Notes under the pieces: generated by a model
Told to the model about the DNA's origin: nothing
The model's input: the letters and a program-made list of their open reading frames with translations, nothing else
The model's database searches: none
Shown: positions 1 through 64,000 of the stretch, one piece after another
How positions within the stretch are numbered: the stretch's first letter is position 1
Layout of the letters: each line of letters starts with the position of its first letter
Origin: Haloarcula pelagica
Lineage (GTDB): Archaea > Halobacteriota > Halobacteria > Halobacteriales > Haloarculaceae
Length of the DNA: 64,000 nucleotides
Reading direction: 5' to 3'
Assembly: GCF_030127105.1 (NCBI RefSeq)
Contig: NZ_CP126162.1
Span: forward strand, 248,001 to 312,000
Made by a program: the position numbers and the translations under genes

Positions 1-24
1 GACGGTAATGCGTTCGCTGGTCAT
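1..24 (-). CDS. Start of a leftward gene cut by the window edge
   Basis: Only eight codons are inside the window, reading MTSERITV from an ATG at 24. The call rests on the start codon lying about 30 bp downstream of a TATA-like stretch on the minus strand (near 51-58), the usual leaderless haloarchaeal arrangement. The promoter resembles that of the ABC permease operon that starts at 6666, so co-expression is plausible. The identity cannot be told from eight residues. The ABC ATPase or the regulator missing from this locus are both possible, but this is a guess. Confidence 0.45.
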
Positions 25-35
25 CCTATCGGGTG

Positions 36-61
36 GGGGCGTCTCTCGGTAATAAAACTAC
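36..61 (-). promoter_or_regulatory. Leftward promoter sharing a 25-bp block with the permease promoter
   Basis: Read on the minus strand, the block begins GTAGTTTTATTACCGAGAGA. The permease promoter at 6680-6704 begins GTAGTTTTATAACGAAAGA. The match extends on both sides of the TATA-like core, further than a TATA box alone explains. A shared regulator-binding site is inferred. Confidence 0.5.
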
Positions 62-117
62 CCCGTCGTGCGTGGCTTTTTCTCGATGGGCGTCGACTCA
101 CCGAGTCAGAACCTCAC

Positions 118-2346
118 ATGACAGCCCCATCCATCGACGACCTCGTCGCCGAGATGTCCCTCGACGCGAAGGTCGCACAACTCGGGACCGTCCGGATCGG
201 CACGCTGCTGGAGGACGGCGCGTTCTCGCCCGAGCGCGCCCGGGCGGAGATTTCACACGGCATCGGCCGCGTGACTCGGGTCGGGCGCGAGAGCGGCCTC
301 GACCCCACCGAACTCGCCGGCGTCGTCGCCGACATCCAGTCGTTCCTCCGGACGGAGACGCCCCACGGGATTCCGGCGTTCGTCCGCGAGGAGAGCCTCT
401 GTGGCTACGCTGGCCGCCGCGGGGCGACGGTCCCGCAGGCCATCGGACTGGCAAGTAGCTGGGACCCCGAACTGGCACGGGAGGTCGCGGCGGCGGTCGG
501 TGAGCAACTGCGGGCCGTGGGCTGTCAAGCGACCCTCTCGCCCGTCGCGGACCTGGGCGTGGATCCGCGCTGGGGCAGGATCGAGGAGACGTTCGGCGAG
601 GATCCGGCGCTTTCGGCCGCGTTCACAGAGGCCGTCGTCACGGGGCTGGGAGACAGCGGAGTCGACGCCACGCTCAAGCACTTCGTCGGCCACGGGCGGC
701 CCGCGGGCGGGCGCAACCGTGCGCGGCCCACAGCCTGCCTCGGCGAGATGTGCGACGCCGACCTGCTCCCCTTCCGCGCCGGTATCAACGCCGGCGCGCC
801 GTCGGTGATGGCGGCGTACAACACCGTCGGCGGGGTCCCCTGTCACGCGAACGGTGAACTGCTGACCGGGCTGCTCCGCGAGGAGTGGGGGTTCGAGGGG
901 ACCGTCGTCTCGGACGGCCGGGGCATCGAGATGCTGGCCGACGACTACGGCGTCGCTCCCGACAGGACCGCGGCCGGTGTCCAGGCCATCGAAGCCGGTA
1001 TCGACGTGGAACTCCCCGAGACCGAGTGTTTCGGCGACCGCCTCGTCGGCGCAGTCCGGGACGGGCAGGTCGACGAATCGACGGTCGACCGCGCCGTGAC
1101 GCGCCATATCCGTCAGAAGGCCGAAGCGGGGCTGTTCGGGGCGGCCAGGACAACCGCCGAGCCTGAACGCGCGGACGAGGCCTTCGAGACAGACGCGGTC
1201 CGCTCGCTGGCCCGGCGGGCCGCCCGTCGGTCGCTGGTCCTGCTGGAGAACGACGGCCTCCTCCCGCTGTCGGCGTCGTCGACGGTCGCCGTCGTCGGTC
1301 CCAACGCCGACGCCGGCCGGAACCTGCTGGGGAACTACTCCTACGCGGGCGCGGAGAACGAAGCCGGGGGCATCGACGTGGTGACCCCGCGGGCGGCCCT
1401 GCGCGAGCGCGTGGCCGGGGTCGAGTACGCCCACGGCTGTGGGATCAGAGCGGACCCGGGCGATGACATCGAGGCCGCAGTGGCGGCCGCCCGCGACGCC
1501 GACGTGGCGGTCGCCTGCGTCGGCGGCCAGTCGGGGATCGACGTTGAGCGGGACTCGCCGGGAACCGCCGGCGAAGCACTCGACCGGGCCGAACTGGGCC
1601 TCCCTGGCCGGCAGTCGGAACTGATCGAACGGGTCGCGGCGACGGGGACGCCGATGGTGGTCGTCCTCGTCAGCGGGCGCCCGCTCGCGGTCCCGGACGT
1701 TGTCGAACGGGCCGACGCGACGGTGGCGGCGTGGCTCCCCGGCCAAGAGGGCGGCGCGGCCATCGCGGACGTGTTGCTGGGAACCGACCCCGGCGGTCGA
1801 CTCCCCGTCTCGCTCCCGCGGTCGGTGGGACAGCTTCCGGTCCACTACCGCCAGGACGACCTCTCGCGGGGCGAGTACGTCTTCACCGAGGGCGCGCCGC
1901 TGTTCCCGTTCGGCCACGGGGAGAGCTACGCCGCCTTCGAGTACAGCGGGGTCGGAGTCGAGCAGGAGGAGGTCGGGACCGACGGCTCGCTCACCGCCAC
2001 CGTGAGCGTCGAGAACGTCGCCGACCGCGCCGGCAGCGAGGTCGTCCAACTGTACGCTCGCCACCGCGGCGGGCGGACGGTCCGGCCCGAGCGGGAACTG
2101 GTCGGGTTCGAGCGCCTCGACATCGACGCCGGAGCCCGGGCGACCGTCGATTTCGAGATGCCGTCTGCAGCGCTGGCCGTCCACGACCGCGAGGGCCGAC
2201 TCGTCGTCGAGCCGGGGACCGTCGATCTGATTGTCGGGCGGTCGGCGGCAGACACGCGCGGCCGGGCGAGCGTGGACCTTCGAGGGGAGCCAGCGCGGCC
2301 GGATCGGCGACCGCACCGGGCCGAATCGACCGTCCGGCGTGGGTAG
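118..2346 (+). CDS. Glycoside hydrolase family 3 protein (beta-glucosidase/xylosidase-like)
   Basis: The 742-residue protein has the full GH3 layout: an N-terminal (beta/alpha)8 domain, a second alpha/beta domain from about residue 370 and a C-terminal fibronectin-III-like domain from about 640. Visible family motifs are the HGIPAFVREESLCG stretch, the SPVADLGVDPRWGRIEETFG block, the KHF-GHG substrate-binding dyad near residue 188 and VVSDGRG, whose Asp (near residue 266) is the expected nucleophile. The usual aromatic residue after SD is Gly here. There is no signal peptide, so it should act in the cytoplasm on an imported glycoside. It opens the catabolic island, so it may release the sugar that the following enzymes degrade. 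A role as a sulfoquinovosidase is only an inference. Confidence 0.85.
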   Translation: MTAPSIDDLVAEMSLDAKVAQLGTVRIGTLLEDGAFSPERARAEISHGIGRVTRVGRESGLDPTELAGVVADIQSFLRTETPHGIPAFVREESLCGYAGRRGATVPQAIGLASSWDPELAREVAAAVGEQLRAVGCQATLSPVADLGVDPRWGRIEETFGEDPALSAAFTEAVVTGLGDSGVDATLKHFVGHGRPAGGRNRARPTACLGEMCDADLLPFRAGINAGAPSVMAAYNTVGGVPCHANGELLTGLLREEWGFEGTVVSDGRGIEMLADDYGVAPDRTAAGVQAIEAGIDVELPETECFGDRLVGAVRDGQVDESTVDRAVTRHIRQKAEAGLFGAARTTAEPERADEAFETDAVRSLARRAARRSLVLLENDGLLPLSASSTVAVVGPNADAGRNLLGNYSYAGAENEAGGIDVVTPRAALRERVAGVEYAHGCGIRADPGDDIEAAVAAARDADVAVACVGGQSGIDVERDSPGTAGEALDRAELGLPGRQSELIERVAATGTPMVVVLVSGRPLAVPDVVERADATVAAWLPGQEGGAAIADVLLGTDPGGRLPVSLPRSVGQLPVHYRQDDLSRGEYVFTEGAPLFPFGHGESYAAFEYSGVGVEQEEVGTDGSLTATVSVENVADRAGSEVVQLYARHRGGRTVRPERELVGFERLDIDAGARATVDFEMPSAALAVHDREGRLVVEPGTVDLIVGRSAADTRGRASVDLRGEPARPDRRPHRAESTVRRG

Positions 2347-2355
2347 CTCACCACA

Positions 2356-2366
2356 ATCTTTAACCC
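2356..2366 (+). promoter_or_regulatory. TATA-like box of the sugar-acid dehydratase gene
   Basis: The sequence TCTTTAACCC is centred about 29 bp before the ATG at 2390. This supports a leaderless transcript and the choice of 2390 over in-frame starts further upstream. Confidence 0.5.
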
Positions 2367-2389
2367 GGCAATCCACGACTGCACAGGTG

Positions 2390-3655
2390 ATGACGCAAGA
2401 CGACCAACCGGACTACCGGATTCCGCAGGGCGGCGGCGTCCCCTGGCGGGACATGGGCATGGACGAGACCCACCGTCCACCCGAGCGAGACGTTGAGATC
2501 ACCGACATCAAGACCATGGCGATCGCGGGGAACTTCACCTGGGGAATCGTCAAGGTCGAGACCGACTCGGGCGTCTACGGGCTGGGCGAGACGTTCCGTG
2601 CCGAGGCCGCGCTCGACATGGCCGGCCGCATGGACGTCGACCTCGAAGGCGAGAACCCGCTCGATACGGACCGCATCCGCGAACTCCTCGAACAGCGCTA
2701 CACCGGCACGGGCCGCATCGGGCAGGCCGCCTTCACCGCCATCGAGACGGCCTGTTACGACATCAAGGGCAAACTGTTCGACGTGCCCGTCTACGAACTG
2801 CTGGGCGGGAAGTACCGCGACGAGATCAAGATCTACTGTGACACCCACGGCGGGGAGTCCCTGGGCGAGGCCCGCGACCACGACCCGAAGGACGTGTACA
2901 CGCCGGAGGGGTACGCCCGCGCCGCCCGCGAGGTCGTCGACGAGGGGTTCGAGGCGCTGAAGTTCGACCTGGACGTGCCGACCCACGCCGAGTACGACGA
3001 GGCCAACCGGCGCATGGACAACGAGGCCCTCGAACACAAGGTCAGCCTCGTCGAGGCGGTGCGTGACGAGATCGGCTACGACATCGATCTGGGGATGGAC
3101 CTCCATTGGAACTTCACGACGGAGACGGCCATCCGCCTGGGGAAGAAACTCGAACGGTTCGACCTGGCGTGGCTGGAAGACCCCGTCCCGCCGGAGAAGA
3201 CCGAGTCCCAGAAGCGCGTCACCGAGGCCCTGGACATGCCGGTCCTGACCGGCGAGAACCTCGTGAAGGCAAACCAGTTCAACAACGCCGCCCGCGAAGG
3301 GATGATGGACATCGCCGCGCCCGACGTGAACAAGTGTGGCGGCCTCGGCGAGTACGTCGACATCGCCACCGTCTGTGATCTGTACGGCGTCCCGATCGCC
3401 TCGCACAACATCTCCTCGCCGCTTGGCACCGTCGCCGGCGCCCACGTCTCGGCGGCCATCCCGAACTTCCTCTGTATGGAGTGGCACTCCCGGGACGTGC
3501 CGTGGTGGAACGACATGTGCAACCGGGTCGAGGGCTCCGGGCCGATCCTCGAAGACGGCTACATCGACGTGCCAGAAGGCCCCGGTCTTGGCGTCGAACT
3601 CGACCGGGACATCTGTGAGGAGTACCTCGTCGACGGCTACGACCTGATCATCTGA
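2390..3655 (+). CDS. Mandelate racemase/enolase-superfamily sugar-acid dehydratase
   Basis: This 421-residue enzyme has an N-terminal capping domain (VKVETDSGVYGLGET) and an enolase-type barrel. Metal-ligand motifs are visible: GMDLHWNF (Asp and His), WLEDPVPP (Glu) and LTGENL (Glu), followed by the catalytic His in SHNISSPLG. The Asp-x-His pattern is typical of gluconate, galactonate or mannonate dehydratases. Haloarchaea use such enzymes (GnaD, XacD) in Entner-Doudoroff-type and Weimberg-type sugar oxidation. The expected reaction is dehydration of an aldonate to its 2-keto-3-deoxy acid. In the pathway proposed here it would act on 6-sulfogluconate, which is inferred. The gene is followed 24 bp later by a dehydrogenase gene, probably in one operon. 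Confidence 0.85.
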   Translation: MTQDDQPDYRIPQGGGVPWRDMGMDETHRPPERDVEITDIKTMAIAGNFTWGIVKVETDSGVYGLGETFRAEAALDMAGRMDVDLEGENPLDTDRIRELLEQRYTGTGRIGQAAFTAIETACYDIKGKLFDVPVYELLGGKYRDEIKIYCDTHGGESLGEARDHDPKDVYTPEGYARAAREVVDEGFEALKFDLDVPTHAEYDEANRRMDNEALEHKVSLVEAVRDEIGYDIDLGMDLHWNFTTETAIRLGKKLERFDLAWLEDPVPPEKTESQKRVTEALDMPVLTGENLVKANQFNNAAREGMMDIAAPDVNKCGGLGEYVDIATVCDLYGVPIASHNISSPLGTVAGAHVSAAIPNFLCMEWHSRDVPWWNDMCNRVEGSGPILEDGYIDVPEGPGLGVELDRDICEEYLVDGYDLII

Positions 3656-3679
3656 GGTCCCCGAGACCACTTTCACACT

Positions 3680-4645
3680 ATGTCTGAACACACCGTCGTC
3701 GTGACCGACCACGACTTCGCGGACCTCTCGATCGAACGCGACGGCCTCGAAGACATCGCCGAGGTCGTCGAACTGACCGGCGACGTGGGCGAGGAGGTCG
3801 AAGATGCCCACGAGACGCTCGCCCGGGCGGACGCGGTCATCAACCTCCGGTACGATCTGGACCAAGAGGCGATCGACGCGCTGACGGGCTGCCGGGTGAT
3901 CTCCCGGTACGGCATCGGCGTCGACAACATCGACGTGGAGGCCGCCGCCGAGCGGGAGATCCCCGTCACGAACGTCCCCGACTACTGTCTGGAGGAGGTC
4001 TCCGTCCACGCGCTGACACTGTACCTCGCACTCGCGCGCGGCCTGAAGTCCTACGACGCCGACGTGGCCGCGGGCGGGTGGGACCGGGGCGTTGCGACGC
4101 CGATCCACCGCCTCTCGACACGGACTGTCGGCGTCGTCGGCTACGGCGCCATCGGCCGTGCAGTCGGCGAGCGCGCCGACGCGCTCGGGATGGACGTAGT
4201 CGCCAGCGACCCGTTCCTCACCGAGGACGACGTGGCCGGCGATCCAGCGACGCTCGTGGCGTTCGAGGAGCTGCTCGCGGAGGCGGACTTCGTCACCGTC
4301 CACTCCCCGCTGGTCCCCGAGACACGGGGGATGTTCGACGCCGACGCCTTCGCGCGGATGAACGAGGACGCCTACTTCGTCAACGTCGCACGCGGGCCGA
4401 TCGTCGACGGCGAGGCGCTGGCCGACGCGCTCGATGCGGGCGAGATCGCCGGGGCCGGCCTGGACGTGTTCCCCGAAGAACCCCCGGCCGCGGACGACCC
4501 GCTGCGGGATCACCCGAAGGTACTGACCACACCACACGTCGCCTGGTACAGCGAGGAGGCAAACGACCAGCGTCGCCGGACGGTGACCGAGATCGTCCGC
4601 ACGGTTCTAGAAGGCGGCGACCCCTGGAACGTCGTCAACGACTGA
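3680..4645 (+). CDS. D-2-hydroxyacid dehydrogenase (3-PGDH/SlcC-like)
   Basis: The 321-residue protein belongs to the NAD-dependent D-isomer 2-hydroxyacid dehydrogenase family. It shows the Rossmann motif VVGYGAIG near residue 150, the catalytic Arg in VNVARGPIVD, Glu in DVFPEEPP and His in TTPHVAWYS. It lies 24 bp behind the dehydratase gene. Members of this family include SlcC, the (S)-sulfolactate dehydrogenase of bacterial sulfonate degraders. Together with the LDH2-type enzyme at 9447-10448 it could interconvert sulfolactate stereoisomers through sulfopyruvate. Glyoxylate or hydroxypyruvate reduction is an alternative. The family call is firm and the substrate is inferred. Confidence 0.8.
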   Translation: MSEHTVVVTDHDFADLSIERDGLEDIAEVVELTGDVGEEVEDAHETLARADAVINLRYDLDQEAIDALTGCRVISRYGIGVDNIDVEAAAEREIPVTNVPDYCLEEVSVHALTLYLALARGLKSYDADVAAGGWDRGVATPIHRLSTRTVGVVGYGAIGRAVGERADALGMDVVASDPFLTEDDVAGDPATLVAFEELLAEADFVTVHSPLVPETRGMFDADAFARMNEDAYFVNVARGPIVDGEALADALDAGEIAGAGLDVFPEEPPAADDPLRDHPKVLTTPHVAWYSEEANDQRRRTVTEIVRTVLEGGDPWNVVND

Positions 4646-4811
4646 GGACTGCGCGCCGTTCGGCTTTTCGAGGTTCGACGCTCCGTGGCAGCGGCGAGCA
4701 GAAGCGCCGATAGCCCGTGCGACAGCCGAGCGGGCGGGGACTCCGGGTCGGGCCGTCGTCGCTCGTCCGAGTGGGCGCGGCAACGACGAAGGGAAAAAGA
4801 CGGTCCGCGAG

Positions 4812-5672
4812 TCAGGCCTTTCCGGTCGCCGTGAGCCCCTCGACGACTTTCCGCTGGAAGAACAGCATGAACAGGATCAGCGGCATCACGGACATGAACA
4901 CGGCCGCGGAGATCGTCCCCCAGGGGTACTGGAACTCGCCCTGGTAGAGCGCGATCCCGACGGTGATCGTCCGCATCTGGTCTTCGGTCATGAACGTCAG
5001 CGCGAACAGGAACTCGTTCCAGGCGTAGATGAAGACGATGATCGCCGCGGTCGCCATCGCCGGCGCGGAGACGGGCAGGATGATCCGGAAGAGGACGCCG
5101 ATCCGGGAGAGCCCGTCCATCAGGCCCGCCTCCTCTAAGGAGTCGGGCAGTTCCTTGAAGTACGCCTGGAAGATCCAGACCGCGAAGGGCAACTGGAAGG
5201 CGGCGTAGGGGATGATCAGTCCCAGGTAGTCGTTGAGCAGGCCCCACGAGCGCGCCAGGCTAAAGAGGGGAATCAGCCGGGCGATGAAGGGCAACATCGC
5301 GGTCCCGAGGATCAGCAGGAGGACCGGGAGCTTGAACCGGAAGCGCAGCCGGGAGAGCGCGTAGCCGGCGAGTGCACCCAGAAGCACGTCCAGCACGGCC
5401 GTGCCAGTCGCCACGATGACGCTGTTGAGGAGGTACCGGAAGAACGGTGCCCCCTCGATGGCCGCGCGGTAGTTCGCGAGCGTCGGGTCACGCGGGATGT
5501 ACTCGACGGGGAACGTGACGACGTTCCCGGGTTGTTTGAGCGAGGTGATCAGCATCCACAGCACCGGGAACACCGAGACGAGTGCGATGATGAAGATGCT
5601 CCCGTAGAAGCCGACCTTCTTGCCGACCCACTGGAAGTTGCGGATTTCGAGGGTGTCGCGGTCGTAGCTCAT
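4812..5672 (-). CDS. Carbohydrate ABC transporter permease (MalG/UgpE type, CUT1)
   Basis: This 286-residue integral membrane protein has about six transmembrane segments. It carries the binding-protein-dependent EAA loop (EEAGLMDGLSRIGVLFRIIL followed by P), which contacts the ABC ATPase. It starts one base after the stop of the MalF-type gene, so the two are co-transcribed and form a permease heterodimer. The expected partner on the outside is the lipoprotein at 10533-11954. No ATP-binding subunit is encoded in this island within the window. Confidence 0.9.
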   Translation of the reverse strand: MSYDRDTLEIRNFQWVGKKVGFYGSIFIIALVSVFPVLWMLITSLKQPGNVVTFPVEYIPRDPTLANYRAAIEGAPFFRYLLNSVIVATGTAVLDVLLGALAGYALSRLRFRFKLPVLLLILGTAMLPFIARLIPLFSLARSWGLLNDYLGLIIPYAAFQLPFAVWIFQAYFKELPDSLEEAGLMDGLSRIGVLFRIILPVSAPAMATAAIIVFIYAWNEFLFALTFMTEDQMRTITVGIALYQGEFQYPWGTISAAVFMSVMPLILFMLFFQRKVVEGLTATGKA

Positions 5673-5673
5673 C

Positions 5674-6666
5674 TCAGCGCACCTCCGGTTCGTAGAGGGT
5701 GCCGACGTAGAGCATCGCGATGCCGGCCGCGATCAGCGTGATGATTGTCGCCGTCGCCGCGCCTTCGCCGAAGCTGAGGCGGTTGAACGTCAACTGGTGG
5801 TCGAACAGGACCAGCGTCGTCGTCGCGGACGCGGGACCCCCGCCGGTCAGTCCGTAGGGGAGCCCGAACGCCTGGAACGCGGGGAGCGTCCGGAAGATGA
5901 GCGCGACGAGCAGCGTCGGTTTCAGCAGGGGTAGCGTGATGTCCCAGAACTGGCGGATGCGCGAGGCGCCGTCCATCCGCGCGGCCTCGTAGAGGTGGTC
6001 CGGGATCGACTGGAGCCCTGCAAGCAAGATCAGTGCCATGAACGAACTCGTCTTCCAGATGGTGATAAACAGCATCGAGTACAGCGCCGTGTCCGGTTTC
6101 GCCAGGAACGGGAACGGCGTCTGGAGGATGCCGATTCGGATGAGGAGGTCGTTGATGACGCCGTACTGCCCGTTGAACATCCACGCCCAGATGCGGGCGT
6201 TGATGACCGTCGGGATGGCCCAGGGGAACAGGATCGCCGCCTGTGCGAAGTACTTGCCCTTGAAGTCGCGGTTGAGCAAGAGCGCGAGCCCGAGCCCGAG
6301 GACGAGTTCGATGGGCACGCTGACGAACGTGTAGATGAGCGACACGCGGAGCGCGTTCCAGAAGCCGTCGCCGCTGAGGAACTGCTCCAGCAACGGGCCG
6401 CTGCCGTAGAGGCTCCGGTAGTTCTCTAGTCCGACGAACTCCCGGGGGTTCATCTCCAGGACGTACCCCTGATAGAGGCTCCCGACGATTGTGTCGAAGA
6501 TGGGGTAGAACGACACCGCCAACAGGAAGGAAACGACCGGTGTCAGCAGGATTACCGCCAGTTCCTCCTCGGAGAACCGGAGGTCACGATACCGTTGTAA
6601 TCTGTTCTGCCGCCGCGAGCCCTCCTCGTAGCCGGACCCGGACGAACTCTCGACTGTGTCTGCCAT
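5674..6666 (-). CDS. Carbohydrate ABC transporter permease (MalF/UgpA type, CUT1)
   Basis: The 330-residue permease has a hydrophilic N-terminus of about 45 residues and six transmembrane segments. The EAA motif appears as EAARMDGASRIRQFWDITLP. It is the promoter-proximal gene of the permease operon. Its start ATG at 6666 lies about 31 bp from a TTATAAAA box, so the mRNA is probably leaderless. It is divergent from the exporter operon at 6786. The pair resembles CUT1 importers for mono- or disaccharides and glycosides, the class that also carries sulfoquinovosyl glycerol in bacterial sulfosugar clusters. Confidence 0.9.
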   Translation of the reverse strand: MADTVESSSGSGYEEGSRRQNRLQRYRDLRFSEEELAVILLTPVVSFLLAVSFYPIFDTIVGSLYQGYVLEMNPREFVGLENYRSLYGSGPLLEQFLSGDGFWNALRVSLIYTFVSVPIELVLGLGLALLLNRDFKGKYFAQAAILFPWAIPTVINARIWAWMFNGQYGVINDLLIRIGILQTPFPFLAKPDTALYSMLFITIWKTSSFMALILLAGLQSIPDHLYEAARMDGASRIRQFWDITLPLLKPTLLVALIFRTLPAFQAFGLPYGLTGGGPASATTTLVLFDHQLTFNRLSFGEGAATATIITLIAAGIAMLYVGTLYEPEVR

Positions 6667-6679
6667 TCGTTCCCGACGT

Positions 6680-6704
6680 GGGTCGTCTTTCGTTATAAAA
6701 CTAC
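6680..6704 (-). promoter_or_regulatory. Promoter of the ABC permease operon
   Basis: The minus strand carries GTAGTTTTATAACGAAAG about 31 bp before the ATG at 6666. It shares an extended block with the promoter at 36-61, which drives the gene leaving the window on the left. Confidence 0.6.
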
Positions 6705-6752
6705 GGGGGTGCGCCCGCGGGAATCGGCGGACGGCCGGCGTCGACAGTGAAA

Positions 6753-6761
6753 TTTTATATA
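6753..6761 (+). promoter_or_regulatory. TATA box of the microprotein-exporter operon
   Basis: TTTTATATA is centred about 29 bp before the ATG at 6786. The GTGAAA just upstream fits a BRE-like element. This is the main reason for accepting the very small gene that begins at 6786. Confidence 0.65.
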
Positions 6762-6785
6762 GGAGGGCGCCCCGGGTTCACCCAT

Positions 6786-6923
6786 ATGGACGTGAAGCGA
6801 ACGCGCACTCGGACCGAGCGGCTCGTCTCCCGCTGTGCCAGGGCAGTCGGGGCCGTCGACCGGGGCTGGAAGGCCACTGCGCTGGGCGTCTCGATCGTCC
6901 TCGCGACGGCGCTGGTCCTCTGA
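6786..6923 (+). CDS. 45-residue single-span membrane microprotein coupled to the exporter
   Basis: The ORF begins with ATG at a leaderless distance from a good TATA box, and its stop overlaps the start of the exporter gene as TGATG. The product has a very basic N-terminal third (MDVKRTRTRTERL) and a hydrophobic C-terminus (LGVSIVLATALVL) that can form one transmembrane helix with the N-terminus inside. No family is recognised. The overlap implies translational coupling with the YeiH-type exporter, so a role as a small subunit or assembly factor is a reasonable inference. The TauE exporter at 34701-35732 has the same arrangement. Confidence 0.6.
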   Translation: MDVKRTRTRTERLVSRCARAVGAVDRGWKATALGVSIVLATALVL

Positions 6924-7900
6924 TGAGTGCGGTCCGCAGACTGGTACCGGGACTGCTGGTCCTGGTGGTGCTCGCCACCATCGCCAGAGTCGTCGGTGGC
7001 GCCACGCCGCTGAGCCCGCTGGTCGTCGCCATCGCAAGCGGCGCTGCCGTGGCCGCGCTGGTCGGCGTTCCCGAGTGGGCCGAAGCCGGGATCGACCGCC
7101 ACAAGCTCCTCCTGGAGACCGGGATCGTCCTCCTGGGCGCGCAGTTGACCGTCGGCCAGCTCGTCGGCACCGGCCCACAGGTGGTCGGCCTGGCGATGGG
7201 CGTCGTCGTCCTCGGTGTGGTCTTCGTGGAACTGGTCGGGAAACAGGCGGGGATCGAGTCACGGACCCGCTCGCTGCTGGCGGCCGGCGCGAGCGTCTGT
7301 GGCGTCTCGGCGGTGCTCGCGGTCGCCGGGAGCATCGACGGCGACGAGGCAGACATCAGCTACGCCGCGGGCACCGTGTTGCTGTTCGACGCGATCACGC
7401 TCGTGGTCTTCCCGATCGTCGGGTCGGCGCTCGGACTCCCGGACCGGACCTTCGGCGTCTGGGCCGGGCTGAGCCTGTTCTCGACCGGTCCGACCGCGGC
7501 CGTCGGCTTCGCGGTCTCGGAGACGGCCGGCCAGTGGGCGACGATCACCAAGCTCGTCCGCAACACCTTCATCGGCGTGCTCGCGGTCGGGTACGCGGTC
7601 TACTACACGAGCGGCGGCGAGCGGACCGACGCCACGGAGATCTGGTATCGGTTCCCGAAGTTCCTGGTCGGGTTCTTGCTCGTCGCGGTCATCGTCAACC
7701 TCGGACTCGTCGACGCCGGGACCCAGGCGACCCTGGGAACGGTGGGCGACTGGCTGTTCGCGCTCGCGTTCGTCGGTCTGGGGTTCGAACTCAACCCCCG
7801 CAAGCTCCGGGCGACCGGGCTCAAGCCGATCCTGGTGGTGCTCGCCCAGTTCCTGACCGTAAGCCTGCTGGCGCTCGGCGCGGTGACGCTCGTGCTGTGA
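6923..7900 (+). CDS. YeiH/UPF0324-family putative sulfate or sulfite exporter (SuyZ/TauZ-like)
   Basis: The 325-residue protein has about ten hydrophobic segments. It matches the UPF0324/Cons_hypoth698 family: the TGIVLLGAQLT segment, the GASVCGVSAVLAV motif, the DEAD-ISYA stretch and LVRNTFIGV. Members of this family sit in bacterial taurine and sulfolactate degradation clusters, where they have been proposed to export the inorganic sulfur product. The ATG at 6923 overlaps the stop of the preceding microprotein gene, so this start is chosen over the longer upstream reading. The gene directly precedes the SuyAB-type lyase genes, which supports removal of sulfite or sulfate released by that lyase. 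Confidence 0.82.
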   Translation: MSAVRRLVPGLLVLVVLATIARVVGGATPLSPLVVAIASGAAVAALVGVPEWAEAGIDRHKLLLETGIVLLGAQLTVGQLVGTGPQVVGLAMGVVVLGVVFVELVGKQAGIESRTRSLLAAGASVCGVSAVLAVAGSIDGDEADISYAAGTVLLFDAITLVVFPIVGSALGLPDRTFGVWAGLSLFSTGPTAAVGFAVSETAGQWATITKLVRNTFIGVLAVGYAVYYTSGGERTDATEIWYRFPKFLVGFLLVAVIVNLGLVDAGTQATLGTVGDWLFALAFVGLGFELNPRKLRATGLKPILVVLAQFLTVSLLALGAVTLVL

Positions 7901-7919
7901 GCCGGCGGGACAGGAGAAA

Positions 7920-7928
7920 ACGTTATAA
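7920..7928 (+). promoter_or_regulatory. TATA-like box of the SuyAB-type lyase operon
   Basis: ACGTTATAAC is centred about 30 bp before the ATG at 7955. It gives the lyase operon its own leaderless promoter, in addition to any read-through from the exporter gene. Confidence 0.6.
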
Positions 7929-7954
7929 CTGGGGGCGCACGTCAACCGACATGT

Positions 7955-8278
7955 ATGGCCGACAGATATCTAGAAGTAGTCGAACCAGCCGACAACGTCG
8001 CGACAGCGCTTCGTGACGTGGACGCCGGCGAGACAGTAACGGTCGCGGTCGGTGACGAGGAGCGAACGATCGAGATGATCGACGACGTGGGCTTCGGACA
8101 CAAGCTCGCGATCGAGGACATCGCCGACGGCGAGACGATCACGAAGTACGGCAAGAGCATCGGGAACGCAACCGAGGACATCCCGGCGGGGACGTTCGTC
8201 CACGTCCACAACGTCGAGTCCAACTACGGCCGCGGTGACCTGGCCGGCGACGAGGAAGTAGAGGCGATCAGCGAGTAA
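7955..8278 (+). CDS. suyA: UxaA/SuyA-type lyase small subunit (SAF domain)
   Basis: This 107-residue protein is a stand-alone SAF domain like the N-terminal part of altronate dehydratase UxaA and like SuyA, the small subunit of (R)-sulfolactate sulfo-lyase. Recognisable stretches are VEPADNVATALRDVDAGE near the start, GFGHKLAIEDIADGETITKYG in the middle and FVHVHNVES near the end. The 3-bp gap to the large-subunit gene fits a two-protein enzyme. UxaA proper is a single fused chain of about 500 residues, so the split favours a SuyAB reading, though split sugar-acid dehydratases also exist. An ATG at 7951 is out of frame. Confidence 0.72.
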   Translation: MADRYLEVVEPADNVATALRDVDAGETVTVAVGDEERTIEMIDDVGFGHKLAIEDIADGETITKYGKSIGNATEDIPAGTFVHVHNVESNYGRGDLAGDEEVEAISE

Positions 8279-8280
8279 CT

Positions 8281-9447
8281 ATGTCCGAATTCCTAGGCTA
8301 CGAGCGAGACGACGGCAGTATCGGCATCCGCAACCACACAGTGATCGTGTCGACGGCACCGTACGCAAACGACACGGTCAAGCGCGCCGCCGACATCGTC
8401 GACGACGCGATCCCGATCACGCATCCGCTGGGTCGCTGTCAGACCAAGCCCGACGTGTTCCAGACCTACCGCACGCTACTGGGCTACGCGACCCACCCCA
8501 ACACGTACGGGGCCGTCGTCGTCGCCCACGCCGGCGAGATCGTCGACGGCGACGAACTCGCACAGGACGTGGCCGAGACCGGCCGGCCGAGCGCCTCGAT
8601 CAACATCCACGAGGAGAAAGGCGTCATGAACGCGCTGGACGCGACCGTCGACGCCGCACAGGAGATGGTCCAGGACGCCAGCGCACAGCGCCGTGTCCCG
8701 GCAGACATGTCGAAACTCACCTTCGGGATCAACTGTGCGACCTCCGACACCACGTCGGGGCTGTGCCAGCACAAGGCCACCGCGGGCGCCGTCTGGCGCC
8801 TCATCGACGACCACGGCGGTCGCGGCTGCTTCGCGGAGACGCCGGAGTTCTTCGGCGGCGAGGAGGAACTCTCCGAACGCGCCGTCAACGACGAGGTGCG
8901 CCAGGAAATCCTCGACCGCGTCGACCACTGGGACAAGCGCCTGCAGGCGACCGGCTACGACGTGCGCGGCGCCCAGCCGACCCCGGACAATATGGACGGC
9001 GGGCTGACCACCATCGAGGAGAAGTCCCTGGGCGCGCTCGTCAAGTCCGGCGACGGCCCGATCCAGGACATCATCGACTACGGCGCGAAGATCCCCGATC
9101 AGTCGGGCATGTACATCATGGACACGCCGGGCCACGGGGCCGAGTCGGTCACCGGCATCGGCGCCGGCGGCGCTCACTTCATGGTCATTTCGACCGGGCA
9201 GGGCCACACCCTCTCGAACGCCGTGATGCCGACCCTGAAGATCACCGGTAACCCACACAGCGCCGAGCGGGTGCCCGAGCAGACCGATGTCGATGTCAGC
9301 GAGGCGCTCGTCGGCGACGAGAGCATCGACTGGGCGACCGACCAGCTGTGGGACGAGATCATGGACATCGTCAACGGGAAGGTCACCCTCAGCGAGGCGA
9401 TGGGCGAGAGCCAGTTCGCCATCCACCGGATCGGCCCGTCGACATAA
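8281..9447 (+). CDS. suyB: UxaA/SuyB-type lyase large subunit, candidate (R)-sulfolactate sulfo-lyase
   Basis: The 388-residue length equals that of SuyB-type subunits. Family motifs seen are GYERDDGSIGIRN at the N-terminus, HPLGRCQ near residue 50, EEKSLGALVKSGDGP near residue 250 and TGQGHTLSNAVMPTLKITGN near 305. Conserved cysteines, including those in GRCQ and INCATSD, fit the iron-dependent catalysis of this family. With the small subunit it would remove sulfite from 3-sulfolactate to give pyruvate. The alternative is altronate or galactarate dehydration. The adjacent exporter and two sulfolactate-dehydrogenase-type genes favour the sulfonate role. Its TAA overlaps the next ATG by one base. 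Confidence 0.74.
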   Translation: MSEFLGYERDDGSIGIRNHTVIVSTAPYANDTVKRAADIVDDAIPITHPLGRCQTKPDVFQTYRTLLGYATHPNTYGAVVVAHAGEIVDGDELAQDVAETGRPSASINIHEEKGVMNALDATVDAAQEMVQDASAQRRVPADMSKLTFGINCATSDTTSGLCQHKATAGAVWRLIDDHGGRGCFAETPEFFGGEEELSERAVNDEVRQEILDRVDHWDKRLQATGYDVRGAQPTPDNMDGGLTTIEEKSLGALVKSGDGPIQDIIDYGAKIPDQSGMYIMDTPGHGAESVTGIGAGGAHFMVISTGQGHTLSNAVMPTLKITGNPHSAERVPEQTDVDVSEALVGDESIDWATDQLWDEIMDIVNGKVTLSEAMGESQFAIHRIGPST

Positions 9448-10448
9448 TGCAGATCGACCGCCAGCGCGCGGTCGCGGTCGCGGCCGACGCCTTCCGCGCA
9501 CACGGGATCTCCGACGCCGACGCCGAGCAGACGGCCGAGGTGCTGGTGAGTGCCGACGCTCGCGGGAAACACTCGCACGGACTGCTCCGACTCCCGCGGT
9601 TCGTCCGCGGCATCGAGCACGGCAACGTCGACGCCGACGGCACCATCGAGGTCGTCGACGAGCGGGGCGGCGCAGCCACGATCAGCGGCGGGTCCCGGCT
9701 CGGCCCGGTCGTCGCGAGCGCCGCCGCCGGCGAGGCGATGGACCGGGCCGACGAGTTCGGCGTCGGCGCGGTCGGCGTCCACGACTCGAACCACCTGGGG
9801 ATGCTGGGCTACTACACGGATCAACTGCTCCAGGGGGGGTACGTCGGCGTCGGGATCACGAACACCGAGCCGGCGATGCCGCCCTATGGCGGCGCGGAGC
9901 CGGTGCTGGGGACCAACCCCATCGCCATCGGGCTCCCGACCGACCCGGCGTTCAACCTCGATATGTCCACCTCGGGCATCGCCCGCGGGACCGTCCTCCA
10001 CTACAAGGAGACCGAGCAGGAACTCCCCGAGGGCGTCGCGCTGGACACCGACGGCCAGCCGACGACCGATCCCGCCGCGGCACTGGAGGGGACGATCCTC
10101 CCCTTCGGCGGCGCGAAAGGCTCCGGCCTCGCCATCGCCGTCGAGGTGCTGGCCGGCGGGCTGGTCGGCGCCGCGATGGGGACCGACGTGACGGGGACCT
10201 ACCACACCGAGGACCCCTGCACGAAGGGGGACCTGTTCCTGGCGATCGACCCCGAAGCCCTGGGTGCGCCGGCGTTTAGCGAGCGGGCGAGTTCGTTCCT
10301 CACGGCGCTGACCGAGAGCGAACAGGCCGCCCACGTCGACGAGATCCGACTCCCCGGCCAGCGGTCGGTCGAACGCGATCGGACCGCCACGACCGTCGAG
10401 ATCGAGGACGACCTCTGGGACGAGGTCCGCGAGATCGCCGACGCCTGA
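9447..10448 (+). CDS. LDH2/ComC-family NAD(P)-dependent 2-hydroxyacid dehydrogenase
   Basis: The 333-residue protein belongs to the malate/L-lactate/ureidoglycolate/sulfolactate dehydrogenase fold family, which is unrelated to the Rossmann-type enzymes. The motifs ADARGKHSHGLLRLPRF, DSNHLGMLGYYT and LGTNPIAIGLP are present. The start at 9447 overlaps the lyase stop (TAATG), indicating tight coupling. ComC, (R)-sulfolactate dehydrogenase, is a member of this family and accompanies SuyAB in bacteria. Paired with the enzyme at 3680-4645 it could racemise sulfolactate through sulfopyruvate. The family is clear and the substrate is inferred from context. Confidence 0.8.
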   Translation: MQIDRQRAVAVAADAFRAHGISDADAEQTAEVLVSADARGKHSHGLLRLPRFVRGIEHGNVDADGTIEVVDERGGAATISGGSRLGPVVASAAAGEAMDRADEFGVGAVGVHDSNHLGMLGYYTDQLLQGGYVGVGITNTEPAMPPYGGAEPVLGTNPIAIGLPTDPAFNLDMSTSGIARGTVLHYKETEQELPEGVALDTDGQPTTDPAAALEGTILPFGGAKGSGLAIAVEVLAGGLVGAAMGTDVTGTYHTEDPCTKGDLFLAIDPEALGAPAFSERASSFLTALTESEQAAHVDEIRLPGQRSVERDRTATTVEIEDDLWDEVREIADA

Positions 10449-10491
10449 GACGGAGTTCCCCCCTTCATTTCCCACATTTGTAGGAATAAAA

Positions 10492-10507
10492 ACAATAACA
10501 ATTAATA
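10492..10507 (+). promoter_or_regulatory. AT-rich promoter of the binding-protein gene
   Basis: A run of ATAAAAACAATAACAATTAATAG lies upstream, with AATTAATA centred about 30 bp before the ATG at 10533. This supports that ATG over a TTG at 10512 in the same frame. Confidence 0.5.
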
Positions 10508-10532
10508 GGGGTTGTTTCTAACGTGGGTGTGT

Positions 10533-11954
10533 ATGACAGACGAAGTCTCTGACAAGCGCAGGCGGCAACTTATCAAAACGATGGCCGGCGGGAGCGTCGT
10601 GATGCTGGCCGGGTGTGGCGGCGACGGTGGCTCCGGTGACGGTGGCTCCGGTGACGGTGGCTCCGGTGACGGGGGCTCCGGTGACGGTGGCTCCGGTGAC
10701 GGGGGCTCCGGCGACGGGGGCTCCGGCGACGGTGGCTCCGGCGACGGTGGCTCCGGCGACGGTGACGGCGGCAGTATGTCCATGACGTACGTCTACCCCG
10801 GCTACTTCAGCAACGACGCCGGGAGCCTCGTCCCGATGTTCGAGGAGGCAAACAGCAACATCAACGTCGAGTCCCAGCAGACGCCCTCGGACGCCTCCTC
10901 GACACGCGAGTACTACGTCAATCAGTTCGTCTCCGGGTCGTCGTCGTTCGACGTGGGGAACATGGACGTGATCTGGCCCGCGGAGTTCGCCCAGAACGGC
11001 TGGGCCGCCGAGATGAACGACCCGGAGGGCCACACCGAGAACATGCTCCAGACGCCCATCGACTCGGTGACCGTCGACGGCACCATGTACGGGATGCCGA
11101 TCCACACGGACGCCAACGCCCTGTACTACCGCACCGACCTCCTGGAGGAAGCGGGGTACGACGAGCCGCCGACGACCTACATGGAACTGGTCAACATGGC
11201 ACAGGACATCAAAGACCAGTCCGATCAGGACCTCAACGGCTACATCTGGCAGGGCGGCTCCAACGAGGGGCTCACGATCATGTGGCTCAACTGGCTGTGG
11301 GGCATGGGCGGCAGCGTCCGCGACGGCAGCGGGAACCTCGTCGTCAACACCGAGGAAGGTATCGCGGCGCTGCAACACGCCGTCGACCTCATCCACGAGT
11401 ACGAGGTCACGCCCGAATCCATCCCGGCGTCCTCGACGGACCAGAACCGTCAGACGTTCCAGCAGGGCAACACCATCTTCATGCGCAACTGGCCCTACGC
11501 CGTCGCGCTGATGAACGAGGACGGCTCGGCCGTCCAGGGCAACTTCGACGTGGCGCCGATGCCCAAAGCCGAGGGCAACCCCGACGCCCAGAACTCCTGT
11601 CTGGGTGGGTGGAACCTCTTTATCAACGCCAACTCCGAGAACGCGGAGGCGGCACAGGCCTTCGCCAGCTTCATGGCCTCGATGGAGGCCCAGGAGACGA
11701 TGGCCCTGGAACACAGCCGCCTGCCGGTCCGCCAGGAGCTGTACAGCGACGAGTACTACGAGCAGGCCTCCCAGCTTGAGACGTTCGCACAGATCGTCGA
11801 CCAGACCAGCGCCCGGCCGGCGACCCCGCAGTACTCGACGTTCTCCGAGATCGTCTACACCAACTGCAACGCCGCGCTCGTCCAGAACAAGACGCCCGAG
11901 GAGGCGCTCAACGACGCCCAGGAAGAGATCGACAGCGAGGTCAACAACGCGTAA
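10533..11954 (+). CDS. Sugar ABC transporter substrate-binding lipoprotein (CUT1)
   Basis: The 473-residue protein begins with a Tat-lipoprotein signal (KRRRQLIKTMAGGSVVMLAG followed by the lipobox Cys near residue 28). A glycine/aspartate/serine linker of nine GDGGS repeats follows, then an extracellular solute-binding protein family 1 domain with YYRTDLLEEAGYDEPPTTY and an NWPYAVALMN stretch. It would be anchored outside the membrane and deliver its ligand to the permeases at 4812-6666. It is monocistronic and follows the dehydrogenase gene by about 85 bp. It should confer specificity for the sugar or glycoside degraded by this island. Confidence 0.9.
   Translation: MTDEVSDKRRRQLIKTMAGGSVVMLAGCGGDGGSGDGGSGDGGSGDGGSGDGGSGDGGSGDGGSGDGGSGDGGSGDGDGGSMSMTYVYPGYFSNDAGSLVPMFEEANSNINVESQQTPSDASSTREYYVNQFVSGSSSFDVGNMDVIWPAEFAQNGWAAEMNDPEGHTENMLQTPIDSVTVDGTMYGMPIHTDANALYYRTDLLEEAGYDEPPTTYMELVNMAQDIKDQSDQDLNGYIWQGGSNEGLTIMWLNWLWGMGGSVRDGSGNLVVNTEEGIAALQHAVDLIHEYEVTPESIPASSTDQNRQTFQQGNTIFMRNWPYAVALMNEDGSAVQGNFDVAPMPKAEGNPDAQNSCLGGWNLFINANSENAEAAQAFASFMASMEAQETMALEHSRLPVRQELYSDEYYEQASQLETFAQIVDQTSARPATPQYSTFSEIVYTNCNAALVQNKTPEEALNDAQEEIDSEVNNA
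10620..10754 (+). repeat. Nine tandem 15-bp units encoding GDGGS
   Basis: The unit GGTGACGGTGGCTCC, with third-position variants, repeats nine times in frame just after the lipobox cysteine. It forms a flexible acidic spacer between the lipid anchor and the binding domain. Slippage at this array would change spacer length without breaking the frame. Confidence 0.9.
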
Positions 11955-12076
11955 GCGCCCCTGTCGTCAGTCCGACACCCCAGTCTGCACCACTCCGTTT
12001 TCGCGGTCCCGAGTTCGAGCAGCCGTCGGCTCGCTATGCTCGCCAGTTAGCTGCACCACGAGAAGGTCCCACCGAG

Positions 12077-12979
12077 TCAGACCGTCTGCTCGCCGACCCG
12101 CTCGGTGATCCGGTTGTACGTCGCCCGGAGCGACGCGCGCTCGTCGTCGGTCAGTTCCGGCAGCGGCGGCAGCGGCTCGCCGATGTCCAGGCCGTGCAGC
12201 GCCGAGAGGTGTTTGATCCCCGCGGCCGTGGGCACGTCGCTGGTCGCTGTGACGAACGGCGTCACGATAGTCTGCATCAGCCGGCGAGCCTCCAGCAGGT
12301 CGTCGGCGGCGTATGCCTCGTAGAGTTCGGCCAGCGCCCCGGGGAAGACGTTCGCCGGGCCGGCGATCAGTCCGTCCGCACCCAGGTCGAGCGAGGCCGT
12401 CGCGAGCTGGGTCGCGCCCTGGAAGATCAGGAAGTCGTCGGGCGTCTCGCTGATGATCCGGTGGTGGTAGGTCAGGTCGCCCGAGGTGTCTTTCAGCCCG
12501 GCGATAGTGTCGTGGTCGGCGAGCCGTCGGACCAGGTCGAGGCCGATCTCGTTACCGGTCAGCGGCGGGATGTTGTACAACAGCAGCGGCAGGGGCGATT
12601 CGTCGGCGATGGCGGTAAAGAACCGTTCGAGGCCTGGCTGTGTGGTCCCCAGGTAGTAAGGGGAGACGACGACGGCCGCGTCGGCGCCGACGGCGTCAGC
12701 CGCCTCGATGTTGTCCAGAACCGCGTCGACGTTCGTGTCACAACAGCCCGCGAGCACGTCGGCCTCACCGTCGGCCTCCTCGACGACGAGCCGGACCAGC
12801 CGGCGGTTCTGTTCCGTCGTCAGGCTGGGGAACTCACCGATCGAGCTCCCCGGAAAGAGACCGTGAACGCCGCCGTCGACGAGCCGTCGGGTGAACTGCC
12901 TGACCGCTTCGTCGTCGACCGACCGCCGAGACCCATGGGTAGGCGTCGCCATGGGAACCACTGTTCCCGAGAGATTCAT
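12077..12979 (-). CDS. Dihydrodipicolinate synthase/N-acetylneuraminate lyase family aldolase
   Basis: The 300-residue class I aldolase has LFPGSSIGEF as the family GTTGE-type motif near residue 45, YNIPP with the conserved Tyr near 130 and GLKDTSGD with the Schiff-base Lys near 160. Archaeal 2-keto-3-deoxygluconate aldolases belong here, so cleavage of a 2-keto-3-deoxy sugar acid to pyruvate plus an aldehyde is expected. In the proposed pathway the aldehyde would be sulfolactaldehyde. The ATG at 12979 lies about 31 bp from an AAATTATAAC box on the minus strand, so it is preferred over a GTG at 13000. The gene is convergent with the binding-protein gene. Confidence 0.82.
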   Translation of the reverse strand: MNLSGTVVPMATPTHGSRRSVDDEAVRQFTRRLVDGGVHGLFPGSSIGEFPSLTTEQNRRLVRLVVEEADGEADVLAGCCDTNVDAVLDNIEAADAVGADAAVVVSPYYLGTTQPGLERFFTAIADESPLPLLLYNIPPLTGNEIGLDLVRRLADHDTIAGLKDTSGDLTYHHRIISETPDDFLIFQGATQLATASLDLGADGLIAGPANVFPGALAELYEAYAADDLLEARRLMQTIVTPFVTATSDVPTAAGIKHLSALHGLDIGEPLPPLPELTDDERASLRATYNRITERVGEQTV

Positions 12980-13043
12980 GCCTATCGCATGGAGGAGCAC
13001 TTAGTTATAATTTGGGATGGCGCCACACACCGACGGGGCCGTG

Positions 13044-15407
13044 CTAGTCCCGTTGCTCGGGGGACGAACCGGCCGTTTCGTCGACCTCGAACGTCGAGAG
13101 CCGGTCCGAGAGCGTCGCCGCGCGGTCCTGAAGCTCCTCTGCCTGCTCGGTGACCGTCGAGATTGTCTGGCTCTGTTCGGTGGCTGCGTCGGCGACGGAC
13201 TCGGCCTGGTCCGTCACGCGTCGGCTGATCTCGGCCACGTCGTCGATGTCGGCGGCGACCTCCTGGGTCGTCCGTGCCTGCTCGCCCGTCGCCCGGTCGA
13301 TCTCGCGGGCGTTCTGGTCGGTCTCTTCCACCCGGTCGACGATGTCGTCGAGGGCCGACAGCACCTCCTCGACCGTGGTCGAGGCCTCGCCGACAGCGTC
13401 GCGCATCTCGTCCATCGCGTCGACGGTCCGGTCGGTCTGTGACTGGACCGCCGCGATCCGGTCGGCGATGTCGTCGGTCGCGTCCTGGGTCTCCTCGGCC
13501 AGCTGTTTGACCTCGTCGGCGACCACCGCAAAGCCCGCGCCGTCGCCGCCGGCGGTCGCCGCCTCGATGTTGGCGTTCAGCGCGAGCATGGTGGTCTGGT
13601 CGGCGATCTCGGCGATCAGGTCGGCCACGTCACCGATAGCCCGGACCTGTTCGTCCAGGTCGTCCATCTGCTCGACCGTCTCGCCGGCCTGGGCCTGGAG
13701 TTGCTCCATCTCGTCGAGGGCCGTCTCGGCGGCCGCGCGGCCCTCGGTCCCGCGCTCGACGGAGTGCTGTGCGGAGTCGGCGACCTCGCTGGCGTTCGCG
13801 GCGACCTCCTCGACGTTTGCCGACAGGGTCGAGGTCTCCTCGGCCATGTCGTCGAGGCGCTGGCTCTGGTCGCTCGCCCCGGCGGAGATACGGCGGACCC
13901 GATCCGTGACCTGCTGGCTGCGGTCCTCCACGTCGGTGGCCTGCTCGACCACGTCGACGCTCGCGGCCGCCACGTCGTCGGCGAACCGGTGGACCTCCGC
14001 GACCGTCCGCTCTAGGTCGTCCATCATCTCGTTGAACGCGGCCGCGATCTCGACCATCGCCTCACTGTCGACATCCTCGTCGAGCCGGCGATGGAGTTCG
14101 CCGTCGGCACAGGCCCGCATCGTCTCGCCGTAGGCGGTGGCTTGCTGCTGGAGCTGGTCCGAGAGTTCCCGCGCGCGGTCGCGTGCCGCCTCGGCCTCGG
14201 CCTGTGCCGATTCGGCGTCGCTACGTGCGGCCTGTGCGTCCTCCAGCGCGGCCTCCGTCTCGGCGAACTGCTCGCGCAACGACGTGCGCATCCCGTCGAA
14301 GCTCTCGAAGAGCCGGCCGATCTCGTCTGCCCGCCGGGTCGACAGTTCCACGTCGAGGTCGCCCGCCTGCATCTGTTCTGCCCGGCGGCGGAGCCGCGTC
14401 AGCGGAACGACCGTCTGGCGGCCCAGCGCGGTGGCGACGACGCCCAGCACCAGGATACTTCCCAGGACGATCCCGAGGACGTTCCGCCCGACCGAGCGCC
14501 CGATCGCGTAGGCCTCACTCGTCGGGAGCGAGACCGTCACCACCCAGTCGGTCTGTGCGACCGGGGCGAAGGCCAGCACCCGACTGTCCCGTTCGAGCGC
14601 CCCGACGGTGCCGTTCTCCGCGGCCGCCGTGAAGGCGGTGCTGTCGGTCACCGTCGTCGCGTTCGCCGCGCCCGCTGGCGCCAGGACGACATCGCCGTTC
14701 GGATCGACGACGGTCGTCCGTGCAGCGGTCCCCCCGCCGGCGACGCCGTCGAGTCGGGCGCCGCCCGAGCCCACGACGACGACCGCGCGGTCGGTGTCGG
14801 GAACGGGACTGACGAAGGCCATCACGGTCTCGTTCGACCGCTGGTAGGCCGAATCGCTGATCGCGACCACGGAGGGGACGCTGGCGTACTGCTGGACCGA
14901 CTCGACCTGGCGGGTCCAGGGCTGGTCGGTCTCGGCGATGGACTGGCCCGCCAGGTCGAAGGCGGTGCTGCTGCGGACCTCGCCGGCGTCCGTGTCGACG
15001 ACGTGAACCGCGAGGATGTCGAGCGTGCCGAGGTTCTGTGCGTCCCGTAGGTAGCGGTCGACGACGCGGGTCTGCTGGGCCTGCATCGGCTCGGCGGCGG
15101 AGATAAACCGCGTCTGGACCTGCATCTCCTCGACCCACCCGCCGACGGCGGTGGCCTGCATCGACGCCCGGGACTGGAGCTGTGTCCGAGTGTCTTCACG
15201 TAGTTCCGATTGTATCTGGAGGTAGCTGCCGGTGCCGATCGCGGCGATCACGACGAGGACGACCAGCATCGAGATCGCGAACTTTGCGGCGTACCGTCGC
15301 CGGACGAACTCCGGGGTGAACCGGCGAGCCGCGTCTCCGACGACGGCGACCGCCGTCTCGCGGACCCGACGCTCCCCGTCGTCGGAGGACGCTGTCTGCT
15401 CTGACAT
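13044..15407 (-). CDS. Haloarchaeal transducer (methyl-accepting chemotaxis protein) with an extracellular Cache-like sensor
   Basis: The 787-residue protein has a first transmembrane helix near residues 45-68, an extracellular region of about 230 residues that looks like a double Cache domain, and a second helix near 300. These are followed by a HAMP domain, a long coiled coil and the MCP signalling hairpin with [20 protein letters not shown] and [19 protein letters not shown] second HAMP-like segment lies near residue 430. A TATTAAATA box about 28 bp before the ATG supports the start. Its position inside the catabolic island suggests taxis toward the substrate or a product; the ligand cannot be read from the sequence. 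Confidence 0.88.
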
Positions 15408-15504
15408 ACGAGAGGCGTCTGAATAGTGGTATTTAATAGTTCGGCCCCAGCTATCAGATTCGAGGTCGACGATCTGGTACGTGGGTGGTGATCACACCAC
15501 AACC

Positions 15505-15514
15505 AATATATACT
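15505..15514 (+). promoter_or_regulatory. TATA box that fixes a GTG start at 15535
   Basis: AATATATACT lies about 26 bp before GTG at 15535. A GTG at 15481 lies upstream of this box and would not be on the transcript. Confidence 0.6.
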
Positions 15515-15534
15515 ATCCGGGCAACAGAAAGCCC

Positions 15535-16509
15535 GTGCCCTCACGACGACGCTTCCTCGCGACAGTCGGTAGCACAGCCTCGGCAATCGCACTCGGATCC
15601 GGGTCGGTCGCTGCACAGGAGAGCGACGACACGGGACTCCCCGAGGGGTTCCCGCCGGTCGACGAGATCAGTACGACCAAGCCTCCATCGGTCCCGGATT
15701 CGTTCCCGACAGTCTCGACGGACGGCCACTTCTCACCCATGTCGGACCCCGGTGAGGTGTCGCTCGTCGACGGCGAGACGCCGACGAGTTACGACCTCCA
15801 GGGCGACTGGAGCGGCTACGGGGACGCCGACGAGATCCAGGTGTACGTCCACGGGTTCGTCGACAGCGTCCCACATCTCTGGGGGCGGTACCTGGCAGAT
15901 CAGGCCCGGACCGGTCTCAGATCGGCCGGCTACACCGACGCCCTCAGCGTCGCGTTCACCTGGGACTCGGACGTGGGCTGGGCCGACGCGAGCGAGATCG
16001 CCGAGCGGAACGCGCTCAAGTTCGGCCAGTGGATCCGGGACATCCGGGAGTCCGACGACCGCCCCGTCCGGATCGTCGCCCACTCGCTTGGCGCGCGAGT
16101 CACCTGTTCGCTGCTGGAGGAACTCCACCTCGACGTGAGCCGGTTCTACAGTTCCGGTGGTTCACACCACACCCCTGGAGAGAACGTCGTCGATTCGGTC
16201 GCGCTGCTGGGCGGCGCCATCGACAACGACACGGTCCAACTGAACAGGCGGTGGGGCGAGGCTATCGAGTACGCCGCCGGCGAGTTCTACAACTACTATT
16301 CGGACAACGACGCGGTGCTAGGACAGGGATACTACGCGATCGACCAGACCGACGCGGTCGGGCACACCGGGATCGCCCACGCCCCCGAAGCACCGGAGAA
16401 CTACACCGACCGGAACGTCACCGACCAGGTGGAGGCGCACGGCGACTACGACAGCGCCGACAACGAAGTCGGGGTCCTCGACGAGGTGGTCGAGGACTTC
16501 GGCGTCTGA
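15535..16509 (+). CDS. Tat-exported alpha/beta hydrolase (lipase/esterase-like)
   Basis: The 324-residue protein starts MPSRRRFLATVGSTASAIAL, a classic Tat signal ending near AAQES. The mature part is an alpha/beta-hydrolase of the DUF676/DUF900-like type. The strand VYVHGFVDS gives the oxyanion region, AHSLGA gives the nucleophile Ser (GxSxG variant), and His in GHTGIAHAPE is the likely catalytic base. It would act outside the cell on an ester. It lies between the transducer and the aldehyde dehydrogenase genes, so a lipase releasing a head-group glycoside for import is conceivable. No substrate can be read from the sequence. Confidence 0.72.
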   Translation: MPSRRRFLATVGSTASAIALGSGSVAAQESDDTGLPEGFPPVDEISTTKPPSVPDSFPTVSTDGHFSPMSDPGEVSLVDGETPTSYDLQGDWSGYGDADEIQVYVHGFVDSVPHLWGRYLADQARTGLRSAGYTDALSVAFTWDSDVGWADASEIAERNALKFGQWIRDIRESDDRPVRIVAHSLGARVTCSLLEELHLDVSRFYSSGGSHHTPGENVVDSVALLGGAIDNDTVQLNRRWGEAIEYAAGEFYNYYSDNDAVLGQGYYAIDQTDAVGHTGIAHAPEAPENYTDRNVTDQVEAHGDYDSADNEVGVLDEVVEDFGV

Positions 16510-16578
16510 GCGGGGCGCACTCCCCGTCTGTTCGGGGCCTGCGTAACACTTATAATTCTGATGACCCACCCCACGAGT

Positions 16579-18060
16579 ATGAGCCAGCAAGCAGCGTCAC
16601 GCCTCGACAAGCAGATGCTCATCGGCGGCGAGTGGGTCGACGCCGACGAGCGGACAGACGTTATCCACCCCTACGATGGGGACCTCGTGGGGTCGATCCC
16701 GATGGCGACCGAACAGCAGGTCGTCGACGCGATCGACGCCGCCGAAGCCGCGTTCGAAGCGTCGGAGCTGTCGGCCTACCAGCGCTACGAGTACCTCCAC
16801 GAGACCGCCCGTCTGGTCGAAGAGCGGGCCGACGAGATCGCGACCATCCTCACCAGCGAACAGGGCAAGCCGATCTCGGAGGCCCGCGGCGAGGTCGACC
16901 GCGCCGTCCAGACGCTGGACCTCTCGTCCGAGCAGGCAAAGCGGATGTTCGGCGAGTACGTCCCGATGGACGCCCAGAAGGGTTTCGCCCGCGATCACTG
17001 TTTCACCCAGCGCGAGCCGCTGGGCGTCGTCGCGGCGATCACGCCGTTCAACTTCCCGCTGAACCTGATGGTCCACAAGGTCGGGCCAGCACTGGCGGCC
17101 GGTAACGCCGTCGTCGGCAAGCCCGCCTCGAACACCCCCCTGACCTCGATCGCGCTGTTCGAGTGTCTCGACGACGCCGCCGACGCGGTCGAGTTCGACG
17201 TACCGGATGGCCTGGTCAACATCGTCACCGGTTCGGGCTCCGCGACCGGCGACGTGATCCTAGAGCACGAGGCCGTCGAGGCCATCTCCTTCACCGGGTC
17301 GACGCCGGTCGGGAAGTACCTCGCCAACAACAGCGGGATGAAAGAGCTCACGCTCGAACTGGGCGGTAACGACCCGACGATCGTCTGGGACGACACCGAC
17401 CTCGAACAGGCGGCAGTCCAGGTCGTCGGCGGCGCCTGTTCGAACGCCGGCCAGGTGTGCAACAGCGTCGAGCGCGTGATCGTCCCCGAACGCATCGAAG
17501 ACGAGTTCGTGGAGCACCTCGTCGACGCCTGCGAGGATCTCGTCGTCGGCGACCCCTTCGAGGAGGGGACCAACATCGCCTCGATGGTCGACGACAGCCA
17601 GTTCGACGATGTCGTCGAACTCTTCGAAGCGACCGTCGACGCCGGCGCCACCGTCGAGTGTGGCGGTAACTACGGCGGCGACCTCGGCCCGCGGACGTTC
17701 GAGCCGACCGTCCTCTCGGGCGTGACCCCGGACATGCCCGCGGCCAAGGAGGAGACGTTCGGCCCGCTGGTCCCGGTCATCACCGTCGAGGACTTCGAGG
17801 AGGCACTTGCGGAGGCCAACAACACCAACTACGGCCTCGAAGCCGGCCTGTTCACCCAGGACATCGACCGCGCGAAACGCGCGGCCGACACCATCGACGC
17901 CGGCGGCGTCAACATCAACACGGTCAGTGGCTTCCGCGCCGATCACATGCCCTACGGCGGGTTCAAGGACTCGGGCGTCGGGAAGGAAGGTATCAAGTAC
18001 GCCGTCGAACACTTCTCCCGGGAGAAACTCGTCGGCTTCCACCAGGGCTTCAACGCGTAA
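16579..18060 (+). CDS. NAD(P)-dependent aldehyde dehydrogenase (semialdehyde/sulfolactaldehyde type)
   Basis: This 493-residue member of the aldehyde dehydrogenase superfamily shows the cofactor segment ITPFNFPLNLMVHK near residue 155, FTGSTPVGK near 235, the general-base Glu in LELGGNDP and the catalytic Cys in NAGQVCNSVE. The TTATAATTC box at 16550-16558 places a leaderless start at the ATG at 16579, not at 16561. Close relatives oxidise succinate, 2-oxoglutarate or lactaldehyde semialdehydes. In the sulfo-ED scheme it would oxidise sulfolactaldehyde to sulfolactate, the substrate made available to the SuyAB-type lyase. The fold and active site are certain, the substrate inferred. Confidence 0.88.
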   Translation: MSQQAASRLDKQMLIGGEWVDADERTDVIHPYDGDLVGSIPMATEQQVVDAIDAAEAAFEASELSAYQRYEYLHETARLVEERADEIATILTSEQGKPISEARGEVDRAVQTLDLSSEQAKRMFGEYVPMDAQKGFARDHCFTQREPLGVVAAITPFNFPLNLMVHKVGPALAAGNAVVGKPASNTPLTSIALFECLDDAADAVEFDVPDGLVNIVTGSGSATGDVILEHEAVEAISFTGSTPVGKYLANNSGMKELTLELGGNDPTIVWDDTDLEQAAVQVVGGACSNAGQVCNSVERVIVPERIEDEFVEHLVDACEDLVVGDPFEEGTNIASMVDDSQFDDVVELFEATVDAGATVECGGNYGGDLGPRTFEPTVLSGVTPDMPAAKEETFGPLVPVITVEDFEEALAEANNTNYGLEAGLFTQDIDRAKRAADTIDAGGVNINTVSGFRADHMPYGGFKDSGVGKEGIKYAVEHFSREKLVGFHQGFNA

Positions 18061-18081
18061 GTTCCGGTACGGCGCCGTTTT

Positions 18082-19167
18082 TCAGTCGACGCTGACCCAT
18101 CGATCCGTCTCGGCGGCCTCGTAGATCGCTTCCATCGCGTGCATGTCGACGAGGCCGTGGTCGCCGTCGGGGCGGATGGGTGCGTCGCCGCGGAGTCGGT
18201 CCGCGAAGTAGTCGAACTCCTCCAACATCTGGTCGACCTTCTCGACGGTCACCGACGCTCGGCCGTCGCCACGGGAGACGTGGAGCTGTCGGGACTGGTC
18301 CTGGAAGAAGGCCGGTTCGACGCGGACCTGGCCCTCGGTGCCGGTGACGGTGATCCCCGAGGACTGGCGGGCGTTGTGGCTGGCGTAACACTGGCCGTAC
18401 ACCTCGTCGGGGAACTCCACGGAGAACGCGACCGTCTCGTCGACCTCGCCGAACGCGTCGTGGGTGCTGGACGTGTTGCCGGTGACCGCCAGCGGGTCGG
18501 CGTCGAGCAGGAAGCGCGCGGTGTTGAGCGGATAGATCCCGATGTCGAACAGCGCGCCGCCGCCGGCGAGTTCCGCGTCCAGACGCCACTGGTCGGGGTT
18601 CGGGTCGATGCGGTCGAGCAGTCGCTGGGACATGTCGCCGGTGACCGACATCGGCTCGCCGACGTAGCCGTCGGCGATCAGTTCGCGCGCTCGGCGGACG
18701 GCCGGTTCCGTGTGCATCCGGTAGGCGATCATCAGCTCGACGCCGGCGTCGGCGGCGGTGTCGCGGAGGCGGGCGGCCCGCTCGCTGTCCCGCTCCATCG
18801 GTTTCTCACAGAGGACCGCCTTCCCGAACTCGGCAGCGGTCTCGACGTACTTCAGGTGCAAGGCGTTGGGCGTGACGATGTAGACGGCGTCGTACGCGTC
18901 GCGGGCGGCGCCGTCGTGGAACTCGTCGTAGGTGATCCCGTGGTCGGCACCGTCGGTCTCGGCGGCGATGCGCTCGGCCTTTTCGGTCGAACTGCTGACC
19001 ATGACGGCCGGTTCACAGCGGTCGCTCGCCTCCAGTGCTGGCAGGGCTCGCCCTTTCGTGAACCAGCCCAGTCCGATGACCGCAAACCGAACGGGGTCGA
19101 CGGTGTCGGCGTCGACCGTTTCCCAGTCGCGTGCGCAGCTATCTTCGACGATGGCACTCAGGTCCAT
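18082..19167 (-). CDS. Gfo/Idh/MocA-family sugar dehydrogenase
   Basis: The 361-residue oxidoreductase has a Rossmann segment (FAVIGLGWFTKG), the conserved VLCEKPM motif and a C-terminal alpha/beta domain with GGGALFDIGIYPLN containing the conserved Asp. The haloarchaeal xylose dehydrogenase XacA belongs to this family and carries out the first step of pentose oxidation. Here it is the best candidate for oxidising the imported sugar at C1. An ATTTATGA box about 27 bp before the ATG at 19167 supports that start; the frame is open for another 126 bp upstream. The gene is divergent from the zinc-ribbon gene and convergent with the aldehyde dehydrogenase gene. Confidence 0.85.
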   Translation of the reverse strand: MDLSAIVEDSCARDWETVDADTVDPVRFAVIGLGWFTKGRALPALEASDRCEPAVMVSSSTEKAERIAAETDGADHGITYDEFHDGAARDAYDAVYIVTPNALHLKYVETAAEFGKAVLCEKPMERDSERAARLRDTAADAGVELMIAYRMHTEPAVRRARELIADGYVGEPMSVTGDMSQRLLDRIDPNPDQWRLDAELAGGGALFDIGIYPLNTARFLLDADPLAVTGNTSSTHDAFGEVDETVAFSVEFPDEVYGQCYASHNARQSSGITVTGTEGQVRVEPAFFQDQSRQLHVSRGDGRASVTVEKVDQMLEEFDYFADRLRGDAPIRPDGDHGLVDMHAMEAIYEAAETDRWVSVD

Positions 19168-19251
19168 ATCGGGACCACTGGCCCGTGGCTCATAAATCGA
19201 CCCCTCGCGGTGAACGAAACGGTTATATTTCAAAAGACAGAGTGCTAATCC

Positions 19252-19425
19252 GTGGCGCCCGAAGAGCCAGATATCTGTCCGTATCCCGGCCACGATACCG
19301 TCAGGTGTCCCGAGTGTCGGACGGACATCCCCGGTCTCGTCCCGGACGGGAGCCCGGAGGACCCGGAGCCGCGCTGCCCGGCCTGTGGCGAAGTCATCGA
19401 CACGGTCATCATCACCGACGGGTGA
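19252..19425 (+). CDS. 57-residue zinc-ribbon microprotein
   Basis: A GTG start lies about 27 bp behind a GGTTATATTTC box. The product carries two cysteine pairs, CPEC near residue 19 and CPACGE near residue 44, plus an N-terminal CPYPGH. This gives a treble-clef or ribbon-type zinc site typical of haloarchaeal zinc-finger microproteins. It is acidic and has no signal or membrane segment. The function is unknown. It is transcribed away from the sugar dehydrogenase gene, and the two promoters are only about 35 bp apart. Confidence 0.68.
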   Translation: MAPEEPDICPYPGHDTVRCPECRTDIPGLVPDGSPEDPEPRCPACGEVIDTVIITDG

Positions 19426-19731
19426 GCCGCCGGACCGTGGTCGGAAGTGTTAGTAATAAATGTTTTCGTGCGTGGAGACTGCGACGGCCCGAGTTCGACG
19501 GTGACGGAAATCTTTATGAGGAGTACGAGTAAACAAATCGGACAGTGACCGAACAGCGTCGGCGGCCGCTGTTCCGGACCGGAGGATCATGACAGCGACA
19601 CACGTCGGCTCGACCGAGTCAGGGGCGGGAGGTCCACAGGTTGTGCTGTGTCCACACAGCGGTCAGCCACCCACGAGAACCACGATCGACTCCGGCCGGA
19701 AGGTCGGAACGCCACCGGCAACGACGGAGCG
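19426..19731 (+). other. Leader region upstream of the Cdc6-like gene
   Basis: About 300 bases contain several AT-rich promoter-like stretches (GTTAGTAATAAATG near 19450, AATCTTTATGAGG near 19510) and the small reading frame described separately. I see no iterons like those at 55.7-58.6 kb and no inverted repeat. Confidence 0.4.
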
Positions 19732-19735
19732 ATGA
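19589..19735 (+). CDS. Possible 48-residue leader ORF overlapping the Cdc6-like gene
   Basis: An ATG preceded four bases earlier by GGAGG opens a 48-codon frame. Its TGA overlaps the Cdc6-like ATG as ATGA. The product is rich in Gly, Pro and Thr and resembles no family I know. A clear Shine-Dalgarno sequence is uncommon in this window, which is the main argument for translation. The composition is no better than random high-GC sequence, so this remains tentative. Confidence 0.3.
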   Translation: MTATHVGSTESGAGGPQVVLCPHSGQPPTRTTIDSGRKVGTPPATTER

Positions 19736-20895
19736 ACTTAGAAGAACGGATCAGGCGGCGGCAGCGACCGACCGACGAGGCGACACTCGTCACCGAGTGG
19801 GAGCCGCTGTCCCCGGTCGCTCACGTCGAGGAACCGGTCAACCGGGCGATGGTCATCGAGCGAGTGCTCGACCACTTCGATCCGCTGTTCGAACGTCGGA
19901 CGCCGCCGAACCTCTATCTCCACGGCCCCGCCGGGACGGGGAAGTCGGCGGTCGTCACCGCGCTGTGTCAGCACCTGGACCGGTACCCGATCAGTTCCCG
20001 CCCGGTGATCTACACCACGACACGTGTGGCCGAGGAGTCGCCGGTCGTGGTGTATCTGGACGCGCGCCGGATCACCAGCGAGTTCGAGTGGTACCACTCG
20101 CTGCTCGACGAACTCGTCGAGGAGTCGGTCCCCGAGCGGGGTGTCGGCACGGATCGCCTCGAGACACGGCTGCGAACCCTGCTTCGGGATCGGACGACGA
20201 AGTTCGTCGTCGCGATCGACCACTTCGACGAACCGACCGTCGAGGTCGAACGTTTCGTCGAGCGACTGGACTCGCTCCCGGACAACCTCTGCTGGCTCGC
20301 CGTCGGCAGGACGCCACCCGGGGCCACGCCGGTCGCAGAACTGACCGCCGACGCGATCGAGTTCGACCCGTATCGACAGCAGGTCCTGACGGACGTGGTG
20401 ATGGCGCGTGCCTCGCTGGGACTGAGTGAGAACGTGCTGGACCACGACCTGGCACGGGAGATCGCGGAGCGGGCGGACGGGAACGCACACGACGCGCTGA
20501 CGGCGCTGTCGCTGGCGACGGGCAGGGCAGTCGACGCGGGCCGGACGACGATCACCGACACCGATATTTACACCGCGTTCGAGGACATCCCCGACGACGG
20601 CGTGGCGCTCGGGCGTGTGCTGTCGCTTCCGGAGAACCGCCAGGCAGTCCTGCGTGAACTCGTCGACATCCCGCCGGACGAACGGCGATCGGTCGCCAGC
20701 GCCACGCGGGCGATCGACCCAGAGCTCTCGCTGTCGCCGGGGACGATCAAGCGGTTTGTCTACGAACTCGCGGAGGCGGGCGTGTTGAAACGGATCGAAG
20801 CCATGACGAACACGTCACAGGGACGGCGACCGAGCCGCGTGGAGTATCTGTTCCCGGCGGAGGCGTTTCGGCGGCTGTACGACCGGCGACAGTAG
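19732..20895 (+). CDS. Cdc6/Orc1-like AAA+ ATPase
   Basis: The 387-residue protein has Walker A HGPAGTGKSA at residues 64-73 and a Walker B-like FVVAIDHFDEP near 158-167. A sensor/lid region and a C-terminal winged-helix domain (SLSPGTIKRFVYELAEAGVL) follow. The overall layout is that of archaeal Orc1/Cdc6 initiators. The Walker B signature is DHFDE instead of DE. The chosen ATG lies just before the ERIRRRQRPTDEAT segment that aligns with other family members. No origin-like repeats flank it, so it may be an orphan initiator or a regulatory paralogue of the gene at 56686-58185. Confidence 0.75.
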   Translation: MNLEERIRRRQRPTDEATLVTEWEPLSPVAHVEEPVNRAMVIERVLDHFDPLFERRTPPNLYLHGPAGTGKSAVVTALCQHLDRYPISSRPVIYTTTRVAEESPVVVYLDARRITSEFEWYHSLLDELVEESVPERGVGTDRLETRLRTLLRDRTTKFVVAIDHFDEPTVEVERFVERLDSLPDNLCWLAVGRTPPGATPVAELTADAIEFDPYRQQVLTDVVMARASLGLSENVLDHDLAREIAERADGNAHDALTALSLATGRAVDAGRTTITDTDIYTAFEDIPDDGVALGRVLSLPENRQAVLRELVDIPPDERRSVASATRAIDPELSLSPGTIKRFVYELAEAGVLKRIEAMTNTSQGRRPSRVEYLFPAEAFRRLYDRRQ

Positions 20896-21321
20896 CGAAC
20901 CCGACGGTTTCGTAGTCGTATTTCGCATTTATAAGAAGAGTGGCGAGAAAACAACCGTGAGTGTATCTTTTCGTATCGAGGTGCCGATATTTTTCCGCGG
21001 GTTCGCGATTTTGGTATCTAAAGTAGCGCTGGGAGGTTCCCGTTCGGTCTGTCCAGAGTCGTATGCGTGAGAGTGTCGGTGGCCGATCGCTGTCGCGGCT
21101 GTCCGAACGGCGGTTGACCGGAGCCGCGGCGAGGGTGGCGTCGAACGAGGAGTGACTTCGACGGTAACGATGTTCGGGTGTAGCCGATAGGGCCACCTTA
21201 CGGCGGGTCGTCGGTCCGTTACAAAGAGCGGGGAGAGCGATCGGTAAGCTATGCACGCCGAGAGTACGAGTGCTGGCGAGTTCGGCGACAGAGCGAGCGC
21301 GGTCCCGGTCACCACCGACAG
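20896..21321. other. Non-coding spacer of about 425 bases
   Basis: The spacer is AT-rich from about 20920 to 21025 and then returns to normal GC. A GTTACAAAG stretch near 21217-21225 could be the halocyanin promoter. Two tiny frames (30 codons at 21063, 24 codons at 21251 overlapping the halocyanin ATG) are present but unsupported. I find no iteron or long inverted repeat. Confidence 0.4.
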
Positions 21322-21942
21322 ATGACAGCCGGCGAATCGCTGAACAGACGGCAGTTTCTCCGGGCGGGGCTCGGGACCGCACTGGCAGCCGGGGCCGGGA
21401 CAGCGGCCGCCCAGGAAGGGACGACACACACGGTCGAGATGACGGACGGATTGGTGTTCGACCCGGACGACCTGACGATCGAACCGGGCGATACGGTCGT
21501 CTGGGAGAACGTCGGCGCCATCGGACACTCGGTCACGGCCTACGAGGCGGAGATTCCCGAGGAGGCGACGTACTTCGCGAGCGGCGACTTCGACTCCGAG
21601 GACGCGGCGCGGAACAGCTACAGGGCCGGCGATCCGGAGAGCGGGGACATCACAGAGGGGATGACCTACGAACACACGTTCGAGGTCGCCGGGAGCTACG
21701 ACTACTTCTGCATCCCACACGAGTCCGCCGGGATGGTCGGCACGATCCAGGTCGGCGGCGACGGCGGGAACGGTGGCGGCGACGGCGGGAACGGCGGCGG
21801 CGGGTTCGTGATTCCGGAGGTGCCCGACAGCGCCAGAACGCTCGCCGTCTCGGCGACGATCACCTTCCTGAGCGTGCTCGGACTCTCCTACGTGTTCATG
21901 AAGTACGGCGGCGACTACCTTGAGGACGACGCCACGGAGTGA
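21322..21942 (+). CDS. Halocyanin-like blue copper protein, Tat-exported and membrane-anchored
   Basis: The 206-residue protein begins with a Tat signal (NRRQFLRAGLGTALAAGAG). A plastocyanin/azurin-type domain follows, with all copper ligands visible: His in AIGHSV, Cys and His in YFCIPHES and Met in AGMVG. After a GGNGGGDGG-type linker, a C-terminal transmembrane helix near residues 170-192 anchors it with a short acidic tail inside. Proteins of this type carry electrons on the outer membrane face to terminal oxidases or other reductases. The nos accessory genes at 27.6-32.3 kb are the nearest possible electron-transfer context, but no direct link is visible. Confidence 0.88.
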   Translation: MTAGESLNRRQFLRAGLGTALAAGAGTAAAQEGTTHTVEMTDGLVFDPDDLTIEPGDTVVWENVGAIGHSVTAYEAEIPEEATYFASGDFDSEDAARNSYRAGDPESGDITEGMTYEHTFEVAGSYDYFCIPHESAGMVGTIQVGGDGGNGGGDGGNGGGGFVIPEVPDSARTLAVSATITFLSVLGLSYVFMKYGGDYLEDDATE

Positions 21943-22100
21943 GCGGTGGCTGTAGCGCGGGCTTATCCGCGTATCGAGTGCATACTAAAGAGGAACTCAG
22001 GAGCAAGACTGTGTGTGATGAGACGGCACATCAGCCTATCGAAACGGCGGCGCTCGGGCGAGCGCGCCCGTGTCAGACAGGGACCCGGCGGTGGGAGCAG

Positions 22101-22397
22101 ATGAGCAGCGAGGAACGGCCCACGGACCCGATCGGGCCGGCCCGGACAGCGTCTGCGGGGGCCGTCGAGTCAGACACAGGGGCGGAGTCGGTGAAGTGCC
22201 GACAGCTTCGTGAACTGTTCGAGGACGTGACCGGGACGGATCGGATCGTCGAGAAACAGGAGTCCTCCGGCGCCTCCCGCTGTGTCGCGGACGACCCGTC
22301 GGGAGCCACCATCGCGGAGTACGTGAGCAGCATGGTGCGAGACGACGGCCTCGGCGAGACACTCGCCGAACCCGACACCGGGTCGACGCCGGACTGA
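22101..22397 (+). CDS. Acidic hypothetical protein
   Basis: The 98-residue frame starts at ATG 22101 behind a purine-rich GGGAGCAG. A central segment, KCRQLRELFEDVTGTDRIVE, looks structured and is flanked by acidic low-complexity tails. A GTG at 22011 in the same frame lies about 27 bp from a CATACTAAAG box and could be the true leaderless start, giving 128 residues. No function can be assigned. Confidence 0.55.
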   Translation: MSSEERPTDPIGPARTASAGAVESDTGAESVKCRQLRELFEDVTGTDRIVEKQESSGASRCVADDPSGATIAEYVSSMVRDDGLGETLAEPDTGSTPD

Positions 22398-22433
22398 TGT
22401 CCGTGCTCGGCGGTCGGTCCCCGCTGCCGGCCC

Positions 22434-23192
22434 TCACATGAACATCCGATCGTCCGGATACTCCGAACTCACGTCGCTCCCGCCGGCACCGCGGGACTCC
22501 ATCCGGCTGGCGAGTTGCTCGTAGTACTGTTTGAGTTGGTCACCGAACGTCCTGAGGTCCGTCTCGTCGACATCGAGGTCGTAGAGCCCTTCGAGCGCGT
22601 CTATCAGCCGCAACGCCGCGTCGATATCCGGGCCGGGGAGATGCGTCGGCGTGATGAGAACGCCCGTTTCGGGGACCGTCTCGTCCAGACTCCGGGTGAC
22701 CAGTTCGCCCACGATACCGTCCAACAGGCCGCCCCGGAGCGGCGAGAGCGACGAGTCGGCGAGCCGGCGGTCCCGGTAGGCCGGCGTCGCGACCGAGAAC
22801 ACGTCGTGTTCCTCCGGTCCGTGAGGGAACGGGACGCCGTGGAGGACGGTGATCTCGTCGACGGCGCTTGGCTCGATCCAGTCGAGCAGCGCGTCGACGT
22901 AGCCGCGACCGGCACCGACGGGGACGAACAGCTCCTCAATGAGGATAGTCATGTCAGCGCCAGTGTGCGTGAACAGCCGGCCGTGGTGACGCGGGACGCC
23001 GTCCTCGAACGGCGCGATGGCCGGGAGGTCGTTCGGGGCGACGTGGCCGATGAGCGTCGCGTCGAGGTGCCGGACCAGGTGATCGACGGCGGTAACGCCG
23101 GCCATCCCCGGGTTCGCCTGGCCGACGAGCAGCGTCGATCCGATGGGCTTGTGCTCCGTGGTGTCGATGCGAAAGGTGTCTGCGACGGACAT
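22434..23192 (-). CDS. PAC2-family protein (proteasome assembly chaperone-like)
   Basis: The 252-residue protein resembles the archaeal PAC2 family (COG2047/COG1938). It has the N-terminal TLLVGQANPGMAGVTAVDHLV, a central HTGADMTILIEELFVP and the segment ITVLHGVPFPHGPEEHDVF. PAC2 proteins are related to eukaryotic proteasome assembly chaperones, but archaeal members have no settled function. It is transcribed alone and convergent with the preceding small gene. Confidence 0.8.
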   Translation of the reverse strand: MSVADTFRIDTTEHKPIGSTLLVGQANPGMAGVTAVDHLVRHLDATLIGHVAPNDLPAIAPFEDGVPRHHGRLFTHTGADMTILIEELFVPVGAGRGYVDALLDWIEPSAVDEITVLHGVPFPHGPEEHDVFSVATPAYRDRRLADSSLSPLRGGLLDGIVGELVTRSLDETVPETGVLITPTHLPGPDIDAALRLIDALEGLYDLDVDETDLRTFGDQLKQYYEQLASRMESRGAGGSDVSSEYPDDRMFM

Positions 23193-23442
23193 CCGTGGGA
23201 CGTTGGCGACCCCGGCCCGTAGTTAGCGGTCACGTTCCCGGTCCCTACCGGACTGTTACCGTCGTGTCGGAACGGACAGCGGACCGGGACTCGCCGACAG
23301 CGTAGATCGCTCCCGATGGGCCCCGTACCGGCGATTCCCGCGTGGCTAGGACCCGGTTACTCCTGGGGCCGCGGCGACCGACCGTGTCAGGACGATCGTG
23401 TGGAGTTATGTCACCCCGCACCGATCGTGTCGGTGAGGTATC

Positions 23443-23865
23443 ATGCCAGTCTCAGACCTTGCGCGAACGGACGTGATGACAGTCGATGGCGACCAGACCG
23501 CCGGTAACGTGGCGACGGTCATGGCGGAAGAGAACGTCGGGAGCGTGATCGTGGAAGAGGACGACAGGCCCATCGGGATCGTCACCGACAGAGACCTCGT
23601 GATCCACGTTCTCGAACCACGGCGGGATCCGGCCGAGATGACCGCCGCGGACATCATGACCGAGACGCTCTCGACGGTTCAGGGTGACATGGGGCTGTTC
23701 GAGGCGACCGCGAAGATGCAGGCCGATACCGTCCGTCGGCTCCCGGTCGTCGACGACAGCGGCCTGATCGCGGGGATCATCACGCTGGACGACATCCTGC
23801 AGTTGCTCACCGAGGAACTCCAGAACCTCGCGAGCGTGGTCGAAGCGGAGTCGCCGCCGTACTGA
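23443..23865 (+). CDS. Tandem CBS-domain protein
   Basis: The 140-residue protein consists of two CBS motifs. The first is near residues 8-60 (GSVIVEEDDRPIGIVTDRDL) and the second near 75-130 (RRLPVVDDSGLIAGIITLDD). Such proteins bind adenosine nucleotides or related ligands and regulate partners. No partner domain is fused, and neighbours give no hint of the target. Confidence 0.88.
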   Translation: MPVSDLARTDVMTVDGDQTAGNVATVMAEENVGSVIVEEDDRPIGIVTDRDLVIHVLEPRRDPAEMTAADIMTETLSTVQGDMGLFEATAKMQADTVRRLPVVDDSGLIAGIITLDDILQLLTEELQNLASVVEAESPPY

Positions 23866-23885
23866 GTCCGGACGGAACGACGCGC

Positions 23886-24311
23886 TCAGACATCGAGGAC
23901 GGCTTCGAGAACCCACCCGTCGTCGTCTTCTACGACCCGCATCTCGCTGTAGGTCGGTGCTTTGAGGTCCATCGCTCGCTCGTCCGGGTCGATGGCCGCC
24001 CCGACGAGCGTCCCAGACAGTTCGAACCCGTCGTCGCTCCGGTGGATCGAGAGCCCGGTGATCCCGGTGACGACCGCATTCTCGACATCCTGAAAGAGGA
24101 TCACCCGGTCGAGGAGGTCGAACAACAGCGCCTCGGCTGTCCGGGCTTCGATCGCTACCTGCCGGGTCCGTCGCTCCCCCGCAGGGACCGGGTCACCGTC
24201 GGTGACGATCGCGGAGACGGCATCGAGGGCGGCCCGGAACGCGGCGTCGAGCGACTCCCCGCGTGCCCTGAGTTTCACGTCCGCCGGGTGAGAGAGCAGT
24301 TCGTACGGCAC
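23886..24311 (-). CDS. Archease (RtcB tRNA ligase cofactor)
   Basis: The 141-residue protein has the archease signature. HPADVKLRARGESLDAAF at the N-terminus corresponds to the metal-binding HTAD motif, and KAPTYSEMRV near the C-terminus supplies the second set of ligands. Archease activates the RNA ligase RtcB, which joins tRNA exons after intron removal. The second motif residue is Pro where many archeases have Thr. The gene stands alone and is convergent with the CBS gene. Confidence 0.87.
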   Translation of the reverse strand: MPYELLSHPADVKLRARGESLDAAFRAALDAVSAIVTDGDPVPAGERRTRQVAIEARTAEALLFDLLDRVILFQDVENAVVTGITGLSIHRSDDGFELSGTLVGAAIDPDERAMDLKAPTYSEMRVVEDDDGWVLEAVLDV

Positions 24312-24383
24312 GATCGGTGACTACGTTGTCCAGGCGGTAAGGCTTTCCTCGGGGTCAGAACCGGGACAAACAGACTGCGGCCG

Positions 24384-25187
24384 TCACTGGGAAGCGTTAG
24401 CGAGCGCGGTGTCGGCCCACGCTGGCCGCTCGATGTCGCGGCCACCGAGGCTGAGGACCTCGTAGCTGACATCGACGACGCCCGGTTCGCTCGTCGCGCC
24501 CGAGGAGACCGTGTACGTCCCGGACGCCTCGAACTGCAGAACCCGGCCGCTGGCGTCGACGACCAGGCGCGCCTCGTAGTTCCGGAGGTCCGTCCCGTTT
24601 TCCGGGAGGACGGCCGACGCGTTCGTCGAGGTCGCCGCCAGCGTCACCAGATACCGGCCGTCGCTGGTCTGGCTGTCGACCACCTCGAAGGTCGACGCGG
24701 TAAGGTGTGACCGGAGCGCGCCGGTCCCGGTGAGATCGGCGGCGCTCGCCGGCGGCCCGGTGGAGTACCGGACCGTGTCACCGACCTGGCCGCGCACGAC
24801 CTGGCGGCTCCGATTACCCCAGGTGTCGAACCGGGAACTCGGTGCGCCCGCTCCGGAGGTCACTCGATACCGGTACTCGGTCTTGTTCGACTCGACGAGC
24901 GTCCGCTGGCGGCCGACGATCGTGACGACCTGCCCGTCCCGGACGAGCGACCGGTTCGCCCGGTAGTCGTTCTCGAACCCGGCGGCGAGCATCGCGTCAC
25001 TGTGGGCAGCCAGCAGCGCCGCGGGGTCCGTGAGCCGCCCGTCAGAGATCCCGGGGACGGCCGCCGGTCCCGACACTGAGGCATCGGTTGCGGACGGCGT
25101 CTCGGGCGCCGGTGCCCCGCCGAAGCCGTTACAGCCGGCCAGAACGACCAGAGCCAGCAGACACACGCCGAGTCGCGAACCTCGCAT
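24384..25187 (-). CDS. Haloarchaeal surface lipoprotein of unknown function
   Basis: The 267-residue protein starts MRGSRLGVCLLALVVLAGC, a Sec-type lipoprotein signal with the lipobox Cys at residue 19, followed by a Pro/Thr-rich spacer. The rest is predicted to be beta-rich with repeated NXS/NXT sequons (for example NRS and NAS) that could be N-glycosylated. It resembles the DUF7537-type haloarchaeal lipoproteins in layout. An ATG seven codons upstream gives a poorer signal peptide, so 25187 is chosen. Confidence 0.7.
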   Translation of the reverse strand: MRGSRLGVCLLALVVLAGCNGFGGAPAPETPSATDASVSGPAAVPGISDGRLTDPAALLAAHSDAMLAAGFENDYRANRSLVRDGQVVTIVGRQRTLVESNKTEYRYRVTSGAGAPSSRFDTWGNRSRQVVRGQVGDTVRYSTGPPASAADLTGTGALRSHLTASTFEVVDSQTSDGRYLVTLAATSTNASAVLPENGTDLRNYEARLVVDASGRVLQFEASGTYTVSSGATSEPGVVDVSYEVLSLGGRDIERPAWADTALANASQ

Positions 25188-25237
25188 ACCCGCCGGTCGT
25201 CGTCGCACGGCAAAAAAAGGACAGTTCCGGAACGGCG

Positions 25238-26056
25238 CTACCGACCGTCGTCCGCGGCCGGGTGCCTATCGCGCCAGGCCCCCAGTTCCGGGTAGTCGGC
25301 GATCACGCCGTCGACACCGGCGTCGGCGAGGGCTGCGGCGCGGTGCCAGGTGTCGACGGTCCAGGCGTTGACGGCCAGCCCGCGCTCGTGGGCCGTCTCG
25401 ACGACCGTGCGCTCGGTCGCCCCGGAGACGTGGTGCCAGTGTGGGTGGATCGCGGCCGCGTCGTAGCGGGCCGCCGTGGTCAGGCCGTCCGTGATCGACT
25501 CGCCAGTGATGACAGCGACGGGGTACCCGCCGGCAGCGTCGACCGCCGCGAGCGCGCCCTCGTAGAACGAGGAGAGCAACACCCGCCTGTCGAAGTCGTC
25601 AAGCAACGCCAGCACGTCGGCGACGAAGGGCTGCCAGCGCTCACGGGCGGGCGTCGGGTCGGCCAGCGCGAGCGCGTCGGCGAACGGCGCGACCGCTCGG
25701 CCTGGGTGTTTCAGCTCCACGTTGACCCCGACCCCCTCGGGGATCGCTGCGAGGACGGCGTCGAGGGTCGGGACGGTCGCGTGCGTGCCCAGGACGCGTG
25801 CGTCGAGCACGGTGTCGGTGGCCGTCTCCCAGACCGTCCCGTCGGCGTCGGTGATCCCGCGGCTGTCGTCGGTCTCGTGGAGCTGTGGGTCGTGAAAGCA
25901 GACGACGGTCCCGTCGGCCGTCGGCACCGCGTCGACCTCCACCATGTCGGTCTCGTCGTGCTGGCAGGCGTACTCGACGGCCGGCACCGTGTTCTCGGGT
26001 GCGGCGCCGGCGAAGCCACGATGTGCGATCACTCGGGGGGCGGAGTCGGCGTCCAT
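25238..26056 (-). CDS. Glycerophosphodiester phosphodiesterase (GDPD/UgpQ-like)
   Basis: The 272-residue TIM-barrel protein shows the GDPD motifs VIAHRGFAGAAPENTV (catalytic His and metal Glu), MVEVDAVPTADGTVVCFHD (metal ligands and second His) and VNVELKHPG (Glu and Lys). It hydrolyses glycerophosphodiesters to glycerol 3-phosphate and an alcohol. There is no signal peptide, so it is cytoplasmic. The ATG at 26056 is preferred because the upstream extension is Arg/Pro-rich and lies outside the family. Confidence 0.88.
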   Translation of the reverse strand: MDADSAPRVIAHRGFAGAAPENTVPAVEYACQHDETDMVEVDAVPTADGTVVCFHDPQLHETDDSRGITDADGTVWETATDTVLDARVLGTHATVPTLDAVLAAIPEGVGVNVELKHPGRAVAPFADALALADPTPARERWQPFVADVLALLDDFDRRVLLSSFYEGALAAVDAAGGYPVAVITGESITDGLTTAARYDAAAIHPHWHHVSGATERTVVETAHERGLAVNAWTVDTWHRAAALADAGVDGVIADYPELGAWRDRHPAADDGR

Positions 26057-26266
26057 CTGTCTGTGCCCGGGCCAACGCGGGCGGGGCATATCTGGCTACC
26101 GACGAGCGGCGGGATCAGACATCCGTGGCGCCGTCGTCCAGCCGACCGCTACCTGAAGCTTCTTTGCCGTCTGGCACCCCGTTCAGCGTACGATGGAGAA
26201 GGCCGCGGACGGGCAGACTGGCGCGCCGGCACTGAATCGACGGAGCGGGACGGAGGTGCCTCGCTG

Positions 26267-26821
26267 ATGGGGTTTCACACCTTCGACGCCGACCGGGCGG
26301 ACAACCTGGAGGATGTCTCCCGGTTCCGGTACTGCTCCCGTGACGAACTGATCGGACACATGGCGGTCGGCCGGGAGGCCGTCGTCGCCGACCTCGGGAG
26401 CGGGACCGGCTTCTACACGGACGAGATCGCGCCGTTCGTCGGGACCGTCTACGCCGTCGACGTGCAACAGGCGATGCACGACTACTACCGATCGAAGGGG
26501 CTCCCGGAGAACGTCGAGCCAGTGACGAGCGACATCGCCTCGCTCCCCTTCGCCGACGGCGAACTCGACGCCGCCGTCTCGACGATGACGTTCCACGAGT
26601 TCGCGACCCCGGAGAGCCTCGCGGAGCTTCACCGGGTGACGGCCGACGGAGGCCGCGTGGTCGTCGCCGACTGGACGGCACGGGGCACTGGCGACGCCGG
26701 GCCGCCACTGGACGAACGCTACGACGCCGCAGTCGCGGCCGAGCAGTTCCGGGACGCCGGCTTCACCGTCACACACGAGATGGAACGGCCCGATACGTTC
26801 GTCGTGGTCGCGACGGTGTGA
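26267..26821 (+). CDS. Class I SAM-dependent methyltransferase
   Basis: The 184-residue protein has the SAM-binding motif VVADLGSGTGFYTDE, an acidic loop AVDVQQAM and post-motif FADGELDAAVSTMTFHEF. These are typical of UbiE/methyltransferase-11 proteins, with a short C-terminus. The ATG at 26267 overlaps the TGA of a 24-codon frame that begins at 26193 (TGATG), so translation may be coupled to that leader. The substrate is unknown. Confidence 0.8.
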   Translation: MGFHTFDADRADNLEDVSRFRYCSRDELIGHMAVGREAVVADLGSGTGFYTDEIAPFVGTVYAVDVQQAMHDYYRSKGLPENVEPVTSDIASLPFADGELDAAVSTMTFHEFATPESLAELHRVTADGGRVVVADWTARGTGDAGPPLDERYDAAVAAEQFRDAGFTVTHEMERPDTFVVVATV

Positions 26822-26822
26822 G

Positions 26823-27278
26823 TCAGTCCGCGCGGTACTCCTTGCGGTAGCCGCGGAACTCGGTCCGGTGGGCCTCCTCGTCGGCGAGGATGGTCACGGC
26901 CAAGTCTTCCGTCACGGGGTCGTCGGCCGCGTCGGCTTTCGACGCGAGTTCGCGATACATCTCGACGGCGCTCTCCTCGGCGTCGATCACGCCCTCGATG
27001 ACCGACAGTACGTCCGTGCTCTCCTCGGGCGGCTGGAGGGTCTCCTGGCGCATCTGGAACTCGGCAGAGCCCGGCGGGCGCGCGTCGAGTTGCTTCAGTC
27101 GCTCGCCCAGTTGCTGTGCGTGGTTGAGTTCCTCCTGGATGTCCTGCTGGAGGCTGTCTTTGATCTCCTCGGCGCGGACGCCATCGAGGACGATGGCGTT
27201 CGTCATGTAGTTCATCACGGTCTCGATCTCGTCGTTGTACGCGTCACGGAGCAGGTCGACGACCTCTTGATCTGTCAT
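26823..27278 (-). CDS. Ferritin-like diiron-carboxylate protein
   Basis: The 151-residue four-helix protein carries the diiron ligand pattern of the ferritin/rubrerythrin superfamily: Glu in DEIETVMNY, EELNHAQQL, DAEESAVEMYR and ADEEAHRTEF. It lacks a rubredoxin domain. Roles in iron handling or peroxide defence are expected. Its stop codon is one base from the stop of the methyltransferase gene, a tail-to-tail arrangement. Confidence 0.8.
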   Translation of the reverse strand: MTDQEVVDLLRDAYNDEIETVMNYMTNAIVLDGVRAEEIKDSLQQDIQEELNHAQQLGERLKQLDARPPGSAEFQMRQETLQPPEESTDVLSVIEGVIDAEESAVEMYRELASKADAADDPVTEDLAVTILADEEAHRTEFRGYRKEYRAD

Positions 27279-27578
27279 ACAGGTGGAGTTGTCCCTCCAC
27301 GGTCTTGAACGGTCGGTCGGCGCGTTCCGCTACGGGCGGTCGGTCTCCCGCGGCCGGCAGAGTCGTTTCGACGGGTGTACCAGATGGTATTCGACGGTCG
27401 ACACCCTGCATTCGGATATGATCGAGCAGTCCCGTATCGACGGTCCGAAGCGAGCAGTCGACACCGTCGGGCCCGGGGATGGAACCGCGATACTGCGACC
27501 GGGTCGCGACAAAGCCGCGACCGTCGCGGGACCGGGAGGACGAACGACTGAAGCCCGGCCGGACCCGACGACAATCAG
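27279..27578. other. Non-coding spacer between divergent genes
   Basis: About 300 bases separate the ferritin-like gene (leftward) from nosD (rightward) and must hold both promoters. I see no strong TATA box close to the nosD start and no conspicuous repeat. Confidence 0.4.
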
Positions 27579-29501
27579 ATGCGACGCATGGAACTGACGG
27601 CGCGGCGGGCGGTCGGCGGCGGCGTCGTCCTCGTCGTCGTCGCCGTGGTGGCGCTGTCGTTCGCGGCCGACCTGGGGTCGGCCAGACCCGAACCGGTGCC
27701 GTTCGACGAGACCGTCGAGCGGGGGCTCTCGGCCGAGCACTCACAGATCGCCGACGAGCGCGGCGTGAGCGTCCCGAAGACGGAGGTTTTCTACTCGCAG
27801 TACCGGTACGTCGTCGGCTACGTCGGCGTCGAGCAGGCGGTCGCGGCGCTCAGAGAGCCCGGCCACGAACAGCAGTTCGGCTATCCCCTGACGGTCTACG
27901 TCTCGGACTACAGCGGGGCCGACCCGCGGTGCAGCGGCGACGGCCTGCTCCGGGTCGACGTGTTCCCGGACTGGGTCCCCGCCGACCGCGCACACTACGT
28001 CGTCGGCAGCGACGCTCGGGTGCCGGGTGGGACGCCCGTCGTTCCCTTCGCGGAGCGGGCCGACGCGGCGCGGTTCGTCGACGCCTGTGGCGGGTCGGTC
28101 GTCGGCTGGGACGGGCTCCAGTCGCGGTCGTTCGACATCGACCGCGCATCGGCGGTCAGGTCACAGGTCGAACCACGCCACGAGTGGGCCGACAGCCAGG
28201 TCCAGGCGGCACGCGAACGCGCCGACCGGCCGGTGTCGGTCGTCGTCGGGCGTGACGAACCGACGCTCGCGGCCGCCGTCGAGGCCGCACCGGCGAACAC
28301 CACGGTCAGGGTGCCGCCCGGCACCTACGACGGCGACGTGACGATCGACAAGCCGCTGACGGTGGCCGGCTCCGGGACCCGGCTCCGGGGGAACGGCACC
28401 GGATCGGTCGTCACGGTGTCGGCCGACCACGTGGCGCTCGTCGACCTGACCATCGACGGCGTGGGGAACGAGACGCTCGGATCGCCAGACGTGAACGGGT
28501 CGGACGACGGCGCGTGGGACCACACCGTCCAGCAGGCCTACGGCAACAGCGACGCGGGCGTCACCGCGCGGAACGTCTCGGCTCCGTACGTCCACAACGT
28601 CACCGTCGAGACGCCGGCGAGCGGGTTCGTCCTCCGTCGAACCCCCGGGGCAGTGCTCGACGGGGTCGCCGTCGACGGGACCGACGAGTGGGACGAGGGG
28701 TTCATGGGCGTCGTCGGGATGCACGATCGTCTCGTCGTCCAGAACGCGACGGTTTCGGGCGGGCGCGACGGCGTCTACCTCCACCGCGCCCACGGCACCG
28801 TCGTCAGGAACAACAGCTTCCACGGCGGCCGGTTCGGCACCCACCTGATGTACACCTCGCGCGCGCTGATCGCGGACAACGTCGCACGCGAACAGCTGTA
28901 TTCGGGCGTCGTGGTGATGACGAACCCGCGGGGCAACGCCGTCGTCGGGAACGACATCAGACGCTCGGGGAGCGGGATCATGATGGCCGGCGCGCGGAGC
29001 TACGTCGCCCACAACGTCGTCGTCGACACGGGCCGTGCGCTCTCGACGAACGCCGGGCAGTCGGTGTACGAACACAACGTCCTCTACGGCAACGAGATCG
29101 GAGTCGCGGCCTCGACGGTGGTCCCCTCGAACCGCGTGGTCGAGAACGACTTCGTGGCCAACGAGCGCCACGCCGTCTCCGGACCGGGACCGCTCCGGGT
29201 CTACACGCACGACGGGCGGGGTAACTACTGGAGCGGCGCGTACGGCCAGTCCGGGTCGGGCCCGACGCTCGACCGGCCCTACTCCCCGACCGACCCCGTC
29301 GACAGGCGGCTCCACCGGTCGGACGCGGCCGTCGTCGTGCGGGAAGCGCCGAGCGTGGCCGCCCTCCGGGAACTCCGCGGGACGACGCCCGGGTTCCGGT
29401 CGGCCAGCATCGTCGACCGCGCGCCGTTACGTTCGCCGGCCAACCCCGCCGTCGTAGAGCGAGTCCGCAACCGGACGCAGGCGATGGAGGCAGACGAATG
29501 A
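27579..29501 (+). CDS. nosD: NosD-type periplasmic copper-handling protein with an N-terminal NosL-like domain
   Basis: The 640-residue protein has an N-terminal membrane anchor (residues 10-30). An approximately 130-residue domain resembling NosL follows (YPLTVYVSDYSG, then GGTPVVPFAERADAARFVDA). From about residue 225 there is a right-handed beta-helix of the CASH/NosD type with motifs such as VRVPPGTYDGDVTI, GVYLHRAHGTVVRNN and GRGNYWSG. NosD works with NosF and NosY to supply the copper-sulfur centre of nitrous-oxide reductase. It is the first gene of a nosDFY operon and overlaps nosF by four bases. The NosL-like part lacks the CxxCGM metal motif. No nosZ lies in this window. Confidence 0.85.
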   Translation: MRRMELTARRAVGGGVVLVVVAVVALSFAADLGSARPEPVPFDETVERGLSAEHSQIADERGVSVPKTEVFYSQYRYVVGYVGVEQAVAALREPGHEQQFGYPLTVYVSDYSGADPRCSGDGLLRVDVFPDWVPADRAHYVVGSDARVPGGTPVVPFAERADAARFVDACGGSVVGWDGLQSRSFDIDRASAVRSQVEPRHEWADSQVQAARERADRPVSVVVGRDEPTLAAAVEAAPANTTVRVPPGTYDGDVTIDKPLTVAGSGTRLRGNGTGSVVTVSADHVALVDLTIDGVGNETLGSPDVNGSDDGAWDHTVQQAYGNSDAGVTARNVSAPYVHNVTVETPASGFVLRRTPGAVLDGVAVDGTDEWDEGFMGVVGMHDRLVVQNATVSGGRDGVYLHRAHGTVVRNNSFHGGRFGTHLMYTSRALIADNVAREQLYSGVVVMTNPRGNAVVGNDIRRSGSGIMMAGARSYVAHNVVVDTGRALSTNAGQSVYEHNVLYGNEIGVAASTVVPSNRVVENDFVANERHAVSGPGPLRVYTHDGRGNYWSGAYGQSGSGPTLDRPYSPTDPVDRRLHRSDAAVVVREAPSVAALRELRGTTPGFRSASIVDRAPLRSPANPAVVERVRNRTQAMEADE

Positions 29502-30220
29502 CGGACGAACCCTTCCTGACGGCGACCGACCTGACCCGGGAGTTCGGCGACGTGACAGCGCTCTCGGGGGCGACGGTCTCGATCGATCCCGACGGCATCA
29601 CCGCGCTAGTCGGCCCGAACGGCTCGGGCAAGACCACGCTGTTGCGGTTGCTCGCCGGTGTCGACACGCCGACCAGCGGGACCGTCGACTACGACGGCCC
29701 CGACTCGGAGCGCCGGATCGGCTACCTCCAGCAACGTCCCTCGTTCAGGCCGGGCTTTACCGTCCGGGAGACGATCGCGTTCTACGCCGATCTGGTCGAC
29801 GCCGACCCCGACCGACTCCTGGAACGGGTCGGCCTCGACGCGGTCCCCGATCGGCCGGTCGAAGGCCTCTCGGGCGGAATGACGAGACTGCTCGGGATCG
29901 CCCAGGCGCTGGCCGGCGATCCGCCGGTCGTGGTGCTCGACGAACCGGCCAGCGGGCTCGACCCGGCGATGAGCGGCCGCGTGTTCGACATCGTGACCGA
30001 CATCGCAAGCGACGGCCGGGCCGTCGTCCTCAGCTCTCACGAACTCCCGCTCGTCGGCCGGGCCGCCGACGAAGTCGTCGTTCTGGAGGCAGGCGGCGTC
30101 GTCACGACCGCGTCGCCGGCCGAGATCGAGGCTCGGACCGGCGGACCGCTACACGAGACGTTCACTGCGGTGCTCGACGGGGACGCCGGCGTCGTGTCCG
30201 CGACGGAGGGGGATCGATGA
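29498..30220 (+). CDS. nosF: NosF-type ABC transporter ATPase
   Basis: The 240-residue ATPase has Walker A GPNGSGKTT near residue 41, signature LSGGM near 126, Walker B VVVLDEP near 145 and the switch His in SSHE. It overlaps nosD (ATGA) at its start and nosY (ATGA) at its end, so the three are translationally coupled. It energises the NosY membrane protein in the copper-site assembly system of N2O reductase. Confidence 0.9.
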   Translation: MTDEPFLTATDLTREFGDVTALSGATVSIDPDGITALVGPNGSGKTTLLRLLAGVDTPTSGTVDYDGPDSERRIGYLQQRPSFRPGFTVRETIAFYADLVDADPDRLLERVGLDAVPDRPVEGLSGGMTRLLGIAQALAGDPPVVVLDEPASGLDPAMSGRVFDIVTDIASDGRAVVLSSHELPLVGRAADEVVVLEAGGVVTTASPAEIEARTGGPLHETFTAVLDGDAGVVSATEGDR

Positions 30221-31056
30221 CCGAGCCCAGCGGTCCTCCCCGTCGGACCGCGGATCGTCTCTGGACCGTGATCGAGCGCGAACTGGTCGCTGCAGTTCGT
30301 ACCCGGAGTTACGCCCTCTTGTCGATCGCGCTGCTGCTGATCGTCGTCGGCGTCGCCCGCGTGGGCGGCGGCCCCTCGGGTGGGTACGTGCCGACCGTCG
30401 TGGACGTACTGGTCGTCGTCGAGGTGCTGGTCCCGGCGGTGGCGTTCGCCGTGGGCTACCGGGCCGTCGTCGACGCGCGCGAGCGGGGCGAACTCGCGGT
30501 GCTCGAGACCTACCCGCTTCCACCGTGGGCGTACGTCATCGGTGTCTACACCGGCCGAGCGATCGCGCTCCTGGTCGTCGTTCTCGGACCGCTCGTCGTT
30601 CTGGGTATCCACGTCGCGACCACGGCCGGACCGGAGACGACGGTGTTCGCGTCCCACCGCGGCGTGGACTCGCCGCTGTTGTACGTGCGGTTCCTGTCGC
30701 TGACGGCGCTGCTGGCGCTGGTCTCGCTCGCGGTCGCGCTGGCGCTGTCGGCTGTCGCCGGATCGCGCCGTCGCGCCATCGTGCTGGGTCTCGTTGGCGT
30801 CGCCGCCGTCGTCGCGGGGTTCGATCTGCTCGTCGTCACCGGGCTCGGCGCAGGGTTCGTCGGCGAAAGCGGCCTCGGGGCGACACTGGCGTTCACGCCG
30901 GCCGGCGCGTTCCGGGGGATCGTCTTCCAGCAGGTGCTCTCGGTCGCCTTCGAGAGTCACAGCGGGTTCGTCCCCGCCTGGATCGCGGTCGGGAGCCTCC
31001 TGACGTGGACGGTCGGAGCGCTGTCGGTTGCGGTTGCAGCCGTGGCGTATCGTTGA
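30217..31056 (+). CDS. nosY: NosY-type ABC transporter permease
   Basis: The 279-residue integral membrane protein has six transmembrane segments and an N-terminal amphipathic segment (DRLWTVIERELVAAVRTRSY) typical of ABC-2 permeases of the NosY family. The motif YPLPPWAYVIGVYTGRAIAL fits the family loop after the second helix. It is the last gene of the nosDFY operon. Confidence 0.88.
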   Translation: MTEPSGPPRRTADRLWTVIERELVAAVRTRSYALLSIALLLIVVGVARVGGGPSGGYVPTVVDVLVVVEVLVPAVAFAVGYRAVVDARERGELAVLETYPLPPWAYVIGVYTGRAIALLVVVLGPLVVLGIHVATTAGPETTVFASHRGVDSPLLYVRFLSLTALLALVSLAVALALSAVAGSRRRAIVLGLVGVAAVVAGFDLLVVTGLGAGFVGESGLGATLAFTPAGAFRGIVFQQVLSVAFESHSGFVPAWIAVGSLLTWTVGALSVAVAAVAYR

Positions 31057-31082
31057 ATGCCGACGGCAGTCTCGGCCGCCGA

Positions 31083-31610
31083 CTACCGTTGCTCCTCGCT
31101 GCCAGCGAGACTGGCGTCGACGAGGCGCGTGAACCGATCGACGAGGCGGTCCGACAGCGACGGCGTCACCTCCTGGAGGAGTCGCTGCGTCTCGTCGGGC
31201 CGGGTGAGCGAGACGACGGCGCGGCCCCGCTCGCCGTACTGCTGTTCGACGATTCCGGCGTCACGGAGCGAAGAGACCTGCCAGGAGATCGTGCTCCGGG
31301 CGACGCCGAGTCGGTCGGTCAGGGTCCCCGCCGAGAGGGGGCCGTCCTCCAGCAGAGTGACGATGATCTCGCGGGCGGTCTCGCGCCGGTAGAGCCCGAG
31401 GACGCGGCGCTCCCAGGCGTCGTACCCGTCGTCGAAGTAGTGCGAACGTCCCCTGATCTCCTCGGCGGTCACGTCGCCCGAGCGGCGGAGCTTCCGCAGG
31501 TGATACTGGGCCTGCCCGGTCGCGATGTCGAGGTCACGGGCGAGCTGGTTGAAGTGGACGCCCGGGTTCGCGTGGACGTGATCGCGGACCCGTTCTCTGA
31601 CCGAGGACAT
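31083..31610 (-). CDS. Winged-helix transcription regulator next to nos genes
   Basis: The 175-residue protein has two helix-turn-helix units. The first is near residues 15-50 (GVHFNQLARDLDIATGQAQYHLRKLRRSG) and the second near 85-130 (GPLSAGTLTDRLGVARSTISWQVSSLRDAG), each with a wing. Haloarchaeal regulators of this tandem ArsR-like type often sit beside denitrification genes. It is convergent with nosY and follows nosL by 70 bp on the same strand, so it may control this group. Confidence 0.8.
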   Translation of the reverse strand: MSSVRERVRDHVHANPGVHFNQLARDLDIATGQAQYHLRKLRRSGDVTAEEIRGRSHYFDDGYDAWERRVLGLYRRETAREIIVTLLEDGPLSAGTLTDRLGVARSTISWQVSSLRDAGIVEQQYGERGRAVVSLTRPDETQRLLQEVTPSLSDRLVDRFTRLVDASLAGSEEQR

Positions 31611-31680
31611 TACTCTGTCTCGTGTTGTACGGCCGGGGCGGTATGCACGTTTCGCAAATTCCCGCGGGCCGAGAACGTGG

Positions 31681-32250
31681 TCAGCGGCCGCTCACCAGTT
31701 GGCGGGTCACTTCCGTCGCCGGGAGGGTCGATCCGCCGTACTCCTCGGCGAAGGTGCGCGCGTCGGCGGAGTCGCTGAACGGCACCAGCGCGGGTCCCAT
31801 GGCCCCTTCGAGACCGGTACCGGCAGCGATGGTCAGCTCGTCGGTCGATGCGAGAGCGTCGGCGTCGGGGTGTGGTGAGATGACCGACCGTCCCCCGTCC
31901 GACCGGACCGAGTAGTCGACGGTGCTGTAGTCGGTCAGGTAGGTCACCGAGGGCGTCCAGCCGCGAGTCTCGGTGTCGAACCGGTGGCGGTAGGTACAGA
32001 GCGACGAACAGAACCGCGCCGGCCCGTCGTGACCCAGCGACGGCTCGTCGGCGTAGTAGGTCTGGCCGACCGGGCCGGGTTGTTGGGAGATCGTCATCCC
32101 GCACTGGTCGCAGCTCCAGCCGTCGTCGAACGGAACCGGCGACTGCTGTGCCGGAGTTCCGAGACAGCCCGCGCCGCCAGCGAGTGTCACGCCGACGAGG
32201 CCGGTGAGAACCCGGCGCCGGGTCGCCGACAGATCGGTTCGAAATGGCAT
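31681..32250 (-). CDS. nosL: NosL copper-chaperone lipoprotein
   Basis: The 189-residue protein begins with a Tat-lipoprotein signal (RRRVLTGLVGVTLAGGAG, then Cys). It has the NosL copper motif CDQCGM near residue 47, a CxxxC in FCSSLC and the NosL core YLTDYSTVDYSV, with MGPALVPFSDSADARTFAEE near the C-terminus. NosL binds Cu(I) and supplies the nitrous-oxide reductase assembly machinery. It is on the opposite strand from nosDFY, upstream of the regulator. Confidence 0.88.
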   Translation of the reverse strand: MPFRTDLSATRRRVLTGLVGVTLAGGAGCLGTPAQQSPVPFDDGWSCDQCGMTISQQPGPVGQTYYADEPSLGHDGPARFCSSLCTYRHRFDTETRGWTPSVTYLTDYSTVDYSVRSDGGRSVISPHPDADALASTDELTIAAGTGLEGAMGPALVPFSDSADARTFAEEYGGSTLPATEVTRQLVSGR

Positions 32251-32303
32251 AGGTATCTTGTCGGACTACACCCGAAAAGGCGGTCTGGTGCACCCGTCGA
32301 AAG

Positions 32304-32621
32304 TCACTCCGCGCCGAAGCGGGCACCGACGGAGTAGATCGCAGCGAGCACCAGGACGGCGATGAGGAAGTCCGAAGTGTGCTCGGCGATGTGGTGGACC
32401 GGCATCGGGACCCGGCCCAGCGCCGTGCCGATGCCGACGACGGACCGGACCATGAGGAGACCGATCGCGCCGGTCAACAGGAGGTACGGACGGGTCTGCC
32501 GTCGGCGCGTGGCGGTCAACGAGATCAGGAAGAGGACGGTTGTCCCGACAGTCGCGAGCGTGAGCACCGTCAGTAACAGCACTGCCTCGTCCTGACCGAG
32601 CCACGTGCCCGCGAGATCCAT
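32304..32621 (-). CDS. Small haloarchaeal membrane protein
   Basis: The 105-residue protein has three hydrophobic helices (near 12-35, 45-65 and 80-100) and a basic loop TRRRQTRP between the first two. A His-rich segment, VHHIAEH, lies near residue 75 and could bind heme or metal, but nothing proves this. It lies 53 bp upstream of nosL on the same strand and may be co-transcribed. The layout resembles the DUF7471-type proteins found near haloarchaeal denitrification genes. Confidence 0.6.
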   Translation of the reverse strand: MDLAGTWLGQDEAVLLLTVLTLATVGTTVLFLISLTATRRRQTRPYLLLTGAIGLLMVRSVVGIGTALGRVPMPVHHIAEHTSDFLIAVLVLAAIYSVGARFGAE

Positions 32622-32791
32622 GATCGGTTCGGTACCCGCTTCGCCCCGGAGGGTGGAATGTATTTCGACGGGCCGAGGCGGTGGCAGTCCCGCGGACCTG
32701 TGGTGGCGACCCCGACGAGGGCGCCGGGTCGGTGCAGTAATGCATCAACCCCACACATTTATACTCGCCAGAGAAGTACGTACACCCATAC

Positions 32792-33190
32792 ATGCCAGAT
32801 TCGATGAGCGAGTACCTCCAGCAGGATATGGAGTGTGAGGGGTTGCTGGAGTGTTTCCACGGGCTCAAACAGCTAGATCGGGAGATCTTCGGCCACATCA
32901 CGGCCGCCGGTGGGTCGATGACCGTCGAGGAGATCGCCGAGGAAGTCGACCGAGACCACTCGACTGCGTATCGGTCCGTCCAGCGGTTGTTGAACGCTGG
33001 GTTCATCCAGAAAGAACAGGTCAACTACGACCACGGCGGCTACTACCACGTCTACCATCCGACCGATCCCGACCAGATGGCCGAGGACATGCAGCGGATG
33101 CTCAACGACTGGTACGCCAAGATGGGGCAGTTGATCCAGGAGTTCCGGGAGAAGTACGACCAGCCACAGACGGCCTCCGCGGAGCAGTAG
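32792..33190 (+). CDS. Helix-turn-helix transcription regulator
   Basis: The 132-residue protein has a winged helix-turn-helix (DREIFGHITAAGGSMTVEEI then DHSTAYRSVQRLLNAGFI) and a C-terminal coiled segment (MAEDMQRMLNDWYAKMGQLI). This is the layout of small ArsR/TrmB-like haloarchaeal regulators found next to thioredoxin and sulfur-handling genes. A CATTTATACT box about 33 bp upstream gives the promoter. An ATG four codons later is an alternative start. It probably regulates the adjacent thioredoxin/DUF302/TauE group. Confidence 0.78.
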   Translation: MPDSMSEYLQQDMECEGLLECFHGLKQLDREIFGHITAAGGSMTVEEIAEEVDRDHSTAYRSVQRLLNAGFIQKEQVNYDHGGYYHVYHPTDPDQMAEDMQRMLNDWYAKMGQLIQEFREKYDQPQTASAEQ

Positions 33191-33268
33191 CGGTCGCACG
33201 GTAACGGTCGGACTGTATTGTAAGCTTCTTGCAAAACAATTAAGAACGCACGTCCCCTAGCACCGACG

Positions 33269-33673
33269 ATGAGCGACAACGAGCCGATCGAGGAGATCCG
33301 GGAACAGAAGATCGAGGACCTGCAGTCCGAGCAAGAGTCGGGAGACGACGCCCCCGCCGAGCCGATCCAGATCGGATCGAGCGAGGACCTCTCGGAGGCC
33401 GTCGAGCGCTACGACGTAGTGCTCGCGGACTTCTACGCGGACTGGTGTGGCCCGTGTAAGATGATCGCGCCGGTCGTCGAGGAGATCGCGGCCGAGACCG
33501 GTGCGGCGGTCGCGAAGATCGACGTAGACGCCAACCAGCCACTGGCCGCCGAGTACGGCGTTCGGGGCGTCCCCACGCTGGTCCTGTTCGCCGGCGGCGA
33601 GTCCGTCGAACAGATGGTCGGGGTCCAGCAGAAAGGCGACCTCGTCGCGAAGATCGAGCAGTACGGTTCCTGA
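33269..33673 (+). CDS. Thioredoxin
   Basis: The 134-residue protein has a 40-residue acidic N-terminal extension followed by a complete thioredoxin fold. The redox motif WCGPCK is near residue 61, and the cis-proline sits in RGVPTLVLF. It reduces disulfides in the cytoplasm. It follows the HTH gene by about 80 bp. The same genes occur together in haloarchaeal sulfur-metabolism loci. Confidence 0.92.
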   Translation: MSDNEPIEEIREQKIEDLQSEQESGDDAPAEPIQIGSSEDLSEAVERYDVVLADFYADWCGPCKMIAPVVEEIAAETGAAVAKIDVDANQPLAAEYGVRGVPTLVLFAGGESVEQMVGVQQKGDLVAKIEQYGS

Positions 33674-33691
33674 TTTTTCGGAATCGATGCG

Positions 33692-34129
33692 TCAGAGGTT
33701 TTCGTAGGCTTCCTCGACGAGTTCGCCGGTCTGTGCGATGATATCCGCCATCTCGTCGTCGTCCGGGGCCATCCCGGTCAGTCGGGCGATCCGCATGATA
33801 CTGACGTGATAGACTGTCTGAACACCGGGTTCTTCCTGCCAGACGACGACGTTACACGGGAACAGCCCGCCCATCCTGTTGTCCGAGGCGTCAAGCGCCC
33901 GGTCGGCGACCGCCGGGTTGCACGCGCCCAGCACGTAGTAGGGATCGCGGTCGGCGTCGACCTTCTCGTTGAGCAACTCCGACGGGGAGAACTCGACCGG
34001 GAAGCCAAAGCCCGCGTCCGCGAACGCCTCGCGGACGTGTTCGACGGCTGTCTCGTGGTCCATCTCCAGTGTGGCGCGTTTCTCGCCGATGTCGGCCGGA
34101 TCGATCGCTGACGGGTCGATTGGAAGCAT
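33692..34129 (-). CDS. DUF302 family protein
   Basis: The 145-residue protein has the DUF302 features: AVEHVREAFADAGFGFPVEF at the N-terminus, YYVLGACNPAVADRAL with the conserved Cys, GGLFPCNVVVWQE with a second conserved Cys, and a C-terminal helix. The family is widespread near thiol and sulfur genes and may bind metal or heme, but its function is unknown. The ATG at 34129 is about 28 bp from a TGTAAAAAAC box. An ATG at 34141 is too close to the nearby ATTTATG box. Confidence 0.8.
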   Translation of the reverse strand: MLPIDPSAIDPADIGEKRATLEMDHETAVEHVREAFADAGFGFPVEFSPSELLNEKVDADRDPYYVLGACNPAVADRALDASDNRMGGLFPCNVVVWQEEPGVQTVYHVSIMRIARLTGMAPDDDEMADIIAQTGELVEEAYENL

Positions 34130-34180
34130 CTTCGATAGCATAAATGGGTTTTTTACACAAAACCGCTTCGATCCGACGGC

Positions 34181-34345
34181 TCAGTCGGTCACCGGCGTGA
34201 CCGTCAACGTCTCGCCGTCCCGCGTCCGGACGTGCCACGTCTCGCCCTCGCGATCGCGGACGCTCCAGGTCCCGAAGAGCAGCTGCAGGTCCAGTTCGAG
34301 ACCGTTGAGTCGCTGGCCGGTCTCGACGATCCGATACGTCGTCAT
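34181..34345 (-). CDS. 54-residue hypothetical protein coupled to cutA
   Basis: The frame starts at an ATG that overlaps the cutA stop codon as ATGA. The product looks like a small beta-barrel: LLFGTWSVRDREGETWHVRT followed by a short Thr-rich strand. No cysteine or membrane segment is present. Overlap with cutA suggests co-translation, but the role is unknown. Confidence 0.65.
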   Translation of the reverse strand: MTTYRIVETGQRLNGLELDLQLLFGTWSVRDREGETWHVRTRDGETLTVTPVTD

Positions 34346-34647
34346 CCGTCGGTCGCGTTCGCGCGCCACTCCGCGAACAGCGGGACCGTCTCCGCCTCGT
34401 CGAACCGCTCGATACAGGGCGTTTCGTAAGGGTGGGTGGCCTCCACGTGTTCGACCAGCGCCGGGTAGCGCTCGGCGGTCGTCTTCGCCAGGAGGATCTC
34501 CTCGTCGTCCTGGTGGATCTCGTCGTCCCAGCGATACGTCGACGCACAGTCGACGCGGTTGACACAGGCCGCGAACCGCTCCTCGACGAGTTCGCGGGCG
34601 ATCCGTGGCGCGGCGTCGGGCGGTGCCGTGATGTAGACCGTCGGCAT
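34342..34647 (-). CDS. cutA: CutA1 divalent-ion tolerance protein
   Basis: The 101-residue protein matches CutA1 throughout: VYITAPPDAAPRIARELVEE, the conserved ACVN, STYRWDDEI, the EEILLAKTT stretch and HPYETPCI. CutA1 is a trimeric protein linked to copper tolerance and other processes. It is co-directional with the TauE gene upstream and overlaps the 54-residue gene downstream. Confidence 0.92.
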   Translation of the reverse strand: MPTVYITAPPDAAPRIARELVEERFAACVNRVDCASTYRWDDEIHQDDEEILLAKTTAERYPALVEHVEATHPYETPCIERFDEAETVPLFAEWRANATDG

Positions 34648-34700
34648 ACCCGACTGGAGGGCCGGACAGGTGAAAAGGACCTCGTAGCCGGTCCCCGCGG

Positions 34701-35732
34701 TCAGTCCGCGCTCGTCGAGTGGCCGGCGTCGTCCCGTTCCCGCAGCGCCGCGAGTGCGCTGGAGACGACTGCACCGCTGACCAGTAGCGCCGCGCCGATG
34801 ATGATGACGAAGCTGACCGTGTTGAGCACGTCGACGGCGTACGTCTCGCCGAGCTGCCGCAGTGCGACCGCGGCGGCGCCGAGCAACAGCATGACGCCGA
34901 AGTAGACTTTGATCTCCTCTTCATCGACGAGGTCGGTGGCTGCGGAGCCCAGTCGTGCACCGAGCGCGCTGCCGGCGAGCAGCGGCGCGACGATGCTCAG
35001 GTCGACACCGCCGGACTGGGCGTACAGGAGCGATCCCAGCCCGCCCGAGAAGACGATCTCGAACAGGTCCGTCCCGACGGCGACCGGCACCGGGACGCCG
35101 ATCAGGTAGAACAACGCGGGCATGCGGATGAAGCCGCCGCCGACGCCGAGGAAGCCCGACAACAGCCCCGTCGCGAAGGCCACGGCGAGGACGAGCCACA
35201 GCGAGGCGGTGATGCCGCCACGCAGCGAGAGCATCGGCGGGATGTGGTACGATTGGATCTTCTTCGCGATGTCGGGGATGTCCTGTGTTGCCGTTGCGTC
35301 GGCGTCGTGGCTCACGCCGCCGCCGTCGCCGCCCTTGAGCGCCTCGTAGGTGACGAACGCGCCGATGCCGCCGAGCAAGACGACGTACGTGACGCTGATG
35401 ATCCCGCCGGCCAGGCCGAGCGATTCGAGGTGGAGGACGATCTCCTTGCCGACCTCGATGCCGGCTGTCGTGCCGACGATCATCGAGATCCCGAGTTTGT
35501 AGTCGACCTGTCCGAGGTCGCGGTGTTTCAGCGTCGCGATGACCGAGGTCCCGAAGACGAAGGCCAGTCCGCTCCCGACCGCGACCCGGGTGGGATAGCC
35601 CATGACCAGCAGCGCGGGCGTGACCAGGAAGGACCCGCCCATGCCGAAAAAGCCGAACAGGATGCCGATGAGCAGGCCGAAGCCGACGAACAGCCCCAGC
35701 AACAGCACGCTCGTCCCGAACAGTTCCATCAT
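34701..35732 (-). CDS. tauE: TauE/SafE-family sulfite or sulfonate exporter
   Basis: The 343-residue membrane protein has two repeats of the TauE/SafE domain, each with a family glycine motif (FGFFGMGGSFLVTPALLVMG and FLGVGGGFIRMPALFYLIGV). A cytoplasmic loop of about 50 residues lies between them. Members export sulfite, sulfoacetate or related anions, and in haloarchaea they lie beside thioredoxin and DUF302 genes. It starts with ATG overlapping a 49-residue membrane protein gene. It is a second candidate, besides the YeiH-type protein, for removing sulfite made by the sulfonate pathway. Confidence 0.88.
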   Translation of the reverse strand: MMELFGTSVLLLGLFVGFGLLIGILFGFFGMGGSFLVTPALLVMGYPTRVAVGSGLAFVFGTSVIATLKHRDLGQVDYKLGISMIVGTTAGIEVGKEIVLHLESLGLAGGIISVTYVVLLGGIGAFVTYEALKGGDGGGVSHDADATATQDIPDIAKKIQSYHIPPMLSLRGGITASLWLVLAVAFATGLLSGFLGVGGGFIRMPALFYLIGVPVPVAVGTDLFEIVFSGGLGSLLYAQSGGVDLSIVAPLLAGSALGARLGSAATDLVDEEEIKVYFGVMLLLGAAAVALRQLGETYAVDVLNTVSFVIIIGAALLVSGAVVSSALAALRERDDAGHSTSAD

Positions 35733-35878
35733 CGCTCCGTGATGGCCCGCAGTAACGCCGGCCCGAGCGCGCGTTCCAGTTCGCCGTAGCCGACGTACAA
35801 CACGACGGCTTCCAGCAGGACGAGACCGACGAGCGCGACCGCCTGCGGGGTCCCGCTCAGTTGCTCAAGCCCGAACAT
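35729..35878 (-). CDS. 49-residue single-span membrane microprotein (DUF7512-like)
   Basis: The ATG-initiated frame overlaps the TauE start as ATGATG, so the two should be translationally coupled. A transmembrane helix (AVALVGLVLLEAVVLYVGYG) spans the middle, followed by a short helical tail. Haloarchaeal proteins of this length and position are grouped as DUF7512. It is likely a small partner of the exporter. The same gene order, microprotein then exporter with overlapping codons, occurs at 6786-7900. Confidence 0.72.
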   Translation of the reverse strand: MFGLEQLSGTPQAVALVGLVLLEAVVLYVGYGELERALGPALLRAITER

Positions 35879-36065
35879 CGAACTCACCGTCCAGCAGTTG
35901 TGTGCGTCCGTGGATTTTCATTACAATTCTACGTAGCAGAGAGGGGGCTATAACGGTTTTGCTCAACTCTTACAATACTATATCGGCGTAACCAACAGGT
36001 CACCACCCGTACGTCACCGAAAACGTATACCGATACTCGGAGCCGTTCAGTGACGCCAGCCGCCC

Positions 36066-36197
36066 CTACAGCGCGCTCGCGAACGTCAGCAGATCGATCA
36101 CGACGACGAACAGGACGACGAGGACGGCGAGGGCGATGATGACTTTCAGGTAGCGCGGCAGTCCGTCGGTTTCACCGGGGGCCGAGGCGTCGGTCAT
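36066..36197 (-). CDS. 43-residue single-span membrane microprotein
   Basis: An ATG-started frame encodes a polar N-terminus (MTDASAPGETDGLPRYLK) and one long hydrophobic helix rich in Val, Ile and Leu ending near the stop. It lies between the DUF7519-like gene and the TauE operon on the same strand. A basic Arg-Tyr-Leu-Lys before the helix suggests the N-terminus stays inside. No function is known. Confidence 0.55.
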   Translation of the reverse strand: MTDASAPGETDGLPRYLKVIIALAVLVVLFVVVIDLLTFASAL

Positions 36198-36239
36198 ACC
36201 GGACGTACGGTCGCGTGACTCCTGTACGCTGTGGTCCGC

Positions 36240-36755
36240 TCACTCACTGTGGGCGTCGCCGCGGTAGTAGAGGGCGCCAGCCAGCGCGATGCCCGCGACG
36301 AGCAACAACAGCGGTGCGACCGACGGGGCGCGGTCGAGTTCGACGCGAGCGAGCCTCCACACGAACGCACCGGCGACACAGCCGACGGCGAGTGTCGATC
36401 CGATCGAGACGAGTTCCAGTCGGGTCACATCGGCGGTCGGTCCGAGCTGATCGGCGAGTGTGAGCGCCGTCCGGCCGCTGTCCCAGGCGACCGCCGCCGC
36501 AACGGTCCCGGCGAGGACGACCAGTGTCGGCGCGCGGCCCGCCCCGGCGGCCAGGACAGCGGCGACGAGACCAGCACAGCCGAGAGTGAGAAGCGCCTGT
36601 CGCTCGGTCAGCACGGCCACCGTGACGAGCGCGAACCCGAGGAGGCCGCTGCCGAGCGCGAGCGTCGAGTAGCGACCGGTCCCCGCGACCACGGCGATGG
36701 CAGCGACGACTGCGACGACAGTGCTCAGCCGGACCTGTGGGCGGTCGGTCCTCAT
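36240..36755 (-). CDS. DUF7519-like haloarchaeal membrane protein
   Basis: The 171-residue protein has five or six hydrophobic helices and no catalytic motif. Its start overlaps the stop of the DUF58 gene (ATGA), and it is the last gene of a DUF4129-DUF58-DUF7519 unit that recurs in haloarchaea, usually with a MoxR ATPase. The unit is thought to act at the cell surface or in complex assembly; its exact role is unknown. Confidence 0.7.
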   Translation of the reverse strand: MRTDRPQVRLSTVVAVVAAIAVVAGTGRYSTLALGSGLLGFALVTVAVLTERQALLTLGCAGLVAAVLAAGAGRAPTLVVLAGTVAAAVAWDSGRTALTLADQLGPTADVTRLELVSIGSTLAVGCVAGAFVWRLARVELDRAPSVAPLLLLVAGIALAGALYYRGDAHSE

Positions 36756-38683
36756 CGCCGCGCCCTCCGGTCGGCAAGTGCCACGTCAAGCGAGTCGTCC
36801 CACTCCCAGTCGAGGACCGGGACCCCGCCGGCGCGGAGGTCGCTGAGTCGCAGTCGACGGGTGACGGCGGCGACCCGCTCCGGGTCGGATCGGCGGGCCG
36901 TCGGATCGGGACTCAGGACCGTGACGGGATACCCGTCGGCGTGCAGGCGCCGCACGCCCGTAGCGATCCGGTCGTCACACAGCGGGGACAGGACGACCAC
37001 CTGTGCGTCCTCGGGGAGGCGCTGTCGGAGGGTCCTGGCCCACCGGTCGGACGGCTGATCGCCGTGCCGTCCGGGAGCGAGCGCGGGCGTCCGAGCGAGG
37101 AAGTCCCGTGCGGCGACGCGGTGGGACCGGCCCGCACCCGGCGCCAGCCAGCAGTCCGCTGCCCCGACGGCCGCGAGGCCGGCGTGGTTACCGCCGTCGA
37201 GAGCGGTTCCGACGAGTCGGCCGGCCGCGGCGACACAGCGCTCGGCGGCCGTCTCGTCGGCGTCGGGCGGACCGACGGTCGCGCTGTCGGTTGCGTCGAC
37301 GACGAACACCACCGTCACCGCCCGCTGCTCGCGGAACTGGAGCGTGGCGAACTCGCCGGTGCGGGCGAGGCGGTTCCAGTCGATCCAGGCGAGGGGGTCG
37401 CCCCGCTCGTACTCGCGCACGCCGAAGAACTCGGTCCCGGCGCCGCTCTCGGTGGTCTCGACGAGGCCGCCCCGGCGTGTCGCGTGTGTCCGGGTCGGTA
37501 CCGGCCGGTCGAGCGAACCCAGCCGCGGACGGCAACATAGGTCCGTGTCCCCGGTCACCGAAACCGTCGTCTCGACCTCACGGGCGCCGGCAGTATCCCG
37601 GGCGAGGACCGCGAGCGGACCGAACTCGTGAGTCCCGCGGCGGGCGGTGACGGTGTACTCCAGCGTGATCTCCGCCCCGGGGCGGAGCGCAGTGCCGGCC
37701 GTCGCCGCCCCCTCGGCGATCGACAGTCCCCGGGGGACGCCGTCGACCAGCCTGAGATCGGGGAGGAGACGGTCGCCCTCGTTTCCGACGGTGACGGTCA
37801 CCTCGACTGGGGTGTCCGGGTCGGGGTCGGACGGCGTGAGGGCGCGCTCGACCGTCAGGTTCGGGTCGGGCGGCGCGGTCAGGCGCGCGTGGCCGGCGTA
37901 GGCGACCGCGACCGCGCCGACGAACAGCAGCGCCGGCGTGTCGGTCAACACGCCGACGCCGATGGCGGCCATCGCCACCACGGTCGTCCCGTGCCACCTC
38001 CCCGTCGGTCGCGTGACTGTGCCGTCGAACGGCGCCGTCGTCCAGCCGTTCGCGTCGGGCGACCGGCCCAGTCCGCCCAGCGAGCGGCGGAGTCGGCGCG
38101 GCCACGAGCGCCGTGGCGTGTCTCCCGCCGTGTCGACTCCTGCGAGGGCGACCAGTTCGGCGACAGCGCTGCCGCGGCGCCGCTGGAACGTCGTCCGCCC
38201 CCCGAGGCGGTCGGCGATCCGGGCTCCCAGACCAGGTGACGGTGCGTCGAGCCCACCGAGGAAGGCGGCCGCCTCCGGGTCGTCGGTCCAGTTCCCGGAT
38301 CGAACGGCGTCGCCCGGACTCGTGGCGTCGTCCCCGTACCGGTCGAGAACGTCGGTCACCAGGTGGGCCAGCCGCGTCTGGAGACGACCCCGGACGCCGA
38401 GCGCGTCGACATCGTCGCCGTAGCGGTCGAACACCGCATCGAAGGACCGCCCTGGCGGTTCGATCGGCGGCGTCCGAGCCACGTCCGGTGTCGCCGTGGT
38501 CCGCGGGGACGCGCCGAGGCGGCGACGAGCGAGCTTGAGAAGTTGCCACAGTGCCAGCAGCCCGGCCAGTGCGACGACGTACCGGCGAACCCCGATCCCC
38601 ACGACGCCGGGTGCGGCCAGGGCGATCACTCCGAGTGCGAACGCGGCGAGACCGGCGCCGGCGAGCCACTCGCGCCTACGCAC
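36752..38683 (-). CDS. DUF58 domain protein
   Basis: The 643-residue protein has two N-terminal transmembrane helices (10-50), another pair near 245-275 and a C-terminal DUF58 domain. The DUF58 signature is FGVREYERGDPLAWIDWNRL, followed by a von Willebrand-like VVFVVDATDS segment near 470 with a DXS metal site. DUF58 proteins partner MoxR AAA+ ATPases, which are not in this window. It overlaps the upstream DUF4129 gene by eight bases. Confidence 0.85.
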   Translation of the reverse strand: MRRREWLAGAGLAAFALGVIALAAPGVVGIGVRRYVVALAGLLALWQLLKLARRRLGASPRTTATPDVARTPPIEPPGRSFDAVFDRYGDDVDALGVRGRLQTRLAHLVTDVLDRYGDDATSPGDAVRSGNWTDDPEAAAFLGGLDAPSPGLGARIADRLGGRTTFQRRRGSAVAELVALAGVDTAGDTPRRSWPRRLRRSLGGLGRSPDANGWTTAPFDGTVTRPTGRWHGTTVVAMAAIGVGVLTDTPALLFVGAVAVAYAGHARLTAPPDPNLTVERALTPSDPDPDTPVEVTVTVGNEGDRLLPDLRLVDGVPRGLSIAEGAATAGTALRPGAEITLEYTVTARRGTHEFGPLAVLARDTAGAREVETTVSVTGDTDLCCRPRLGSLDRPVPTRTHATRRGGLVETTESGAGTEFFGVREYERGDPLAWIDWNRLARTGEFATLQFREQRAVTVVFVVDATDSATVGPPDADETAAERCVAAAGRLVGTALDGGNHAGLAAVGAADCWLAPGAGRSHRVAARDFLARTPALAPGRHGDQPSDRWARTLRQRLPEDAQVVVLSPLCDDRIATGVRRLHADGYPVTVLSPDPTARRSDPERVAAVTRRLRLSDLRAGGVPVLDWEWDDSLDVALADRRARR

Positions 38684-39562
38684 CGTTCTCGCCCCCGTAG
38701 CGGCCCTCGATCGAGCGAAGCAGGTCGATCGCCTGCCGTTCGTCCTCGGCGGACGGCGCCTCGTCGCCGTACCTGACCTGCCGGAACAGCGCGGTGAGCG
38801 CGCGCACGTCGTCGGGCTCCATCCCGGCGTCGATCGCCGCCCGTTGGAACTCCCGGGGCGTCGAACTCGCCGGCGCGCGGAGATCGAGCAACTGCGTCAT
38901 ATCGCGCCAGGCGCGGTAGACGGCGTTGTCGAGCGAGTCCGTGCCGTCGATCCGAGTCGCCGCGCGGCCGGCAGCCTCCCCGACCGCGGTCAGCTCCGAC
39001 GACGAGTCCGTCGGGGTCGGCTCGGGTCGCGTCGCTGGCTCCCCGCGCACCGCGACGAACCCGATCGCGAGGAGCGCGAGGGCGACTGCGGCCGCGAGCG
39101 CCGCCACGAGCACCGCCGGGAGTCCGGCGCCGGTGCCACCCCCGCCCGGGGCGCCCGAAAGCGGTCGTGCCCCGCGGCCGAGCCCGGCCATCGAGCCCGT
39201 TCCACCCCCGGAGAGCAACCGGGCAGAGACGAAGAGGAGGGAGCCGACGAGACCCAGCGCGACCAGGAGGCGGAGGGCCCGCCGCCACCGAACGGCGAGG
39301 TACGCGAGGACGACGAGGACGCCCACAGCCGACAGCAGCGTGAGCAGCCACGCGACGGCCGGCGAGGTGACGGCTGGCCCGCCGCCGCGACCGACCGCCG
39401 GGGAGTCCCGATGCCCGCACCCTCGCCGGGGCCGCCCACGCCGGCCCCGTCGCCCGTCCCCGGGTTCTGCTGGACCGTCGCGGGCAGCGTGACGCCCGCC
39501 ATCGTGACGGCTGTCACGCAGACGACCGTCAGAGCCGCGGTCAGCAGACGCGACCGCTCCAT
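38676..39562 (-). pseudogene. DUF4129 membrane protein gene with a one-base frameshift
   Basis: The N-terminal signal (MERSRLLTAALTVVCVTAVT) is read from 39562. The transmembrane and DUF4129 parts (WLLTLLSAVGVLVVLAYLAV, then STPREFQRAAIDAGMEPDDV) lie in a different minus-strand frame. The switch falls near 39407-39409, a CCC run. One more C there would restore a single 295-residue protein in which GAGIG leads into DSPAVGRGGG. The span, 887 bases, is one short of a multiple of three. This is either a real inactivating deletion or a homopolymer sequencing error. It heads the DUF58 operon. Confidence 0.7.
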
Positions 39563-39638
39563 GGCTACCGCTGTGGGGCGGAGCTACAAATCAGGTCGCT
39601 CCCGCACAGGTCGTGCCGCTTTCTCGGCGAGCGGGGAC

Positions 39639-40142
39639 TCACTCGACGGGGTCGGCCGCAGTGAGGTCGCGGGCGACCATCTCGCCCCAGGGCTCGAACC
39701 CCCAGCGGTCGTACACCGCTCTGGCGCGGTCGTTGTCCGGGTCGACATCGAGGACGAGTCGGTCCAGCGGAAGTGACTGCTCGCGGGCGACGGCGACCGC
39801 GGCCCCGAGCAGGTCGTCGACGACACCGGTTCCGCGGGCCTGCTCGGCGACGAACAGTTCGTTCAACACCGCGGCGTCCCAGACGTGGGCCATCGACTCC
39901 GGGAGGACGAAGCCGTAGCCGACCACCTCGCCGTCTCGGACCGCCAGCTGGACCGTCCGCTCGGCCTCCGCGACACAGCGGTCGACCCACTGGAGGTACG
40001 ACGCCCGGTAGTCGTCGTCGAGTTTCTCGCGGTAGGCAGCCGCCTTCCCCTCCTCGCCGGTCGCAGTCCCCAGTTCCAGTTCGAAGGCGCGTTTGAGCTC
40101 CCAGAGCGTGTCTGCGTCGGTAGTCTCGTAGGGTCGGATCAC
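39639..40142 (-). CDS. GNAT-family N-acetyltransferase
   Basis: The 167-residue protein has the GNAT core: VGYGFVLPES on strands 4-5, the acetyl-CoA loop ARGTGVVDDLLGAAV (the R/Q-x-x-G-x-G/A pattern as RGTGVV) near residue 105, and ARAVYDRWGFEPW near the C-terminus. The acceptor substrate is unknown. It is divergent from the M28 peptidase gene. Confidence 0.85.
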   Translation of the reverse strand: MIRPYETTDADTLWELKRAFELELGTATGEEGKAAAYREKLDDDYRASYLQWVDRCVAEAERTVQLAVRDGEVVGYGFVLPESMAHVWDAAVLNELFVAEQARGTGVVDDLLGAAVAVAREQSLPLDRLVLDVDPDNDRARAVYDRWGFEPWGEMVARDLTAADPVE

Positions 40143-40219
40143 GTAGGGTGCTGGACCGGCCGCGTGAAAGCGTTGTCCCGTCCAGTGGTTTCAAACCCGC
40201 CGGGCGCACACGTCAGAGT

Positions 40220-41548
40220 ATGACAGACACGACCTGGATCGGGGAGACGATCACGAGCGACGCGGGCTGGTCGCACCTGGAGCGACTCGTCGACATCGGG
40301 AACCGGATGGCCGGCAGCGACGGGGAGCGCGCGGCCGCCGAGGCGACCCGCGACGCGCTCGCGGAACAGGCCCGGTCGGCCCGGCTGGAGCCGTTCGACA
40401 TCCAGGGGTGGGAGCGGGGCGACAGCAGTATCTCGGCCGGTGGAGCGCCGATGGCCGCGGCCGACCACGAGGTCATCGCCCTCCCGCGGTCGCCGGCCGG
40501 CGAGGCCAGCGGGGAGCTTGTCGATCTGGGCTACGGGCTGCCGGCGGACTTCGAGGAGACCGACTGTGCCGGCAAGATCGTCATGGCCCGCTCGGACATC
40601 CCGGGCTGGTACGACCGGTACATCCACCGCCGGGAGAAGTACTACCGGGCGGTCGAGGCCGGCGCCGCCGGCTTCGTCTACCGGAACCACGTCGAGGGGA
40701 TGCTCCCGCCGACCGGGAGCGTCGGGACCCAGGCGGACGCGCTGGGCGCGGTACCGGCGGTCGGTGTCGCCAGCGAGGTCGGGGCCCGGCTCGGTCGTCG
40801 CTACGACGGGGCGGAACTGACGGTCAGCGTCGACTGCGAGACGCCGCCGGCCACGAGCCAGAACGTCCACGCGGAACTCGGGCCGGACACAGACGGGGCC
40901 GTGCTGGTGACGAGCCACGTCGACGCCCACGACATCGCGGAGGGCGCGCTCGACAACGGCGCCGGGACGGCGATGGTGGTCGAGGTCGCCCGGGCGCTCG
41001 CCGCCCGCGAGGACGAACTGGATCGGCGCGTCGAGTTCGTCGCCTTCGGCGCCGAGGAGGTCGGCCTGGTCGGTTCGGAGTGTCTCAGCGACCAGCGGGA
41101 CCTCGACACCGTCCACGCCGTCCTCAACTTCGATGGGGTGGTCCGCGGGCGAACTCTGGAGTTTCACACCCACGATTTCCCGGAGATCGAGGCGGCCGTC
41201 GAGGCGGTCGGGGATCGACTGGACCACGACACGACGGAGACGCCCCGGCAGGGACCCCACAGCGACCACTGGCCGTTCGTCCAGTGGGGCGTGCCCGGCT
41301 GTCACGTGATGAGCGAGACGACAGACACCGGGCGCGGGTGGGCCCATACCCACGCCGACACGCTGGAGAAACTCGATGTTCGGACGCTGCGCGAGCAGGC
41401 CGTCTTCCTGACGGAACTGGCCGTCCAGTTCGCTAGCGAGGCGTTCGAGCCCGGTCGGCGTGAGCCCGAGGGAGTCGCCCGCCGGCTGGAAGCCGAGGAC
41501 ACCGCCCCGGGGATGCGCCTGACCGGCGACTGGCCTTACGACGACTGA
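40220..41548 (+). CDS. M28-family zinc metallopeptidase with an inserted PA domain
   Basis: The 442-residue protein has the M28 metal-binding series TSHVDAHD (His and Asp), LDNGAGTAM (bridging Asp), AFGAEEVGL (catalytic Glu-Glu) and a late His in HSDHWPFV. The PA-like insert lies around residues 85-210. No signal peptide is visible, so the enzyme appears cytoplasmic, which is unusual for many PA-containing M28 peptidases. The upstream codons in this frame carry no family similarity, so ATG 40220 is used. The 3' end overlaps the convergent PQQ-type gene by 13 bases. Confidence 0.87.
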   Translation: MTDTTWIGETITSDAGWSHLERLVDIGNRMAGSDGERAAAEATRDALAEQARSARLEPFDIQGWERGDSSISAGGAPMAAADHEVIALPRSPAGEASGELVDLGYGLPADFEETDCAGKIVMARSDIPGWYDRYIHRREKYYRAVEAGAAGFVYRNHVEGMLPPTGSVGTQADALGAVPAVGVASEVGARLGRRYDGAELTVSVDCETPPATSQNVHAELGPDTDGAVLVTSHVDAHDIAEGALDNGAGTAMVVEVARALAAREDELDRRVEFVAFGAEEVGLVGSECLSDQRDLDTVHAVLNFDGVVRGRTLEFHTHDFPEIEAAVEAVGDRLDHDTTETPRQGPHSDHWPFVQWGVPGCHVMSETTDTGRGWAHTHADTLEKLDVRTLREQAVFLTELAVQFASEAFEPGRREPEGVARRLEAEDTAPGMRLTGDWPYDD

Positions 41549-42933
41549 CCGGCCGGGACGATCCGGTGGAGACCGGCCTCGGGTTCGCCGTTGGTCACGA
41601 CGTAGAGTTCTCCGTCGGCGTCGCGCCCGAAGGACCTGATCCGGGCGAGCTTGCCGGTGTCCCCGGAAGCGACCGGGAGGGGCTCGGTCGGCCACTGCCC
41701 GTCATCGTCGGGACGGGTCGCCAGGAACAGACGCCCCTGGGCGACGTAATCGCCGAAGACGTAGCGGCCGCGCAGTCCCGGGAGCGCGTCCCCGCGGTAG
41801 ACGTGGCCGCCGATGACCGAGTAGCCGCTGACCGGCGCGCCCTCGTGGGGATACTCGATGATCGGGTCGAGGAGCGGTTCGCCGCCGCGGACCGAATCCG
41901 GCGTTCGAGACGGGCAGTCCGACGCTTGGAAGCAGTGGGTACCCTCGCGGACGTTCCAGCCGTAGTTGCCGCCACGCTCGACGAGGTCGACCTCCTCGAA
42001 GCGGTTCTGTCCGACATCACCGACGAAGAAGTCCGTCCCGTCGAACGAGAACCGCCAGGGGTTGCGCAGCCCCCAGGCGTACTGTTCGTCCAGCCCTTGC
42101 CGGCCGACGAGCGGGTTGTCGTCGGGGACTGCGTAGGCCTTGCCGTCGTCCCGGTCGTCGACATCGATCCGGAGGATGCTGCCCAGCAGGTTCTCGGTGA
42201 CATCCTGTCCGTTGCCGCCGCCGACGGCGTCGTACCAGTCCGCGACGTGACCGCGACCCTGGTCGCCGCCGGCACCGCCGTCGCCGACGCCGACGTAGAG
42301 GTAGCCCTCCGGGCCGAACGCGATCGAGCCCGCGTTGTGGTTGCTCTGGGGCTCGTGGATCTCCAGGAGCGTCCGTTCGGAGTCCCGGCGCGCGCGGGTG
42401 CCGTCCTCGGTCGCGCGGAACTCGCTGAGGACGAACGTGTGACTGTACCCGGCGGGCAGCCCAGAGCGGCCGGGCGCGCTGTACCGGACGTAGAACCGGC
42501 GGTTCCGTGCGAACTCCGGGTGCAGCGCGAGGCCAAGCAGCCCCTTCTCGCCGCCGGTCGTGACGGCGTCCCGGAGGTCCAGAAACGGCCGCGACGCGAG
42601 TCCGTCGGGCCCGTGTCTGGCGACGACGCCACCCTGCTGTGCGATGTACCGTGCGTCGAGGTCGGGCGGGAAAACGACATCCAGCGGCGCCGAGAGGTCG
42701 GTCGTGAGCGGTTCGAGTCCGACTGACTCGGGTGGGTCTCTCGGCGCAGTCGCCGTCGGGGTCGCCGTTCGTGTCCCCGACGGATCGGTGTCGCCGGCGG
42801 TGGCCGGCGGCGTGCCAGTCGGCGTGTCCGTCGGCGTTCGGTTCTCGGGTCCGTTCGAACATCCGGCGGTGCCTGCCGTGACCGCGGCGGCCAGTACGCC
42901 GAGGTATCGGCGGCGAGTCCAGTCGTCAGGCAT
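41536..42933 (-). CDS. PQQ-type soluble aldose sugar dehydrogenase, Tat lipoprotein
   Basis: The 465-residue protein starts MPDDWTRRRYLGVLAAAVTA with a lipobox AGC, so it is exported by Tat and lipid-anchored. A Thr/Pro-rich spacer follows. The beta-propeller belongs to the glucose/sorbosone dehydrogenase (YliI/Asd) family: GLLGLALHPEFARN, SNHNAGSIAFGPEGYLYVGV, YAWGLRNPWRFSFD and GGNYGWNVREGTH are all present. Family members oxidise aldoses with pyrroloquinoline quinone, but many haloarchaeal hosts are not known to make PQQ. Two upstream in-frame ATGs would put the twin arginines too deep. Confidence 0.87.
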   Translation of the reverse strand: MPDDWTRRRYLGVLAAAVTAGTAGCSNGPENRTPTDTPTGTPPATAGDTDPSGTRTATPTATAPRDPPESVGLEPLTTDLSAPLDVVFPPDLDARYIAQQGGVVARHGPDGLASRPFLDLRDAVTTGGEKGLLGLALHPEFARNRRFYVRYSAPGRSGLPAGYSHTFVLSEFRATEDGTRARRDSERTLLEIHEPQSNHNAGSIAFGPEGYLYVGVGDGGAGGDQGRGHVADWYDAVGGGNGQDVTENLLGSILRIDVDDRDDGKAYAVPDDNPLVGRQGLDEQYAWGLRNPWRFSFDGTDFFVGDVGQNRFEEVDLVERGGNYGWNVREGTHCFQASDCPSRTPDSVRGGEPLLDPIIEYPHEGAPVSGYSVIGGHVYRGDALPGLRGRYVFGDYVAQGRLFLATRPDDDGQWPTEPLPVASGDTGKLARIRSFGRDADGELYVVTNGEPEAGLHRIVPAGQSS

Positions 42934-43116
42934 AAATGACATTCGAGCCGAACGTTGAAATACCATGAGGTCTCCGACCGTTTCGACCGTCGATCTGCCG
43001 CCAGCGTTTGTTTCCGAAATTTGAGTGTTCTATCATCCATTTATCGTCTGGAATATTCCGCTACGGAGAGATATGTAAAACAAACATTTTAGTTACATGC
43101 TATCGCATATCAGTGT

Positions 43117-43854
43117 ATGGTCGAGACCACCCTCCCCGGCGGCCCACGGCAGTATCTCAGGGTGTTCGAACACCACGTCTTAGAGCCTATCGCGGACGCA
43201 GAGGCGAGAATATCGCGGGAGCGCGAGGAACTCGCCGCCGAGCAGTCGGCCTTCGCGGAGTTCAGGACGGCGGTGGCGGACATCCAGCCGATCGCGGCGA
43301 CACCGGCGACCCTCCGGCGGTCCGTCGTCAGTGTCGACGATAGCCACGATCACGTCGAACGCCTGCGTGAGGCGTTCAGCTCGACGGTCATGAGCGTCCC
43401 CCACTACGAGGCAGTCTACGACGAGTCGCTGTCCGACCACATGCTGGCCGAACTCGGCGACCCCGCCGCGGCGGTCGTCGGCACGACCGCGACGGGAGTG
43501 ACGCCGGCCCAACGGTCGGCCCTGTTGTCGGCCGTCGACCGATCGATCGAGGACCGGGAACGCTACATCGACGTACTCGCGGAGGAAACGGAGTCGCTCG
43601 CGACGGCCCGGCAGGCGATCGAGGACATCGTCACCTCCCTCGACGACGTGATCATTCAGGACTGGTACCGCGAGGAGTTCGAATCCCGCCTCGACGAGAT
43701 CGTCCGGGACCGACAGGCCGTGGTCCACGGCCGTCTCTCGCCGTCACGGATCGACGGCCAGTCGCTGTGTACACACCTCTACGCCGACGAGCCCTGGACG
43801 TTCCCCGTGCTGACAGCGGTCGTCCGGCTGCACGACGCCGTCGTGGTCGACTGA
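43117..43854 (+). CDS. DUF7260-like haloarchaeal protein
   Basis: The 245-residue soluble, helix-rich protein has predicted coiled-coil stretches near 25-60 (ADAEARISREREELAAEQSA) and 150-190. The end carries the motif LCTHLYADEPWTFPVLTAVV. This layout is seen in a haloarchaeal family of unknown function (DUF7260), often with cysteine and histidine near the C-terminus. Its promoter region (43020-43116) is unusually AT-rich. No function can be assigned. Confidence 0.7.
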   Translation: MVETTLPGGPRQYLRVFEHHVLEPIADAEARISREREELAAEQSAFAEFRTAVADIQPIAATPATLRRSVVSVDDSHDHVERLREAFSSTVMSVPHYEAVYDESLSDHMLAELGDPAAAVVGTTATGVTPAQRSALLSAVDRSIEDRERYIDVLAEETESLATARQAIEDIVTSLDDVIIQDWYREEFESRLDEIVRDRQAVVHGRLSPSRIDGQSLCTHLYADEPWTFPVLTAVVRLHDAVVVD

Positions 43855-43884
43855 GTCGGTGTCGGTGGACGGCCAGGCGCCGAG

Positions 43885-44604
43885 TCAGTCCACCGAGAGG
43901 ACGAACGATAGGCTGTACATCCGGCCGACGGACTCGCTCCCGATCTCCTCGACTGTACGCGTCGCTCGCTCGTGTATCGCACGGAGGTGTGCCGACTCCT
44001 CGGCGGCCGCGAACGCCTCGATCACCCCGGCGTGTGCGTCGAGATGCGACCGCGTCCAGGGGACCGGATCGAGCAGCGTCCGCTCCCGTTCGAACGCCCA
44101 GCCGGTTCCCTCGAACCACCGACGCAGCGCCTGAGAGGGGTAAAAAGAGAGCGCCGGCCGTCCCGTGACCGCGCTCGCCGCCGCGTTCTCCAGGCCGAAC
44201 AGCTCCCCGACGGCCGCGTCGTCCGGCAGCGGCCCGTAGTCGTCGACGACGAGCCGACAGTCCCCGGTAGCGACGCGGGTCAGTTCCGTCACGACTCTGT
44301 CGAGATCGGTTGGCGGGAGGACGTTACAGAGTCCGTGGGCCGTGATCAGTTCCACCGATCCGTCCGCTATCGGGAGCGATCTGAGGTCGCTGTGGAGCAC
44401 CCGGAGTCTGTCGTGACCACGCTCGATCCGTCGCCGGACGGTCCGGGCGTGCGCTCGGTCGTTCGTCACCGCGTAGACCGTCGCCGCGCCGGCGTCGAGG
44501 AGGCCGGCCGTCGTGTTGCCGACGCCAGCGCCGGCTTCCAGACACACCCGTCCGTCGACGGGTACGTCCGAAAGCGCCGCCCGCACCGTCTCGGGAACGT
44601 CCAT
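43885..44604 (-). CDS. SAM-dependent methyltransferase-like protein
   Basis: The 239-residue protein shows the SAM motif VCLEAGAGVGNTTAGLL with Glu before AGAG, the acidic loop TVYAVTND and a post-motif VELITAHGLCNVLPP. The C-terminal half is helical and could be a substrate cap. It ends one base before the start of the convergently read strand and follows the aldo/keto reductase gene closely (ATG at 44604, stop at 44606), so the two form an operon. Confidence 0.78.
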   Translation of the reverse strand: MDVPETVRAALSDVPVDGRVCLEAGAGVGNTTAGLLDAGAATVYAVTNDRAHARTVRRRIERGHDRLRVLHSDLRSLPIADGSVELITAHGLCNVLPPTDLDRVVTELTRVATGDCRLVVDDYGPLPDDAAVGELFGLENAAASAVTGRPALSFYPSQALRRWFEGTGWAFERERTLLDPVPWTRSHLDAHAGVIEAFAAAEESAHLRAIHERATRTVEEIGSESVGRMYSLSFVLSVD

Positions 44605-44605
44605 C

Positions 44606-45490
44606 TCAGTGGTGGAGCTGTTCGGGAACTGGACTCTCGTCGTGGCGGAGCCGTTCGACGAGCGAGCGCTGGGCCGCCTCGTCCATGCCGTCGTACTGGC
44701 TGGCCGCGTGGAGCACCATCGCGACCAGTTTCGGGTCGCCGGGGCTGACGACCGTGTCGATCCCGCGCGAGGCGGCGAAGTCGAACCGCTCGCTGATCTC
44801 GTCTGGGGAGTCGACCGGTTCGTACCAGTTCGCGTACGGGCGGTCCGCCTCCGGGAGTTCGTCGGTCGAGGGCCACCGACCCTTGGCGAAGGCCTTGATC
44901 CCGAGCGTGCCGATGCCGGCGTCCTCGGCCGCCTCGAAGACGCCCTCGTAGTCGTGTTCGGCGTCGCCCTTGCCGACGACGACGGGGTTCAGCGGGAACA
45001 TCAGCGTCTCCAGATCGTCGATTCGGTCGATCGCGTCCTGGATCAGCCCGGGGTTGCCGTGGCTCGTGAGGCCGATGTGGCCGATCTGTCCCGCCTCCTG
45101 GGCCTCACGGAACGCCCGCAGTGCGCCGTCGTCGGCCGTGATCTCGTCCAGTTCGTCCTCGTACTCCAGGCCGTGAACCTGATACAGGTCGATACGGTCG
45201 ACGCCGAGTCGGTCCAGCGACCGCTCCAGTTTCCGTTTCGCTCCCTCGTATCCCCGTTCCTGGGTCTTACACCCCAGGAAGATCTCCTCGCGGTGCTGGC
45301 GAAGCTTCGGCCCGAGTTTCAGCTCCGCGTCGCCGTAGGTCGGCGCCACGTCGAAGTGGTTGACGCCGTGGTCCAACACCAGTTCGACCAGGTGATCGGC
45401 ACCCTCCTGTTCCAGCCAGTTGAGTGCGATCGCACCGAAGGTCATGACACTGCTCTCGTGTCCGGTGTCGCCGAGCGGTCGCGTCTCCAT
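44606..45490 (-). CDS. Aldo/keto reductase
   Basis: The 294-residue TIM-barrel protein has the NADPH-dependent AKR pattern: VNHFDVAPTYGDAELKLG near residue 40 with the catalytic Asp and Tyr, Lys in GCKTQE, His in YQVHGLEY and a C-terminal PGDPKLVAMVLHA. It resembles haloarchaeal AKR11/12-type oxidoreductases of unknown substrate. The stop is one base from the downstream methyltransferase start. Confidence 0.88.
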   Translation of the reverse strand: METRPLGDTGHESSVMTFGAIALNWLEQEGADHLVELVLDHGVNHFDVAPTYGDAELKLGPKLRQHREEIFLGCKTQERGYEGAKRKLERSLDRLGVDRIDLYQVHGLEYEDELDEITADDGALRAFREAQEAGQIGHIGLTSHGNPGLIQDAIDRIDDLETLMFPLNPVVVGKGDAEHDYEGVFEAAEDAGIGTLGIKAFAKGRWPSTDELPEADRPYANWYEPVDSPDEISERFDFAASRGIDTVVSPGDPKLVAMVLHAASQYDGMDEAAQRSLVERLRHDESPVPEQLHH

Positions 45491-45678
45491 ACCGGACCGT
45501 ACGGCCCGGTGAACATAACAGTTGGTCGCCGGGCCGCCGCTGTGAGCGCTTCGGTCGCCGGCCGAGCACTGAGTCGATCGGTCACCGAGCCGTCAGTTCC
45601 GGTAACCGCCGCCGAAGGGATCCGATACCGGCGGTAACTCGGTCGTAACAATACCATCCGCGTCCGACGACCGAGTAG

Positions 45679-45748
45679 GCGCTGGTGGTGTAGCGTAACA
45701 CACAGTCCCTCCAGGGCTGTACCGCAGGTTCGAACCCTGCCCAGCGCA
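45679..45748 (+). tRNA. tRNA-Gly (UCC anticodon by folding)
   Basis: The 70-base sequence folds as a tRNA. The 7-bp acceptor stem pairs GCGCTGG with CCAGCGC before discriminator A. A GTGT/ACAC D stem, a CAGTC/GGCTG anticodon stem with loop CCTCCAG, a 4-base variable loop and a GCAGG/CCTGC T stem with loop TTCGAAC complete it. The GCG...GGTGGTGTAG start is characteristic of haloarchaeal tRNA-Gly. In this fold the base before the anticodon (position 33) is C instead of the usual U, and the D loop is short. CCA is not encoded. Confidence 0.85.
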
Positions 45749-45794
45749 TCCACGTCGGCCGGCTCGGCCATCAGCCGTGAGAGGATGTTAGAAT

Positions 45795-45823
45795 TACCGT
45801 GTAGTTTTACGGTATAGCTATAC
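45795..45823. repeat. Two overlapping palindromes in the tRNA-HxlR spacer
   Basis: TACCGT (45795-45800) and ACGGTA (45809-45814) form an inverted repeat. The perfect 12-bp palindrome GTATAGCTATAC (45812-45823) overlaps its right arm. The stretch is markedly AT-rich for this genome. It lies past the 3' end of the HxlR-type gene and downstream of the tRNA, so its target gene is unclear. A regulator-binding site or a terminator-like structure are both possible. Confidence 0.45.
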
Positions 45824-45877
45824 TTAGACAGGACCAGTCGGTCTCGACGTGGTATCGGCCCCGACCGAACGAGTTCG

Positions 45878-46261
45878 TCACGGCTCGTGGATCCGACCGG
45901 AGGCGTCGTCCGGGACCGACCTGCCCCACCGCGTCGCCCAGTCGCTCAGGCGGTCGAGAACCGGCACGAGTTCCTCGCCTTTCTGTGAGAGACTGTAGTA
46001 GACGGCGACCGGCGCGGCCGCCTCCATCCGCCGCTCGACGATATCGGCGTCGACGAGCGCGTCGAGGGCGTCCGAGAGGGTCTTCGACCGAGCGTCGGTC
46101 GCCCGCTTGAGGTCGTTGAACCGCTGTTCGCCGTCCCCGAGCGCGTAGAGGACGTTCAATCGCCAGGGCGTCCCGATCTCCTCGATGGTCGTGACCACGG
46201 GACAGGCACGGGCGTTGTGGGCCTCGATCGAGGCCTGCCGCCGGTCGCTCTCTGCCGTCAC
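45878..46261 (-). CDS. HxlR-family winged-helix regulator
   Basis: The 127-residue protein matches the HxlR family: the N-terminal Cys in ARACPVVTTIEEIGTPWRLN, FNDLKRATDARSKTLSDAL as the recognition helix and AVYYSLSQKGEELVPVL as the wing and dimer helix. The single Cys near residue 20 is the redox-sensitive position in several family members. The frameshifted DoxX gene lies about 375 bases upstream and is a typical HxlR/DoxX neighbour. Confidence 0.87.
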   Translation of the reverse strand: MTAESDRRQASIEAHNARACPVVTTIEEIGTPWRLNVLYALGDGEQRFNDLKRATDARSKTLSDALDALVDADIVERRMEAAAPVAVYYSLSQKGEELVPVLDRLSDWATRWGRSVPDDASGRIHEP

Positions 46262-46637
46262 GCCCAGTTCACCCCCGCGCGGAGCGACACCACACGACCG
46301 ACGGTGGGAAGCGCCGTGTCGCAGTGTGAGCGGGTCGGTGCACTGTGCCGTCGATCGCCGGGTCGGAACATACAGCTATCGACGGCCGAAAACCACCTAA
46401 AGGCTCTGTGAAGCGTATTTCGCCCAGTGCTCGGTCACTCGCCGCTGGATGTCGATGGTCGCCGGCAGAGACGACAGACCCCGCCCTCCCGGGGCCAACC
46501 GTGACGGACCGAGAGAGAACCCGACCGCGACGCCGCGAGGGGCCTGTGAAATCCAGTTCACCGAGTCCCAGGGTCGGTGGGGCAGCAGCGGGGCTCCGAC
46601 GGCCAGGTCGTCGCACGCGTCCGGGAGGTGACAGCCC
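46262..46637. other. Non-coding spacer between the HxlR and DoxX genes
   Basis: About 375 bases. Frames across it are Arg/Pro-rich and unlike any family. The stretch must hold the HxlR promoter near its left end. I see no repeats or RNA-like structure. Confidence 0.4.
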
Positions 46638-47145
46638 TCAGAGCCCGATCCCGACGGCGACGGGCCACGTGGTCTGTGAGAGCGCCATGAACACCATCGC
46701 GCCACCGAGGAGACCGACGTTCTTCAGGAAGTGGATCTGCTCGTTCTGTCGGTCCTGTCCCTCCATCGTCCAGAAGTCGTGCATCGCTGCGGTGATCGGC
46801 GTCAACACGGCGACGATCGTCACCGACCCGATGGCCGGGTAGACGCCGGCACCCACCGAGGCGGACCCGGCCAGCAGGAGGAGACTCCCGACCGGAACGG
46901 TGACCCCGGCGACGGGAACCCCCCTTGCTTCGGGCGTAGCCGACGGCGTTTTGTCGGTCCAGCAAGTTCCCCAGTGCCAGGTATCCGACGACGACTGCGA
47001 ACAGGGCTCTGCCGAACAGGAACGCCCAGCCGGCGAGTGCCGAGTCGAACACCGTTACCAGGCCCCCCCGGACGGCGAGCTGTCGATGTGGCGCGGTCGA
47101 GCGGATCGATACGGTCCGTACGTGTCTGCGATCGGTCGCTGACAT
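46638..47145 (-). pseudogene. DoxX-family membrane protein gene with a one-base frameshift
   Basis: The first half (LAGWAFLFGRALFAVVVGYL, then NLLDRQNAVGYARSKG) and the second half (GVYPAIGSVTIVAV, then MHDFWTMEGQDRQNEQIHFL) are the two parts of a DoxX protein in different frames. The break lies in the run of six C at 46919-46924. Five C would join ...YARSKG to VPVAGVTVPVGSLLLLAG in frame. A GATATATCC box about 32 bp before the ATG at 47145 is intact. This is a recent inactivation or a homopolymer error. DoxX proteins act in thiol and redox homeostasis. Confidence 0.72.
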
Positions 47146-47416
47146 CACGACTGGTCCGTCGCCGACCGACGGGATATATCTCAGGCAACGTAAACAAAAG
47201 CAGGTTCGGTGCCCGAAATCGGGACGCCGCGGTGACAGCACGCGGCTCAGTCGAGTTCCTGTTCGGCTCTGTGGGCCTCGCTACCGGCTGGCCGCCGGAA
47301 CGGGAATCGTTCGAGATGGATCGTCGAGAGTGGGAGAAACACTGTTTATTTTATGTTCACGTGCCGTCGGCTTCGTGGATCGGCGCCCAGTCCCGGCGGG
47401 GCGACGGGTACCACGC

Positions 47417-48256
47417 TCAGCCGGTACTCTCGGCAGGGACGCGCCAGAAGACGCCGGTTCCGCGCTGCTCACGGACGAGCGTGTCGCGGTCCGCCAGCGA
47501 CTTGAGGGTCTGTGTCGCCTTGCCGTGAGAGAGGGCACACACCGTCGCGACCTCCTGTGTCGCGACCGGCCCGTACTCCCGCACGAACTGCTCGACAGCA
47601 GGGGGCGACGTTCGTTCCAGGGAGGGTGCGACTGTCTCCAGCGTGTCAGCTAGCTCCTCGAACGACCGGAATCCCGCCAGTGTCCGTGTTCCCTCCGGGC
47701 CGGTGAGCCGGTACGTCGGGAAGGAACCGATGCGGGCCTCCCGGGTCCGCGCGAGGTCCTCTTCGAACGCCTCACGCGCAGTCCCGTCGTCTATCGCCGC
47801 CCGAAAGGCCCCGATATCCAGCCCGAGATCGGCGGCTATCTCGCGCTGTATCGCCGGCCGGTTCACGTTCCGGACCTCCGTGGCGTAGGCCTCGCGGACG
47901 CGACGGAGATATCGGTGGCCGGCCTCCCACCCCTGCTGTCGGGCGGCGGCGACGGCGACACTCGCCGGGTAGGTCGACTGTGCCGGATCGACTTCGAATA
48001 TCTCCGTGTCGACGGGCATCCCGTGACGTTCTGCGGCCGCCAGCCAGTGTGGACCCACGTCCTCGGGATCGGAGATGTCGTTGGCCGCGTCGTAGAACGT
48101 CTCGAAGTCCTCGATCAACCCGCCCAGCACGAAGCGGTGGGTCAACCGATCGCCGTACGCCGTCTGGAGGCGGCGCCTGATCGGCTCCGCACCCCAACAC
48201 CAGGTGCACATCGGGTCGGTAAACTGTGTGATCGTCGGGCTGTCGGAAGCGGTCAT
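47417..48256 (-). CDS. DsbA/FrnE-like thioredoxin-fold protein with a C-terminal winged helix
   Basis: The 279-residue protein begins with a DsbA-family fold carrying DPMCTWCWGAEP (redox CxxC near residue 17) and the family segments NRPAIQREIAADLGLD and GSFPTYRL. No signal peptide is present, so it is cytoplasmic. The last 65 residues (VEQFVREYGPVATQEVATV, then LSHGKATQTLKSLADRDTLV) form a winged-helix-like domain. FrnE-type proteins act as disulfide isomerases in oxidative stress. A fused DNA-binding-like domain suggests redox-linked regulation, which is inferred. Confidence 0.78.
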   Translation of the reverse strand: MTASDSPTITQFTDPMCTWCWGAEPIRRRLQTAYGDRLTHRFVLGGLIEDFETFYDAANDISDPEDVGPHWLAAAERHGMPVDTEIFEVDPAQSTYPASVAVAAARQQGWEAGHRYLRRVREAYATEVRNVNRPAIQREIAADLGLDIGAFRAAIDDGTAREAFEEDLARTREARIGSFPTYRLTGPEGTRTLAGFRSFEELADTLETVAPSLERTSPPAVEQFVREYGPVATQEVATVCALSHGKATQTLKSLADRDTLVREQRGTGVFWRVPAESTG

Positions 48257-48452
48257 ACGTCGAGATCGATGTGTCCCCGGGGGAAGTAGCTCAGGCAGCG
48301 TCCGTGAAAGGAGGGATGGCGCGGTCGAGTAGGTTACGATTGGAAACTGCATCCGGGATTCCGTCGGAACACCGACCTCCCCCGCTGTGGCCTGGTGAGC
48401 CGGAACCACGCGCAGGCAGGGTTTTAGGTGCACTCCAGTCGGAGACGAGCGT

Positions 48453-48740
48453 ATGGCACCAGTTCGCAGACTCGTCCTCGATGTGCTCAAACCGCACGAC
48501 CCGGAACTGCTCGACTTCACACAGCAACTCGCCGGTGTCGGCGGCGTCGAAGGCGTCAACGCGACGCTCATCGAACACGACCAGGAAGTACAGAACGTCA
48601 AGCTGACATTTGAGGGGGCGTCGCTGTCGCTCGACGAGATCCAGGAGACTGTCGAGGCAATCGGTGCGACCGTCCACTCTGTCGATCAGGTCGCACTCGG
48701 CGAGTACCTCGTCGAGAACCGGCCAACGCCCCAGGACTGA
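48453..48740 (+). CDS. DUF211 family protein
   Basis: The 95-residue protein matches DUF211: VRRLVLDVLKPHDPELLDFT at the N-terminus, GVEGVNATLIEHDQEVQNVK and a C-terminal EIQETVEAIGATVHSVDQV. It has a ferredoxin-like fold of unknown function. It precedes the VIT-type gene by five bases, a pairing common in haloarchaea, which suggests a role connected with metal transport. Confidence 0.88.
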   Translation: MAPVRRLVLDVLKPHDPELLDFTQQLAGVGGVEGVNATLIEHDQEVQNVKLTFEGASLSLDEIQETVEAIGATVHSVDQVALGEYLVENRPTPQD

Positions 48741-48745
48741 GACGC

Positions 48746-49327
48746 GTGCCCTCACTCGTTTCCAGGCTCTGGACCCTGTTGGGGAGAGAGGAGATCCGAT
48801 CGATCTCCAGACGGTATTTCATCTCGAACGGGTTCGACGGCACGCTGACGAGTATCGGGATCGTCGTCGGTGCGGTCCTCTCGGGCGTCCCCGACGGGGC
48901 GACGGTCATCCAGATCGGCCTCGGTGCGGCCGTCGGTCTGGGAACCTCGGCGGTCTGGAGCGTCTGGGAGATCGAGCGTGCGGAGACGAAAGCGGACATC
49001 CTCCGGATGGAACGGGCCATGCTGGTCGATCTGGACGATACACAGATCCAGCGTCAGCACCGCGGCGCGCGACTGCTCCACGCGGTGATGAGCGGCCTGG
49101 GCCCGATCATCGGAATCGTCGTCCCGCTCGCCCCGTTCGTCGTCGAGGGGACGGTGTTTACGATGGCTGAGGCGGCCGTCGCCGCGGTCGCGCTGGGAAT
49201 CTGCGTGCTGGCGTCGTTCGGTGCCTACATGGGGTCGATCTCCGGACAGCGGTGGTACGTCGCCGCGATCAGGATGGGGCTCGCGGGGCTCGTGGTCGCG
49301 CTCGTCAATCTGGTGTTGCCCGGATAG
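48746..49327 (+). CDS. VIT1/CCC1-family metal transporter-like membrane protein
   Basis: The 193-residue protein starts at GTG and has five hydrophobic segments. The N-terminal YFISNGFDGTLTSIGIVVGA corresponds to the conserved first helix (DG-LT-LG) of the vacuolar iron transporter family, and ISGQRWYVAAIRMGLAGLVVA to the last helix. It likely moves Fe2+ or Mn2+ out of the cytoplasm. It is coupled to the DUF211 gene. Confidence 0.82.
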   Translation: MPSLVSRLWTLLGREEIRSISRRYFISNGFDGTLTSIGIVVGAVLSGVPDGATVIQIGLGAAVGLGTSAVWSVWEIERAETKADILRMERAMLVDLDDTQIQRQHRGARLLHAVMSGLGPIIGIVVPLAPFVVEGTVFTMAEAAVAAVALGICVLASFGAYMGSISGQRWYVAAIRMGLAGLVVALVNLVLPG

Positions 49328-49353
49328 ACGGCCAGCGGCGGCCTGTCTCCGGA

Positions 49354-49803
49354 TCAGATCTCACCGCCGGTCTCTCGCCGGCCGGTCTGTGCCGTCGGAA
49401 CGAGGCGGCAGAACTCGAAATCGACGACACGCAACGGCGTGTCGAAGACATCGACGAGCGGGATATCGACCCGTTCGAGCCCGGCGAGGGAGTCAAGCGC
49501 GGTCGCTTCCGCCGCCGTCGATTCGAGCTCCCCGCGCGCGATGACGCTCCACCACCCGTCGTCGGACTCGCCGTGAACCACGAAGGTAACGGCCCGATCG
49601 AGCAGCGACGCCTTCTCGCTGTCGGGGCCGACGGCCAACCGGAAGTAGAACACCCGCTCGTCCGGATCGTACCCGTACGAGACGGGGACCGAGTGGGGCG
49701 CGTCGGCCGCCGGGCCCGAGAACGAGAGCACCCCGGTCCCGCCGGTCCCCAGGTGTTCGTCCTGTGTCGCCGGGTCCATCTCGATCGATTTCGTGTCGCC
49801 CAT
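49354..49803 (-). CDS. Pyridoxamine 5'-phosphate oxidase-like FMN-binding protein
   Basis: The 149-residue split-barrel protein has HLGTGGTGVLSFSG, HSVPVSYGYDPDERVFYFRL and VVHGESDDGWWSVIARGELE, as in haloarchaeal pyridoxamine-oxidase-like proteins that bind FMN or F420-type flavins. The ATG at 49803 directly follows MGDTK and is preferred over frames continuing upstream. It is convergent with the VIT gene. Confidence 0.82.
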   Translation of the reverse strand: MGDTKSIEMDPATQDEHLGTGGTGVLSFSGPAADAPHSVPVSYGYDPDERVFYFRLAVGPDSEKASLLDRAVTFVVHGESDDGWWSVIARGELESTAAEATALDSLAGLERVDIPLVDVFDTPLRVVDFEFCRLVPTAQTGRRETGGEI

Positions 49804-50013
49804 ATGACTCGATACGACGGCGGTGCCTATAAACCCGTCTCCGACTCCGGGAGCCTGTGACGAGGGGTGATCGAGTCGAGGGATGGCTGGAGAGATGTAT
49901 CGCGGACGGTGGGACGTGCCAGTCAATCGTCACGCGAACCCTTATGAGCGGTCCCGGCGAAGCGTCGGTCAGAACACGGGCGGGAGTGTTCACCCCGCCA
50001 CTGAGGCTCAGTC

Positions 50014-50907
50014 ATGTACGATACGATCCTCGTTCCGACAGACGGTAGCGACCACGCGCTCCGTGCGGCGGCACACGCGCTCGCACTGGGGAACGCCTTC
50101 GACGCGACCGTCCACGTCCTCGCGGTCGTCGACGTGGACGCCGCGGCCGGGCCGATCAACGCCGGTGGGGTCTCCGAGGAGTACGTCGACCGGTTGCGCG
50201 ACGGCGGGCGCGAATCGATCGACGCGGTCGAGGCCCTCGCTGACGGCGACTCGGTGCAGGGACACGTCGTCGAGGGACGGCCCTCGAAGGCGATTCTGGA
50301 GTTCGTCGAGAGCCACGATGTCGACCTCGTGAGCATGGGGACCCACGGCCGGACCGGCGTCCGCCGCTTCGTCGCCGGGAGCGTCACGGAGGACGTGTTA
50401 CGGCAGTCGCCGGTCCCCGTCCTCACCACCAGAGCGAGCGAGGACGACGCACCCGTCACCGGCTACGACGACATCCTCCTCCCGACCGACGGGAGCGAGC
50501 GAGCAGGGGTCGCCGTCGATCACTGCATCGCCCTGGCGACTGCCTTCGATGCGACCGTCCACGTCCTCACCGTCGTCGACCTCGGCGCCGTCTCGGGCGG
50601 CCCGGACCAGTCGGCACCGGTCGAACTGCTGGAGACGCTGCGCGAGAACGGCCAGCGGACCGTCGAGTCGACCGCCGACCGTATCCAGGATGCCGGGTGT
50701 CCTGTCGAAACCGAGGTCCGGGAGGGATACCCCGCGCGTGACATCCTCGACTACGCCGCCGCCAACGGGATCGATCTGCTGACGATGAGTACCGCCGGCC
50801 AGACCGGACTCAGCCGGTTCCTCCTCGGGAGCACGACAGAACGGGTGGTCAGACACGCGTCGATGCCCGTGTTCGCGATCAACGCGCGGTCCTCGGGGGC
50901 AGAGTAG
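50014..50907 (+). CDS. Double-domain universal stress protein
   Basis: The 297-residue protein is two UspA domains in tandem. Each has an N-terminal strand (ILVPTDGSDHAL and ILLPTDGSERAG) and the ATP-binding GxxGxxG(S/T) loop (GTHGRTGVRRFVAGSVTE and STAGQTGLSRFLLGSTTE). Such proteins bind ATP and accumulate under stress. It lies beside a P-type ATPase gene that has another Usp gene on its far side. Confidence 0.93.
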   Translation: MYDTILVPTDGSDHALRAAAHALALGNAFDATVHVLAVVDVDAAAGPINAGGVSEEYVDRLRDGGRESIDAVEALADGDSVQGHVVEGRPSKAILEFVESHDVDLVSMGTHGRTGVRRFVAGSVTEDVLRQSPVPVLTTRASEDDAPVTGYDDILLPTDGSERAGVAVDHCIALATAFDATVHVLTVVDLGAVSGGPDQSAPVELLETLRENGQRTVESTADRIQDAGCPVETEVREGYPARDILDYAAANGIDLLTMSTAGQTGLSRFLLGSTTERVVRHASMPVFAINARSSGAE

Positions 50908-50945
50908 GGAGCACGCGGTCGAGTATCACGCTCGACCCGTGATCG

Positions 50946-53579
50946 CTACAGGTTCGGCGCCAAGCGCCTGACTGCCGTTGCGACGGCGAGATACGCCGGC
51001 CCCGTCACGGCGAGGACGACGGCGAGGACCGCCCAGTCAGCTGCTCCCAGCGGTACGGTTCCGAAGTACCGGTTCAGCGGCGTGTAGAGGACGGCCAACT
51101 GGAGCGTGAGCGACGCAGCCACCGCGAGAGTGAGCCAGGGATTCGAGAACGTCGGTGTCTCCCTGAGCCACCGGATCGCGAACAGTTTCACGAACTCGAT
51201 GAGGACGAAGCCCGTAAACACCATCGTCATCGCGTACGGGGTGATCGAAGGTGCGCCGTCGAGCGTATAGGTCATCAGACCCAACATAACGACGGTCGAG
51301 ACGGTGCCCGTCCCGGCCATCAGGCCGAGCATCCCCCGGCCGACGATCCCTCGGTCGGGGTCTCTGGGCGACCGGTCCATGACCGCGCCGCTCTCGGGGT
51401 CGGTCCCGAGCGCGACCGCGGGGAGCCCGTCGGTCAGGAGGTTGATCCAGAGCAACTGGACCGCGGGGAGGACGAGATACCCCGCGAGCGACGCGATGAA
51501 CACGAGCGCGACCTCGGCGACGTTGGCACTCAGGAGGTAGGCGACGAACTTCCAGACGTTGTCGAAGATTGCACGCCCGCGCCGGACGGCGGCGACGATC
51601 GTGGTGTAGTTGTCGTCGAGCAGGACGATGTCGCTGGCCTGTTTTGCCACGTCCGTCCCGCGGACCCCCATCGCGACGCCGATGTCGGCGTTTTTCAGTG
51701 CCGGCGCGTCGTTGACGCCGTCGCCGGTCATCGCCACCACGTGACCGTTGTCCTTGAGCGCCCGGAGGATGCGGACCTTGTGCTGGGGCGAAGTCCGGGC
51801 GAAGACATCGACGGACTCGACGCGCTCCCTGAGCGTCTCGTCGGTCATCGATTCGATCTCCCGGCCCTCCATGACCGCCCCGCCGATTCCCAGCGAGTCG
51901 GCGATCGCCGCGGCCGTCCGGACGTTGTCGCCGGTGACCATCTTCAGATCGATCCCCGCCTGGTCGGTCGCGGCGACCGCGTCGGCGACCTCCGCGCGAG
52001 CGGGGTCGATCATCCCGACCAGTCCGAGGAAGGTCAGCCCCGTCTCGATGTCGGCCTGGTCGGTCACGTCGGACCGGGCGGCCAGCGCGAGGACCCGAAG
52101 GGCGTCGTCTGCGAAGGCGTCTACCCGTTCGCGGATCCGGGTCGCCGTCTCGTCGGTCAGCGCCGCCGGGCCGTCGGAGGTCGACACCTCCGAACACATC
52201 GAGACGACCACCTCGGGCGCACCCTTGACGTAGCCGACATCGCCGTGGATCGTCCCCATCCACTTGCGTTCGGAGGAGAACGGGACCTCGTCGGTCCGGG
52301 GCGATTCCTCGCGGACCGTCCCGACATCGAGCCCGTAGTCCGCGGCCGCGGTCACCAGCGCCTGTTCGGTCGGATCGCCCTCCTCGGCCGTGGCGTCGTT
52401 ACAGAGCACGGCGGCCCGAAAGAGGCGGTCCAGTCGGTCGTCGTCGGAGGCGGCGACAGGCGTTCCCTCGTCGGCTGTCGCGGTCGGCATTTGCTGGTCG
52501 GCTGTCGCGGTCGGTACCTCCTCACCAGAGAGGTCCACCACGGTGTCGTTGAGCCACGCGCGGCTGACGACCATCTCGCCTTCCGTCAGCGTCCCGGTTT
52601 TGTCGGTACAGATGACATCGACACCGCCCAGGGCTTCGACTGCCGGGAGTCGCCGGACGAGCGCGTTCTCGTCGGCCATCCGGCGGACGCCGAGCGCGAG
52701 CGTCAGGGTCACGACGGCCGGCAGTCCCTCGGGGACGGCCGCGACGGCCAGTGAAATCGCGGTCAGTCCGGCCTGGATCACAGGCGTATCCTGAACCAAC
52801 AGGACCGGGATCACCAACGCGGTCAACCCCAGCACGCCCAGGCCGAGCAGCCGACCGAGTCGGTCGAGTTCGCCCTGGAGCGGCGTCTCCGTCTCTTCGG
52901 TGCCGGCCAACTCCCGGGCGATCGCCCCCACCTCCGTCTCCATCCCGGTAGCGGTCACGACGGCCACGCCGCGCCCGCGCGTGGCGTTGGTTCCCTTGTA
53001 GATCATCGAGGTCTGTTCGGCGAGCGGGGTGTCCTCCGGGACGGGCGCCGGGGACTTAGAGACGGGGACGCTCTCGCCGGTCAGCGCCGCCTCGTCGACC
53101 TCCAGCGAAGTCGTCTCCAGAAGCCGACAGTCCGCGGGAACCACGTCACCCCCCGCCAGTTCGATCACGTCGCCGGGCACGAGCGTCGCGGCGTCGACTT
53201 CGGCGGTCGTCCCGTCGCGGCGGACCGTCGCGGTCGGTGCGGTCAGTTCGCGCAGCGATTCGAGGCTCTGCTCGGCGCGGTAGTCCTGGACGAACCCGAA
53301 GACGCCGTTGGCGACGACGATGATCGCGATGAGGACGGCGTCGACCGCGTGGCCGGCCCAGAGCGACAGCGCCGCGGCCGCCAGCAGGACCCAGATCAGG
53401 ACGCTGTCGAACTGCGTGAGGAAGATGTCGAACGCGCTCCGCTGTGCGCCGTCGGTGACCTCGTTTCGCCCGTGCGTTTCGAGCCGAGACGCTGCCTCTT
53501 CCGGCGTGAGCCCGTCGCTGCTCGATCCCAACTCGTCGAGGACTGCGTCGGTCTCCCGGGCGTGCGGTGGCGTCGGCAC
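50946..53579 (-). CDS. P-type IIA cation-transporting ATPase
   Basis: The 877-residue ion pump has an N-terminal cation-ATPase domain, the actuator TGES motif (LTGESVPV), the ion-site PEGLP in the fourth helix, the phosphorylation site DKTGTLT near residue 325, the KGAPE segment of the nucleotide domain, [12 protein letters not shown] and six C-terminal helices. The PEGLP and helix-6 residues NLLTDGLPA fit Ca2+ or Na+ pumps. A duplicated nine-residue insert (PTATADQQM then PTATADEGT) follows the phosphorylation region near residue 355. Usp genes flank it on both sides. Confidence 0.92.
52469..52513 (-). repeat. In-frame 27-bp tandem duplication in the P-type ATPase gene
   Basis: The 18-mer GTCGGCTGTCGCGGTCGG occurs at 52469-52486 and again at 52496-52513, a 27-bp period encoding two PTATAD units. 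It sits in a variable loop after the DKTGTLT motif, where length changes are tolerated. Confidence 0.8.
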
Positions 53580-53747
53580 GCGTCGAACCTCTCCCCCCAG
53601 CTACATATTGATTTGCGCCCACCGGAAGGAGATCGGTCGGCTCCGACCGCTGTGAGCCCAGACTCCGCGCCGACGGCCCCGATTGTCGTGAGGCCGACCC
53701 CGCACAATAGTTACTACCCCTCGCACAGAACTAGTTACTGAACCAAT

Positions 53748-54164
53748 ATGTACGAGCGTGTTCTCGTCGCCACCGACGGCAGTGAGCCAGCGAACAGAGC
53801 GGTCGATCACGCGTTGAGCCTCGCACGGAAACACGGCTCCGAGGTCCACGCGCTCGCGGTCGTCGACACCGGCCGCTACGGCGAACCGGCGCTTAGCAGC
53901 AGCGAACTGGTCATCGACGAGCTGGAAGACCGTGCGAACGAAGTCCTGTCGACGATCCGCTCGCAGGGAGACGAGGCCGGCATCGAGGTAGTGACGAGGT
54001 GTGTCCACGGGGTTCCACACGACGAGATCGTGAGCTACGGGGAGTCGATCGACGCCGATGTCGTGATTCTTGGCTCACACGGGCTCTCACACACCGGCCA
54101 CCACATCGGGAGTGTCGCGGATCGGGTCGCCCGCTCGACCACCCGACCGCTGATGCTGACCTAA
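53748..54164 (+). CDS. Single-domain universal stress protein
   Basis: The 138-residue UspA protein has VLVATDGSEPANRAVDHAL at the N-terminus and an ATP-binding loop GSHGLSHTGHHIGSVADRVA at the C-terminus. It is divergent from the P-type ATPase gene, and an AT-rich stretch between them (53705-53745) holds the promoters. Confidence 0.92.
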   Translation: MYERVLVATDGSEPANRAVDHALSLARKHGSEVHALAVVDTGRYGEPALSSSELVIDELEDRANEVLSTIRSQGDEAGIEVVTRCVHGVPHDEIVSYGESIDADVVILGSHGLSHTGHHIGSVADRVARSTTRPLMLT

Positions 54165-54310
54165 CCGTCCGCGGACCGACTGCTGTGGCCTATCGTCGTC
54201 GGCTCGGCCGCGTGACGTGTCGTCGTCGCGCACACCGACGAGGTTCTCGAACGCCTGGGTCGCCTCGTCTCCGGGGGCGGAATTAACTGTCGGCAGTACG
54301 AAACGGCTGT

Positions 54311-55219
54311 ATGCGCGTCCTCGTGACGGGAGCGAGCGGGTTCGTCGGCGGGCATCTCGTCCCGGCGTTAGTCGACGCTGGTCACACGGTCGTCGCGATG
54401 GTCCGTGACAGCGACCGATACGATCCGCCGCCGGGCGTCGACGTGTACGAGGGCGATGTCCTCGACCCCGGCCTCACGCTTCCCACCGTCGACGCGGCGT
54501 ACTACTTGATCCACTCGATGGCCGCCGACGGCGACTTCTCGGAACTCGACCGACGGGCCGCGCGGAACTTCGTCGCCGCGGCGGACGCCGCCGGAATCGA
54601 CCGGATCGTCTACCTGGGTGGCCTCGGAGAGGACGACGCGGACCTCTCGGAACACCTGCGGTCCAGACGTGAGGTCGAACGACTCCTGGGCGAGGGTGCA
54701 GCCTCGCTGACGGTTCTCAGAGCCGCGATCATCATCGGTGACGGCTCGGCGAGTTTCGCCGTCATCCGACAGCTCGTCGAACGACTCCCCGTAATGGTGA
54801 CACCGAGTTGGGTCCGGACGGACTGCCAGCCGATCTATATCGACGACGTGATCGCCTACCTCGTCGGTGTCCTGGCGGAACCGGCGACGGCCGGCCGGAC
54901 GTTCGAGATCGGCGGCCCGGAGGTGCTCACCTACCAGGAGATACTCGTCCGGACGGCGTCGATTCACGTGGGGCGTCGACCGCTGATCGTCCCGGTACCC
55001 GTGTTGTCGCCGGGTCTCTCCGCACGCTGGCTCGGACTGGTCACCGACGTGCCCGTCAGTGTCGCGAAGCCGCTGGTCGACGGACTGAAAAACAGGGTCG
55101 TGGTCACCGACGACAGTATTACTGACCTCGTCGATGTCGAGTTGACACCCTTCGCGGAGGCCGTGCGGTTGGCACTCGACGCTGGCGCCGACCGGCATCG
55201 CGAGCGTGCACCGGCCTGA
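54311..55219 (+). CDS. NAD(P)-binding epimerase/NDUFA9-like protein
   Basis: The 302-residue atypical short-chain dehydrogenase has the Rossmann motif VTGASGFVGGHLVPAL at the N-terminus, a YYLIHSMAADGDF segment and VYLGGLGEDDADLSEHLRSR. These are as in the NmrA/NDUFA9-like haloarchaeal proteins annotated as NAD(P)H-binding. The YxxxK pair of classical SDRs is absent, so it may bind the cofactor for a structural or regulatory role. Confidence 0.85.
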   Translation: MRVLVTGASGFVGGHLVPALVDAGHTVVAMVRDSDRYDPPPGVDVYEGDVLDPGLTLPTVDAAYYLIHSMAADGDFSELDRRAARNFVAAADAAGIDRIVYLGGLGEDDADLSEHLRSRREVERLLGEGAASLTVLRAAIIIGDGSASFAVIRQLVERLPVMVTPSWVRTDCQPIYIDDVIAYLVGVLAEPATAGRTFEIGGPEVLTYQEILVRTASIHVGRRPLIVPVPVLSPGLSARWLGLVTDVPVSVAKPLVDGLKNRVVVTDDSITDLVDVELTPFAEAVRLALDAGADRHRERAPA

Positions 55220-55252
55220 TCCGTCGACGAATTCGTCGCCAGACCGGTCCGG

Positions 55253-55642
55253 TCACTCCGAGACCGGGCCTTCGTATTTCGACTTGATCCGGTCGCCGTC
55301 CCGCCACTGCCAGTAGTAATACCGATTATCGTTGATCGTCTTCTCGGTGAGGGTCGCGTTGGCCGGGACTCCCTCGGGTGTGTCCAGTCGGTCGCTCGGG
55401 TCGGCGTCCCGACCCTCCTGCTCGTCGCTTTCTTGCTGCTCGTCGTTTTCCCCCCGCTTATCGTTCCCGTGCCGCTCGTCTCGCCCCCTCTGGTCGTCGT
55501 GCACTCCCTGTTGCTCACGGTAGGTTGCGAGGTCGGTCGCGTACTCGGCGATCCGCCGGAGGTACGCTGGGTCCGCAGTCCGGAGCTCGTCGAGAACGGG
55601 CTCTGTGAGGTCATCGGGAGGCGTGGGTGGGTCGGTAGACAC
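55253..55642 (-). CDS. Small haloarchaeal protein next to the origin
   Basis: The 129-residue protein has a folded N-terminus (EPVLDELRTADPAYLRRIAE), a central highly acidic/polar stretch (Asp, Glu, Gln and Arg repeats) and a C-terminal RYYYWQWRDGDRIKSKYEGP motif. That motif is common in haloarchaeal proteins of replicons and viruses. A TTG at 55657 extends the frame, but the GTG at 55642 is chosen because a TCTATTATCC box lies about 29 bp upstream. The dyad at 55647-55687 brackets that box, so autoregulation is likely. Function unknown. Confidence 0.7.
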   Translation of the reverse strand: MSTDPPTPPDDLTEPVLDELRTADPAYLRRIAEYATDLATYREQQGVHDDQRGRDERHGNDKRGENDEQQESDEQEGRDADPSDRLDTPEGVPANATLTEKTINDNRYYYWQWRDGDRIKSKYEGPVSE

Positions 55643-55646
55643 AGTA

Positions 55647-55687
55647 TTAACCAACAATCGTCGTAGGATAATAGATGTGTTGGTTAA
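55647..55687. repeat. Left 41-bp dyad: TTAACCAACA-21 bp-TGTTGGTTAA
   Basis: Arms of 10 bp are perfectly inverted and 21 bp apart, so their centres are 31 bp (about three helical turns) apart. The spacer contains the TATA box of the leftward gene at 55253-55642, so a dimer or tetramer bound here would cover the promoter. The same element recurs at 58654-58694. Confidence 0.85.
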
Positions 55688-55707
55688 TTCGCCGTCGAAG
55701 CTGCCGA

Positions 55708-55833
55708 CACACCTCTATCGATGTGTTCGGTTCGGCTCCGGATCGTCCGGTGATCCCAGACACACCTCTATCGAAGTGTTCCAGTCGATGACAGATGGGC
55801 GATCGGTCGGTCCGACACATCGATAGAGGTGTG
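55708..55833. repeat. Iterons 1-3 (two rightward, one leftward)
   Basis: Copies lie at 55708-55729 (+), 55761-55782 (+) and 55813-55833 (-). The shared core is CACACC, two variable bases, TATCGA, two bases, TGTTC. The third copy lacks one base at its end. Confidence 0.85.
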
Positions 55834-56034
55834 TGGCCGGCCGGTCGTGGTCGCGATCACGGAACTCCCGGAGACGGTGAGTCCCATGTGAGAACTGCCG
55901 ATACCGGAGGCCGGTATCGGTATCTGAACAGTCGTAACACTCAGATATGGAACGTAGAGGCCTTGAGACCGGGATCGTCGGTCGGTAACCGATACCCACT
56001 TTGGGATCGAGTCGGCCATCGGACGGGACAGACA

Positions 56035-56056
56035 CACCCCTCTATCGATGTGTTCG
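56035..56056 (+). repeat. Iteron 4 (rightward)
   Basis: CACCCC, TC, TATCGA, TG, TGTTCG: the same consensus with C for A in the left part. A G-run GTGGGGGGAGA follows about 20 bp downstream, as often seen near haloarchaeal origin repeats. Confidence 0.85.
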
Positions 56057-56253
56057 ACAGGTCGCTGTGTGGGGGGAGAACCGCCGACCGGAGACCGAGA
56101 GTACCGTGGAGACGGAGGACAAGAGTGGGAAACGGCGACTGAAGCGGACGAGACGGACTGAAACGGCCCGATGAGGTGTCTTCCAAGATAAGAGACAACC
56201 AGGAACGTACGAGTGATCCCTCCCCCTGACGAGGCAAGGTCGAGCGAACACAT

Positions 56254-56275
56254 CGAACACTTCGATAGAGGTGGG
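56254..56275 (-). repeat. Iteron 5 (leftward) with an overlapping half copy
   Basis: The inverse of the consensus is complete. Immediately left, CGAACACATCG (56245-56255) is an extra half copy overlapping it by two bases. Confidence 0.82.
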
Positions 56276-56460
56276 TGGGGGTGGTCTACTAGAACTAGCT
56301 TACTAGAACAGACTAGAAGAAGAAAGAACGGCCGAGAACCGTCCGGAGAGCGCTCTATACAGCCATATCGTCACAGTGCCACTCGCACTAAATGGACGAA
56401 AAATGCTGTCTTAGAGACTGAGAATGGTGAATATGATACTATCGTATTCACTGCCGGTAC
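56276..56460. other. AT-rich, CTAG-dense candidate unwinding element
   Basis: Four CTAG tetranucleotides fall within 28 bp (56289-56316), although CTAG is very rare elsewhere in this window. A stretch of clearly lower GC follows (about 56396-56452), including AATATGATACTATCGTATTC. It lies between two leftward iterons and upstream of orc1. Duplex unwinding is inferred from composition and position. Confidence 0.55.
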
Positions 56461-56501
56461 CACTCCGTCCGCGGCTCTCACCCCCTTCCCCTCCGCTCGC
56501 C

Positions 56502-56523
56502 CGAACACATCGATAGAGGGGTG
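56502..56523 (-). repeat. Iteron 6 (leftward)
   Basis: A complete inverse copy of the consensus with GGGGTG at its right end. A degenerate GGACACATCG follows at about 56542. Confidence 0.82.
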
Positions 56524-56632
56524 TCTGTGTCCCCAGGAGTCGGACACATCGTCAGACCGATCGCAGATTTCACACGGTCTCGTCCCCGGGAGTCGATTGA
56601 GCCGAATATCACCCACCTTAGAAGCCCGATCT

Positions 56633-56650
56633 CACATCGATAGGGGTGGG
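56633..56650 (-). repeat. Iteron 7 (leftward) abutting the orc1 promoter
   Basis: CACATCGATAGGGGTGGG matches the inverse consensus but lacks the outer CGAA. It ends five bases before the TTATTTA box of orc1, in the BRE position, so initiator binding here should affect transcription of its own gene. Confidence 0.78.
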
Positions 56651-56654
56651 GAAG

Positions 56655-56661
56655 TTATTTA
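56655..56661 (+). promoter_or_regulatory. TATA box of orc1/cdc6
   Basis: TTATTTA is centred about 28 bp before the ATG at 56686, fixing that start and a leaderless transcript. Confidence 0.7.
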
Positions 56662-56685
56662 TCCCCGGCGTTGTTGGTGACTGCC

Positions 56686-58185
56686 ATGGATACGGACGAC
56701 GCTCAGGACAACACCGGGGACCGAGCGGCGTCGGAGGACGGCAGTTCGGAACAGACGAGTCTTTCCGACCCGATCGGTGCCACGGACGAGTCGCCCGAGC
56801 CGCCACCGTCGGAACACCCCGACGCCGTCGAGCCGGCCGAATCGACCGCTGGCTCCCCGACCGAGGAGCCGGCCGACTCGGACAGCGAGGGATCACAGTC
56901 CATCGAGGAGATGCTGTTGGAGTTCGACGAACAGGAGGGACTGATCCGGGACCGCTCGCTCATCGATCCGAACCACGTCGTCGAGGAGGATCGGATCGTC
57001 GGCCGCGACAAACAGCTTCAGGAGGTCACGAAGATGCTCCGCGTCGCGCTGGGAGACAACCGGCCGCCGAATCTGTTCCTGTACGGGCCGTCTGGGACGG
57101 GCAAGTCACTCATCACGAAGGCGGTGTGTAAGAACATCAGCCGGATCTGCGAGTCGAGGGACATCCGCTTTGGAACGGTCGAGGTCAACTGCCAGGATAT
57201 CGACACCCTGGGTGTCGGCGTCTACGAACTCGCCTGCCGTGCAGCGGACGAAGCAAACGTCGAGGTCGAAGTCCCGAAACACGGCGTCGCGACCAAGGAG
57301 AAGTGGGACGAGCTGTTCCGGATCGTCAACGAGAACTTCGACTCGGTCGTCTTCGTCCTCGACGAACTCGACATGCTCGTCGGCCGGCGGGACAAGCAGG
57401 AACCGGCGTTCTCGCGGCTCCTGTACCAGCTGTCACGGGCGGGAGCAAACGACGAGCTGACGGCGTATCTCTCTGTCGTCGCGATCTCGAACGACACGAA
57501 GATGATGGAGTCGGTCGGCAGTCGCGCGCTGAGTTCCTTCACGCCGGAGGATGTCCACTTCGACGACTACGACGCCAACCAGCTCCAGGCGATCCTCCGT
57601 CGACGCCGCGACGCGTTTCACGAGGATGTCCTCGACGACGACGTGATCCCGCTGGCGGCAGCGTTCGCCGCACAGACCCACGGCGACGCCCGGAAAGCGA
57701 TCGATCTGATGCGTGTCGCGGGCGAACTCGCGGAACGCCAGGGCGACGAGCGCGTGCGCGAACGACACGTTAGGGCGGCCCAGGACAAAGTCGAGAAGAA
57801 CCGCGTTCTGGAGGTCGTCAGGGGGATCAGCCAACAGAAGAAGCTCTGTCTCTACGCGACGGCCGCCGTCGCCGACCAGACCGACGACGGCACGGCTCGC
57901 AGCACGACCGGCTACAAGGTGTATCAGTTCCTCACCGACTCGATCGACGCCGACCAGTACCACCAGGAGACGTACGTCAACAAGATGAAAGAGATGACGA
58001 CGTACTCGCTGGTCGACTTCGAGCGACGCAGCCACGGGCCGAGTTCGGGGATGTTTCTGGAGTTCCAGTTCGGCGAGCGGCCGGCGACGATCCTGGAGAC
58101 GCTGCGCGAGGACTCCCGGATCGAGGTCGCCGCGTCGGACGAAGTACAGAGCGTCGTCACCGCACAGCTCCGCAACGAGACCTGA
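56686..58185 (+). CDS. orc1: Orc1/Cdc6 replication initiator
   Basis: The 499-residue protein has an acidic, disordered N-terminal extension of about 75 residues, then the AAA+ core. Walker A GPSGTGKS is near residues 134-141 and Walker B VVFVLDELDML near 221-231, followed by sensor-1 (SVVAISNDTKMM), the arginine-finger/sensor-2 region (THGDARKAIDLMRVAGELAE) and a C-terminal winged-helix domain. It binds the origin repeats and loads MCM helicase. It is flanked on both sides by iterons, and one abuts its promoter. ATG 56686 is chosen over 56671 from the TATA spacing. Confidence 0.93.
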   Translation: MDTDDAQDNTGDRAASEDGSSEQTSLSDPIGATDESPEPPPSEHPDAVEPAESTAGSPTEEPADSDSEGSQSIEEMLLEFDEQEGLIRDRSLIDPNHVVEEDRIVGRDKQLQEVTKMLRVALGDNRPPNLFLYGPSGTGKSLITKAVCKNISRICESRDIRFGTVEVNCQDIDTLGVGVYELACRAADEANVEVEVPKHGVATKEKWDELFRIVNENFDSVVFVLDELDMLVGRRDKQEPAFSRLLYQLSRAGANDELTAYLSVVAISNDTKMMESVGSRALSSFTPEDVHFDDYDANQLQAILRRRRDAFHEDVLDDDVIPLAAAFAAQTHGDARKAIDLMRVAGELAERQGDERVRERHVRAAQDKVEKNRVLEVVRGISQQKKLCLYATAAVADQTDDGTARSTTGYKVYQFLTDSIDADQYHQETYVNKMKEMTTYSLVDFERRSHGPSSGMFLEFQFGERPATILETLREDSRIEVAASDEVQSVVTAQLRNET

Positions 58186-58231
58186 CCTCGCCCGCTGCGG
58201 TCGACCAGAACGCCACAGCACTGGTCCGTGA

Positions 58232-58349
58232 CATGCCGGTATCGAACTGTCCTTGCCCTGCCACACACCGGTATCGACCTGTCTGTCCCGAGCCACACAC
58301 CGTTATCGAAGTGTTCATTCCCCGCCACACACCGGTATCGAACTGTTTT
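58232..58349 (+). repeat. Iterons 8-11, exact 32-bp period
   Basis: Four rightward copies begin at 58232, 58264, 58296 and 58328, each 32 bp after the last (about three helical turns), so all present the same DNA face. The core is CACACC, G and one variable base, TATCGA, two bases, TGT. The first has CATGCC instead of CACACC. Confidence 0.87.
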
Positions 58350-58397
58350 CTCTGCCGGCGGTGTTCACCACGACTGAATAGGTTCTCGCCTGGAGGA

Positions 58398-58471
58398 CAC
58401 CCCTCTATCGATGTGTTCGTGTGGCTGCTGGACAATCTCGGTGTGTTCACACACCGCTATCGATGTGTTCG
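58398..58471 (+). repeat. Iterons 12-13 (rightward)
   Basis: Copies at 58398-58419 and 58450-58471, 52 bp apart, both with TATCGATGTGTTCG. Confidence 0.86.
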
Positions 58472-58554
58472 AAACGGACGCCTGTGGGTGAATATCGGTG
58501 TCTGACAGCGACGAGACGGCATACGCCTGGCTGACAAGTGTCTTACAAGCGTCC

Positions 58555-58576
58555 CGTCCCTGTATCGATGTGTTCG
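58555..58576 (+). repeat. Iteron 14 (rightward)
   Basis: The right half TATCGATGTGTTCG is perfect; the left half is diverged (CGTCCCTG). An AT-rich stretch with CTAG at 58581, 58602 and 58623 follows. Confidence 0.78.
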
Positions 58577-58653
58577 ATAGCTAGGCGTCTGATTACTATC
58601 TCTAGATTTGGCCGGGATAGTACTAGAATCGAACTGACGGAGCACTCCCGGTC

Positions 58654-58694
58654 TTAACCAACAATGGGTCGAACACGCGCGAGCTGTTGGTTAA
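58654..58694. repeat. Right 41-bp dyad: TTAACCAACA-21 bp-TGTTGGTTAA
   Basis: Identical arms and identical 21-bp spacing as the element at 55647-55687, but a different spacer with no TATA box. It therefore cannot be just a promoter operator. No gene starts within about 150 bp in either direction. It closes the origin module on the right. Confidence 0.85.
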
Positions 58695-58953
58695 GACACT
58701 CGTGGATCCGATCGAACTTCGCGTACAGCGCCCGGCCAACCGCTCACGCTTCTCGGAAGCACACGCGTCTCCACTGTAGAAACTCACTCTGGGATCGCCG
58801 ATGGGCAGCCAAAACAGGAGATCCGTCGACACGGACCCGTATTCACACGTCGGTGTCGGGACCGGAGGAACGGTCCGGTGCTCGTTGTTGTCGACGGCCC
58901 GGTTCGGGGCCGCGGTGCCGACCAGCGGGGCGTTCCAGTCAGGCGGAACGTCG

Positions 58954-60195
58954 CTACGGGGCCTGCGTCTCGCGGACACCGGTTCGTTCGACCAGATACT
59001 CTGAGATGGCGTAGGCCATCCACGCCTGACACCAGCGCATGAGCGTGATCCGTCGCGTCCGATATCTCGTCTTGCGGAAGTAGAACCGCTCCTCGCCGTC
59101 GAAGAGGTTCTCCAGCGTCCACTCGATGATCCGTCTCGCGAACGTGAACTCCCCGGCGTAGCTGAACACGAGGATCCCCTGTGCAGCGGCGTGGATATCC
59201 CGCGGGTAGGCGTCGTTCTCGTCGAAGTTGGGCGCGCCGTCGGCGGTGAACAGCGTTTCGCGATGGAAGGTCATCGCGTCGTCGATCGCCTCGTCGTAGC
59301 GGCCGTCCGCCGTCACGGTGCGGTAGTACTGGAGCGATTCGAGGATGAACCCGTTGTGGTGGGTGTCCATCGAGAGGTGGGAGGCGTCCGGTGGGTCGCG
59401 ATACTTCCAGCCGCCGATAGGCTCTTGTCGATCGACGATGTGATCGAGGAGTTTCCGGGCGCGCCGCCGATGTCGGTCGTCCCCGAAGTACGCGTACAGA
59501 TCCACGAGCAACCGCGCACCGAGGGCGCCCGCGTTGAGTGTGTAGTACGTTCCTGGGTGGTTCTGGCTGTACGTGATCCGCGCGGTTCCGTCGTCGAGTT
59601 CCGTGTAGTCGAGTTCGTTCTCGACGAGTTCGGCGGAACTGGCGGCTACACGGGCGTACGCGGGATCGAGGGTCGCGCCACGGAGGAGCGCCTTCACCGC
59701 GTAGGAGGTGACCACGGAGTCGGGCGTGTTCGGGCTGGCGTACCCCTGGAGGTCCTGCACGGCGTGGGGATGTCCGAGACCGAACCCGCTGTTTCCAGAG
59801 TCGTTGCTCTCGACGAGCCAGTCGAGGAGGTCTCGTGTCTCGCCGAGGTAGTCGATGTCCGTGTTCCTCGTGGGCCCGCGTATTTGTCGCAGTTCGTGGG
59901 CGTTCTGATTCGCCATCGCGAACAGCGCCGCTCCCTTGTAGTTTCGGCGTGGCTCGACGAGAAACAACCGACGAAGAAACGGCGGGCCGCGCTTGATGAC
60001 CTCCTGGAAGGCGAGGTTGCTCCACTTGGTCTGGACGGGGACCGAACGCCAGACGCGGCTGCTCATCCCGTCGCAGTAATCCCATCCCAGATACTCCCGC
60101 TCGCGAGCGTACGCAAGCGACCGTTCGAGGAGGTCAAAGAGCGGGTCGACAGCTTCCGTCGTGGATGTATCGTATATCTCAGTCACGTGACTCAC
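58954..60195 (-). CDS. Alpha/alpha-barrel-like protein of haloarchaeal glycan clusters
   Basis: The 413-residue soluble protein has repeated helical hairpins like the (alpha/alpha)6 folds of glycan-processing enzymes. Segments include WLVESNDSGNSGFGLGHPHA, QEPIGGWKYRD and a HHNGFILESLQYY stretch. No signal peptide or membrane helix is present. Homologous haloarchaeal proteins sit among cell-surface polysaccharide genes and are sometimes mislabelled as antibiotic transport permeases. Catalytic residues are not evident. Confidence 0.65.
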   Translation of the reverse strand: MSHVTEIYDTSTTEAVDPLFDLLERSLAYAREREYLGWDYCDGMSSRVWRSVPVQTKWSNLAFQEVIKRGPPFLRRLFLVEPRRNYKGAALFAMANQNAHELRQIRGPTRNTDIDYLGETRDLLDWLVESNDSGNSGFGLGHPHAVQDLQGYASPNTPDSVVTSYAVKALLRGATLDPAYARVAASSAELVENELDYTELDDGTARITYSQNHPGTYYTLNAGALGARLLVDLYAYFGDDRHRRRARKLLDHIVDRQEPIGGWKYRDPPDASHLSMDTHHNGFILESLQYYRTVTADGRYDEAIDDAMTFHRETLFTADGAPNFDENDAYPRDIHAAAQGILVFSYAGEFTFARRIIEWTLENLFDGEERFYFRKTRYRTRRITLMRWCQAWMAYAISEYLVERTGVRETQAP

Positions 60196-60402
60196 CGTGC
60201 GGTTCCCTGGGTCTGTGCTGGGGGACCCATCTTACCGATGTCTGAGGACACGCCGTAGTCGTTGTAATTCCGATCCTACCGCTGTCGCCGGAACCGGACG
60301 AGACGTGCCGTTTTCGTAAGCTCCGCTTACGTGTCCCCGCGACTGACAAAGACGGTCATAACAATCTTGACCGGATTCGATGGACGTGACAGTTATCCAT
60401 CC

Positions 60403-61986
60403 ATGAATCAGGGCGCCGAAGACGACGACGGAGTAACTGCTAACCGAGCCGCAACCGGGTCGAACACAGCGGACCGAGTCGATCGGAGAACGTTCCTCAA
60501 GACGGCGTGTGTGGCACCGATTATCGGCGCCGTCGGCGGTGGAGACGCCACCGGCGCGCGACAAACGACCGTCGATACGTCGACGATGACCGAACGGTAC
60601 GTCGAGCCACCGATCAACGATGCCGCCGACGTGCTCAACACGATACAGGACGGTCAGTTGCTCGTGTTCCCGGCGGGGACGTTCCGGTGGGAAGAGACAG
60701 CCGTCGTCACTGCCAACAACTGGGGAATCCGCTGTAACCCCCGGACGAAGTTCGAAGTCCCGGCCGGACTCGGAGACGATTCCAACGGGCTTCTCCTCCG
60801 GACCATCGTCAACAACGATGTCGCCGACAACTTCTTGCTCGAGAACCTGTGGTTCCAGTCCCCGGGACGTGCCGCCCCCGGAATGCGACTCGGTGTCGAA
60901 ACGAACGCACACGTCGACAGACTCCACTACGACCTCGACGGACCACAGAGCCAGGGACCTCAGGAGAACGCCCTCTCGGTGCTGGTCACAGAGCCCTCGG
61001 GGACGCTCCGGATCGACAACTTCAGACAGTACAACAACGGCGATATCGGCGGGTACGCGGGCGGGGAGAGTCGAATCGGTATCTTCGCCGGGCAGCGAAA
61101 CCAGGGGACGATCCATCTCAGGAACCCCGTGTTGCAGGGCTTCCCCAACAACGCCTGTTACGTCTCGCGCCAGCCGGGGACGGTGATCGTCGAGGACGGA
61201 CTCCTGATGAACAACAACGTCTCGGCGGTCCGTGTCTCCGGCGGCGTCGAAGTACGGGACACGACCATCGTCATCGACACCGAGCGGTATACGGACGGAC
61301 CCGGTGTGATCGACGGTGGACAGCACAACACCCGCGGCGTCTGGGGCGACAACCGGGGGGCGGGGACTGACGGGGGACTGGTGACGAACTCGTCGTTCGT
61401 CCTGCACAACTTCGAACGGTCCAGCGGCCTCGTCGATATCCTCCAGAACCCGGTCGTGACGGTCCGAGACTCCCAGTTCTTGCTCGACGACAACGTCATC
61501 GCCGTCAACGCGGAGACGGCCTCCGTCAACGTACAGGGATCGACGATCGACGGGGGGTCGGTCGGCTCGATCGCCGGTGTCGGCACGATCCTCGGCAGCG
61601 GAAACACGGTCGCACCGAACATCTATCCGGGCACGCTCCCCGTCTCGTCGAACGCCGACGACCAGTTCGACTGGCGGACCGTCCACGAGGCGACACCGAT
61701 CGAAGGGGCGTCGACACCCAGCTACGAGCACACGCTCTCGATCTGGGGCACCAACCGGGTCGACTACGAACTGACGACCACCGGGGAACTGGTCAAAGGG
61801 TCGGCGACGGAGGGCAGCGACGACGTGACCGAAAACAGCGACGGCACCTGGACGGCCACTGGTGCGGTCGACAGCGGTGATTTCGATACGTACACGTTCG
61901 ACGGCCGGGTCCAATCCTGGAACACGACCGGCCCGCCGGACGGCTACAAGCTGGTGTTCAACGGCCGTCTAATCGTACGGGAGTAG
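60403..61986 (+). CDS. Tat-exported right-handed beta-helix protein
   Basis: The 527-residue protein begins with a polar leader and a Tat motif (DRRTFLKTACVAPIIGAVGG). It continues as a parallel beta-helix with many short Asn/Val-rich coils (TIHLRNPVLQGFPNNACYV, then VVTVRDSQFLLDDNVIAVNA). The C-terminal 100 residues form a beta domain (YEHTLSIWGTNRVDYELTTT) ending in an FNGRLIVRE-type strand found in haloarchaeal surface proteins. It is likely a secreted polysaccharide-binding or lyase-like protein. ATG 60403 is preferred because the upstream 24 codons place the Tat motif too deep. Confidence 0.75.
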   Translation: MNQGAEDDDGVTANRAATGSNTADRVDRRTFLKTACVAPIIGAVGGGDATGARQTTVDTSTMTERYVEPPINDAADVLNTIQDGQLLVFPAGTFRWEETAVVTANNWGIRCNPRTKFEVPAGLGDDSNGLLLRTIVNNDVADNFLLENLWFQSPGRAAPGMRLGVETNAHVDRLHYDLDGPQSQGPQENALSVLVTEPSGTLRIDNFRQYNNGDIGGYAGGESRIGIFAGQRNQGTIHLRNPVLQGFPNNACYVSRQPGTVIVEDGLLMNNNVSAVRVSGGVEVRDTTIVIDTERYTDGPGVIDGGQHNTRGVWGDNRGAGTDGGLVTNSSFVLHNFERSSGLVDILQNPVVTVRDSQFLLDDNVIAVNAETASVNVQGSTIDGGSVGSIAGVGTILGSGNTVAPNIYPGTLPVSSNADDQFDWRTVHEATPIEGASTPSYEHTLSIWGTNRVDYELTTTGELVKGSATEGSDDVTENSDGTWTATGAVDSGDFDTYTFDGRVQSWNTTGPPDGYKLVFNGRLIVRE

Positions 61987-62041
61987 TCTGAGAGCAGATG
62001 AACCCGGCAGATTTACCTGTCACACCGACACGGACACACGG

Positions 62042-63190
62042 ATGAAACTCGGCGGATTCCACGACGGGACGCTGTCGGTCAGCCAGAACCGGGCCGTCCT
62101 CACCGAGACGACAGCGGGACTCACGCGAGTCGGGGAGCTCCCGGTCCCCGCCGGTGGTCGCGCCGGGCTCTCGTACAGGCTCACGACCGGCCGGGCGAAG
62201 TCCCTCCTCGGCCGGTACGTCGGGCGAGTCGCGTCGGTCAACGTCTGGCCCGTCTCCGCGACGACACTGGTCGCGTCGGCCGATCGCTGGCTGTTCGTCT
62301 CGCGGGACGGCGGTCGCACCTGGACGACGAGTCTCACGCTGCCGCAGTCTTCGGGCCCGATGGGCGTGCTCCCGAGCGCGTTCTGTGCGGCTAACGGGGC
62401 GTGGTACGTCGGTGAGTACCCGCTCGACACGGACGCCACTCCCCGCGTCAGGCGGTCGACCGACGCCGGACGATCCTGGTCGACGGTCTGTTCGCTCCCG
62501 TCCGTCCGACACGTCCATAGTGTCCAGACAGATCCCTACACCGGGGCCGTCTGGCTCACGACGGGCGACAGCGGCGACGGATGCGCGATCGGGCGCCTCC
62601 GTGACGGCACCGTCGAGCGGCTCGGCAGCGGGGACCAGCGCTGGCGTGCCGTCGAGCTAGCGTTTACGCCTTCGGCCGTGTTCTGGGGCATGGACAGCGT
62701 CTACGAGGCCGAGAAACCGATCTTCAGGGTCGACCGCTCGGCGTTCGGCGGGAGGCCCGAACCCAAGCGCGTCCACGATTTGGATAGCTCCGTCTACTAC
62801 GCGACGACACTGGAGACGGGCGATGCCCACTGGATCGTCTTCTCGACCGCGATGGAGCCGGGCAGCGACAGCACCGCTCCGCAGGGAGCGCAAACGTCCT
62901 ACTCGGAGCGAGCCCGCGTCGTGGCGGCGAGTTCGGCCACCGACTACTCGGAGTGGATCGAACTCGCGGCGTTCCAGAAGCGGCCCGTCCCGGCTGACAC
63001 GGTCGATCTGGGCGGTGTCGTCCCGTCGGCGAACGCCTACGTCTTCCTCGCCAGCGACCCCGACCGCGGGCTCGTCCTCAACCCGTACAACACGGCACAG
63101 TTCGACGGCGCGCTCCTCCGAGTCACGCCCTCGATGCTCGATCGAGCGAGCCCCACGGAACCGACCGATTTCACCGTCCAGTACCGGTAG
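62042..63190 (+). CDS. BNR/Asp-box beta-propeller protein
   Basis: The 382-residue protein has two clear Asp-box motifs, SRDGGRTWTT near residue 87 and STDAGRSWST near 140, as in sialidase-type and BNR-repeat propellers. Strands such as HVHSVQTDPYTGAVWLTTGD repeat along the chain. There is no signal peptide. Similar proteins occur in haloarchaeal glycan loci, and it is not safe to call it a sialidase because the catalytic arginine triad is not evident. Confidence 0.72.
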   Translation: MKLGGFHDGTLSVSQNRAVLTETTAGLTRVGELPVPAGGRAGLSYRLTTGRAKSLLGRYVGRVASVNVWPVSATTLVASADRWLFVSRDGGRTWTTSLTLPQSSGPMGVLPSAFCAANGAWYVGEYPLDTDATPRVRRSTDAGRSWSTVCSLPSVRHVHSVQTDPYTGAVWLTTGDSGDGCAIGRLRDGTVERLGSGDQRWRAVELAFTPSAVFWGMDSVYEAEKPIFRVDRSAFGGRPEPKRVHDLDSSVYYATTLETGDAHWIVFSTAMEPGSDSTAPQGAQTSYSERARVVAASSATDYSEWIELAAFQKRPVPADTVDLGGVVPSANAYVFLASDPDRGLVLNPYNTAQFDGALLRVTPSMLDRASPTEPTDFTVQYR

Positions 63191-63252
63191 GGACCGACTT
63201 CACCGTCCGGAACCGCTACACACCGATTCCACCGTCCAGCGGTGCTGCCCGC

Positions 63253-64000
63253 TCACATGTAACCGAGATCCTGGAGCTGTGACTGAGTGCTCTTGCCGAT
63301 CGACCTGCTCTCTCCCGCCGCCGCCGTATCGAGGTCGGCGACGCGGTCGCGCAACGCTGTCCGGAACGATTCGAGGCGGTCGGGGCCGGGGTCTTTGAGC
63401 TGCTCGTCGCGGTCGGCCCGGACATCGAAGAGGAACTCCCTGTCACCGTCGGTGACGTACTTGTGGACCCCGTCGGCGAGGACACGCCACCGCTCGCGGT
63501 CGGCCGGCTCCTCGCCGCCGGTGTGGGGGAGGAAGTCCTCGACGAGTGCGGTTCCGGACGGGTCCGGCCGGAGCCCGTCCCCGTCCGCTTCGGTCCCGGC
63601 CCCGACGAGCAGGTCGAACACGTCCGCCAGCTCGACCGGCGCTTCGACCCGCTCGGACGAGGACTGGCCCGGTGCTTTGACCAACAACGGCACGGTGACG
63701 TTGAGCTGGCGCGTGTAGTGGGGCGGTGTCCCGTCACGGTCGTACTCGCCGAGGGTCTTTCCGTGATCGGCGCAGACGACGATCAGCGTCTCGTCGAACC
63801 GGCCCTGGTGTCGGAGTGCGGCCAGCAGCTCCTCGACGCGGCGGTCCTGGTATCGGAGACTCGCGTCGTAGTACTCCATGACGCGGCGCCGCTCGGCCGG
63901 CGCGAGGTCGCGCCTCCCGAGGACGTACGCCAGGAGCTTCGTGTTCAACAGCCGCGGCTCGACGACCGAGGGCGGATCGAGGTCGAGCGCCCGAAACGCC
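63253..64000 (-). CDS. Sulfatase (alkaline-phosphatase superfamily), C-terminal part
   Basis: About 249 C-terminal residues are inside the window and the frame runs off the right edge. DETLIVVCADHGKTLGEYDR is the conserved sulfatase metal-binding DHG segment, followed by HYTRQLNVTVPLLVKAPG, the family strand. The catalytic Cys/Ser motif would lie beyond the window. Haloarchaeal sulfatases of this type occur in sulfated-glycan loci, matching its neighbours. Confidence 0.85.
   Translation of the reverse strand, partial: AFRALDLDPPSVVEPRLLNTKLLAYVLGRRDLAPAERRRVMEYYDASLRYQDRRVEELLAALRHQGRFDETLIVVCADHGKTLGEYDRDGTPPHYTRQLNVTVPLLVKAPGQSSSERVEAPVELADVFDLLVGAGTEADGDGLRPDPSGTALVEDFLPHTGGEEPADRERWRVLADGVHKYVTDGDREFLFDVRADRDEQLKDPGPDRLESFRTALRDRVADLDTAAAGESRSIGKSTQSQLQDLGYM

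Follow-up and report, generated by a model that had tools for sequence, protein, structure and literature searches.

Oriented G-string boxes around orc1 mark a probable, well-conserved haloarchaeal megaplasmid origin

The module at 55.65-58.7 kb of the window (the whole 64-kb stretch analysed here, contig C2 positions 248001-312000) is probably the working replication origin of a ~434-kb circular megaplasmid, served by its own Orc1 initiator in the manner set out below; this reading is drawn from sequence comparison. It represents a well-conserved family of megaplasmid origins, not a lone exotic case. The origin is of a known kind, set apart by a family-specific core in its origin recognition box (ORB) and by a polar cassette for which we found no description in the literature searched. 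In the proposed working, the iterons would serve as ORBs, each with a GAACACATCGATA core and the G-string AGAGGGGTGTG, bound by Orc1 with fixed polarity, and the origin proper would lie upstream of orc1. There, a tandem half-site and iteron (56246-56275) would put the initiator beside a weak CTAG/purine element (56283-56328).

The haloarchaeal genome consists of four contigs, C1 (3.53 Mb), C2 (479 kb), C3 (258 kb) and C4 (191 kb). The ends of C2 (1-44854 and 433918-478761) overlap over 44.8 kb at 99.87% identity, so the contig is an untrimmed circle and the real replicon is a megaplasmid of ~433.9 kb. The initiator gene, orc1/cdc6, occupies 56686-58185 on the forward strand, with its ATG at 56686 and an in-frame TTG at 56671. 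Its product scores 420 bits against TIGR02928 (cut-off 181) and matches Pfam Cdc6_lid and Cdc6_C. Solved Orc1 structures, matched by sequence, supply its domain layout, which is the ordinary AAA+, lid and winged-helix one, and the protein aligns to Orc1 of Aeropyrum and Sulfolobus. The closest Orc relatives by sequence are encoded on Haloarcula megaplasmids (92%), where the left-side neighbours, an NAD(P)H-binding protein and a universal stress protein, are the same.

An inverted repeat, TTAACCAACA-n21-TGTTGGTTAA, stands at the left (55647-55687) and right (58654-58694) borders of the module and was not found in the literature searched. This 41-bp repeat also occurs at C1:2622053, C3:110033 and C4:85527, 93434, 112143, 129170 and 138017. 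It is present in 36 of 81 related origin loci, with a spacer that varies from n20 to n23, and is found chiefly on plasmids and next to orc-like genes.

Scanning with the pattern CACMCC-NN-TATCGA-NN-TGTTC returned 13 iterons at ≤3 mismatches in the window, every one within 55708-58575, where shuffles expect 0.02. A degenerate 14th copy, with four mismatches to the pattern and a conserved position, was identified by eye at 56630-56650. The original prediction of 14 iterons around orc1 thus holds, as do the orientations it gave. Upstream of the gene, iterons 1 (55708-55728), 2 (55761-55781), both without mismatches, and 4 (56035-56055) point rightward, and iterons 3 (55813-55833, two mismatches), 5 (56255-56275), 6 (56503-56523) and 7 (the degenerate copy) point leftward. 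All seven downstream copies point rightward: iterons 8 (58232-58252, three mismatches), 9 (58264-58284), 10 (58296-58316), 11 (58328-58348), 12 (58398-58418), 13 (58450-58470) and 14 (58555-58575). A leftward half-site, consensus ACACATCGTC, lies at 56544-56553 and is conserved in 43 of 56 main-family loci.

The prediction had also proposed a search for the consensus beside close orc homologues. A scan of 84,980 genomes gave 78 loci encoding relatives of this Orc, and at nearly all of the ~80 relatives, spread over many genera, the same repeat surrounds the gene in several copies and in the same layout; the few exceptions are mostly truncated contigs or divergent loci. The relatives form two families, each a starred clade on the Orc tree, at about 74-92% (main family) and 65-68% (sister family) Orc identity. 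Main-family loci commonly carry ++--- or ++-- upstream and then a run of mostly 2-7 plus copies downstream, typically ++++. Sister-family loci carry +++--- upstream and minus copies downstream, --(-), so the direction of the downstream array is opposite between the families, with one change on the Orc tree. Because the layout is conserved across relatives, the switch in orientation is real and is a trait of the family, not a peculiarity of this locus. The family includes the orc genes of Natronomonas pharaonis PL131 and Halorubrum lacusprofundi pHLAC01, both accompanied by these iterons. These replicons already figure in a 2012 survey of haloarchaeal origins (Wu 2012, PMC3528665), and the kind of origin was therefore already known. 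Plasmid records that match either Orc family at ≥60% identity include no Haloarcula hispanica replicon, and virus records gave two matches only, at 26%.

That the locus is an origin at all follows by inference from three observations: its orc1 is the only orc gene on C2 above the TIGR02928 cut-off, it sits on a GC-skew plateau, and the module is kept at nearly all relatives. On the trimmed circle the locus, at 304 kb of C2, falls in the top 4.3% of detrended cumulative GC skew (block-shuffle p 0.001), and origins lie near skew maxima in another haloarchaeal study (PMC3119063). The cumulative skew has its maximum at 339.6 kb and its minimum at 43.2 kb; the symmetric optimum, at 281-286 kb, is about 20 kb off the locus. 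The position of the maximum itself lends something to the view that this is a dormant or accessory origin, with iterons and Orc1 intact, and that C2 starts replication at an orc-independent or unrecognised origin. So do a second, distant orc-like gene on C2 (window 19.8-20.6 kb) and the precedent of H. hispanica oriC4 and oriC5, orc-adjacent origins without ARS activity. We consider dormancy unlikely because this is the only orc of C2 above the TIGR02928 cut-off, because the locus is on the skew plateau, and because the Orc family is maintained mostly on large plasmids, often as the only close match of the record.

What kind of box is it? Read on the other strand, the iteron is GAACACATCGATAGAGGGGTGTG, an ORB that combines the haloarchaeal G-string with a family-specific core. 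The main-family consensus is ACACCCCTCTATCGATGTGTTC (n=375 copies) and that of the sister family is CACC(C/T)CTATCGATTTGTTC (n=169 copies), so one box is common to both. On the reverse strand the consensus, GAACA-CATCGATAG-AGGGGTGTG, places the core first and the G-string after it, ending in AGAGGGGTGTG. The G-string is named as a hallmark of haloarchaeal ORBs in Wu 2012 (PMC3528665), and the core-then-G-string layout appears there and in PMC3936714. Aligned over its whole length to the oriC1 box of the same genome, CACCCCTTCGTTTCGAGTGGAAC, the iteron does better than 99.3% of shuffles (145 of 20,000 reach the same score). Kinship of the cores was rejected: core-only shuffles match in 8592 of 20,000 cases, which is not significant. 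With the G-string layout, the overall alignment and a core that is not significantly alike, the box is best described as an ORB of the G-string type whose core is its own. The consensus was first taken to be unlike the canonical haloarchaeal box; this stands for the TATCGA core and not for the other strand, which ends in the usual G-string layout. Likewise, a match to a known ORB does emerge after alignment for the whole box, but not for the core alone. In the paper texts searched, neither TATCGA nor TTAACCAAC is printed in connection with haloarchaea.

Alignment of the upstream regions brought out a conserved non-iteron element beside one upstream box in nearly every locus. The resulting cassette has five parts: a half-site and the iteron it abuts, an extension rich in GT, CTAG copies (as a rule two to five), and a tract of purines along the G-string strand. 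In the window it spans 56246-56328. The leftward half-site GAACACATC (56246-56254) abuts iteron 5 in tandem with a 9-bp period, and the G-string side of this iteron faces the element at 56283-56328, where CTAG at 56289, 56295, 56303 and 56313 is followed by AGAAGAAGAAAGAA. The TCGAAC junction of the half-site is found at 46 of 51 cassette iterons versus 28 of 174 other upstream iterons and 6 of 163 downstream ones. On the G-string strand the longest purine run reaches at least 10 in 86%, and a pyrimidine run does so in 7%. Of the 212 CTAG near the cassette, 191 are no more than 30 nt away from the end of the iteron.

The same side is where the duplex is weak. Mean duplex stability reaches its minimum 38-40 bp from the cassette iteron on the G-string side in both families, and the cassette flank is weaker than the flanks of other iterons (p 3e-25), a signal for which the choice of cassette, made partly by CTAG count or purine tract, could account in part. 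The single weakest window lies elsewhere in 47% of main-family and 68% of sister-family loci. AT content alone was tried as a marker of unwinding and set aside as ambiguous; stacking energy aligned on the cassette was used instead. In seven main-family loci the cassette iteron is reversed; the element is then found on the opposite side and remains next to the G-string. On the Orc tree the cassette has flipped no fewer than six times, with its internal polarity kept. On the strength of these comparisons, the CTAG/purine element at 56283-56328 is a candidate DNA unwinding element.

The alternative that the downstream rightward array is the initiation site, with the upstream boxes left to regulation, has in its favour that the seven copies there are closely spaced and that CTAG clusters a second time at 58581-58626. 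It is quite improbable, since the cassette with its half-site, CTAG and lowest stability is upstream in both families, only 6 of 163 downstream iterons having the tandem half-site, and since the downstream copies are more degenerate and differ in direction between families. In H. hispanica, moreover, oriC2D has no origin activity; the ORB-rich region downstream of cdc6E there is an essential negative control element that probably titrates the initiator (PMC3936714). By analogy, the downstream array on C2 most likely titrates Orc1, a role that it fits because it lacks the cassette features and its direction is not conserved between families. Its seven iterons would probably soak up initiator and so restrain re-initiation.

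Iteron 7 abuts the orc1 promoter, whose TATA-like TTATTTAT is at 56655-56662. A degenerate iteron at a promoter suggests autoregulation, and orc1 is probably regulated in this way by its own product. Solitary iterons, exact or with 1-2 mismatches, occur on C2 outside the window at 16996, 197278, 336751 and 430855; a copy at 450913 is the same site as 16996, present twice owing to the 44.8-kb overlap of the contig ends. Others are found on related plasmids (PL131:33516, pHLAC01:94865 and NZ_CP142028:132048). They are intergenic wherever checked, and exact solitary iterons are absent from the 3.5-Mb chromosome. The plasmid Orc1 may use them for titration, regulation or segregation. On C3, a different orc (37% identity) is followed, some 2.2 kb downstream, by two family iterons (122407-122427 and 122842-122862), so initiators may cross-talk between replicons. 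The promoter-abutting copy and the solitary intergenic sites on C2 and three related plasmids could be taken to mean that the iterons serve mainly as operators or for partition, with Orc1 acting here as a regulator. We regard this as very improbable, because haloarchaeal origins are normally built in just this way, with boxes closely packed on both sides of an Orc1 gene and a weak stretch of DNA next to it (PMC3528665).

The partly palindromic core had been taken to suggest that the initiator binds as a differently arranged complex, and about 82% of main-family copies do have the palindrome ATCGAT. That Orc1 forms a symmetrical or differently arranged complex there is nevertheless hardly credible, because outside the core the box is strictly asymmetric in both families (CACCCC versus TGTTC), its direction relative to the CTAG element is invariant even in inverted cassettes, and the protein has the ordinary Orc1 layout. 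An asymmetric box of fixed polarity points instead to an initiator bound in one orientation, as at ordinary ORBs.

C2 carries 174 CTAG where 1537 are expected, a depletion of about 9-fold, and two of the three C2 clusters of at least three CTAG in 80 bp fall in the origin module. Clusters of CTAG upstream of haloarchaeal orc1/cdc6, correlated with an orphan m4C methylase, were described by Blow 2016 (PMC4752239), and here too a cluster lies beside orc1/cdc6 against a depleted genome. The link between methylase and CTAG has been doubted for Haloferax (Ouellette 2018, PMC5867850). Within the genus, such clusters are general at orc flanks, with 12 of 42 loci (a few of which overlap) versus a background of 2.4%, oriC1 included. 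The second cluster of the module (three copies) sits just past iteron 14, on the side of its TGTTC, a polarity opposite to that of the upstream cassette. The genome encodes an orphan CTAG methylase of its own (C1:919786, 49% to M.MthZI).

Two or more CTAG lie beside an upstream iteron, on its G-string side, in 30 of the 32 main-family loci that have the methylase and in 1 of the 18 that lack it (Fisher p 3e-10). The absences are nested in a few clades (Halorubrum with Haloquadratum, Halobellus and Halopenitus), and independent pairs on the tree give 1-2 for an association between methylase and CTAG, 0 against and 3-4 with no difference. Halobellus rarus has the methylase and lacks the CTAG. 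In the sister family there is no such correlation, and origins in methylase-lacking hosts keep 4-5 CTAG. We rejected the co-evolution of methylase and CTAG as proof of methylation control, given the few tree events and the uncorrelated sister family, and for the same reasons treat the methylation link as a lead only. Through methylation of CTAG, the orphan enzyme encoded on the chromosome might also play a part in timing. With the CTAGs earlier tied to this enzyme now placed at the presumed melting edge, the methylation question becomes testable by a few plasmid point mutations.

Where and in which direction archaeal Orc1 opens DNA is poorly known. This Orc family offers a small, conserved and base-resolved candidate, with one box, one side and one weak element, found in dozens of genera and including natural inversions. 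A tentative proposal, doubtful as it stands, is that the cassette is a directional melting module of the form tandem half-site - ORB - G-string - (GT)n - CTAG doublet - single-stranded-biased purine tract. Orc1 would nucleate on the 1.5 box, take its direction from the G-string, and then open the purine tract and engage one of its strands, much as DnaA engages DnaA-trios in bacteria; CTAG methylation at the melting edge would gate re-initiation. If this were true, the inversion of whole cassettes in evolution with their polarity kept would be natural evidence for the direction of melting.

The C2 origin is closest in kind to those of Wu 2012 (PMC3528665), in which orc1/cdc6 genes, mostly extrachromosomal, are flanked by G-string repeats specific to the initiator family. 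As there, the C2 repeats occupy the intergenic regions directly beside orc1, carry the G-string, and are alike within one Orc family, which that study reports at ≥80% identity. It also describes at least two ORBs in inverted orientation flanking an AT-rich unwinding element. Inverted boxes are present on C2, but the boxes to either side of its weakest conserved element share one direction. The C2 box itself may already be printed among the logos of that study. With H. hispanica oriC2-cdc6E and oriC2D (PMC3936714) the C2 origin shares an initiator gene flanked by boxes left and right and an ORB-rich region, here of seven copies, directly downstream. The oriC1 of the same genome (locus L013, 3298-3620) also has G-string boxes and a CTAG-rich stretch, with eight CTAG in about 120 bp (L013 3374-3499) between two ORBs. 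However, its core is TTTCGAGTGGAA versus TATCGATGTG here, and its CTAG stretch, unlike the C2 cassette, is flanked by inverted boxes with G-strings outward. CTAG enrichment beside orc1/cdc6 in a genome with an orphan CTAG methylase is also common to the cases of Blow 2016 (PMC4752239) and Ouellette 2018 (PMC5867850); those studies deal with regional density, whereas here the CTAGs keep to one side of a single iteron, at a distance of no more than 30 nt.
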